Shown: positions 1 through 42,000 of the stretch, in pieces | How positions within the stretch are numbered: position 1 is the first letter of the stretch | How the letters are laid out: each line of letters opens with the position of its first letter | DNA from: Rhodopila sp. | GTDB taxonomy: Bacteria; Pseudomonadota; Alphaproteobacteria; Acetobacterales; Acetobacteraceae | Direction of reading: 5' to 3' | DNA: 42,000 nucleotides | Assembly (NCBI GenBank): GCA_025355085.1 | Contig: JANXLQ010000114.1 | Span: forward strand, 1-42,000 | Program-made: the position numbers and the translations under genes | Notes under the pieces: model-generated | Databases searched by the model: none | What the model was told of the DNA's origin: nothing | The model's input: the letters and a program-made list of their open reading frames with translations, nothing else

Positions 1-307
1 TGCCGTATTGTCCGGCGGCAAGCCCGGTCCGCATCCAATCCAGGGCATCGGCGCCGGCTTCGTGCCGGACATCCTGAGCACCGAGGCGATCGACGAGGTC
101 ATCCAGGTCACCAACGACGAAACCCTCGCCACCGCACGGCGTTTGGCTCGCACCGAAGGCATTCCGGGCGGGATTTCGTCAGGCGCCGCGCTGGCAGCGG
201 CGTTGAAGCTGGGCAAGCGTCCGGAATACGCCGGCAAGCGGATCGTCGTGATTATCCCGTCGTTTGCGGAGCGTTACATCACGACCGTGTTGTTCGAAGG
301 ACTCTAA
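1..307 (+). CDS. cysK: Cysteine synthase A, C-terminal fragment (cut by window edge)
   Basis: The reading frame is open from base 2 to a TAA at 305-307 and gives about 101 residues. The protein starts inside the family, so the 5' part lies outside the window. The stretch [18 protein letters not shown] is the typical O-acetylserine sulfhydrylase segment after the PLP domain, and [13 protein letters not shown] carries the Ser-rich loop (SSGAA) that contacts the PLP pyridine ring in this fold. The enzyme makes L-cysteine from O-acetylserine and sulfide in the cytoplasm. The ending ([16 protein letters not shown]) is the usual CysK C-terminus, so the 3' end is intact. A 12-bp perfect inverted repeat follows 9 bases after the stop. 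CysM or a cystathionine beta-synthase-like paralogue cannot be excluded from the fragment but is less likely. Confidence 0.9.
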
Positions 308-316
308 GCAACCGCT

Positions 317-362
317 CGGTTACCCGCGACCTGCGATGCTTAAGCAAGGCCGCGGGTAACCG
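317..362. terminator. Hairpin downstream of cysK, possible terminator
   Basis: CGGTTACCCGCG (317-328) is matched perfectly by CGCGGGTAACCG (351-362). The 22-nt loop itself contains the palindrome TGCTTAAGCA (337-346). It lies just after the cysK stop. No T-run follows, so it would be a factor-assisted terminator or an mRNA 3'-end stabiliser rather than a classic intrinsic terminator. The structure is seen; the role is inferred from position. Confidence 0.45.
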
Positions 363-416
363 GGAAAGCCCCGTGAGCGTAAAGCGATAGCCGGAGGCGG
401 ATTTTCTTCGATCGTA

Positions 417-502
417 ATGGCCGGTCTTATGCCGGCCATCCACACACCGGCCATCCACACACCGGCCGTTCGTGTGCAGATGGCCGGGCCTGTCCCGGCC
501 AT
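417..502. repeat. Two palindromic repeat units plus a 15-bp direct repeat
   Basis: This fills most of the 301-base gene-free stretch between cysK and the TRAP gene. Unit 1 is ATGGCCGG (417-424) / CCGGCCAT (432-439). Unit 2 is ATGGCCGGG (480-488) / CCCGGCCAT (494-502). Between them CCGGCCATCCACACA is repeated head-to-tail at 432-446 and 447-461, with a partial third copy. Unit 1 has the same plan (CGTMAT, arm, loop, arm, ATCCAC) as hairpins at 25086 and 40824, so these look like members of a dispersed intergenic palindromic family. No coding potential is supported here. Confidence 0.6.
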
Positions 503-608
503 AATGGTGAACACACGACCGAACTTAATAGTATCCGGCCTCGCTTAATCTAAACCCCGGGGGCCGGAACACCATGTCACAAATAGAACAACAGTAGGTA
601 ATTCGCAG

Positions 609-1628
609 TTAAGTCCCAATCTTTCCGGTATATTTTTCCAACACAGACCAGGCATCGGCGCCGTATTTCGCCTTCCACTTGTCGTAGAACCCGGCCTTGA
701 TCAGCACCTGCCGGAACGCCTCGGGATCAGGATCATTGAAGATAATCCCTTGCTTTTCCAACATTGTGTGGAACGTTCCATCCGAATTCGCATAATCCGC
801 GCGCTGATCCTCCGCCGACCCGTTCAGATTCTTCGAAATCACCGCCTGCACATCCGGCGGCAGGCTTTTCCAGTTTTTCCCGTTCGCCAACATGATAAAC
901 CCGTCCCACATATGCCGGGTCATCGAGATATACTTCTGCACTTCGTACAGTTTGGCGGTATGGATATTGACCAGGGGATTTTCCTGCCCCTCGACAATCT
1001 TCGTTTGCAGCGCGGAGTAAACCTCGCTGAAATTGATGCTCGCGGGCGCCGCGCCGAACGCTTCGAACATGCTGGTCCACAGCGGACTGACCGGCACGCG
1101 GATCTTGTAGCCCTTCAGATCGTCCGGGCTGCGGATCGGATGCGTGCTGCTGCTGATCTGGCGGAAGCCGTTGTCCCAAACTTTCTCAAACCCATACAGG
1201 CCGGACTTACCGATCGAATCACGAATCATCGTACCCAGGTCGCCGTCAACCGCAGCCCAGACCTTGCTGTAGTCCGAAAACGCGTAACCAATCCCGTAAA
1301 TTGAGCTCAATGGCGTGAACGTCGAAAGGATCAACCCCGACAACGTCATGAACTCCAGCGCACCGGACCGAAGCTGCGACAGCATGTCGGTATCGCCGCC
1401 AAGCTGGTTGTTCGGGAACACCGAAATCTTCACCCGGCCATTTGTTTCCTTCAGAATACGCTCCACCGCTTCCTGCTGGCGAATGGAGTTCGGGTGCGAC
1501 ATGGGGTTGTCGTTTCCCATTTTCATTTCGAATTCCGGGGTGTCGCCGCGGGCGCGAATTAAGCCGGGAAGTGGCAGCACCGCGGCGGTCGTGCCGAGCA
1601 GCAGGCGTCGTGTCACCAGACTAACCAT
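609..1628 (-). CDS. TRAP transporter solute-binding protein, DctP family (orphan)
   Basis: A 339-aa periplasmic binding protein of the DctP family, which captures carboxylates or similar organic acids for a TRAP transporter. The ORF track starts 22 codons too early. The ATG at 1628 follows a strong GGAGG with 6-7 bases of spacing and opens with SLVTRRLLLG then a hydrophobic run, which looks like a twin-arginine signal peptide. Family signs are the N-terminal NDNPMSHPNS segment, GRVKISVFPNNQLGG, and the DLKGYKIRVP segment near the middle, where the conserved Arg salt-bridges the ligand carboxylate. Length is normal. No DctQ or DctM membrane gene is in the window, so the cognate permease must be elsewhere. 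The gene is divergent from birA across about 147 bp. The substrate cannot be named. Confidence 0.88.
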   Translation of the reverse strand: MVSLVTRRLLLGTTAAVLPLPGLIRARGDTPEFEMKMGNDNPMSHPNSIRQQEAVERILKETNGRVKISVFPNNQLGGDTDMLSQLRSGALEFMTLSGLILSTFTPLSSIYGIGYAFSDYSKVWAAVDGDLGTMIRDSIGKSGLYGFEKVWDNGFRQISSSTHPIRSPDDLKGYKIRVPVSPLWTSMFEAFGAAPASINFSEVYSALQTKIVEGQENPLVNIHTAKLYEVQKYISMTRHMWDGFIMLANGKNWKSLPPDVQAVISKNLNGSAEDQRADYANSDGTFHTMLEKQGIIFNDPDPEAFRQVLIKAGFYDKWKAKYGADAWSVLEKYTGKIGT

Positions 1629-1713
1629 AACGTTTCCTCCATTCGCCGGGTCGTTGCCGCCCGTGCTGACCGAAACCTGTCGGCGCCTCGACATAAGGTC
1701 AAGTGGGGATTGA

Positions 1714-1732
1714 AGCGATAGCTGTGATCGCT
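1714..1732. promoter_or_regulatory. Inverted repeat in the dctP/birA divergent intergenic region
   Basis: AGCGAT-N7-ATCGCT, a 6-7-6 dyad about 45 bases upstream of the birA ATG and about 85 bases from the TRAP binding-protein start. The symmetry is seen. An operator role is inferred only from its place between divergent genes; chance occurrence is possible at this arm length. Confidence 0.25.
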
Positions 1733-1775
1733 AAGCCAGACGTGATATGCTACGGAATTCAGGCACAGGGGTGGC

Positions 1776-2489
1776 ATGAGCAAACAGTTTACCGTGTGGC
1801 ACCACGACCAGATCGGGTCCACCAACGATGAGGCTCGGAGGCTTGCCCTGGAAGGCGCGCCGCACGGCACGGTCGTCCATGCCGATGAGCAAACCGCCGG
1901 CCGTGGCCGCCTGTCCCATACGTGGTTCAGTCCGCCCGGAAACCTGTATTTGTCTATTGTGTTGCGCACCGGGCAACCCGCATCGCGCAGTTCGGAACTC
2001 AGCTTCCTGGCAGCCCTGGCCGTTGCGGACACGGTGGAAACACTGTTGCCGCGCCAGATACGCGCCATGCTGAAATGGCCCAACGACGTGCTGGTGAACG
2101 GCGCCAAGATCGCCGGAATCCTGTTGGAACAGGTGGACGACGCGATAATCATGGGCATTGGGCTGAACGTGCTGGAGGCACCCTCGAACACCGCATACAA
2201 GACCACAACCGTGGTCGCGAATGCTGGCATCGCCACGGTCGATGGCGCCCGCGACATCCTGCTGGACCGGTTGGCATACCATCTGTCGTCCTGGCACACC
2301 GACGGCTTCCCACCGATCCGCGAACAATGGCTCAACCGGTCCTATCCGGTCGGGGCGGCAATCCGGGCAAACGCCGGCGGGCAGCCGGTCGCCGGTCATT
2401 TCGCGGGCCTGGACGACGACGGGGCGCTGCTGCTCGACACAAACCAGGGCCGCCAGCGGATCGTGGCGGGCGAGGTGCTGCCGGGGTAA
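1776..2489 (+). CDS. birA: Biotin--[acetyl-CoA-carboxylase] ligase, single-domain type
   Basis: The enzyme activates biotin to biotinyl-5'-AMP and transfers it to the lysine of biotin carboxyl carrier proteins. The 237-aa protein carries the biotinyl-AMP loop GRGRLSHTW (residues 42-50) and the KWPNDV motif (100-104) with the active-site lysine. A BirA C-terminal domain (GHFAGLDDDGALLL) closes the protein. There is no N-terminal winged-helix domain, so this is a class I ligase without the repressor function of E. coli BirA. It starts at an ATG only 5 residues before the conserved core, with a modest GGGTGGC upstream. It stands alone rather than in the nuo neighbourhood where alphaproteobacterial birA genes are often found. 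Confidence 0.93.
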   Translation: MSKQFTVWHHDQIGSTNDEARRLALEGAPHGTVVHADEQTAGRGRLSHTWFSPPGNLYLSIVLRTGQPASRSSELSFLAALAVADTVETLLPRQIRAMLKWPNDVLVNGAKIAGILLEQVDDAIIMGIGLNVLEAPSNTAYKTTTVVANAGIATVDGARDILLDRLAYHLSSWHTDGFPPIREQWLNRSYPVGAAIRANAGGQPVAGHFAGLDDDGALLLDTNQGRQRIVAGEVLPG

Positions 2490-2718
2490 GTCGATCGTTG
2501 TCATCCACCGGCTCGATACAGCGGCCCGTCTGTGGGGCAGCTTGTCCGCACGAAACCGATGCCCAGCGTTTGACCGGGGCTTCCGCGAGTGGGAGCATCC
2601 ATCGGGAACGTCAGTAACAAGAGCAAATCCGCATGGGTAAGATCGTCTCGCCTTTAACAGTAATCTGGCGAATGGCACCTTCCAAGCGCCATACAGCGTG
2701 TTGGTCGAGGGTATAATC

Positions 2719-5058
2719 ATGCCCCTGTCAAGATTTCGGATAGTGCAGATCGGGTCAGGCATCGCATTGGATTATTGCGGAAAGCTGTTCGCCGATTTCG
2801 GCGCCGATGTCGTGAAACTGGAACCACGCGAAGGCGATGCGTTAAGGTCGTTCCCCCCGGTCCTGGAGAACGGCGAGAGCGGCGTGTTTGCGTGGTTGAA
2901 CACGAACAAACGCAGCGTGACCGAAACAGCGGACGCGATGAATGCGTTGTTGCCGGGGGCCGATTTACTGCTTGATGGCCGCGCCCCGGGTTCATTGCCA
3001 CAGGCGGATGTTTCAACAACGGCGATCTCCTGGTTCGGCGATCACGGTCCCTACGCAGGCTTCGCCGCGACAGAAGCAACAATCCGGGCACTCGGTGGAC
3101 TTGTGGCGTTGACGGGCCGGGCAGACGGGCCGCCGACACTCGCGACCGATTGCCAGTCCGGCATCGTCGCCGGTCTGGCCGCCTTCATCGCGTCCTGCGC
3201 CGGCCTGTTCGACCGCAAATCCGGCAGCCGCCGCTTTTCCCTCAGCATCCACGAAACCGCCGTCAATATCGCGGAATATGAGGCTGCCGTCGCCTGGGAT
3301 TCGGGATTCTCCCGCAAGCGCCCCGGCGTCAACCGTTTCGGACGCAACTACCCCGTCGGCATCTACCAGACCAAAAATGGTCTGATCGGCGTAACCATCG
3401 TCACCCCCGGCCAATGGCGCGGCATCTGCGGAATGCTCGGTATGCCGGAACTCGCCAAAAATTCTCGTTACGCGGTAAGCACGGATCGGCTGGCCCACGC
3501 GCAAGAGATCGATGCGCTGTTTCAGCCGGTCTGGGAAACCCGAACCGCGACCGAATGGTTCGAACTCGCATTGGAATACAAACTGCCGATGGCGGTGGTC
3601 CCGACCATGGCCGAACTGTTGGAACAATCCGTCCACCGCGCACGCGGCGCCTTTGTGCCGGTCCGCATCGGCGACGTGGCGTTCGAGGCACCCGTCCTGC
3701 CGCAACACCTGCTTGCAACCCCACCCCGCACCGGCGGCACCGCCCCTATGGCCGGCGAGGACCATGCCGTGTGGTTCGTTCCTGGATCGGATAACCCTGC
3801 CGAACCGGCGCCCACTGGATCGTTGCCGTTGCAAGGCATACGCATCATCGACCTCACCATGGGTTGGGCCGGCCCCACCGCCGCTCGGCATTTAGGGGAA
3901 CTCGGCGCGGAGGTCATCAAAGTAGAGGCCTGCCAATACCCCGACTGGTGGCGCGGCACCGATTTGCGCGCGGCGTTCATCGCGGCACAAAACTATGAGA
4001 AAATACCCTGGTTCCAGCTTATGAACCGCAACAAGCTGGATGTTACCCTGGACCTGACCCAACCAGACGGCGTCGCCTTGTTAAAACGGCTTGTTGCCGG
4101 TGCCGACGCGGTCATTGAAAATTATTCGTCGGAAGTGCTAACGAAACTCGGCCTCGATTACCGCGTATTGAAAGAGGTGAAGCCAGATCTGGTCATGCTG
4201 TCGATGCCCGCCTTCGGGTCGAATAACGCCTGGAGCGCCTGTCGCGGTTACGGTTCGACGCTGGAACAAGCATCCGGTCTGCCAACGATCACCGGCTTTC
4301 CAGAAGACCCGCCGACGATGAACCAGACCGCATACGGCGACCCCATCGGCGGCTTCAACGCGGCGGCCTCGCTGATGGTCGCCCTGTTGCACAAACAGGC
4401 AACAGGCCAGGGCCAGAACATCGACCTTTCGCAGGTGGAGTGCATGCTACCCCTGGTCGCCCCGGCCCTGATCGAGCAATCCGCCACCGGACAGACACCT
4501 CCCCGCATCGGTAACCGGCATCCGCTGTACGTGCCGCAAGGCTGCTTTCGGTGCGCCGGCGAAGATGCCTGGATCGCGATTTCCGTGACCGGCGATACAA
4601 TGTGGCAGTCGCTGTGCCGGGTGCTGAACAAGCCGTCGCTTACGGACCTGACGGCAACGGAGCGGCGGGAGCAGCAGGGAACCCTGGAAACAGCGATCGG
4701 TGACTGGACGTTGGATCGTGACCCGGATGCTGCCATGGCCACGTTGCAAGCCGCAGGCATCGCCGCCGGGGCCGTTCGCACGCCGCTGGCACTGACCGGC
4801 GACTCGCACCTGCTCGCCCGCGGATTTTGGCGCAGTCTGGACCGTCCGTTCATCGGGCTGCACTGGCAATCCTCCGCGCCGTTTCGGGAAGGCCCTGACC
4901 CATACCCGGTGCGTCGCGCCGCGCCCACCCTCGGTCAGGATAACGACGCCATCCTGGGCGGGCGCCTGGGCCTGGATCGCGAAGAAATCGACCGCCTGAC
5001 CGCCGCCGATGTGATAGGCACGATACCGAAGCCCAGACGAGCACAGAGCGACCAATGA
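2719..5058 (+). CDS. Tandem double-domain class III (CaiB/BaiF) CoA-transferase
   Basis: Class III CoA-transferases move CoA between acyl-CoA donors and carboxylic acids through an aspartyl-CoA thioester. This 779-aa protein has two family domains in one chain, residues about 5-350 and 370-779, each opening with the family strand pattern ([56 protein letters not shown], shown in part). Both keep an Asp at the expected catalytic position: D144 in ATDCQSG and D541 in YGDPIGG. The second site looks more canonical. The track's GTG start at 2698 is less likely than the ATG at 2719, which has GAGGG seven bases upstream. The stop overlaps the next start (ATGA), so it is translationally coupled to the MFS gene. 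The architecture recalls DddD (DMSP CoA-transferase/lyase), but nothing here proves that substrate. Confidence 0.85.
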
Positions 5059-6266
5059 ACACGCCCCTTCAACGGACCGAAGTGAAATCCCTCGCTCTGA
5101 TCTGCGCCGCGCATCTGGTTAGTCATTTTTACTACCTCGTGCTGGTGCCGTTGTTTCCAATGCTGAGAGACCGCCTTGGCCTGGGATTCGTAGAGCTTGG
5201 CTTTGCACTCACACTGTTCAACATCGTCGGCGGTATTGTGCAGACCCCGATGGGGTACGTCGTAGATCGTTTCGGTGCCCGGCGCGTCCTGGTCGCCGGA
5301 CTGATCCTGGGCGGCGCCGCATATGTGTCCATCGGATTTTTCCCGTCCTATCCCTGGATTCTATGCGCGATGGTCCTCGCCGGTATCGCCAACGCGGTCT
5401 ATCATCCCGCCGACTATGCCATCCTGGGCGCCGTCATAGAGCCAAGCCGGCTGGGCAAGGCGTTTTCATTCCACACCTTCGCCGGCTTTCTCGGCAGCGC
5501 CATCGCCCCGATCCTGATGCTGCTGGGCGCCCGGGTTTTCGGCTTTCAGGCTGCCATCATCGCCGCCGGCGTGTTGGGGATTATCGTGGCCATTCCGCTG
5601 GCGATGGCGGGGTGGTTGGATGTCCATGCGGCTTCTCGTGCGCCAGCCGCGACAACACCGCATATTCCGATGCGAAAGCTGCTGACACCGGCCGTGTTGG
5701 GGCTGGTGGGTTTCTTCGCCCTACTCAGCCTGAGCAGTGGCGCACTGACCAATTACTCGGCGGTCGCGCTGGTCAGCGTCTATGGCGTGTCGCTGTCGTC
5801 GGCAAACCTCGCGCTGTCGGCGTTCCTGTTCATGTCGGCCATCGGAGTTCTGGCCGGGGGCATCATCGCGGACAAGACGACCCGGCACGGCGATGTCGCG
5901 GCGTTCGGTTTCGGCGGCGCCGCGGTTCTGATCCTGCTTGTCGGAACCATCGACCTCGGCGCCATCCTGCTAGTGGCGGCAATGGGTATGGCCGGCTTTC
6001 TGTCCGGTATGATCTCCCCATCGCGCGATATGCTGGTCAGGGCAGCCTCCCCGCCCGGTGCGTTCGGCAGGGTATTCGGTATCGTAACGACAGGCTTTAA
6101 CATCGGCGGCACCGTCGGACCGCTGATCGGCGGCTGGATCATGGATCACAACCTGCCGCGTTGGGTGTTCTTCTCATCGGTCGCATTCATGGCCATGACA
6201 TCCGTGATGGCACTCGCCAGCGGCTGGCGCACCCGCCGACGGTCCTCGCAGGAGATAACGGTATGA
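5055..6266 (+). CDS. MFS transporter, fosmidomycin-resistance (Fsr)-like
   Basis: A 403-aa integral membrane protein with the hydrophobicity pattern of 12 transmembrane helices and an MFS signature between helices 2 and 3 ([14 protein letters not shown]). The N-terminal [18 protein letters not shown] segment resembles the start of Fsr-type exporters. It starts inside the stop of the double CoA-transferase (ATGA overlap) and its own stop overlaps the start of the NTF2-like gene. The three genes are therefore one operon, and the transporter probably moves the substrate or product of that CoA-transferase. Export or import direction and the substrate cannot be read from sequence. Confidence 0.87.
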
Positions 6267-6718
6267 GCTTACCCGCCGCCGGCCCCGAAACGAAGGCCTG
6301 GTTTATCGCTTGGCTGGAGGGCTTTTCCGCCCATGTCCGCGCTGTGGATTATGCGTCGGCACGTCCGTTGTTCCACCCCGAGATTCTGGCATTCGGCACC
6401 CATAAGGACGTGCTGCCAAGCCTGGAGGCATGGGTGAACGCCCAATGGGACAACGTGTGGCCGCGCACCGAGGATTTCCGCTTCACCATCCCGGAAACGC
6501 ATGTCCTGGTCTCTGACGATCGCAGCATGGCAGTCGTGGTGGCCCCCTGGACCAGCACCGGCTTTCACCCGGACGGATCGGCATTCGATCGACCCGGCCG
6601 AGCAACAATCGTGTTCCATAAGTCCGCCGGCGTCTGGATCGGCGTGCATTCGCATCTATCGTTGAACCGAGGCGTGCCGCAGACCAGCCACGGAACCCGC
6701 CCGGTCAAGGCGCGCTGA
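6263..6718 (+). CDS. Small SnoaL/NTF2-like (DUF4440-type) protein
   Basis: A 151-aa cytoplasmic protein. The track's start at 6161 lies inside the MFS gene; the ATG at 6263 has AGGAG upstream and overlaps the MFS TGA by 4 bp. The layout fits a cone-shaped NTF2-like fold: an N-terminal helix ([21 protein letters not shown]), a central region with two Trp residues, and C-terminal strands ([23 protein letters not shown], shown in part) ending as in DUF4440/SnoaL-like proteins. Such proteins are small-ligand binders or isomerases/hydrolases. No catalytic set can be assigned. The coupled position suggests it acts on, or binds, the compound handled by the CoA-transferase and MFS transporter. Confidence 0.75.
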
Positions 6719-6881
6719 CCGGGATCACATCGTCATGGCGCGTGCAGGGTCGCATCTGCGCTTCGCCGTGCTTGTTCGTACAAAGACGGGAAGGCAGATA
6801 TTCACGTACCATGACGGGTCAGGACATAAGGCTGTTGGTATCGCTCCCTCGATAATGGAACCGAGAGTTGCACGACGGATA

Positions 6882-9431
6882 TCAGACCGAATGTAATACC
6901 GAGATCGGACTGTCCGCCAACAACGACCCAATCGAAAGCGTCGGGTCCAGAGTAATACCAACGCCATCAGTCAACAGCCGTTTGCACCGGCGCCCCTGCA
7001 GATCGGTTGGAACCGACAAGCTATTATTCTCCAGGCAGCGGGGATCGAGTGAAAGTGCGTCCCCCTTCTGCAACAGCCGATAAACCATGCGCGGTACAAC
7101 AACAATAACTATAGAATCGCCCCGGATACGGGCAAATGAAACTATGTGATTGTTCAGCGGCCCATTCACCTCCAGCGGCAGGTAGTCGCCGCATGCGAAC
7201 AGTTCGGGCATTTGACGGCGTAGTCCGAGGATTTCCTGTATCATCGCCTGTTTTATCCTGCCGTCTCGCCATGTCCTTCGGCGATCCGCCCAATTGCTGC
7301 GTTCATGCAGAGCGGCACGCCGCATTTCATAATCGACCGGCCGGCGGTTATCCGGATCGACCAGACTGAAATCCCAGAATTCAGACCCTTGAAAGAAATC
7401 AGGCATCCCCGGCACAGTCATTTTCAGCACAGCCTGCGACAACCCATTCACCGCACCGGCCGGCGCAATCCTATTGACGAACGATCGGGCAAGCGGCAGA
7501 AAATCTCCGCCGAGCGCCAGAAGGTCAGTCAAAAAATCCCGGGCGGTATTCTCGTATTCTTCGTTGGGCGTGGTCCAGTCTGTGCGCAGTTTTGCTTCGC
7601 GGAGGGCTTTTTCCTGCCAACCCGCCAGCCGTTCAGCGAACGCCTGCACCTCCGGTTCATCCGACATCGTCAGATGCGGCGGCCAGGCCCCGACGATCAT
7701 CTGATACAGCATAACCTCATCGGCCGGGTCGGGGCGCGTGGCGTCTATCGTTCTGCACTGAGCCAGGAAGGCCGCCCACTCATCGGGGATCTCACTGATG
7801 ACGGCCAAACGGGCACGCAGATCCTCACCGCGCTTGTGATCGTGCGTGGCGGTCGCCAACATCGCATCCGGGAATGTAGCCAACCGATCGCCGCACGAAC
7901 GATGGAAATCCGCGATAGACGCGCCGAGACGCGCGGCATCGAAACCAACATCGTTACGAGAAAGCAGTCTGCCGTATCGGTAGAATGCGGTGTCTTCAAC
8001 GGCCTTTGCCGCAACGGGTGCGCTAAGTTGCTGAAACCGGGTTCCGGCGACCTTGTCTCCGGGGTCACCTCCCAGCCATCGATCGAGTTGATCCAGAATG
8101 GCATGCATTGATGCTGGCGATGACTGTTTCGCGGCGGCCAGGCCTTTCGCGAACGATGCTTCGTCCGTCGCCGATCGCTTCGATCCGGCATTGTAACCGC
8201 GATATACCGGAAAATGCGACAGCAGTGCGGTCAGCGCCCGTTGGATGGCGGCGGCCGAAAAGTCTCGTGTGTTACGATCCGATCTTGCGACGCGATGCAA
8301 CGCCGCCGTGACCGCATTCAGTTGAGCACTGAACCCACGTTGCAGGATTTCCAGGCGAGCGGCCGATTCTTCGTCCTCGAAGGCGGCGGGTCGTTGCGTC
8401 AGGTCGTGCCACAGGCGGCCGAGTATCGCTGCATTGGAATCGTCATGTTGCAGCGCGCTGACTTCATTCATGAAATCGTAGCCGCTGGTGCCATCGACAC
8501 CCCAGTCGGCCGGCAGCGATTCACCAGCGCCCAGAATTTTCTCGATCACCAGATAAGCACGCTTGCCGGGCGCCAACTCATCCAGGCGTTGGCGCAAGCG
8601 GCGACAATAGCCGGGTGGATCCGACAGTCCATCGACATGGTCCACCCGGAAACCGTCGATCAAGCCTTCTTCGTAAAGGCGAAACAGCGTCGCATGGGTT
8701 TCTTCGAAGACGGCCGGCACTTCGATCCGCAATCCTGCCAGTCCATTGATATCGAAGAAGCGCCGCCAGTTGATTTCGTCCCCCGCCACAGCCCACCAGG
8801 CAAGTCTATAATGCTGCGCCTCCAGCAGAGTATGGAGATGACAGCGGCCGCCGTCCGTCTCCGGATCGAAGGACTCGGTGCCGCTTTCGCAGATAGTGCT
8901 GTAATGATTTGGATCGATCGGAAATTCGCTGTCGAAGTAGCGGATCACCGGCTCCCCCAACGCGGTCTGCCCCAGTCGGATTTCGCCGGCGTCCAGCGCC
9001 TCTCCGTACGGCCGCCCAAGAAATGGGGCGAGTATTTTACCCCGTAGGTCCGGGTCCGGCGTTTCCCAGTCCACGTCGAAAAATTCAGCGTACCGGCTGG
9101 CCTTTCCGTACCGCAACAGGTCGGTCCACCACGGATCGTCCGCCCCACCGACTGCCATGTGGTTGGGAACGATATCGACAATCAGGCCCAGGCCGGCTTT
9201 GCGCAATACTGCCACAAAGGCGCGCAATCCCGCTTCTCCGCCAGGTTCCGGATTGACCGAGGTTGGATCGACCACATCGTAGCCATGGATCGATCCCACC
9301 CGAGAAGTCAGTATTGGAGAAGAATAAATGTGACTGATTCCTAAATCGGCCAGGTAAGGGACCACGGCAGCAGCATCGGCGAAGGTAAAGCCCTTGTGCA
9401 GTTGCAACCGCATGGTCGCGCGTGGGGTCAC
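6882..9431 (-). CDS. treY: Malto-oligosyltrehalose synthase
   Basis: TreY (GH13) isomerises the reducing-end alpha-1,4 bond of malto-oligosaccharides to alpha,alpha-1,1, making maltooligosyl trehalose. The 849-aa protein has the TreY N-terminus (MRLQLHKGFTF, ADLGISHIYSSPI), GH13 region I VDIVPNHMA, nucleophile D264 in GFRVDHVDGL, acid/base E297 in VIEKILG, the TreY-specific VDGTSGYDFMNEV, and the late ATHDHKRGED motif. The start is a GTG whose GTGA overlaps the malQ stop; an in-frame ATG six codons later is possible but has no ribosome-binding site. It is the last gene of the glucan/trehalose cluster. The C-terminus (residues about 700-849) is intact, so the gene looks functional. Confidence 0.94.
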   Translation of the reverse strand: MTPRATMRLQLHKGFTFADAAAVVPYLADLGISHIYSSPILTSRVGSIHGYDVVDPTSVNPEPGGEAGLRAFVAVLRKAGLGLIVDIVPNHMAVGGADDPWWTDLLRYGKASRYAEFFDVDWETPDPDLRGKILAPFLGRPYGEALDAGEIRLGQTALGEPVIRYFDSEFPIDPNHYSTICESGTESFDPETDGGRCHLHTLLEAQHYRLAWWAVAGDEINWRRFFDINGLAGLRIEVPAVFEETHATLFRLYEEGLIDGFRVDHVDGLSDPPGYCRRLRQRLDELAPGKRAYLVIEKILGAGESLPADWGVDGTSGYDFMNEVSALQHDDSNAAILGRLWHDLTQRPAAFEDEESAARLEILQRGFSAQLNAVTAALHRVARSDRNTRDFSAAAIQRALTALLSHFPVYRGYNAGSKRSATDEASFAKGLAAAKQSSPASMHAILDQLDRWLGGDPGDKVAGTRFQQLSAPVAAKAVEDTAFYRYGRLLSRNDVGFDAARLGASIADFHRSCGDRLATFPDAMLATATHDHKRGEDLRARLAVISEIPDEWAAFLAQCRTIDATRPDPADEVMLYQMIVGAWPPHLTMSDEPEVQAFAERLAGWQEKALREAKLRTDWTTPNEEYENTARDFLTDLLALGGDFLPLARSFVNRIAPAGAVNGLSQAVLKMTVPGMPDFFQGSEFWDFSLVDPDNRRPVDYEMRRAALHERSNWADRRRTWRDGRIKQAMIQEILGLRRQMPELFACGDYLPLEVNGPLNNHIVSFARIRGDSIVIVVVPRMVYRLLQKGDALSLDPRCLENNSLSVPTDLQGRRCKRLLTDGVGITLDPTLSIGSLLADSPISVLHSV

Positions 9432-11470
9432 TGCCTTGGTCTCTCCGCCGCGACGAAATCTATGCGGCGGGCGACGGCTTCGTCCTGCAACACGGCGTCG
9501 GCCGGCATCGGCAATCTGCGGCGCCAGTTTGGATGTTCGGACACCGTGCCCGGCAGGTTGGGCTGTTCGACCTGACCCAACAAATCCTCAAGCGGGATCA
9601 AAGACAACGGCACTTCCGTTTTTGCAACAAAACGAACGGCGGCATCGACCACGCGATCTGTTTCTTCCGGACCCGGGACAGCTCCCTCTCCAACGTGTTC
9701 CCGCACGAACGCGTTCCACAGGCGGGGGCGGTCCTGTTCACGTTCATGGCGCACGGTGTCCGGATCGACGCCCTCACCCAGACGGCCGAACCGATGGCGA
9801 ACATCGATATCGTTGCCCTTCCACCAACCGGCGACCGTCGGCAGGTCGTGGGTGGAGGTCATCGCCACATCGGTGCTTCCCCAGCCCCGGGACGGAACAA
9901 ACCCGGTATGGGAGTCACGTTCGAACCACAGGACGCGCATGCCATGGATACCGCTTTGTTCAAGCATTTCGTGGAAACCCTCGGGCACCGTTCCAAGGTC
10001 TTCGCCTATCACGACCACGTTGTGACGCACCGATTCCAGGGCGAGCAGCCGCAATAAATCGGCCACCGGATAATTGAGATAAGCGCCATCGGCCGGTGAT
10101 GCACCTTCTGGGATCAGCCATAGCCGCGCCAAACCCATTGCGTGATCGACGCGGATGCCGCCCACGTTGCACATTGCCGCGCGCAGGGTCGCGAGGAACG
10201 GTGCAAATCCGTTTTCCTCCAGCGCGCGGGGGGAAAATCCGGTCAGTCCCCAATCCTGCCCGTTCGGGTTCAGCAGGTCTGGCGGCGCGCCGATGGTCAA
10301 ACCAAGCAAGATGTCGCTCTGCCTGCTCCAGGCATGGCTGCCGTTCGGGTCCATGCCCACGGCAAGGTCACCAATCAAGCCGATGCGCATGCCCGCCTGC
10401 CGCGCTACGTTCTGTGCCGCCGCCACGGACCTGTTGGAAATCCATTGCAGGAATTGGTGAAACAAAACCTCGTCGGGTTGCGAGGCGGCAAAGAACGCAA
10501 CGGCGGAGCCTCTTGGATCGCGCAGATCCCCGGGCCATGACCGCCAGTCCCGTTGCGGCATGCGCGTGGCTTGTAATGCCTCAAAACACGCATGTTCCAG
10601 CAGCAATGCGCCGCCATCCGCCCGGAACCGCGCAAAATCCGCGCCCAGCGGTCCGTCCCAGTCTGGTCCGTCCAGGAATGAATCGAACAGTTTTCGCAAC
10701 AGGGCGTATTTGGCCGGGGATGCTGCCGGCCAGTCGATCAGACCGTTCGATGGCGGCGCTTCGTCACCGGCGCCCTGTCCGAACACCAACTTCGGCGCCG
10801 CATGCAGTGGGTTAAGAAACAACCGGCTGGAAGGCGCGTAGGGGCCGAACCGGGTGGGGTCGGCCGCGTACAGGGCATGCATCGGGCTCAGCGCAATGGC
10901 GTCGGCGCCTTTTGAACCGGCCGCCCTCGCCAAATCCGCCGCGCCGGCCAAATCGCCGATGCCGACATCTCCGGGATGACTCAACCCATAGAGTTGCGCC
11001 GACAATCCCCATAGTCGAGCATCCGGAACGACATCCTCTATCGACCGGCATCGTGCAGGCGACACGGCCAAGACGATTTCACGGTCTTCAACCCTCAGCC
11101 GGTGGTAGCCAATTTCTGCAATCGCCGGTATACGCAACCGCCCCCTTGCCGGCAACAGCACGATTTGCCGGGTTTCGCCGCGTTCCAGCAGCAGTTCCGC
11201 CGGTTGCGACTGATTGCCCCCCACATCCAGGCGTGTCGGACGTCCCGCAACCGCGGTTACCAGCGGCGGCAGGTCCGCCAGGCTACTGCGCCTGGCCAGC
11301 AACCGGCGACTGAAGGACACTTCGCGGCTGGTATCGGCGGGCAGCCCAAGCGCGGCCAGGACACGCTTCAACACCTCTACCGTAACGACCCGAGGGCGTC
11401 CCGCGTAATCCTGCCATTCCACGGCAATTCCAGCCCGCCGGGCCAGATCTTTCAGGACTTCGTCGCTCAT
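9428..11470 (-). CDS. malQ: 4-alpha-glucanotransferase (amylomaltase)
   Basis: MalQ (GH77) transfers alpha-1,4-glucan segments between malto-oligosaccharides and glucose. It is 680 aa, the long proteobacterial form: an N-terminal beta-rich region of about 150 residues precedes the catalytic barrel. Active-site segments seen are GIRVDHAMGLARLW (nucleophile Asp), VVIGEDLGTVPEG (acid/base Glu) and TSTHDLPTVAGWW (third carboxylate). The start ATG overlaps the treZ stop (ATGA) and its TGA overlaps the treY GTG, so treZ-malQ-treY are translationally coupled. In this setting MalQ probably recycles the short oligosaccharides left by TreY/TreZ into longer substrates. Confidence 0.94.
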   Translation of the reverse strand: MSDEVLKDLARRAGIAVEWQDYAGRPRVVTVEVLKRVLAALGLPADTSREVSFSRRLLARRSSLADLPPLVTAVAGRPTRLDVGGNQSQPAELLLERGETRQIVLLPARGRLRIPAIAEIGYHRLRVEDREIVLAVSPARCRSIEDVVPDARLWGLSAQLYGLSHPGDVGIGDLAGAADLARAAGSKGADAIALSPMHALYAADPTRFGPYAPSSRLFLNPLHAAPKLVFGQGAGDEAPPSNGLIDWPAASPAKYALLRKLFDSFLDGPDWDGPLGADFARFRADGGALLLEHACFEALQATRMPQRDWRSWPGDLRDPRGSAVAFFAASQPDEVLFHQFLQWISNRSVAAAQNVARQAGMRIGLIGDLAVGMDPNGSHAWSRQSDILLGLTIGAPPDLLNPNGQDWGLTGFSPRALEENGFAPFLATLRAAMCNVGGIRVDHAMGLARLWLIPEGASPADGAYLNYPVADLLRLLALESVRHNVVVIGEDLGTVPEGFHEMLEQSGIHGMRVLWFERDSHTGFVPSRGWGSTDVAMTSTHDLPTVAGWWKGNDIDVRHRFGRLGEGVDPDTVRHEREQDRPRLWNAFVREHVGEGAVPGPEETDRVVDAAVRFVAKTEVPLSLIPLEDLLGQVEQPNLPGTVSEHPNWRRRLPMPADAVLQDEAVARRIDFVAAERPRQ

Positions 11471-13179
11471 GCGGCAACCTCCAGATACGCGGCTGTCATC
11501 GGCCCGGTTTGACCAGTCGAATACAGCAAGCGTCCGGCCGGTGGGTCCACCGGCACGGTCTCCGATCCTAAATTTGTTACGATCGTTAGTTTGGCGCCAT
11601 CACCCATTAACCACCTGGCCAGAACAGCTTTCGGCCCGATCGCATCGGCCCCTATAGATCTGGCACCCGGCAACCGAGGCACCACTTCCTTCATGCGAAG
11701 CGCGATCAGGTGCTGATAAAATGCAAACCGTTCCGGCGAGTCCGGTCGCGGAATGGAATCCGTGAACGTTGCGGCAGCATTCGGGTCCGGGATACGTTCG
11801 CGGTGTTCGGGATCGGTGAAGTGGGCAAATCCCGCGAACTCCTGCCGCCGTCCCTCGCGCACCGCATCCGCCAGTTCGTCATGATGATCGGTAAAGAACA
11901 GGAATGGGGTCCGCGATCCGAACTCCTCCCCCATGAACAGCAGAGGTATCTGCGGACACAGTATCTGGAGTGCAATCGCCGCGTCCATCTCCTTCGCCCC
12001 CGCCAACGACGTCAACCTTTCCCCAAATGCCCGGTTGCCTGTCTGATCATGGTTTTGGAGAAACAAAACGTGAGCATAAGGTGGCAACGCGCCGCTGGGT
12101 TCGCCACGCGGTCCCTTCAGGTAGGATGAGTGCTCACCTTGAAAAACCCAACCCTCCGCCAGGACGCGCGCCAGTTTCGCGGCCGGATCGTCGATGTAAT
12201 CGGCATAGTAACCACCATCCTCACCGGTCAATAACACATGCAGCACGTTATGGCCGTCATCATTCCACTGTGCATCGATGGATTTGCGCAACAGCGAAGC
12301 AGCGTTGTGGTGTTCCATGACCAGATGCACATGCCGGTCGCAGGCCGCCCGCACCGCCGCTGCCATTTCCTCCACCCAATCCTGCTCTTGAATGGCATGC
12401 AAGGCGTCGAACCGCAGACCGTCGAAGCGATATTCCGTCAGCCACATCAGAACGTTGCAGGTAAAAAAATCGCGTACTTCTCGCCTACGGAAGTCTATCG
12501 CCGGCCCCCAGGGCGTGTTGACGTCAGCACGGAAGAACTGCGGCGCGTACGCTCCCATATAATTTCCATCGGGACCAAAATGGTTATAGACCACATCGAG
12601 GAATACCATCAGACCCAGGCCGTGGGCGGTATCGATTAAAGCTTTCAGGTCGCTTGGCGATCCATAGGTGCGATCGGGCGCATAGGGCAGAACTCCATCG
12701 TAACCCCAATTGCGTTTGCCGGGAAAATCGGCGATCGGCATTAGTTCGACTGCCGTAACGCCCAGGGCATGAAGCCGAGGCAGATCTTCGCGCAGCGCGG
12801 AAAAGCCCCCGGCAGCACCGACGTGAATTTCGTATATCACAACCTCGGTCCAGGGGCGTCCGCGCCAGCCGGGATGCTTCCACTCGTAAGCACCGGTGCC
12901 GACCACGCTCGCGTCATGAACATCGCCCGCCTGTCCGGCCGATGCCGGGTCTGGCACCATCGATCCGTCGGCCAGCCGGTATTTGTAACGTGTTCCATCC
13001 GGCACGCGGGCCGTCGCCTCGAACCAACCATCGGTGGATCGCTGCATTGGTGCCAGGTCACCGCCCTCAAACGCGACAGACACTGTTTCCTGGGCCGGCG
13101 CCCAGAGCCTGAATCTGACGGAACCGTCAGGCAGCCGGCTGGCGCCAAATCCGCAGGCGGAGTTTAATACATGCACCAT
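11467..13179 (-). CDS. treZ: Malto-oligosyltrehalose trehalohydrolase
   Basis: TreZ (GH13) cleaves trehalose from maltooligosyl trehalose made by TreY. The track start (13302) is too far upstream; the ATG at 13179 has GAGGAAGG 6-8 bases before it and begins the protein with the family's FGA-R-L lead-in, giving 570 aa. An N-terminal CBM48-like domain (VRFRLWAPAQETVSV) is followed by the barrel with LDVVYNHFGPDGNY, nucleophile D258 in GLRFDALHAI, acid/base E289 and QNHDQTGNRAFGERL. Oddity: the E289 motif reads MEHHNAAS where I recall an E-x-D-x-N form in relatives, so one residue and the Asp appear to be missing. A 168-bp gap separates it from glgB, room for an internal promoter. Confidence 0.92.
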   Translation of the reverse strand: MVHVLNSACGFGASRLPDGSVRFRLWAPAQETVSVAFEGGDLAPMQRSTDGWFEATARVPDGTRYKYRLADGSMVPDPASAGQAGDVHDASVVGTGAYEWKHPGWRGRPWTEVVIYEIHVGAAGGFSALREDLPRLHALGVTAVELMPIADFPGKRNWGYDGVLPYAPDRTYGSPSDLKALIDTAHGLGLMVFLDVVYNHFGPDGNYMGAYAPQFFRADVNTPWGPAIDFRRREVRDFFTCNVLMWLTEYRFDGLRFDALHAIQEQDWVEEMAAAVRAACDRHVHLVMEHHNAASLLRKSIDAQWNDDGHNVLHVLLTGEDGGYYADYIDDPAAKLARVLAEGWVFQGEHSSYLKGPRGEPSGALPPYAHVLFLQNHDQTGNRAFGERLTSLAGAKEMDAAIALQILCPQIPLLFMGEEFGSRTPFLFFTDHHDELADAVREGRRQEFAGFAHFTDPEHRERIPDPNAAATFTDSIPRPDSPERFAFYQHLIALRMKEVVPRLPGARSIGADAIGPKAVLARWLMGDGAKLTIVTNLGSETVPVDPPAGRLLYSTGQTGPMTAAYLEVAA

Positions 13180-13347
13180 ATCCGCCTTCCTCGCCCAAGC
13201 TGCGGAACCCATTGCCGTTGGGTCCCGGTTCGTTTTCGTCAAGCACTGACAACAATTGTTCGTCCCTTCCGTTCCTTTGGTCGAAACATATTCTCGCAGC
13301 ATCTCCGAAAGCGGTACGAATAAATCCGGACGGCAGAAAATGTATGG

Positions 13348-15542
<2,195 letters not shown>

Positions 15543-15546
<4 letters not shown>

Positions 15547-18500
15547 GCAACAGCCTCAGGTCCAAGCAGAAGCCGTGTCCGGCGTGCCAATCCATGCAGC
15601 GGAACATCGATCCAGGCCGGCCTGTTGGCTGCCTCATAGACCACCTCGTACGCTGCCTTCTCGATCAAGAACAAATCGAGCAACTCCATTTTGACCGTAA
15701 TAAGCGCCTGCTCCCCATCCGATGCAACCGCTTCTCGATAACCCGTCAGAAACGCCTCGGTTGCCCGTTCGACGAAACCCTCCAGGAACAGGCTCACCTG
15801 CTCATCCGCCAGATGGGCGTGGCTGGCCAGGCTGCGCCGCTTGACCATGGCGGCGGCATAATCGAACGACCGGATCATGCCGGCGACATCGCGCAACGGA
15901 TGGTCTTTGCGGCGGCGAAGTTCCACCGGTTTGACCGGTTCGCCCTCAAAATCGATGATGGCGACGTCGCCGCCGCACACCAGCACCTGACCCAGATGCA
16001 TGTCGCCATGGATACGGCTCAGACCGGTTCCGGAGGCACCTTGCGCCAGTGCGGTCAGAGTATCGAACAGGGCCGGCCTGGCACCTTGCATGAACGCGCG
16101 GTCTGGCTCTTCCGTCGCCTCCATGACCTGATACGCCGCCACCAATTGGTTTCGCGCGCGTTCGGCGAAAGACGCTGCCGTTGCGTCGGTTGCGGTTTCC
16201 GGGGCGAAGTCGGGGTTAGAGGTTGGGCGGCCCAAAACCAAATGCATTTCGCCGATGCGCTGACCCAGCAGCGCCGCGAAACGCACATAATCGACGTGGT
16301 TGGCGGCATCGGCGGCCGCTGCCTCGTCGCCGCTGTTGATATCGGACAGGCCGCGCAACAGCAAATCCGTCGTCCAGGTCCAGGCATCGCCCTGGTTGCG
16401 GAGGAACGCCTGCGCTATGGCCAGCGCATGGCGGGTGCCGTCCGGATCGATGCGCACCACCTCTCCCAACAAAGCCGGGGTGTTGGCGAAGCCCTGGTCG
16501 GTCAGATACCTTCCCATCTCGGCTTCCGGGTGTGGACCATCCGTCACCAAGCGGAACATTTTGATGATTGCGATGTCGCCAACGATGACCGACGAATTCG
16601 ATTGTTCCGCCGACACCCAGTTCATTTCAACACCGTCCGGCACGCTGATGTCCGCCATCCGCGCCGTCGGTTCGAACCGGATCGTGCCCCGATCGGTGGC
16701 GACGATGTCGTTCCGCGCCAGACCGGACAACACCACCCGAGGAAACGCGGGCAGCGCGAAGGCGTCGGTCAATAGTCCGACGATGGCACCGCGACGCACG
16801 CGGGCGAGGGCAAGCTGCGATTGCAACGGCGGCGCGGTTGTATCGCCCCAGGCAATACCAAGCGGCAACAGCCAGCGTGAGATACCGGAAGCCGTTTCCG
16901 TTTCGATTTCCATTAGAACCGCGTCGTTGGACGGAACCCGGGTCAACAGCGCGATGCGTACCGACAGCAGAACCTGGTCCTTCATCGCGAACCAGCGCCG
17001 TTTGGCGAGATATTGCGGCAGCACGTCTCGTTCGATCACGGCCCGGGAGGCCAGTATTGCGTCGAACAGGGAATGACGCATGACAATTGTCTGGTATTCA
17101 GGCATGGGTTCCGGCGCGGGTGTATGAAGGGATGGCCAATCGTCGGCCTCTGACAAAAGGAACCAATAGAAACCGTACGGGGGCAGCGTCAGCAAGTAAG
17201 GCAGTTGCCCGATCGGCGGAAATTGTGAATGTCCGTCGAGTTCGATTGGAACCCGCGCCTGGAACTCCGACAAGTCGAGTTCGACTGCCTGCGGTGTGCG
17301 CGACAGGTTGGCGACACACAGGATCGTAACATCCTCAAATGCGCGCAGATAGGCAAGGATCTTACGATTTTTCGGATACAGTTGGCGGTATGACCCGCGC
17401 CCGAAGACTTTGTATTGCCGCCGGATGGCAATGGTGCGCCGCATCCACATCAATAACGAATGTTGGTCGGATGCCTGGGATTCGACGTTGACGGTTTGAT
17501 AGGCGTAAAGCGGGTCCATCACCATCGGCAGCACCAACCGGGACGGATCGGCAACGCGCGAAAACCCGCCGTTACGGTCGGGCGACCACTGCATAGGCGT
17601 CCGCACCCCGTTTCGATCGCCGAGGTGGATGTTGTCCCCCATGCCAATTTCATCGCCGTAATAGATAACCGGCGTGCCCGGCATAGACAGCAGCAGGTAA
17701 TTCATCAATTCAACGCGCCGGCGGTCATGTTCCAACAGCGGGGCGAGGCGGCGGCGGATGCCGAGGTTAATCCGGGCGCGCCGGTCCGCGGCGTAGGTTT
17801 CCCAAAGGAAGTCGCGTTCGGACTCGGTAACCATCTCCAGCGTTAGCTCGTCATGATTCCGCAAGAAGATGGCCCACTGGCAGTTCGCGGGAATATCGGG
17901 TGTTTGCCGCAGTATATCGGTGATCGGAAACCGATCCTCCCGGGCGATGGCCATGTACATCCGCGGCATCAGCGGAAAGTGGAATGCCATATGGCATTCG
18001 TCGCCATCGCCAAAGTAATCCTTGGTATCCTCGGGCCACTGATTGGCCTCCGCCAGCAACATCTTGTCCGGATACAGTGCAGTCATTTCCGCCCGGATTC
18101 GTTTTAGAACCGCATGAGTTTCCGGCAGGTTTTCGTTGTTGGTACCTTCGCGTTCGACCAGATACGGCACGGCGTCCAGGCGTAGCCCGTCGATCCCCAG
18201 TTCCGCCCAGTAACGCAGCACCGACAGGATTTCACGCATCACACGCGGGTTGTCATAATTCAGGTCGGGCTGGTGATGGTAGAACCGGTGCCAGTAATAG
18301 GCCTTGGCAGTTTCGTCCCAGGTCCAGTTGGATCGTTCCGAATCGACGAAGATGATGCGGGTCCCGGCGTATTTACGGTCGTCCGTGGACCAGACGTAGA
18401 AATCCCGATACATTGACCCGGGCTTGGACATGCGGGCCCGCTGGAACCATGGATGCTGGTCGGACGTATGGTTGACCACCAACTCAGCGATCACCCGGAT

Positions 18501-18821
18501 GCCTTTATCATGCGCGGCCGCGATGAAACGCTTCACATCGGCCAACGTCCCGTAATCCGGATGCACCCCGCGATAGTCGGCGATATCGTACCCATCGTCC
18601 AGTCTGGGGGAAGGATAAAACGGCAAGAGCCAAATCGTGTTCACCCCAAGTTCCGCGATGTAGTCAAGGCGCGCGATCAGGCCGGGGAAATCGCCTATTC
18701 CATCGTTATTGCCATCGAAAAAAGATTTTATATGAAGCTGGTAAATAATGGCATCCTTATACCATAACGGATCAGCATCGGTATCGGCCAGTATCTGAGG
18801 ACGCGGATGCAGCACGTTCAT
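15543..18821 (-). CDS. treS: Trehalose synthase / maltokinase fusion
   Basis: This 1092-aa fusion interconverts trehalose and maltose (TreS, GH13) and phosphorylates maltose to maltose 1-phosphate (Mak/Pep2). The TreS part (residues about 1-560) shows [36 protein letters not shown], nucleophile D216 in [11 protein letters not shown], acid/base E258 in [10 protein letters not shown] and [10 protein letters not shown]. The kinase part (about 580-1092) begins [12 protein letters not shown] and has the aminoglycoside-phosphotransferase-like catalytic loop HGDMHLGQ (about 935) and DFEGEP. The ATG at 18821 is one base after the glgE stop; the upstream TTG in the track is unlikely. The fusion channels trehalose to the maltose 1-phosphate used by GlgE. 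Confidence 0.95.
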
Positions 18822-18822
18822 G

Positions 18823-21800
18823 TCAAGGCGCCTCAAGCCGCCATATATTGAACGGTAGATCGGCCGGGTCCAGACGGATACGTTGATATTTGCCGAACCA
18901 CATGAATTTTCCCCCGCGCATCAGGTTTGTCACCGAAATCGGTGCGTCGTCCGGCAATCCAAACGCCCACAGAGGCACCTCGATATCCGCTTCCTGTACG
19001 ACATGGGGATCGAGGCTGACGGCCACCAGGACCATACTGCCGTCTATTGAATCACATTTTCCGTACAGAATGACCTGATCGTTGTACGCCGGATAGAACG
19101 TCAGGCCGAGATGCGATTGCAAAGCCGGATGTTGCCGCCTGATCCGGTTCAACGCAGCGATTTCCGCAACAATGTTATTAGGCTGGACGTAGTTCCTCGG
19201 CCTGATCTCATACTTCTCAGAATCCAGGTATTCCTCCCGTCCCGGCAGCGCCGCCGCCTCGCAGACCTCAAACCCCGAATAAATCCCCCATAAACCCGAC
19301 AACGTCGCAGCCAGCGATGCTCGGATCAAAAAACCGGGCCGGCCAGAAGTCTGAAGGAAAACCGGATTGATATCAGGCGTATTGACGAAAAAATTCGGCC
19401 GGAAAAAATCCGCCGCCGGCAGGGTGGTAAGTTCGGTGAGGTACTCGGTGATCTCCTGTTTGGTAATGCGCCAGGTAAAATAAGTGTAGGACTGCGAAAA
19501 TCCGATCTTGGCGAGCCGGTACATCAGCTTGGGACGGGTAAATGCCTCCGAGAGAAACAACACATCCGGATGCCGGCCTTGAATGCCGGCAATCATCCAT
19601 TCCCAGAAAGGTAACGGTTTTGTGTGCGGATTATCCACGCGGAATATTTTTACCCCCTGATCGACCCAGAACTGGACCGTATCCCGCAACGCTATCCATA
19701 CGGCGGGGAAGGAGGCGTCTCCGTAGAAATCCGGATTGACGATGTCTTCATACTTCTTGGGGGGATTCTCGGCGTATCGCAAGGAGCCATCGGGTCGCCA
19801 GCGAAACCAATCGCGGTGCTGGACCACCCAGGGATGATCCGGGGCACACTGGATGGCGAAATCGAGTGCCAGTTCCAGTCCGTGGCGGCCGGCGGCATGC
19901 AGCAATACCCGGAAATCATCCAGGGTTCCCAAAGCGGGATGAATAGCATCGTGGCCACCTTCGGCACCGCCGATGGCATACGGGCTGCCAACGTCAGACA
20001 GTTCCGACTTCAGATTATTGTTGCGGCCCTTGCGATTGACTTTCCCAATGGGATGGATCGGCGGAAAATACAGGACGTCGAAGCCCATGCTTCGAATCCG
20101 CGGCAATTGGCCGATAACTGACCGGAGTGTGCCGTGGACGCCCGCATCATGTGTGGCTGACCTGGGAAATAATTCGTACCAACTGGCAAACTCGGCTGCC
20201 GGCCGATCGACCCGGACGGTGTGGACTGCGCTCCTGGCGGCGAACGGCCGTGTATCGGCACGCTGCATTTCGGCGGCCAGGTCCGCCGACAGCAGCCCCT
20301 CATGGGTCGCCTGACCAGATCGTCCCAAAGTCACCTGAACCAACTGCCGGCCTTCCAGGAGTTCCAGTGTCACATCCTGGCCCGCTGCGGCCTTGGCATG
20401 CAGATCGTAGGTGAATGTGCCCCATCGATCCCACCAGCCTTCGACCGCGTATTGAAACAAACCGATGCGGTCAGGGCGTAGCGAGGCCGCCCACCGGTCG
20501 TTCGTCAGTTTTCGCATAGGCACGCGTTGCCAGCCGGCTTCGTCCAACGGTCTCCACAGCAAATCGGCGGCCAGCACGTCATGACCGTCACTAAAGATAT
20601 CGGCACTGACATTGAAATCCCGGCCCACAACGGTTTTGGCGGGAAAATCGCCACCCGGAAGCACTGCTTCGACAGCGATGCGAGCTGACTCCGCCCACTC
20701 ACGGATCAGTTCCCGGCCACGGCTCGTGACATCCGGTTTGCGGTGGCATTGCAAAATACGAACCTCTCCGGGTCGTAACGGTCCGTCGCCCCCGTCTTCG
20801 GCGGACAATGCCGCACCGGCCGCCGCCGGCAACGGCGCCAGGGGAAAGTCGATCGTGGCCGAATGAACAATGTCGGGGTTGATCAGCACCAAGACGTCCG
20901 ACCGCATCAGGGCCGAGACCGCTGCCGCCGGCCCGGTGATCGGGCGCAGCGTTTCAACCGGCGGCAAATCCGTCGTCAGACGAATGGCGGCCGCGATATC
21001 CTGCGACAGGTCGGCTGCCCCAGCCTGCTGCGCTGCGGTAAAATCGGCTGGACCCGCCCGCGACGCATCGAAGCGGCGATTGGTGGCGAACTCAAACCCC
21101 ATTGGCAGGAACAAGCCGGAACCGGTCGCAGCGGCAATGCCAAGGGCTAAACGATACGCTTGCGCTACATCTGTATCGGGGGGCAGGTGCTGGGCCAATC
21201 GGTCGAGGAACGAGGCTTCCGGTGCGGCCAAGGCTGGAGCCACATCGCGCAGTGACTGTTCGTCGCGGAACCACGACGCCCGGTCGTCCCATTTTCCCGC
21301 AGCCGCACAAGTCAAATCGAATCCGGCGCCGACGAAATCCTCCAGATCGGCCACTCCCGGGGTCCAGGCCAGAAACAGCGCCTCCGGGAACGCGGCCGTC
21401 AGGCGGCGCCAAAACGATGCCGGGACACGATCGAGAGTCAGACAGCGAAACCCGCCGATACCAGCCGCAGTCAGCCGTTCGATAAGGACTATCCACCATT
21501 CCGTTACCGCATCCGCCACCGCGGTCTCACCGAACCGCGGCACTGCGACATCGGTCCTGTGCTGCGGCCGTCTCGGGTCGGCCATCCAACCGCCGCCGGG
21601 CGAACCGAACCAGTCGGGGTGCCGCTGGTGCAAAGGCGAGCCGATCGCCACCTGACCGGGGGCGACATCCAACATCAGCGTCAGTCCGGCGCGATCGGCC
21701 ATGTCCGCTGCCCGAGCAATGCCTTGATCGGCGGAACCGGTAAATCTAAGCGCCGGGTGCAGGCGGTCGAACGTTGCATGAACAAATATATCGCCCTGCT

Positions 21801-22011
21801 GGCCCGGCTCGAACGGCGGGGCGAGGCACACATGGCTGAAACCCATCGTGGCAATGCGGGCAAAAGCGGTTGCCCACTCGTCAAGCGGACCGGCAGCCAA
21901 TGGATGCAAATGATAAATGTTCGCAACAGCGCCACGGTCATGCCGAGGCGTTTCAGGAGCGAGCGTGCCGGACCTGAGGAGATTCATCACGCCAGAACTA
22001 ACGCCCGACAT
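18823..22011 (-). CDS. glgE: Alpha-1,4-glucan:maltose-1-phosphate maltosyltransferase with degenerate GH13 N-domain
   Basis: GlgE (GH13_3) adds maltose units from maltose 1-phosphate to alpha-glucan ends. Residues about 438-1062 form a full GlgE: N-domain from ARIAVEAVLPGGDFP, then FPPIHPIGKVNRKGRNN, nucleophile D793 in KIFRVDNPHTKPLPFW, acid/base E822 in LFLSEAFTRPKLM and IYSGFEVCEAA. The usual GlgE is about 660-700 aa; here some 437 extra N-terminal residues look like a second, degenerate GH13 barrel (LMLDVAPGQ, GGFRCLTLDRVP, LFLAWTPG, LPMGFEF). There Leu191 and Trp216 stand where the nucleophile and acid/base would be, so that domain is probably inactive and may bind glucan or scaffold. 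ATG at 22011; an in-frame ATG eight codons later is possible. Confidence 0.93.
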   Translation of the reverse strand: MSGVSSGVMNLLRSGTLAPETPRHDRGAVANIYHLHPLAAGPLDEWATAFARIATMGFSHVCLAPPFEPGQQGDIFVHATFDRLHPALRFTGSADQGIARAADMADRAGLTLMLDVAPGQVAIGSPLHQRHPDWFGSPGGGWMADPRRPQHRTDVAVPRFGETAVADAVTEWWIVLIERLTAAGIGGFRCLTLDRVPASFWRRLTAAFPEALFLAWTPGVADLEDFVGAGFDLTCAAAGKWDDRASWFRDEQSLRDVAPALAAPEASFLDRLAQHLPPDTDVAQAYRLALGIAAATGSGLFLPMGFEFATNRRFDASRAGPADFTAAQQAGAADLSQDIAAAIRLTTDLPPVETLRPITGPAAAVSALMRSDVLVLINPDIVHSATIDFPLAPLPAAAGAALSAEDGGDGPLRPGEVRILQCHRKPDVTSRGRELIREWAESARIAVEAVLPGGDFPAKTVVGRDFNVSADIFSDGHDVLAADLLWRPLDEAGWQRVPMRKLTNDRWAASLRPDRIGLFQYAVEGWWDRWGTFTYDLHAKAAAGQDVTLELLEGRQLVQVTLGRSGQATHEGLLSADLAAEMQRADTRPFAARSAVHTVRVDRPAAEFASWYELFPRSATHDAGVHGTLRSVIGQLPRIRSMGFDVLYFPPIHPIGKVNRKGRNNNLKSELSDVGSPYAIGGAEGGHDAIHPALGTLDDFRVLLHAAGRHGLELALDFAIQCAPDHPWVVQHRDWFRWRPDGSLRYAENPPKKYEDIVNPDFYGDASFPAVWIALRDTVQFWVDQGVKIFRVDNPHTKPLPFWEWMIAGIQGRHPDVLFLSEAFTRPKLMYRLAKIGFSQSYTYFTWRITKQEITEYLTELTTLPAADFFRPNFFVNTPDINPVFLQTSGRPGFLIRASLAATLSGLWGIYSGFEVCEAAALPGREEYLDSEKYEIRPRNYVQPNNIVAEIAALNRIRRQHPALQSHLGLTFYPAYNDQVILYGKCDSIDGSMVLVAVSLDPHVVQEADIEVPLWAFGLPDDAPISVTNLMRGGKFMWFGKYQRIRLDPADLPFNIWRLEAP

Positions 22012-22056
22012 GCCAAGCGGTTCCGTCGCCCGGCAATTAATCCAGGATTAGAATAC

Positions 22057-22075
22057 CGTTAAATTCACGTTAACG
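22057..22075. promoter_or_regulatory. CGTTAA-N7-TTAACG dyad upstream of glgE
   Basis: A perfect 6-7-6 inverted repeat lies 46 bases upstream of the glgE ATG and downstream of the 61-aa ORF. It stands out as AT-rich in a GC-rich setting. The arms share the AACGTT/TTAACG flavour of sequence also found in the mucR intergenic region. Candidate operator for the glucan cluster; the role is inferred. Confidence 0.35.
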
Positions 22076-22103
22076 CTCCCTGAGCGATGCCGAAGCGGTG
22101 GCA

Positions 22104-22289
22104 CTACTCCGCTGCGATCGATATTGGAACGAACCCGGCGTCGCGATGCATCAGATGTTCGCGGTCCAGGGCCCTGATTTCCCGGTAGATCGAATCGGTG
22201 ATCTCTCGCGGTGAGAGGGCAAACCAGGCCTGATTGTCGTGACGGCCACGCACACGGGCGTAGGCATCCTGGAAAGTATGTTCGCTCAT
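22104..22289 (-). CDS. Small 61-aa protein, unknown function
   Basis: I do not recognise a family. The ORF encodes MSEHTFQDAYARVRGRHDNQ..., a charged, soluble, mostly helical-looking protein with no signal peptide and no membrane segment. A purine-rich GGCGGGGGGTT lies just before the ATG, which favours real translation. It is the first ORF of the minus-strand run leading into glgE (92-bp gap) and is divergent from the MucR-like gene. The middle (ALSPREITDSIYREIRALDREH) could form one amphipathic helix. It may be a small partner or regulator of the glucan cluster; that is position-based inference only. Confidence 0.5.
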   Translation of the reverse strand: MSEHTFQDAYARVRGRHDNQAWFALSPREITDSIYREIRALDREHLMHRDAGFVPISIAAE

Positions 22290-22342
22290 ATAACCCCCCG
22301 CCTCGTTTCGATCGTTCCGGCGCCCTATTGCGTGGAATGATA

Positions 22343-22386
22343 TTGACGTTAGACGAAATGCTAATACAACGTTAAAAAAACGTCAA
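22343..22386. promoter_or_regulatory. 8-bp dyad TTGACGTT / AACGTCAA in the mucR divergent promoter region
   Basis: TTGACGTT (22343-22350) is matched perfectly by AACGTCAA (22379-22386), with another AACGTT inside at 22369-22374 and an A-run. The block is clearly AT-rich compared with its surroundings and lies 30 bases before the mucR start. Each arm contains TTGACG, so each could act as a -35 element for one of the divergent genes (on the + strand TTGACG-16-TACAAC). MucR/Ros proteins bind AT-rich sites and often control their own gene, which fits, but binding is inferred. Confidence 0.4.
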
Positions 22387-22416
22387 AGCTTCATTTTTGC
22401 ATAGGAACTGACACGA

Positions 22417-22926
22417 ATGTCTGGCCACACTCGATACCTGCTCGCACTGTCTGCCCAAATCGTTGCTGCGCATGCCCGTCATAACGAAGTCCACATGGAC
22501 GCAATAACTGATTCTATCCGGAACGTTTACAATACGTTGGCAGATATCAGTCCGGCCGGTTCGTGGACAGCGGCGCCCGCATCCCACATGCATTCCGGAC
22601 ATAATGGCCTTCAGCACGACCACGCCGAACACTCGCATCGCCCGGCCGACAACACATACGTACATCCCACCTATGGTCAGACGGTGTTCGGCGACCATCT
22701 GGTTTGCATGGAAGACGGGCTGAGCATGAAGATGCTCAAGCGTCATCTGCTGACGGTGCATAACATGACGCCGGACGAATACCGGGCGAAATGGGAATTG
22801 CCGGAAAGCTATCCGATGGTCGCCAGGGAATACGCGAAACTGCGCTCCAGCCTGGCATTGCAGAGCGGTCTTGGCCTGAAGCCCGATGACCGGTCGCCCA
22901 AGGGCCGCAAAGGCCGGATGGGCTAA
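22417..22926 (+). CDS. mucR: MucR/Ros family zinc-finger transcriptional regulator with His-rich linker
   Basis: A 169-aa DNA-binding regulator. The N-terminal part (LALSAQIVAAHARHNEV ... IRNVYNTLADI) is the MucR oligomerisation region. The finger is of the Ros Cys-Asp-His-His type: C97, D100, H110 and H115 in LVCMEDG...KMLKRHLLTVH, followed by the family's NMTPDEYRAKWELPESYPMV. ATG at 22417 with AGGAA nine bases upstream. Unusual: residues 57-74 carry seven histidines (HMHSGHNGLQHDHAEHSH), where MucR proteins normally have a Pro/Ala/Arg linker. This could be an extra metal-binding patch. It is divergent from the glucan/trehalose cluster and is a plausible regulator of it. The symbol denotes family, not proven function. 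Confidence 0.9.
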   Translation: MSGHTRYLLALSAQIVAAHARHNEVHMDAITDSIRNVYNTLADISPAGSWTAAPASHMHSGHNGLQHDHAEHSHRPADNTYVHPTYGQTVFGDHLVCMEDGLSMKMLKRHLLTVHNMTPDEYRAKWELPESYPMVAREYAKLRSSLALQSGLGLKPDDRSPKGRKGRMG

Positions 22927-23052
22927 AATCCGGCATCCAGGATGGGCTGAACCGCCTCGGTCCAGGCACCGCGGACCGGTGGCGAAACAGACGGGCGGTC
23001 GGGTACTAGGGCTGCCGGTTCGTCGCAGCAGCCATCGCCAATCGGGATTGTA

Positions 23053-23140
23053 CGGCAGCATCAAGCTGCCGGGCTTGGCCGGCGCCCTTGCCAGATGGGC
23101 GACGGCCGTATCGCGGCATACAGCCGCCGCCCATCTGGCA
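23053..23140. terminator. Paired hairpins between convergent mucR and ThDP-enzyme genes
   Basis: Two stems occur in the 223-base gap: CGGCAGC/GCTGCCG (23053-23059 and 23065-23071, 5-nt loop) and TGCCAGATGGGCG/CGCCCATCTGGCA (23089-23101 and 23128-23140, perfect 13 bp, 26-nt loop). The second sits 10 bases from the end of the minus-strand gene. They are placed to act as a bidirectional terminator, but lack T-runs, so the role is inferred. Confidence 0.4.
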
Positions 23141-23149
23141 GGCGTTCGT

Positions 23150-24910
23150 TCAACCGCGCTTCTTGGCCGGAGACACGCGATGCACCGGCGCGGCGACCCG
23201 TTTGGCCTTAGGTGCGGGTTTCGGTGGAGTCTTACCAGCCCGAAGATCGGCAATTGTTGCCCGCGTGGTGATCTGATCGGGGTTGGTGCGCAGCTCGATC
23301 AGTGCCGGCTTGCCGCTTTCGACCGCACGGCGGAAGGCGGGGCCGAATTCCTCGGTGGTGGTGACGACTTCGCCGTGGCCGCCGAACGCCTCGATGTATT
23401 TGCAGAAGTCGGGGTTGGTCAGCGCGGTGCCGGACACGCGCCAGGGGTAGGCTTTTTCCTGATGCATACGGATCGTGCCGTACATCTGGTTGTTAAACAC
23501 CATGATGATCGGGGCGACGCCGTGGTGAAAGGCGGTGGCGATCTCTTGCCCCGTCATCATGAAGCCGCCATCGCCGACCATGCCGACGACCATGCGATCC
23601 GGAAACGCGATCTTCGCACCGACTGCAGCCGGAACGCTGTAACCCATCGCGCCGTTGGTCGGCCCGATGTAGCGCTGGCCTTCCTTAAAGTTCAGGAATC
23701 GAGTCGCCCAACCCGCGAAATTGCCGGCGTCGGTGGTGACGATGGCATCCGGGGTCAGCATCGTTTCCAGTTCGCGCATCACCGTGCCGAGGTTCAAATT
23801 GCCCTCATAATTCGGCACGGCGCGCTGGGCTTCTCTTAATGACCGCAGTTCCTGCGTCCATTTGCCCCAAACCGGCTTCACCGGATCAAGGCCCGCCGCC
23901 GCGATGGCGAACGTATTCAGGTCGGACACAATCCCCAGGGCGGTGCGGAAAACCCGGCCGATATCGGCCCCGTCCGGTAGAACCTGAACGATCGGCGTAC
24001 TACCCGCCATATCCAGCAGTGTGTACCCTTGTGTCACTGCGTCACCGAGCCGGCTGCCGATGGCGAGGATAAGGTCGGCTTCTTGCAGCTTGCCGATCAA
24101 CCCCGGGTCCGATCCGACGCCCAAATCTCCGGCGAAATTATCCTGACTGCCGTCGTAGTGCGCCTGACGGCGGAACCCGACCGTCACCGGAACATTGTTT
24201 TCCAACAGGAATGTGTGCAACGCCGCGCGGCCGGCCTGCGTCCAGCAGGAGCCGCCAACGATGGCGATCGGCTTCTTCGCTTTGGTGAGTAAAGACCGCA
24301 TTTTCAGCATCGCCGCCGGATCGGGGAAGGCGGGGCTGACGTCGCCTCGGGGCAGGTCCGGGATTTGCACCTGGTCTTTCTGCATTTCCTCCGACAGCGC
24401 GATCACCACCGGGCCGGGGCGTCCGCGGGTCGCGACATCGACCGCATGGGCAACGACCTCGGGGATGCGTTTGGCGTGGTCGATTTGGGTGACCCATTTC
24501 GCCAGCGGGGCGAACATCTGGCGGTAATCGACTTCCTGGAAGGCGTCGCGGCCGGTGTCCATGTGGGGGATTTGCCCAACAAACAACAGCATCGGCGTGC
24601 TGTCCTGGAACGCGACATGGACCCCGATCGCGCCATGACAGGCACCCGGGCCGCGAGTCACCATCGCCGCCGCCGGCCGTCCGGTGAGTTTGCCGTAAGC
24701 GTCGGCCATATTGACCGCCCCAGCCTCAAACCGGCACGTCACAAGTTTGATTTTGCCGCCCTGGTCATAAAGACCGTCGAGCGTATCGAGGAAGCTTTCG
24801 CCCGGTACCTCAAACACATGGTCGATGCCTTGCGCGACGAGTGCGTCCGCGAGCACTTTTCCGCCGTGCCGCAAAACGGTCTGCGCTTTCCGCGCCTTGG
24901 TAAGGTCCAT
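23150..24910 (-). CDS. Thiamine diphosphate-dependent enzyme, acetolactate synthase-like
   Basis: A 586-aa member of the ThDP family that includes acetolactate synthase large subunit, glyoxylate carboligase and oxalyl-CoA decarboxylase. The order is PYR domain (GIDHVFEVPGES, catalytic E62 in RFEAGAVNMADAYGK), central Rossmann domain (KKPIAIVGGSCW), then PP domain with the GDG...NN ThDP-Mg motif (GDGGFMMTGQEIATAF...VFNN). ATG at 24910 follows GGGAG; the earlier track start has no support. The C-terminus is a Lys/Pro/Ala-rich tail (KTPPKPAPKAKR) unusual for the family. There is no ilvN-like regulatory subunit beside it, so it is probably not the biosynthetic IlvB. The substrate is unknown. Confidence 0.82.
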   Translation of the reverse strand: MDLTKARKAQTVLRHGGKVLADALVAQGIDHVFEVPGESFLDTLDGLYDQGGKIKLVTCRFEAGAVNMADAYGKLTGRPAAAMVTRGPGACHGAIGVHVAFQDSTPMLLFVGQIPHMDTGRDAFQEVDYRQMFAPLAKWVTQIDHAKRIPEVVAHAVDVATRGRPGPVVIALSEEMQKDQVQIPDLPRGDVSPAFPDPAAMLKMRSLLTKAKKPIAIVGGSCWTQAGRAALHTFLLENNVPVTVGFRRQAHYDGSQDNFAGDLGVGSDPGLIGKLQEADLILAIGSRLGDAVTQGYTLLDMAGSTPIVQVLPDGADIGRVFRTALGIVSDLNTFAIAAAGLDPVKPVWGKWTQELRSLREAQRAVPNYEGNLNLGTVMRELETMLTPDAIVTTDAGNFAGWATRFLNFKEGQRYIGPTNGAMGYSVPAAVGAKIAFPDRMVVGMVGDGGFMMTGQEIATAFHHGVAPIIMVFNNQMYGTIRMHQEKAYPWRVSGTALTNPDFCKYIEAFGGHGEVVTTTEEFGPAFRRAVESGKPALIELRTNPDQITTRATIADLRAGKTPPKPAPKAKRVAAPVHRVSPAKKRG

Positions 24911-24967
24911 CTGATGTTTTCTCCCGGTTGGTCTCGATTGCGGCAAGATAGGCGAGCGGCCCCGCCG

Positions 24968-25086
24968 CGTCACGCCCGCCTATCATCGTCACGCCCGCCT
25001 ATCATCGTCACGCCCGCCTATCGTCGTCACGCCCGCCTATCATCGTCACGCCCGCCTATCGTCGTCACGCCCGCCTATCATCGTCA
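24968..25086. repeat. Tandem repeat, 19-bp unit, six copies plus a partial
   Basis: Unit CGTCACGCCCGCCTATCRT starts at 24968, 24987, 25006, 25025, 25044 and 25063, with a partial seventh at 25082. The only variation seen is CAT versus CGT at the unit end (pattern A,A,G,A,G,A). It lies between the ThDP-enzyme start (24910) and the Lrp-like gene (25273) and runs straight into a palindrome at 25086. The 362-base stretch 24911-25272 holds no other gene. There are no spacers, so it is not CRISPR. Confidence 0.9.
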
Positions 25087-25107
25087 TGGTGGGCGAAGGC
25101 CCACCAT
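25086..25107. repeat. Intergenic palindrome ATGGTGGGC-GAAG-GCCCACCAT
   Basis: A perfect 9-bp stem with a 4-nt GAAG loop, flanked by CGTC on the left and CCACGCC on the right. The plan (CGTCAT, stem, ATCCAC) matches units at 417-439 and, in the opposite orientation, 40824-40846. Member of a probable dispersed palindromic family; it abuts the 19-bp tandem array. Confidence 0.6.
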
Positions 25108-25272
25108 CCACGCCTTGCGGTGCCGGTTTCGGTGAAGTCGGCGGTGGAGGGCGCAACCGTCTCTGACATCGACATAATCGGCCCCGCTATCGCCCCCACC
25201 GCTCCTCGCGTTAACATGCTAACCGCAGGGGCGGGTTACGATGACCGCCGGTCCGGATACCAGGAGGCAACG

Positions 25273-25530
25273 ATGCGAGCGATCTTCGTGCAGATCAAAT
25301 GCGAGATGGGGCAGGCGTATCGCGTGGCGCGGGAGGCCGCCGACACAATCCCCGAAATGTCGGAGTTGTTCTCTACATCCGGGCAATACGATCTGCTGGG
25401 GAAATTCTATCTGGAGGCGGATCAGGACATTGGGCTATTCGTGACCGAGAAGGTCCAGACGTTGCCGGGGGTCAAGGACACCTACACGCTGATCGCGTTC
25501 AATGCGTTCGGTGGAGGTGGCGGGCGGTAG
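25273..25530 (+). CDS. Stand-alone Lrp/AsnC ligand-binding (RAM) domain protein
   Basis: An 85-aa protein equal to the C-terminal effector-sensing domain of Lrp/AsnC regulators, with no helix-turn-helix. A textbook AGGAGG sits at 25262-25267, five bases before the ATG at 25273, so the long upstream extension in the ORF track is wrong. The pattern AIFVQIKCEMGQAYRVAREA ... ISELFSTSGQYDLLGKF-like ... LPGVKDTYTLIAFNAF is the alpha/beta RAM fold (TSGQYDLL is the family signature). Such solo domains bind amino acids or modulate full-length Lrp partners. The Gly-rich end (GGGGGR) is unstructured. It is convergent with the MFS gene downstream. Confidence 0.85.
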   Translation: MRAIFVQIKCEMGQAYRVAREAADTIPEMSELFSTSGQYDLLGKFYLEADQDIGLFVTEKVQTLPGVKDTYTLIAFNAFGGGGGR

Positions 25531-25659
25531 GCGGCAACGCCGTTGCGGCGACTTATTTTGGGCGAGACGGACCTTCGCACCGGATTATCGCACGCCTCAG
25601 ACCGCTGATTTTGACGAAGCACACTTCGCTGTGGAATTTTTGAATCGGCCACCTAAATC

Positions 25660-25696
25660 GATAACAGACTGCTGACAAGGACCTGTTATCAGTCTG
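25660..25696. terminator. Overlapping inverted repeats between convergent genes
   Basis: GATAACAG (25660-25667) pairs with CTGTTATC (25683-25690), and CAGACTG (25665-25671) can alternatively pair with CAGTCTG (25690-25696). The pair lies at the 3' end of the minus-strand MFS gene, facing the Lrp-like gene. Two mutually exclusive stems are visible. A terminator role is a weak inference. Confidence 0.25.
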
Positions 25697-27005
25697 CTTG
25701 CAAACTGATCTCGGCCTTTGGTTCGGAACCAACGGCATCGCGGATATCCAGGCAGAACGCCGCGATCAGAGCTGAGATCAGGCCGAGTAGGGCAAGTCCA
25801 AACAAACCACCGGCGTAGCTGCCGGTAACATCCCGGATCACGCCAACATACCAGGGGCCGAAAAATCCGCCGAGGTTGCCGATGGAATTGATCCAGGCGA
25901 AAGAAGCGGCGGCTGCGCTGCCGGTCAGGAACATCGGCGGCATCGCCCAGAACGGGCCTTTCGAGCCATAAAAACCGATAGCCGCGATCGACATGCCGAC
26001 CAGCGCCCACCAGGTACCCATGGTCAATCCAGCGACAATCAGGCCAACCGTGGACACAACGCAGGCACCAAGCAGGTTCCAGCGGCGTTCCTTCATTCGG
26101 TCGGATATGCGGCCCCAGACAACCAGGCTGACACCGCCGCAAAGGTAGGGCAGCGTGGTCAGCCAACCGACAGTCATGTTGTTGGTGACACCTATCGACT
26201 TAATGATCTGTGGAATGAAGAACAACATGCCAAGACTGGCGGTAACAATACCAAAATAGTTTAGGGACAGCAAAAGAACCTTGGGGTCGAACATCCCCTG
26301 CAACACGCTGAACGTCCGAACGGCTTCCTTGGCCTGTCGTTCGGAATCCAGTTTGGCCTTAAGCCACGCTTTTTCCTCAACGGTCAGGAAACTGGCTTGC
26401 TCCGGCCGGTCGGTCATCACGAATAGCGTTGCAATGCCGAATAAGACGGTGGGAACAGCTTCGGCGATATACATGATCTGCCAGCCTCGCAGCCCGAACA
26501 GTCCGTCAAGACTAAGAAGGCCGGTGGAAATTGGCGCACCGCCGGCTACTGCCACGACAAATCCCGCCAGAATACCGGAGACGATGCGCGCGTGATGGTA
26601 GGCCGGGAACCAATAGGTAAAATACAACACCATCCCGGGGAAGAAACCAGCCTCGGCGACGCCCAGCAGAAAGCGAACGGCGGCGAAGCTGACCGGGCCG
26701 GTGACCAGCGCGGTCAATCCGGCGAGGATGCCCCAGGTGATCATGATCCGTGCGATCCAAAGGCGCGCGCCAACCTTTTCCATAATGATATTGCTGGGAA
26801 CCTCGAACAGGAAATAGCCCCAGTAGAATGTGCCGACCGCGAATCCGAAGGCTGTGGCGGACAGGCCGAGGTCGCCCCGCATGGTAAGGCCGGCAAATGT
26901 GACGTTGATTCGGTCGATATAGCAAAGACTATAGGTGATAAAGGCAAACGGAAGCAGCCTCAGGTAGATCTTCCGCATTGCGGATTTCTCGATTGCGTCA
27001 ACCAT
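25689..27005 (-). CDS. MFS transporter, anion:cation symporter (ACS) family
   Basis: A 438-aa membrane protein with 12 predicted helices. The N-terminal LLPFAFITYSLCYIDRINVTFA and the helix 2 region FLFEVPSNIIMEKVGARLWIAR are characteristic of the ACS family (tartrate, phthalate, glucarate and other organic-acid carriers). ATG at 27005 follows AGGGGGGCGGC; the track's earlier start adds a non-conserved Pro/Gly-rich lead. The next gene upstream on the same strand encodes a CoA-transferase, separated by about 310 bp and a short tandem repeat. Import of an organic acid for CoA activation is a reasonable guess, not shown. Confidence 0.88.
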   Translation of the reverse strand: MVDAIEKSAMRKIYLRLLPFAFITYSLCYIDRINVTFAGLTMRGDLGLSATAFGFAVGTFYWGYFLFEVPSNIIMEKVGARLWIARIMITWGILAGLTALVTGPVSFAAVRFLLGVAEAGFFPGMVLYFTYWFPAYHHARIVSGILAGFVVAVAGGAPISTGLLSLDGLFGLRGWQIMYIAEAVPTVLFGIATLFVMTDRPEQASFLTVEEKAWLKAKLDSERQAKEAVRTFSVLQGMFDPKVLLLSLNYFGIVTASLGMLFFIPQIIKSIGVTNNMTVGWLTTLPYLCGGVSLVVWGRISDRMKERRWNLLGACVVSTVGLIVAGLTMGTWWALVGMSIAAIGFYGSKGPFWAMPPMFLTGSAAAASFAWINSIGNLGGFFGPWYVGVIRDVTGSYAGGLFGLALLGLISALIAAFCLDIRDAVGSEPKAEISLQAD

Positions 27006-27162
27006 GCCGCCCCCCTTTTGCTCCGGCCCCCCTTTTATGGAAGGTCGCGGAATACTCAAAAATCAAAACGTGTTCATCGATTCTATGTCTCGCTATGCTG
27101 ACGTTTTCCGCACGGTCAGGCAACTGAATTCAACAGCAGCGATATCGCTGACTGGTTGGATT

Positions 27163-27219
27163 GAACAGCCCGGGCTTAGTCGAACAGCCTGAACTTAGTC
27201 GGACAGCCCGGGCTTAGTC
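27163..27219. repeat. Second tandem repeat with 19-bp unit, three copies
   Basis: Units GAACAGCCCGGGCTTAGTC start at 27163, 27182 (variant CCTGAACT) and 27201 (GGACAG start), with a partial copy at 27220. Copies 1 and 3 contain the palindrome AGCCCGGGCT. It sits in the 312-base gap between the MFS start (27005) and the CoA-transferase end (27318). Nothing else was recognised in that gap. Confidence 0.8.
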
Positions 27220-27317
27220 GAACAAATGCAGATCGGACAGATGATGGCCCCTTCCTTGAATGTAAATGGACGGCGTTGCGGGTTCGCCGTCATCCGTCGT
27301 GTCGTGCTTCCACACAA

Positions 27318-28460
27318 TCATCCTATCACCTTCTCGTCACGCAACGACCGCAGGCGTTCGGCATCATATCCCAGCAGCCTGCCCAAAACCTCGTCCGTAT
27401 GCTGGCCCGGGGTTGGCACCGGTCCCACCCGGCCCGGCGTATGCGACATTTTCACCGTCACGCCCGGCACATAAACCTCACCGGCAACCGGATCGTCCAT
27501 CTTCACCATCATCTCGCGCGCCCACATGTGCGGGTCTTTCACGACTTCGGGAATGGTCCGCACCGGCGCAACCGGCACACCGAGTTCAAGCAACGTCGTA
27601 ACAATTTCATCAACCGTCCGAGACGCGCACCACGCATCCAGCGCGGCTCGGCGCGCATCGGCGGCGGCGGGAACGATCGGGCTCGTATCGGCTCCGGGGC
27701 CTGAAACCAATGTCATCAGCCGCGTCGCCATCTCACGCCCCACAGCGGAAATCACCACATAGCCGTCCTTGGCGCGATAAGGGGGGCGGCCGGTCTCGCC
27801 GCCCTCCTCACCCGTCGAAAGATAGTAAGAGCTTGGAATCTCAACCATCGTCAGCGCGGAATCCAGCAGGCAGACATCCACCATTTGGCCCTCGCCGGTG
27901 CGGTCGCGATGCCGCAGCGCAGCCAGCGTGCCGATGGTCGCGTGCAGCGCGGTGTATCGATCGACGACCGAGGACGCGACGCCCAGGGGCTGCCCAACCG
28001 GCCTGCCGGTTAGGTCCATCAAACCACTCATGGCCTGACCCAAAGGGTCGAACGCCGGCCGTTCGGTGTAAGGACCGTATTGGCCGAAGCCCGAAACCGA
28101 CGTCAGGATGATGCCGCTGTTGATCGCCTTCAGCGATTCATAGCCAAACCCCATCGCCGCCATCGTGCCGGGGCGAAAGTTTTCCAGCACCACATCGGAT
28201 CGCCTGACCAGATCGGTGAAGATCGCCTTGCCCTCGGCGCTGCGCATGTCGAGGCAAATGCTTTTTTTGCCACGGTTATAGACGCTGAAATAGATACTTT
28301 GGCCCCGCACCATGGGCGGGTTTTTGCGCGTTTCCTCGCCGCCGATCCGCTCGATTTTGATCACCTCCGCGCCGAGGTCGGACAAGATCATGCCGCCGCG
28401 CGGCCCGGCCTGATAGCGGGCCAGTTCAAGCACGCGTATTCCGTCGAGACTGAGGGTCAT
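27318..28460 (-). CDS. Class III (CaiB/BaiF) CoA-transferase
   Basis: A single-domain 380-aa CoA-transferase, the usual size. It opens with LDGIRVLELARYQAGPRGGM, has DLGAEVIKIERIGGEETR and the RGKKSICLDMRS segment, and places the catalytic Asp at D167 in ASSVVDRYTA. The small-domain end has TPGQHTDEVLGRLLGY, the normal C-terminal motif. ATG at 28460 has a strong GGGAGGAAACC. The acyl substrate is unknown. It is divergent from the ABC-type binding protein gene across about 250 bp, a likely shared promoter region. Overall resemblance is to the formyl-CoA transferase / succinyl-CoA-dependent acid transferase branch. Confidence 0.88.
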   Translation of the reverse strand: MTLSLDGIRVLELARYQAGPRGGMILSDLGAEVIKIERIGGEETRKNPPMVRGQSIYFSVYNRGKKSICLDMRSAEGKAIFTDLVRRSDVVLENFRPGTMAAMGFGYESLKAINSGIILTSVSGFGQYGPYTERPAFDPLGQAMSGLMDLTGRPVGQPLGVASSVVDRYTALHATIGTLAALRHRDRTGEGQMVDVCLLDSALTMVEIPSSYYLSTGEEGGETGRPPYRAKDGYVVISAVGREMATRLMTLVSGPGADTSPIVPAAADARRAALDAWCASRTVDEIVTTLLELGVPVAPVRTIPEVVKDPHMWAREMMVKMDDPVAGEVYVPGVTVKMSHTPGRVGPVPTPGQHTDEVLGRLLGYDAERLRSLRDEKVIG

Positions 28461-28709
28461 GGTTTCCTCCCGAGTTTGGGATCATGAAGAACCACCGGGC
28501 GGGTTGGCGCAAGCTTTCTCCGGGATCGCCGATGCGGCAACACGACGAACGCATCGGTCGCTCAAGAAATAAGATGGTCCATCGTGACCCTCCGACATTC
28601 GGGCCAAACCGAGCTTGTGCCTTTCGCGGCAGTAACCGATAGTTGGGCGATGCGGAGGGCATACGTGCTCGGTAAGCACAACTGATCTACTGTGATGGAG
28701 CCAAACACC

Positions 28710-29729
28710 ATGCAAGGATCGTTTCGGAAATATGCGCTCGCTGCGGTGCTGTCGCTGTTCGCCCTGGCCATGACGCCGCAGGTAAGGGCCGAAGCCAACC
28801 AGGTACGCATCGTCATGCCGTACGGGCTGGGCTACCTTCCCACGTATGTCGCGGTTGACCGTGGCCTGATAGAGAAGCACGCCAAAGCCGCCGGCCTGGG
28901 CGACATCAAGGTTACGCTGATGCACATGGCCAGCGGCCCGGCGAGCAGCGACCTTCTGCTGGCTGGCGACGCCGATCTGGCAATGGGGGGCTTCGGTCCC
29001 GCCTTCGTCTTGTGGGACAAGACCCGGGGCGCTGGCAAGGTGCGGGTCGTCACGCCATTATCCAGTTCGCCCATATTGCTTCTGACAAACGACCCGCGCA
29101 TTCACAGCATACGCGACTTCGGCCCCAACGATCGTATCGCCGTCAGCGCGATCAAGGTCACGGCCCAGGCACTGACCCTGCAAATGGCCGCAGCCAGGGA
29201 ATACGGTTGGGAAGAGCGGTTTCGGTTGGATCCGAATATGGTTTCGATGTCCAATCCGGACGGCTTGGCAATGCTGTTAAGCGGCGCCGGGCCAATACGG
29301 TCCCAGGCCGCGATAATTCCGTTCAGCGTCGAGGCGCTGGAGTCCGGAAAGGTTCATCAGGTGTTGAGTTCGGCAGACTATCTGGAGCACGGTTCCTCCA
29401 TCTCCGTCCTGTACGCCGGCGCCGGCTTCCACGACAACAATCCGAAGCTGTACGCCGCCACCGCCGCCGCGTTCGAAGAGGCGTTCGACTTCATCCATCG
29501 GCACCCCCGCGAATCAGCCGAACTCTACGTCGCGCGCGAACCGCAGAAGCACAATCTGGCCTGGATCGAAGCGATGATCGTCGATCCCCGGACGATCATC
29601 TATAGTTCCACCCCGCGCGGACTAAAAAAGCATGCCGACTTCATGTATGCCGCCGGCACGCTCAAGACCAAACCCGAGAAATGGCAAGATTTAGTGTGGG
29701 ACAACCTGTGGACCAAAGACGGCAGCTAG
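28710..29729 (+). CDS. ABC transporter substrate-binding protein, NMT1/SsuA-like (orphan)
   Basis: A 339-aa periplasmic protein of the nitrate/sulfonate/taurine/thiamine-precursor binding group. The signal peptide is clear: FRKYALAAVLSLFALAM then a cleavage-like VRAEA. Mature motifs are IVMPYGLGYLPTYVAVDRGL, the DLLLAGDADLAMGGFGPAF ligand loop, and SIRDFGPNDRIAVSAI. The ATG at 28710 was chosen because GGAG lies nine bases upstream; the GTG/ATG at 28692/28695 would add six residues. No ABC permease or ATPase is adjacent, so it either works with distant components or has another sensing role. Divergent from the CoA-transferase; the SDR gene converges on its 3' end 11 bases away. Confidence 0.85.
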   Translation: MQGSFRKYALAAVLSLFALAMTPQVRAEANQVRIVMPYGLGYLPTYVAVDRGLIEKHAKAAGLGDIKVTLMHMASGPASSDLLLAGDADLAMGGFGPAFVLWDKTRGAGKVRVVTPLSSSPILLLTNDPRIHSIRDFGPNDRIAVSAIKVTAQALTLQMAAAREYGWEERFRLDPNMVSMSNPDGLAMLLSGAGPIRSQAAIIPFSVEALESGKVHQVLSSADYLEHGSSISVLYAGAGFHDNNPKLYAATAAAFEEAFDFIHRHPRESAELYVAREPQKHNLAWIEAMIVDPRTIIYSSTPRGLKKHADFMYAAGTLKTKPEKWQDLVWDNLWTKDGS

Positions 29730-29740
29730 CCGCAACGATC

Positions 29741-30541
29741 TCAGCCCGCCGTCAAACCGCCATCGATAACAAGTTCGCTGCCGGTCACCCAGGATGCTTC
29801 GTCAGACGCGAGATACAGGCAGCCCATGGCGATATCGATGGGCTTGCCGAAACGACCCAGCGGCGTGGCTTCCATGCGCGCCTTGCCGCTCTCATTGCCC
29901 AGCAATCCCGGACGCGCCATCGGCGTATCGACAAATCCGGGATGGACCGAGTTCACCCGGATCTGGTCCTTGGCATACTGGATCGCCGCGGATTTGGAGA
30001 AGATGCGGACCGCGCCTTTTGAAGCATGATAGGCGGCGTTGGCGAACGACCCGACAATGCCGCAAATGGACGAGATATTGATCACCGAACCCCCACCGGC
30101 CCGTTGCATCGCCGGGATGACGCTCTTTGTGCCCAGGAACACGCCCGTCGCATTCACCGCCATGATGCGGTTCCAGTTCTCCAGTGTTTGTTCCGTCAGC
30201 GGCGTGCCGGCGATGTTGCCGGTTTGAACGGTCATTCCGGCGGGTCTGCCAGAGATGCCGGCAATGTTCCCCAACACGTTCACCTTACCGTATTTCCGTT
30301 CGGTATCGGCCACAATAAAGAGCCAGCGATCCTCATCGCAAACATCCAGCGTGTGGTATTCGGCAACACCGCCGGCATCGGTAATCTCCTGTGCCACTCC
30401 GTGCCCAAGTTCGTCTTGCAGGTCGCACAAGACGACGCTGGCACCGTGCGCGGCAAACAAGCGTGCCGTCTCGGCGCCAATGCCGGAAGCGCCGCCGGAA
30501 ATAATCGCCACTTTATCGAGAAGTCGTTTTCCAGGTTGCAT
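29741..30541 (-). CDS. SDR family NAD-dependent oxidoreductase
   Basis: A 266-aa classical short-chain dehydrogenase. The cofactor motif is GGASGIG (residues 16-22). D40 at the end of the second strand favours NAD(H) over NADP(H). The structural motif is NIAG instead of NNAG (92-95). The catalytic set is complete: S158 region, Y171 and K175 in YHASK. The C-terminus WVTGSELVIDGGLTAG is typical. The ATG at 30541 has GGAGG upstream; the track's first ATG overlaps that site. It follows the flavin monooxygenase-like gene by 58 bases on the same strand, so the two probably form an operon acting on one substrate. Confidence 0.9.
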   Translation of the reverse strand: MQPGKRLLDKVAIISGGASGIGAETARLFAAHGASVVLCDLQDELGHGVAQEITDAGGVAEYHTLDVCDEDRWLFIVADTERKYGKVNVLGNIAGISGRPAGMTVQTGNIAGTPLTEQTLENWNRIMAVNATGVFLGTKSVIPAMQRAGGGSVINISSICGIVGSFANAAYHASKGAVRIFSKSAAIQYAKDQIRVNSVHPGFVDTPMARPGLLGNESGKARMEATPLGRFGKPIDIAMGCLYLASDEASWVTGSELVIDGGLTAG

Positions 30542-30599
30542 GTCTGTTTCCTCCATGTTCGCGGGTTATGCTGCTCCGAATCCCGGGCCTACTCAACCG

Positions 30600-32015
30600 C
30601 TACCGAACCGCCGAGCGATAGAGTTCGGTGCTGAAATCCGGTGGTACATCGCCGTTCATGCGATTGCGCAGTATGGTCAGGTCATCGTGGAACAGATCGG
30701 CGCTGATTCGGCTGACAATCACCGGAATATCTCGCTTCATACTCGGGACATCGCCGATTGGCAGTCCGAAGCTCAGGAACCCCGCCGGATTCTGCACATG
30801 GATGTGCTTTAGCAAGGGCGATGCGCCGGGCGTTTTTTCCAGGAATTCGTGCCCTGCACCCAGATAAGGGTAAAAACCGAGCATTTCGTCGCGTTCGGCT
30901 TGGGGTGGCAGGAAACGATCGCGCCAAAGCAGGATATGGTTGGCAAAATCGATCAATTCTGGCCGCGATGCCAGGCCGGGGGAATAGCCGGTGCCGGCGA
31001 TCACGAAATCAAAACGATAGGATTCACCATTTATCGTTGTCTCGGTTGCGTCGTTGCGTTCTGTCGCATTCGCCCAGAGCGCCGCGAGGTGCAAATGAAA
31101 ATTGGGAAATTTCACAGTGCGCTCGATCGCGTCGGTCGTTGGCGTCGAACCGAAGCGGAAATACCGCATCGCCTGATGCCACCGGTCGGCGTCGGGAAGC
31201 TGGTAGTAGTTGTCATAAGCACCGGGAAAGCCGCGGGATCGGGTTATCGGCGTCGCGGCGATGGTGTCGCGCCGGGCGAACAGATGAACGGCGGCGGCGC
31301 CATGCTCCAACGCGACTCCAGCGGCGTCGAAGGCCGCGGCGGCACCCCCGATCACAGCGACAGTCCGGCCGCGCAGCGCGGTGAAGTCGATCGCGTCTTC
31401 TGTGTGGGCGTACAATGCGGGTGAAAGGTTAGCCGTCAGTACATCTGGAACGAACTTGCCGCCGCCGCCAAAGAAACCCGTGGCCAGGACGATCTTTCTG
31501 GTCGTTTCGGTCGTGACCCCATTTGGGCCATCAAGGTGCAACCGAAAATGATCCGTAAGCGGTTCAATCCGCGTCAGGCGGGTCGCATAGCGCGGATTGA
31601 TACCAAGGAAATGCTTATACCAACGGATGTAATCAGCCCAATCGGTCCGTTTGATACGGTCGATCCCGGCGTAAGCCTGCTGCCCGTGGCGCGCTTCGTA
31701 CCATGCCTGGAAACTGAGCGCCGGAATGCCGAGTTCCGGGCCCGGCAGTGCTTTCGGCGTCCGCAACAGGTTCATGCGCGCGGCATTCAACCAGATGCCG
31801 GCCCGTTGCTCGTTCGGTGCCGCTTCCAGCACAGTGACCTTGCCGATCCCGGAGCGCCGCAATGCAAACGCCAGCGCGCATCCGGTTTGTCCGCCGCCGG
31901 CGATCGTGACGTTGTGATCGATGCCCGGACGATCAGGCACCCAGTTGGCTGGATCGGGACCCAGCAGGCGAAGTGCTGTCCGGGCATCCGTGTCCGGATC
32001 GTGCGGCTGGGTCAT
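30600..32015 (-). CDS. FAD-dependent monooxygenase-like protein (two Rossmann folds)
   Basis: A 471-aa flavoprotein related to class B flavin monooxygenases and SidA/PvdA-type N-hydroxylases. The FAD site is GGGQTGCALAFALRRSG (about residues 41-57). The NADPH site is VAVIGGAAAAFDAAGVALEHGA, a looser form of the GxGxSA motif. A GTGYSPGL segment near the C-terminus matches the family's ATGY-type motif. ATG at 32015 with AGAGGAAAG upstream. Substrate not recognised. It precedes the SDR gene and lies downstream of a collapsed Zn-ADH on the same strand, suggesting an oxidation pathway that once had an alcohol dehydrogenase. Confidence 0.8.
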   Translation of the reverse strand: MTQPHDPDTDARTALRLLGPDPANWVPDRPGIDHNVTIAGGGQTGCALAFALRRSGIGKVTVLEAAPNEQRAGIWLNAARMNLLRTPKALPGPELGIPALSFQAWYEARHGQQAYAGIDRIKRTDWADYIRWYKHFLGINPRYATRLTRIEPLTDHFRLHLDGPNGVTTETTRKIVLATGFFGGGGKFVPDVLTANLSPALYAHTEDAIDFTALRGRTVAVIGGAAAAFDAAGVALEHGAAAVHLFARRDTIAATPITRSRGFPGAYDNYYQLPDADRWHQAMRYFRFGSTPTTDAIERTVKFPNFHLHLAALWANATERNDATETTINGESYRFDFVIAGTGYSPGLASRPELIDFANHILLWRDRFLPPQAERDEMLGFYPYLGAGHEFLEKTPGASPLLKHIHVQNPAGFLSFGLPIGDVPSMKRDIPVIVSRISADLFHDDLTILRNRMNGDVPPDFSTELYRSAVR

Positions 32016-32116
32016 GTGTTCTTTCCTCTACAGTTCGGTCGTTCCGTTGTCTGCCAACAACATCGGTCGCCAGCCGGCGGCCTCGCCGGCACCAGCATTC
32101 GGCGCTAACCGGCGCG

Positions 32117-32395
32117 CTAATCGAACATCGGCACCGTGCGTGCCATCTCGCCCACCCGCATGCTGGTAATGTCGGCACCCACCGCCTCGACCACGCCGGC
32201 GCCTTCGTGACCCAGTACGAAGGGCAGGTCCATGGGATAGCGGCTCAGTCCGTCCACGACGTGCAAATCGCTGTGACACACGCCGGTGGCAGCGGTACGG
32301 ACCAGCACTTCCCGGCCTCGGGGTTTGTCGATGTCCACGGTTTCGATCGTCAGTGCTTCGTGGACCCGGCGAAAGATGGCGGCGCTGCTTTGCAT
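32117..32395 (-). pseudogene. Zn-dependent alcohol dehydrogenase with in-frame internal deletion
   Basis: A 92-aa ORF starts at ATG 32395 behind GGGAGCG. Residues 1-75 are a good N-terminus of a zinc alcohol dehydrogenase: EVLVRTAATGVCHSDLHVVDG (part) with the catalytic-zinc Cys and LPFVLGHEGAGVVEAVGAD with the zinc His. Full proteins are about 360 residues. The chain then jumps to SMRVGEMARTVPMFD and stops; that tail resembles the extreme C-terminus of the same family (a -GE-AR-V--FD ending). The simplest reading is loss of some 270 codons in frame near residues 76-83 (32147-32170). It lacks the structural zinc loop and NAD domain and cannot be an active ADH. The tail assignment is from memory of the family. 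Confidence 0.75.
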
Positions 32396-32548
32396 GATGC
32401 TCGCTCCCTTATTGGTTGCGGCAAGTATAGCGCTCGCGCCGGGGTAGGGAAGATGCCGGCCAGGATACGAACGCTTCGGCCGGGAACGCCCGCCATCGCC
32501 AGTCCGTCTGCCATGCGCTATTCTGCTGGAAAGCAACGGGAGAATTCC

Positions 32549-32908
32549 ATGCCGGCCACCAATCGTGTCGCATTGATCACCGGTTGCGGCAAACCTGTTG
32601 GTATCGGCAACTCCACCGCCCTCGTGCTGGCAGCTTCGGGCATCGCCGTGGTTGTCGCCGACCTCGCACCGTTCGGCATCACCGTCAACGCGGTGCTTCC
32701 CGGTCCGATCCGGACGACGCGGGCGATCAGCACCAATCGGCGCGAATACGGCGATGACCTGGAGGCCGGTTTCAGGGAGCGTGCGAAGGACATTCCCGTC
32801 GGTCGCTTCGGCTCCCCGGAGGAGGTCGCGGCGACCATCGCGTTCCTGGTTTCGGACGGGGCGAGCTTCGTCACCGGCCAGGCAATCGGTGTCGATGGCG
32901 GCTGGTAA
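32549..32908 (+). pseudogene. SDR oxidoreductase with in-frame internal deletion
   Basis: A 119-aa ORF whose N-terminus (RVALITGCGKPVGIGNSTA) is a normal SDR nucleotide-binding start and whose second half (FGITVNAVLPGPIRTT to SFVTGQAIGVDGGW) is a normal SDR C-terminus. The middle 130 or so residues, holding NNAG, the catalytic Ser and the YxxxK pair, are absent. The join lies at VVVADLAP|FGITVN (about 32660-32672). LAP occurs both after strand 2 and before FGITVN in relatives, so recombination across CTCGCACCG is a likely cause. The frame is kept and an AACGGGAG lies upstream, so a product may still be made, but it cannot be a working dehydrogenase. Confidence 0.78.
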
Positions 32909-33114
32909 GCCGATGGTGCAAGCGCCGTCGCTGGCGCCGAATCCGCCGTCATGCTCTACGCGATGCGGCTGATCGCCAATGGGCCGTTTAACCGCGGCCA
33001 TAATGGTGACCAGCGCCGTTTGATCGGCTACGTATTGACCCCCACCACCTGACCGATGCCAATCGCGCATCGCCGGGTTATTCCGCAGAACCCACACCAC
33101 GGGAAAACGATCCT

Positions 33115-34332
33115 ATGCCTGGCATCCTGAGCGACCTTCGCATCGTGGAAGTGTCCGCCTTTATCGCGGCCCCATTGGGCGGCATGACCCTCGCGCAGCT
33201 CGGTGCCGACGTCATTCGTATCGATCCCATCGGTGGCAACATCGACGCAAAGCGTTGGCCCTTGGCGCCCGATGGCACCAGCCTGTACTGGGCCAGCCTG
33301 AACAAATCCAAGCGTTCGGTCTGCCTCGCGCTAAATACGCCGGAAGGGCAGGAGATCGCCCAGTCGCTGATCCGCGCACCGGGACCGAATGCGGGCATTC
33401 TGCTGACCAACCTGCCGGCGGGTAAATGGATGGGATACGATGTGCTGAAGCAGGGCCGCGAAGACCTGATCGTCCTGCGCCTGATGGGCAACTCCGACGG
33501 CGGCGCCGCCATCGACTACACCGTCAACTGCGCCAGTGGTTTTCCCTTCGCCACCGGCCGGGGCGGGGAACCCGTCAACCACGTCCTGCCCGCCTGGGAC
33601 ATCGCCACGGGCCTGTATCTCTCGACCGGTTTGCTGGCGGCGGAACGCGCCCGCCATCGCACCGGGCATGGCCAGGAGGTGACGCTGGCGCTGTCCGACG
33701 TGATGCTAGCCTCGGTCGCCAACCTTGGCTATGTCGCTGACGTTCAGGTTAACAACGCTGTGCGCCCGCCGCTGGGCAACGACCTGTACGGCGCGTTTGG
33801 CCGGGATTTTGCCACATCGGACGGACGCCGGATCATGCTGACCGCGATCTCCAACCGCCAATGGCGGGCGATCGGCAAGGCTACCGGCCTAACGGACAAG
33901 CTGGCGATGATCGGGCCGATGCTGGACCTCGACCTGGACACCGAAGGCGGGCGTTTCGAGGCAACAGACGCCATTTGCGCCGTGCTAAAGCCGTGGTTCG
34001 CCCGGCGCACGCTGGCCGAAATTCACGCGGCCCTGGATGGCAGCGGCGTGCTGTGGGGGCCGTATCAGGATTTTGGCCAATTGGTGCATGAAGACCCGCG
34101 CTGCTCGCTGGCAAACCCCATGTTCGGCGAAATAGACCAACCCGGAGCCGGCCGGATTTTGGCCAACGCCGTGCCATTGGCATTCAGCACCGACATCCGC
34201 CCGCCGGCGGCTCGGGCGCCGCGCCTGGGCGAGCATACCGAAGCCGTTCTGACCGGCCTGTTGGGCCTGTCGTCCGCCCAATACGGCAAGCTGCACGATG
34301 CCGGCGTCGTCGCCGGCCCCACAAATCGATAG
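33115..34332 (+). CDS. mct: 2-methylfumaryl-CoA isomerase (mesaconyl-CoA C1-C4 CoA transferase)
   Basis: A 405-aa class III CoA-transferase that closely follows the Chloroflexus Mct sequence as I remember it: VSAFIAAPLGGMTLAQLGAD, RIDPIGGNIDAKRWP, NHVLPAWDIATG with catalytic D162, GNDLYGAFGRDF and RQWRAIGKATGLTD-like segments, and the ending PRLGEHTEAVLTGLLGLS...LHDAGVVAGP. Mct moves CoA within one molecule, turning mesaconyl-C1-CoA (2-methylfumaryl-CoA) into mesaconyl-C4-CoA (3-methylfumaryl-CoA) in the 3-hydroxypropionate bicycle. GGGA lies about ten bases before the ATG. The next gene, 12 bases on, encodes Mcd, whose product is exactly the Mct substrate, which strongly supports the call. 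Confidence 0.83.
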   Translation: MPGILSDLRIVEVSAFIAAPLGGMTLAQLGADVIRIDPIGGNIDAKRWPLAPDGTSLYWASLNKSKRSVCLALNTPEGQEIAQSLIRAPGPNAGILLTNLPAGKWMGYDVLKQGREDLIVLRLMGNSDGGAAIDYTVNCASGFPFATGRGGEPVNHVLPAWDIATGLYLSTGLLAAERARHRTGHGQEVTLALSDVMLASVANLGYVADVQVNNAVRPPLGNDLYGAFGRDFATSDGRRIMLTAISNRQWRAIGKATGLTDKLAMIGPMLDLDLDTEGGRFEATDAICAVLKPWFARRTLAEIHAALDGSGVLWGPYQDFGQLVHEDPRCSLANPMFGEIDQPGAGRILANAVPLAFSTDIRPPAARAPRLGEHTEAVLTGLLGLSSAQYGKLHDAGVVAGPTNR

Positions 34333-34344
34333 GACATAGCGAAC

Positions 34345-36000
34345 GTGTCGAACGCACAAGAAGCACTGTTGGGTCTCTGCGGCAGCGCAATGACGCTGGC
34401 GGAACAGTTGGTTGAGGCATCGCGTCGCGCCGTCTCCCTGCTGGTGACCGAGAACGGCAAGCCGAACGCAGCATTGATCGACGTGCATCAACTGGCGGCG
34501 CACGGTTTCGCCTGGCAGGCCACCTATATCGAGGCGCTGCGTCAGGCGCTGCGCTGGGCCAACGGCCTGCAGGCGGCTGGTAATTTTACGGATATCGAAG
34601 CGGCGATCCTGCGCTTGGGTTTTGCCGAGTATCTCTCGCAACTGGCGGGCGGTATCCCGATCAGCCAGACGGAGATGGTCCGCCCATCCGATATCGGTAT
34701 TCCCCCCGAGGTGGCGCTCGGTCTTCTGACCAGCCCAATAATGGCGCGCCTGTCCGATCCCGCCGCATTGAATGCCGCCCGTCAGTGTCTGGCGAGCGCC
34801 TCGATAGACGGCCGCTTCGGCGACGTCGGCATCGAAGATGAAACGATCGCGGCCATTCGCGAACAGTTCCTGCGCTACGCGGCAACCGAGATCGCACCGC
34901 ACGCCCAGGGCTGGCATCAGCGCGACGAACTCATCCCCATGCCGGTTGTTCAGCAACTGGCCGAGATGGGTGTCTTCGGTCTGACGGTGCGCGAAGAGGA
35001 CGGCGGCAGCGGCCTGGGCAAGATCGCCATGTGCGTCGTGTCCGAAGCACTCAGCGGCGGCTACATCGGGGTCGGTTCACTGGGCACCCGAGCGGAAATC
35101 GCTGCCGAACTGATAGGCATTGCCGGGACAGCGGAGCAAAAGACACGCTGGCTCCCGAAGATCGCCTCCGGTGCGATTCTGCCCACGGCGGTGTTTACCG
35201 AACCGAACACCGGTTCCGATCTCGGCAGCCTGCGCACCCGCGCGGTGCGGGATGGCGACTACTACTATGTCACCGGGGCAAAAACCTGGATCACCCACGG
35301 ATCGCGCTCCGACCTGATGACATTGCTGGTCCGCACTGACGCCTCGGCGCCGGGCTATCGTGGACTTTCGATGCTGCTGGCGGAAAAGCCGCGTGGCACT
35401 GACGAAAATCCATTCCCGGCCGAAGGTATGAGTGGCAGCGAAATCCAGGTCCTGGGTTACCGAGGGATGAAGGAATACGAGATCGCCTTTGAAAACTTCA
35501 AAGTTCCGGCCGCCAACCTGCTCGGTGGCGTAGAAGGCCAAGGCTTCAAGCAGTTGATGGAGACGTTCGAAAGCGCCCGCATTCAAACCGGCGCCCGCGC
35601 CCTGGGTGTGGCGCAGAATGCACTGGAACTCGGCGCGGCCTATGCCAGGGACCGTAATCAATTCGGCAAGGCGATCATCGGCTTCCCGCGTGTTGCCAAC
35701 AAAATCGCCTGGATGATGACCGAAACCATGTTCGCCCGCCAACTGACCTATTTCGCCGCCCGCCAGAAAGACAGCGGCCAACGCTGCGATATCGAAGCCG
35801 GCATGGCGAAACTGTTGGCCGCTCGGGTGGCGTTCTCCAACGCCGACAGTGCGTTGCAAGTCCATGGCGGCAACGGCTACGCGGTGGAATACCCGATCAG
35901 CCGCGTGCTGTGCGATGCGCGTATTCTCTCGATTTTTGAGGGCGCGGCCGAGATACAGGCGCAGGTGATCGCGCGTGGATTGATGGGACGCCAGAACTAG
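34345..36000 (+). CDS. mcd: (2S)-methylsuccinyl-CoA dehydrogenase
   Basis: A 551-aa acyl-CoA dehydrogenase-family flavoprotein. It has an N-terminal extension of about 160 residues (ALIDVHQLAAHGFAWQATYIEALRQ, part) that ordinary 380-aa members lack and that Mcd of the ethylmalonyl-CoA pathway has. Core motifs are FTEPNTGSDLGSLRTRAV, KTWITHGSRSDLMTLL, LGYRGMKEYEIAFENF, FESARIQTGARALGVAQ and IFEGAAEIQAQVIARGL with likely base E532. Mcd oxidises (2S)-methylsuccinyl-CoA to mesaconyl-C1-CoA, passing electrons to ETF. The start is a GTG with AGGA about ten bases upstream, 12 bases after mct, so the two genes are co-transcribed. Other pathway genes (ccr, ecm, mch, mcl) are not in the window. Confidence 0.87.
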   Translation: MSNAQEALLGLCGSAMTLAEQLVEASRRAVSLLVTENGKPNAALIDVHQLAAHGFAWQATYIEALRQALRWANGLQAAGNFTDIEAAILRLGFAEYLSQLAGGIPISQTEMVRPSDIGIPPEVALGLLTSPIMARLSDPAALNAARQCLASASIDGRFGDVGIEDETIAAIREQFLRYAATEIAPHAQGWHQRDELIPMPVVQQLAEMGVFGLTVREEDGGSGLGKIAMCVVSEALSGGYIGVGSLGTRAEIAAELIGIAGTAEQKTRWLPKIASGAILPTAVFTEPNTGSDLGSLRTRAVRDGDYYYVTGAKTWITHGSRSDLMTLLVRTDASAPGYRGLSMLLAEKPRGTDENPFPAEGMSGSEIQVLGYRGMKEYEIAFENFKVPAANLLGGVEGQGFKQLMETFESARIQTGARALGVAQNALELGAAYARDRNQFGKAIIGFPRVANKIAWMMTETMFARQLTYFAARQKDSGQRCDIEAGMAKLLAARVAFSNADSALQVHGGNGYAVEYPISRVLCDARILSIFEGAAEIQAQVIARGLMGRQN

Positions 36001-36061
36001 CGGCCCGATCCCAACGCTTACGTCCCGGGCGTTGGTCGAATCGTCTGCCAAATCAATGGTT

Positions 36062-36103
36062 AGTGGTAAAATATGAGGGTTCTTGCCGTTAGATTTTACC
36101 ACT
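36062..36103. promoter_or_regulatory. 11-bp perfect inverted repeat between mcd and the HIBADH-like gene
   Basis: AGTGGTAAAAT (36062-36072) and ATTTTACCACT (36093-36103) with a 20-nt loop, 62 bases after the mcd stop and about 120 bases before the next gene. It is AT-rich against its background. TGGT...ACCA arms recall GntR-type operators, but the spacing is much wider than theirs. It could also be an mcd transcript terminator, though no T-run follows. Structure seen; role open. The 221-base gap 36001-36221 holds nothing else recognised. Confidence 0.4.
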
Positions 36104-36221
36104 GGCGCGTTCCAGTACCAGGCCGCACGATGGCTCAACCGGAGAAGGCGGCAACCTTGCGGGGCCGGCTTCAACCGTAACGCGCAAAAAGCCTAAACAA
36201 AATCATAAAGGGAAACGGACC

Positions 36222-37127
36222 ATGGACAAACCTCGCATCGGCTACGTTGGCCTCGGCGTGATGGGTGGCGCGCTTGCCCGGCGTCTGCTGCGTGAGCACA
36301 AACTGACCGTCTTCGACCTATCGCCGGAACGGTGCGCCGACTTCGCTGCATTGGGCGCGACAGTGGTCGGTTCGCCGGCCGAGGTGGGCGCGGCGTCCGA
36401 TATCGTCATGACCTGCCTGCCGACATCGACGCAGGTGAGGGAGGTGATTTTCGGTGATAATGATGGGTTGATCCGGGGCCTGCGACCGGGCGGCCTGATT
36501 GTCGATCAAACCTCTGGCGCAACCGCGGCCACACGGGCGATGGCAGCGGAACTGGAAGGGACCGGTATCGAATTGATCGACGCCCCGGTCAGCGGCGGGG
36601 CGCCGGGCGCGGACGCCGGCACGATCGCGATCATGGTTGGCGGCACACCGGAACAATACGCTCGTGTAGCGCCGGTGCTGACAGTCATCAGCCCGAACAT
36701 CGCGCATGTGGGGCCGCTGGGTGCGGGTCACACGCTGAAGGCAGTGAACAACATGATGTCCGCCGCCAATCGGCTGCTGGCGTTCGAAGCCGTCAGCATC
36801 GCAGCCGCCAACGGGCTCGATCCCGCCATCGTGGTGGACATGATCAACAAGTCCTCCGGCCGCAACAGTGCAACCCTGGCGGTGTTTCCGAACAATATAT
36901 TCTCCGGCAATTTCGAAGCCCGGTTCAGCATGGCGCTGATGGAAAAGGACGTGGCGCTGGCGGCGGAACTGGCGGGAAACGGGTTCGAACATTTGACGCT
37001 GACGCCGCTGATCCTGCGCAATTACCGCATGGGCATCGAACGGTTCGGCCGCAATGGCGATATTCACGAGATGGTGCGGTTTTATGAAGAGGCCGCCGGA
37101 GTGAAGATCGCGAAAAAGACCGCTTAA
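36222..37127 (+). CDS. 3-hydroxyisobutyrate dehydrogenase-family NAD(P)-dependent oxidoreductase
   Basis: A 301-aa beta-hydroxyacid dehydrogenase. The N-terminal Rossmann motif is GYVGLGVMGGALARRLL; D32 at the end of strand 2 (VFDLSPERC) suggests NAD(H). The substrate-binding signature is IDAPVSGGAPGADAGTIAIMVGG (quoted in part), and the catalytic lysine is K173 in GHTLKAVNNMM. The all-alpha C-terminal domain is complete. The family reduces or oxidises 3-hydroxyisobutyrate, tartronate semialdehyde, 2-hydroxymethylglutarate and similar acids, and the exact substrate is not readable. It follows mct-mcd on the same strand but after a 221-base gap with an inverted repeat, so it may be a separate unit. 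GGGAAAC serves as ribosome-binding site. Confidence 0.88.
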   Translation: MDKPRIGYVGLGVMGGALARRLLREHKLTVFDLSPERCADFAALGATVVGSPAEVGAASDIVMTCLPTSTQVREVIFGDNDGLIRGLRPGGLIVDQTSGATAATRAMAAELEGTGIELIDAPVSGGAPGADAGTIAIMVGGTPEQYARVAPVLTVISPNIAHVGPLGAGHTLKAVNNMMSAANRLLAFEAVSIAAANGLDPAIVVDMINKSSGRNSATLAVFPNNIFSGNFEARFSMALMEKDVALAAELAGNGFEHLTLTPLILRNYRMGIERFGRNGDIHEMVRFYEEAAGVKIAKKTA

Positions 37128-37288
37128 ATCCAAATCGCGAGCGGTTTCGCAGGCCGCTGCTCCATCGCACGCAACATCGAGTAGCGTCAGGGCGGCGGTC
37201 GCAGTGGTGGTCATGCTCGCGTGCAGTCGCCGCGCGGGTGCAGGCAATTCATGCCGATCGGCATGCCGGGCGCAGGAACCGCCGGGTT

Positions 37289-38608
37289 CTATTCCACCGC
37301 GAAACCTTGCCTGCGTATTGCCGCCAGTGCGGTCCGAGCCGCGGTTTGCCCACTGAGCCATGCGCCTGCGACAGTCCCGGCGAACGGCACATGGCACGCC
37401 TCGCCCGCGAACATCAGGTGGCCATCGGACACTGGCTCCGCCAACGTATCGCGGGCGTGCGCCGATCCCGGGACCGCATAGCAGTAGGCACCCCGCACCA
37501 GGGGATCGGCATCCCAGTGCGTCACCAACGACGCCCCACCGGCGAATAACCGGTCCACCCGGCCACCGAATGCGCGGCGTAAATAGGACAGGGCGAAGTC
37601 CACGGCGGCGGCTTCTCCGGCCTTTGCCAGGTCCAGGGCGACGGACCCGCCGATCCAGCCCTGCACATAGTCGCGCCCGAACGGCCAACACTGGAACGGC
37701 ATCAACGGCTCCCCCTGACGTTCAAGGATGCGATCCACCGAACAGTGCAACGGCAGGTCCAACCGGTCCGGACCGGTGGCGCGCAGGGCGACCTTCATCG
37801 CCAATCCCATGGGCAGGGACTGCACCGCATTCAGTACGCGTGCCGGCAGCACCGGGTCGAACGCCAGCATGCCGGAGGCCAGCACGCCGGTAGAAACTGT
37901 AACGATGCAGGCTCCGGCGGAGATCGATCCGGCCGGAGTTTCGACCGTGACCCGTCCACCCGCCCCGCCCCGGGACACCCGCGTGACCGGTGTGTTCAAC
38001 CGGATAGCCAGGCCCCCGGTCAGCCGCCGCTGGACGAACGCCCCGATGCCGCCGTCCGGCACCAGATTGCTGCCGCCCAACGCATTGCGCCGCCAATCCA
38101 ATGCACTGAACCGGCCGGCATCGACCGCGCAGATCACCGGGCCTTCCCATGCCTCGATGGTCGCCGCCCAAGGGTCATTGGGGCGTTGCCGCGTCACCTC
38201 GGCCAGGGAGGCATCGCCCCTTGACGCGATCAGCGCGTCGGCCGCCGCCTCGTAATCGGCCCATGCGTTGCCAAATGCCGCCAGTTCGGCCGGGTTCGCG
38301 AGGCGATTGCCGATAAAGGTGCGCTCCTTGCGGATTTCATCCGATCGCAACAGCGTGTCGCCCGCAGTCCGGGCAATCGGCACCAGCGGGTTGTGTTCCG
38401 CGTCGTGGAACCAGATCGCCCCCATATCGAACCAAACACCGCCAAGCGCCGCCGGATAATCCGTCCACGCCCGGCCGCCGACGCGGTTCGAGGCTTCGAG
38501 CACGACGGCACGCCGGCCCGCGTCGCGCACGGCCGCAGCCGCACCCAGGCCCGCAAGGCCGGCCCCGATGATGACGATGTCGGTTTCGGTCAACTGGCAC
38601 TCCTTCAT
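37289..38608 (-). CDS. Flavin amine oxidase-family FAD-dependent oxidoreductase
   Basis: A 439-aa flavoprotein of the monoamine oxidase/polyamine oxidase/phytoene desaturase-like group. The FAD dinucleotide motif is DIVIIGAGLAGLGAAAAV and the following VVLEASNRVGGRAWT is the family R-G-G-R motif. The C-terminal LMFAGEACHVPFAGTVAGAWLSG is the conserved FAD-contacting end. There is no signal peptide, so it is cytoplasmic. The substrate (amine or amino acid) is not determinable. The ATG at 38608 lacks a good ribosome-binding site, but the FAD motif begins only ten residues later, so the start must be close. It converges with the HIBADH-like gene across 161 bases that contain the palindrome ATGCCGATCGGCAT (37251-37264). 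Confidence 0.85.
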   Translation of the reverse strand: MKECQLTETDIVIIGAGLAGLGAAAAVRDAGRRAVVLEASNRVGGRAWTDYPAALGGVWFDMGAIWFHDAEHNPLVPIARTAGDTLLRSDEIRKERTFIGNRLANPAELAAFGNAWADYEAAADALIASRGDASLAEVTRQRPNDPWAATIEAWEGPVICAVDAGRFSALDWRRNALGGSNLVPDGGIGAFVQRRLTGGLAIRLNTPVTRVSRGGAGGRVTVETPAGSISAGACIVTVSTGVLASGMLAFDPVLPARVLNAVQSLPMGLAMKVALRATGPDRLDLPLHCSVDRILERQGEPLMPFQCWPFGRDYVQGWIGGSVALDLAKAGEAAAVDFALSYLRRAFGGRVDRLFAGGASLVTHWDADPLVRGAYCYAVPGSAHARDTLAEPVSDGHLMFAGEACHVPFAGTVAGAWLSGQTAARTALAAIRRQGFAVE

Positions 38609-38673
38609 GTCGGGCCAACATCCGCACCATCATGGTTCGGCATGATGGGGGTTTAGTGCGTCCAACATGGCAA

Positions 38674-38741
38674 GTGCCGGGTGGCCGGGGCAAGGCCCGT
38701 CCGCATCGGGAAAAGCGGCGGCGGGAGCGATGACCCGGCAC
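38674..38741. repeat. Wide inverted repeat GTGCCGGGT / ACCCGGCAC
   Basis: Nine-base arms at 38674-38682 and 38733-38741 enclose 50 bases of GC-rich sequence in the 335-base gene-free gap between the amine-oxidase-like gene and the carbonic anhydrase. No ORF with family resemblance was found in this gap on either strand. Role unknown. Confidence 0.35.
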
Positions 38742-38769
38742 GTTTGGGTGCGGGTCCGAGGCTAGGCGT

Positions 38770-38814
38770 GGGTCCGGGTCCGGGTCCGGGTCCGGGTCCG
38801 GGTCCGGGTCCGGG
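38770..38814. repeat. Hexamer microsatellite (GGGTCC)7 plus GGG
   Basis: Seven uninterrupted GGGTCC copies plus a final GGG, flanked by looser GGGCGT/GGGTCGGGC relatives up to about 38868. Eight GGG runs on the + strand could form G-quadruplex structures. The array lies between two minus-strand genes, downstream of the gamma-carbonic anhydrase. The length is a multiple of three, but no gene uses it. Confidence 0.9.
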
Positions 38815-38943
38815 CGTGGTTGCGGAGCCGGGCGTGGGCGTAGGCGCGGGTCGGGCGCGGGGCCGGCGATGATGGGGAAGAGCGGGCTGTGGCGGTCGTG
38901 ACGGAGAAGGCCATACTCCGTCGCTTACCGATTGCGGTCCGCC

Positions 38944-39489
38944 CTACCGGACTACCTTCAACCCCGATCGAAACGTCTTGGCCAGTTCGCGATACACCTT
39001 TGCGTTGCGGTCGAAGCGGGTGCGTTCCTCGGTGTCCATCACGCGGCGCAGCTTGGCGGGGGCGCCGGTCCATAGTTCATTCGGGCCGATCACCTTGCCC
39101 GGAGTCAGCAGGCCGCCGGCGCCCAGCATGCCGCCTTCCTCGATCACCGCGCCGTCCAGCACCGTCGCGCTGATGCCAACGAAAGCTCGGTTTTTCAATG
39201 TGCAGGCGTGGATCACCGCGTTGTGGCCGACCGTCACGTCGTCGCCGATATGGGTGTCCATGCCGCCGGAGTCGAGATGGATCACCGTTCCGTCCTGGAT
39301 GTTGGTGCGGGCGCCGATGCGGATGATGCCCATGTCGCCTCGGACCAGGCAGTGAAACCACACGCCGGTTTCCGATCCGATCACCACGTCGCCGATGATC
39401 GCGGCGGTGGGGGCGATGAAGGCGTCCTCGGCGATGATGGGTGTGACGCCGTTCAGGGAAAAGACGGTTCCGTATGGCCAGCTAGACAT
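38944..39489 (-). CDS. Gamma-carbonic anhydrase family protein (YrdA/PaaY type)
   Basis: A 181-aa left-handed beta-helix protein built of hexapeptide repeats ([37 protein letters not shown] and on, quoted in part). Likely zinc histidines are H71, H89 and H94 ([16 protein letters not shown]), spaced as in gamma-carbonic anhydrases. A C-terminal helix completes the trimer-forming fold. Members are CO2 hydratases or, in the PaaY group, thioesterases; many bacterial ones show little activity. Its start overlaps the argC stop by 8 bp, so it is translated with argC. The coupling with arginine biosynthesis is curious, since carbamoyl phosphate formation needs bicarbonate, but that link is only a guess. 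Confidence 0.9.
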
Positions 39490-40429
39490 TCATCAACTCC
39501 CGCGCGCCGACGCCGGTGTGGAGACCGAGCATTAAGGCGATGTTTTGGACGGCGGCGCCGGAGGCACCTTTGCCGAGGTTGTCCAGGCGCGCGACCAGGA
39601 TCGCCTGCCGGTGTTTCTCGTTGACGGCGACATACAGTTCGAGGCGGTCGCTGTCGTTCAGGGCCTCGGGTTCCAGTTTGCCGCCGGCGGGGGAGGGCAC
39701 GACGCGGACCAGATCGCAGCCGGCATAGCGGGCTTCCAGCACGGCGCGCAGGTCGGCGCCGGTGGGTTTGCCGGGCAGGGTGTCCAGGTGCAGCGGGACA
39801 GAGACCAACATGCCCTTCATGTAGTGCCCGACGGAGGGAACGAAGATCGGCCGGCGGGTCAGGCCGCCATACAGTTCGGTTTCCGGCACATGCTTGTGCT
39901 CCAGGCCGAGGCCGTAAAGCTCGAACGCCGGGCCGTGTGTGGCGTCGTGGGCCTGGATCATGGCCTTGCCGCCGCCGGAGTAGCCGGAGACGGCGTTGAT
40001 GGTGATGGGGTAGTCAGCCGGGATCAGGCCGGCATCGACCAGCGGGCGGATGAGGCCGATGGCGCCGGTCGGATAGCAGCCGGGGTTGGAGACGTTTTGC
40101 GCGGCGGCGATGCGCCCGGCCTGTCCGGGGAGCATTTCGGCGAACCCATAGGCCCAGTCGGGGGCGACTCGGTGGGCGCTGCTGGCGTCCAGCACTTTTG
40201 GTGCGGCGTTACCGAGGGAAGCGGCCATGGCGGCGGATTCTTTGGCGGCATCGTCGGGCAGGCACAGAACGATCAGGTCCACTTCCGCCATGATGTCACG
40301 TCTGGCCCCGGGATCGCGGCGCCGGTCGAACGGCAGGCTTTTCAGCATGACCGCCGGAATTGCCTCCAGGCGTTCGCGGATGCCGAGTCCCGTGGTGCCG
40401 GACTCGCCGTCGATGAAGACCGATGTCAT
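39482..40429 (-). CDS. argC: N-acetyl-gamma-glutamyl-phosphate reductase, short (type 2) form
   Basis: ArgC reduces N-acetylglutamyl phosphate to the semialdehyde with NADPH, the third step of arginine synthesis. The track start is 38 codons too far upstream; ATG 40429 follows AAAGGAAAA and begins directly with the cofactor strand ([19 protein letters not shown], part), giving 315 aa. The catalytic cysteine is C118 in [11 protein letters not shown]. The substrate-binding part carries [15 protein letters not shown] and [12 protein letters not shown]. The short length and GESGTTG motif place it in the type 2 group common in alphaproteobacteria. Downstream it overlaps the gamma-carbonic anhydrase gene; upstream it is divergent from rpmJ. 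Confidence 0.94.
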
Positions 40430-40514
40430 GCGTTTTTTCCTTTCCTCGGGGCGGAAAGTCGCGGGGTGAGAGGAGAAAAGCAAGAGGGGGCTGCGCGGGG
40501 CAGGTCTGTTGCGC

Positions 40515-40543
40515 TTGACAGGAGGGGGAGGGGCAACTACCAA
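40515..40543 (+). promoter_or_regulatory. Candidate promoter for rpmJ
   Basis: A perfect -35 hexamer TTGACA (40515-40520) is followed after 17 bases by TACCAA (40538-40543), a poor -10 match. It lies 39 bases before the rpmJ ATG in the argC/rpmJ divergent region. The -35 match is good, the -10 is weak, so confidence is modest. Confidence 0.3.
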
Positions 40544-40581
40544 CCGGCCCTTCGAGTTTGACCAGGATAGTAGCGCGTATC

Positions 40582-40707
40582 ATGAGAGTCCGTAACAGCC
40601 TGCGTTCCGCCAAGGTCCGCGACAAGAACTGCCGTGTGGTCCGTCGCCGCGGGCGGGTTTATGTGATCAACAAGAAGAACCCGCGCATGAAGTGCCGGCA
40701 GGGGTAG
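40582..40707 (+). CDS. rpmJ: 50S ribosomal protein L36, cysteine-poor (C-minus) form
   Basis: A 41-aa protein too short for the ORF track: [17 protein letters not shown]..., continuing [17 protein letters not shown] and ending RMKCRQG. This is the typical L36 of the longer, zinc-free type (E. coli YkgO-like), in which the CxxC...CxxxxH zinc ligands of classical L36 are missing; only two isolated Cys occur. Very high Arg/Lys content fits rRNA binding in the large subunit. A weak AGGA lies 15 bases before the ATG. It is transcribed alone, divergent from argC. A short imperfect stem with a T-rich tail follows the stop. Confidence 0.95.
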
Positions 40708-40727
40708 GCTTCGCCACCTTCTTTGTT
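40703..40727 (+). terminator. Possible weak intrinsic terminator after rpmJ
   Basis: GGT-A-GGC / GCC-ACC (40703-40718) forms a short stem with one bulged A and a TTC loop, overlapping the rpmJ stop, followed by TTCTTTGTT. The stem is short, so this is a weak call. Confidence 0.28.
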
Positions 40728-40823
40728 CGGGTCCGGCGATTGGTTTTGTTGGACGCATTGCTTCTACCTCATTGTTCCCGGGCTTGATTTGGGGATGCAG
40801 TCCAAAAGACTGGATATGCACGG

Positions 40824-40846
40824 ATCGCCGGACCAAGTCCGGCGAT
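40824..40846. repeat. Intergenic palindrome ATCGCCGGAC-CAA-GTCCGGCGAT
   Basis: A perfect 10-bp stem with a 3-nt loop, followed by GACG. Read on the minus strand it is CGTC-ATCGCCGGAC...GTCCGGCGAT-CCGTGC, the same plan as the units at 417 and 25086. It lies between the convergent rpmJ and glycosyltransferase genes, where it could end both transcripts. Confidence 0.6.
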
Positions 40847-40905
40847 GACGTGTTTGGGGTTCTTCGCTCGATTTTCGGGTCCAGCCCTCTTGGATGCGCT
40901 GGCGT

Positions 40906-42000
40906 TTATCCGCTTCCAGGCGTCCGGGTATTTTGCGCCGATAGCAGTAAATCTTCCAGCTTCGCCGACTGAATGTGCGCGTTCAGCGTCGATGCCGCGT
41001 GTCTGAAGCCGGCTGCGCCCAGGCGAGCGCCCAACGCCACATCTTGCGAGACGCGGTGCATGGCGACAGCCAAAGCCTCGACATCGCCGGGCGGGACTAA
41101 CAGGCCGGTCGTGCCGTCGATGATGGTCTCGGCGATGCCTCCTTGATCCGATCCGATGACCGGACAGGCCTGAGCCATTGCCTCTGGAATCACACTCGGC
41201 AGCCCCTCGGCATCCCCATCGGTTGCCACCACGCTTGGGACCACCAGAGAAACGGCATTCGTCATGCGGGCGCGGACGGCGTCGGGTGTTAGCCAGCCGG
41301 TCAGGGCGATGCCCGGGATTTCGCGGGTCAGGGTCTCCAGCAAGGGGCGCAACGGGCCATCTCCGACACAGACCAGCGGGGTCATGTCACCCGCCGCCCT
41401 TAGACGCCGCATGGCACCGGCAAGGACGACGATCCCCTTCTTCTCCACGAACCGCCCCACGAACAGATGGGCGCTTGGGCGCCTGATCGCGGGATCGTTG
41501 GGGATTTCTACGCCGATGGGCAACACGACCAGCTTTTCGGGGGGCACACCGTGCGACATCGCGATCTCGGCGACGGCGGCGGAGACGCAAACGAAGCATG
41601 CAACTTCCCGCAGCATCGCCGGCCAGCGTTTGGCCAGCACGGTGCCGTCCCAGTTCTTGCGCTTGCTGACGTCGCCGCCATGGAGGGTGACGACCATGCG
41701 CAGGCCCAGGTGGCGGGCCAGCGGCAGGGCCAAGGCGCCGCCGCGGGCGAACTGGGCGTGCAGGACGGGTGCGAGGCCGGGGATGCCAAGCGATGGGACC
41801 AGCCCGAAGTGTCGGAACAACAGGCGATGGATCGGGCCGAACGGAGGGCCTCCACCGAGCAGCCGTGTGTCGGGGCTGATTTCGGCGGCATCGGGCAGTA
41901 AGGTGCGGCCGATCCAGACGGGATGCAGCCGGCTGAACCCGACATATTGGCGCCGTAGGAACCCGATCTCCGATGGGGCGCCGATGCGGTCGCGGTAAAC
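40906..42000 (-). CDS. Family 4 (GT4) glycosyltransferase, 5' end beyond the window
   Basis: The frame is open from base 42000 down to the stop at 40906, giving 364 visible residues. The track's TTG start at 41820 is arbitrary, because the protein-like sequence (YRDRIGAPSEIGFLRRQYVG, part) continues upstream without a stop. GT-B fold motifs are VVTLHGGDV and CVSAAVAEIA...GVPPEKLVVLPIGVE in the first domain, HLFVGRFVEKKG at the hinge, and EGLPSVIPEAMAQACPVI (the E-x7-E motif) with GGIAETIIDGTTGLLVPPGD in the nucleotide-sugar domain. It resembles WcaL-like retaining transferases of surface polysaccharide synthesis. The acceptor and sugar are unknown. Probably part of a cell-envelope cluster to the right. 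Confidence 0.88.
   Translation of the reverse strand, partial: VYRDRIGAPSEIGFLRRQYVGFSRLHPVWIGRTLLPDAAEISPDTRLLGGGPPFGPIHRLLFRHFGLVPSLGIPGLAPVLHAQFARGGALALPLARHLGLRMVVTLHGGDVSKRKNWDGTVLAKRWPAMLREVACFVCVSAAVAEIAMSHGVPPEKLVVLPIGVEIPNDPAIRRPSAHLFVGRFVEKKGIVVLAGAMRRLRAAGDMTPLVCVGDGPLRPLLETLTREIPGIALTGWLTPDAVRARMTNAVSLVVPSVVATDGDAEGLPSVIPEAMAQACPVIGSDQGGIAETIIDGTTGLLVPPGDVEALAVAMHRVSQDVALGARLGAAGFRHAASTLNAHIQSAKLEDLLLSAQNTRTPGSG

Follow-up and report, generated by a model that had tools for sequence, protein, structure and literature searches.

The 42,000-nt stretch of Rhodopila sp. DNA analysed here (the window) carries an open reading frame of 92 codons plus TAG, which joins the two ends of a medium-chain zinc alcohol dehydrogenase (ADH). 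The next gene, transcribed divergently, is a shortened short-chain dehydrogenase (SDR), and these remnants lie between two intact genes. The features of the locus are as follows.

30600..32015, minus strand: flavin-dependent oxidoreductase gene, intact, 471 aa, bounding the remnants on the ADH side
32117..32395, minus strand: in-frame remnant of a medium-chain zinc ADH, 92 aa against 361–365 aa in relatives
32117..32149, minus strand: retained ADH C-terminal codons, E-M-A-R-T-V-P-M-F-D-stop
32147..32161, minus strand: ADH deletion joint, codons 79–83, M-R-V-G-E, with GGCGA common to both parental sites in many relatives
32549..32908, plus strand: in-frame remnant of an SDR, 119 aa against 271–274 aa in relatives
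32660..32671, plus strand: SDR deletion joint, codons 38–41, D-L-A-P, with about 465 bp lost against most relatives
32930..33052, plus strand: likely C-terminal fragment of a 2-oxoglutarate-dehydrogenase-E1-like gene, matching relative G005
33115..34332, plus strand: class III CoA-transferase gene, intact, 405 aa, bounding the remnants at the opposite end, with orthologues 86–93% identical in seven relatives

A scan of positions 32000–33120 for promoters and terminators found none. The ADH frame stays open further upstream, over 32117–33100 on the minus strand (327 codons to a GTG), antisense to the SDR remnant, and this long open frame may mislead gene finders.

Searches by tblastn followed by alignment identified orthologues of the ADH in 13 of the 32 other genomes of the genus, with 73–79% identity (73–80% by tblastn) and no gaps over remnant residues 1–83. 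Where the whole gene could be read, the orthologous protein has 361–365 aa and terminates with FRAMKAGEVARTVLMFD or a sequence close to it. The remnant protein (MQSSAAIFRR...GADITSMRVGEMARTVPMFD) retains the first 79–83 and the last 9–13 residues of these proteins, and the 269–273 residues between them are gone, corresponding to about 819 bp (807 bp against two 361-aa relatives). The sequence-only reading had described a zinc ADH shrunk in frame to 92 residues with about 270 missing, and the match of full-length orthologues to both ends confirms this description; the alignment to full-length ADHs that it had proposed, run on orthologues from the genus, places the joint at codons 79–83. The C-terminus reads GEMARTVPMFD in the remnant and GEVARTVLMFD in relatives, and the final nine residues (MARTVPMFD-stop against VARTVLMFD-stop) are identical at 7/9 positions with the same end point. 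The unambiguous C-terminal part comprises 9–11 residues; the 15 residues previously assigned to the family C-terminus include the joint.

The intact relatives are nearest to the NCBIfam models for NDMA-dependent ADH (TIGR03989) and class III ADH (TIGR02818), scoring well under the curated cut-offs, and the best solved relative is 7aas. The remnant matches these proteins in residues 1–83, in the last 9–13 residues, and in Cys-40 (GVCHSD) and His-63–Glu-64 (GHE), which are invariant across 24 aligned relatives; the zinc-binding Cys and His of the N-terminus are therefore in place, as first described. The 269–273 central residues that medium-chain zinc ADHs have and the remnant lacks carry the remainder of the GroES-like fold, the NAD(P)-binding Rossmann domain (GxGGVG, present as GCGGVG or GVGGVG in relatives) and two zinc features, namely the four-Cys structural site and the third ligand of the catalytic zinc. 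Pfam ADH_N (PF08240) is matched only at profile positions 3–58 of 104, so the GroES-like N-terminal catalytic domain is itself incomplete. The catalytic ligand set of Cys, His(-Glu) and Cys is likewise incomplete, with the third ligand of the family falling in the deleted segment.

The codons across the ADH joint are ATG CGG GTG GGC GAG ATG GCA CGC. The corresponding parental sites in a typical relative are GTG CGC GTG GGC GAC CAC on the N-terminal side and ATG AAG GCC GGC GAG GTC on the C-terminal side, so that the joint coincides with an echo between R-x-G-D, after residue 79, and K-A-G-E, near the end of the protein. In the relatives' sequences, 7–10 of 18 nt match between the two sites, with a longest exact run of 2–6 nt (P 0.02–0.2 against random position pairs), and the GGCGA echo amounts to 5–6 exact nt in many of them. 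Judged on these relatives, the repeat is a suggestive rather than a strong candidate for the deletion endpoint, and GGCGA is likely the crossover point. The original proposal of a deletion between short homologous R-V/A-G-D/E stretches thus fits the full-length relatives, although the ADH repeat spans only 5–6 nt and the neighbouring SDR, with D-V/L-A-P, offers the clearer case.

In the SDR remnant, the joint codons GAC CTC GCA CCG fall on an imperfect 12-nt repeat, D-V-A-P/D-L-A-P. Most relatives have D-V-A-P at the N-terminal site and D-L-A-P at the C-terminal site; the closest relative encodes the former, near the gene start, as GAT GTC GCG CCG and the latter, near its end, as GAT CTG GCG CCG. 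Here 10–13 of 21 nt match in the relatives' sequences, with a longest exact run of 4–9 nt (P 0.002–0.05 against random pairs); a short repeat at the deletion endpoints thus appears clear for the SDR and weaker for the ADH. The Pfam match is split accordingly, covering PF00106 positions 1–31 and then PF13561 positions 159–235. The remnant shares with the classical SDR family (PF13561/PF00106) the N-terminal strand with its glycine-rich motif of the TGxxxxxGIG type and the last 80 residues, but some 155 residues in the middle, among them the catalytic Tyr-x-x-x-Lys stretch (YAASK in relatives), are gone.

In the interval from the SDR remnant to the CoA-transferase gene, positions 32930–33052 match the last ~40 codons of an 876-aa gene in G005, which is a 2-oxoglutarate dehydrogenase E1 by Pfam and is immediately followed by the CoA-transferase orthologue. 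The window reads LYAMRLIANGPFNRGHNGDQRRLIG where G005 reads LYAGRPEAASPAGSFHDDHDDDQRRLVE. At the DNA level the similarity covers a short 33 nt at 85% (E 3.5e-4 for a small search set); it is collinear, and another match of 25 nt, which supports it, ends where the CoA-transferase gene starts. The segment is thus probably the 3' scrap of a 2-oxoglutarate-dehydrogenase-E1-like gene.

The CoA-transferase is closest (86–93% identical) to those of G010, G012, G025, G005, G017, G019 and G020, and all seven genomes are without a close ADH or SDR orthologue. Four other relatives (G032, G007, G009 and G027) carry both ADH and SDR, on different contigs. This distribution suggests that both genes are dispensable in the genus and were brought together in this lineage, perhaps by transfer. 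It is also compatible with a single complex rearrangement, such as the transfer or insertion of a DNA segment, having produced all three remnants at once instead of separate slippage deletions, and the three do lie within 1 kb. Such an origin is nevertheless unlikely, since the two clean in-frame joints, each at its own repeat within a gene, require at least two deletions.

The host genome is a 4.94-Mb draft of 471 contigs (completeness 100%, contamination 2.9%), in which the window corresponds to contig C34 (42,000 bases), and is probably metagenome-derived. The fragmentation leaves room for an assembly or library chimera, in which the population would carry full-length genes and the assembler or PCR would have joined them across short repeats. 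Assembly k-mers are usually 21 or more, and the stretch shared at the joints is at most 9 nt in relatives, below that length. Searches of the bin with the lost segments found no copy of either elsewhere: the best match was a 46% paralogue for the ADH and the SDR remnant itself for the SDR, and a full-length second copy within the bin was therefore rejected. The presence of two separate joints beside a third, diverged remnant also favours real decay, and we consider a chimera improbable.

When the whole bin was scanned by family, 15 ADH_N, 80 SDR and 44 CoA-transferase matches were obtained. The ADH/SDR pair was the only case seen in which the middle is missing and the frame is kept, among short matches that were inspected in part. 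One inspected match, on contig C8, runs to the contig end, and another, on C352, is an ADH without its C-terminus. The latter zinc ADH (L178:1558-2001) stops after 147 codons and lies beside an apparent alaS on the opposite strand; its C-terminal part was not found in the surrounding 4 kb. With no second in-frame collapse among the inspected matches of the ADH, SDR and CoA-transferase scans, a genome-wide process of this kind was rejected, and the decay appears to be local.

The retained frame had initially been taken as a sign that this is not ordinary decay. We counted exact direct repeats lying 300–1200 bp apart inside single genes and scored their codon phase. For repeats of at least 8, 9 and 10 nt, respectively, 60%, 64% and 73% were in phase in 20 genes of the window, and 64%, 68% and 68% in 112 genes taken from relatives; chance alone would give 33%. 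Given that 60–73% of the window's repeats are codon-phased, two in-frame deletions out of two are unremarkable and need no selection for an open frame. As an in-frame product is the commonest outcome of short-repeat deletion in these GC-rich genes, and two further remnants adjoin the ADH, that earlier argument does not hold. It is well established that deletions at repeats under the RecA threshold contribute to genome variation in bacteria (PMC2884548). The deletions surveyed there likewise have endpoints at repeats far below the length for RecA-dependent recombination; the present case differs in that the repeats are imperfect and two adjacent genes are hit, both in frame.

Divergence was estimated by the NG86 method. 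Between the ADH remnant and intact orthologues, dN was 0.13–0.19 and dS about 1 (dN/dS about 0.1–0.2), with dN at the upper end of the range between distant intact orthologues. No stops or other further decay were seen in the collapsed frames. These intact-like dN/dS values, together with the absence of stops, suggest that the deletions are probably recent. As a test of selection on the remnant, dN/dS was rejected as uninformative, because the values are the same as for intact orthologues.

The sequence-only reading had offered, as an alternative, that the product is kept as a small zinc-binding protein. A small zinc-binding or regulatory protein derived from the ADH N-terminal domain would accord with the open frame with its start and stop, with the conserved Cys-40 and His-63–Glu-64, and with the dN/dS of about 0.1–0.2. 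However, the deletion has removed the NAD domain, the structural zinc site and the third of the catalytic ligands, only 56 of the 104 GroES-like domain positions are left, and three of 54 positions invariant in intact orthologues are altered. An AlphaFold2 model of the remnant has a mean pLDDT of 68, with the zinc-ligand loop (residues 38–64) mostly below 50, and this loop is predicted to be disordered. The 92-aa form was not found in any other genome of the genus, and a scan of genome contigs gave mainly matches to the N-terminal part of more remote homologues, with the collapsed form not among them. The adjoining SDR gene has collapsed as well. Retention of such a protein is very unlikely, and the proposal finds no support in the distribution of the short form or in the poorly modelled zinc loop. 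It is also very improbable that the 92- and 119-residue proteins are expressed and maintained together, as a pair of divergently transcribed mini-proteins derived from the ADH and SDR. Judging from the lost domains, the ADH remnant would probably yield no functional product.

We therefore favour, with a probability of roughly 0.8, the reading that the ADH frame is a pseudogene left from an accessory zinc ADH gene by a single short-repeat deletion, with the neighbouring SDR and third gene likewise reduced. In this pathway, two short, imperfect repeats in the same codon phase (R-x-G-D and K-A-G-E) would have been the endpoints of a deletion that removed about 819 bp and fused the first 79–83 codons to the last 9–13, likely by replication slippage or by short-homology recombination independent of RecA. 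The SDR gene would have been shortened in a second such event, and the third gene beside it would have been cut down to its 3' end. The fused frame would have stayed open through the mostly codon-phased short repeats of GC-rich genes, not through retention of the product. One point against the pseudogene reading is that collapsed frames without further decay would also fit maintained coding.

The three remnants would thus form an ordinary cluster of accessory pseudogenes made by short-homology deletions. The locus neatly illustrates why the in-frame collapse of a gene is no evidence of a new small protein. As most short repeats within the genes of GC-rich genomes are codon-phased, deletions at short homologies there tend to produce open frames, which gene finders will annotate as genes.
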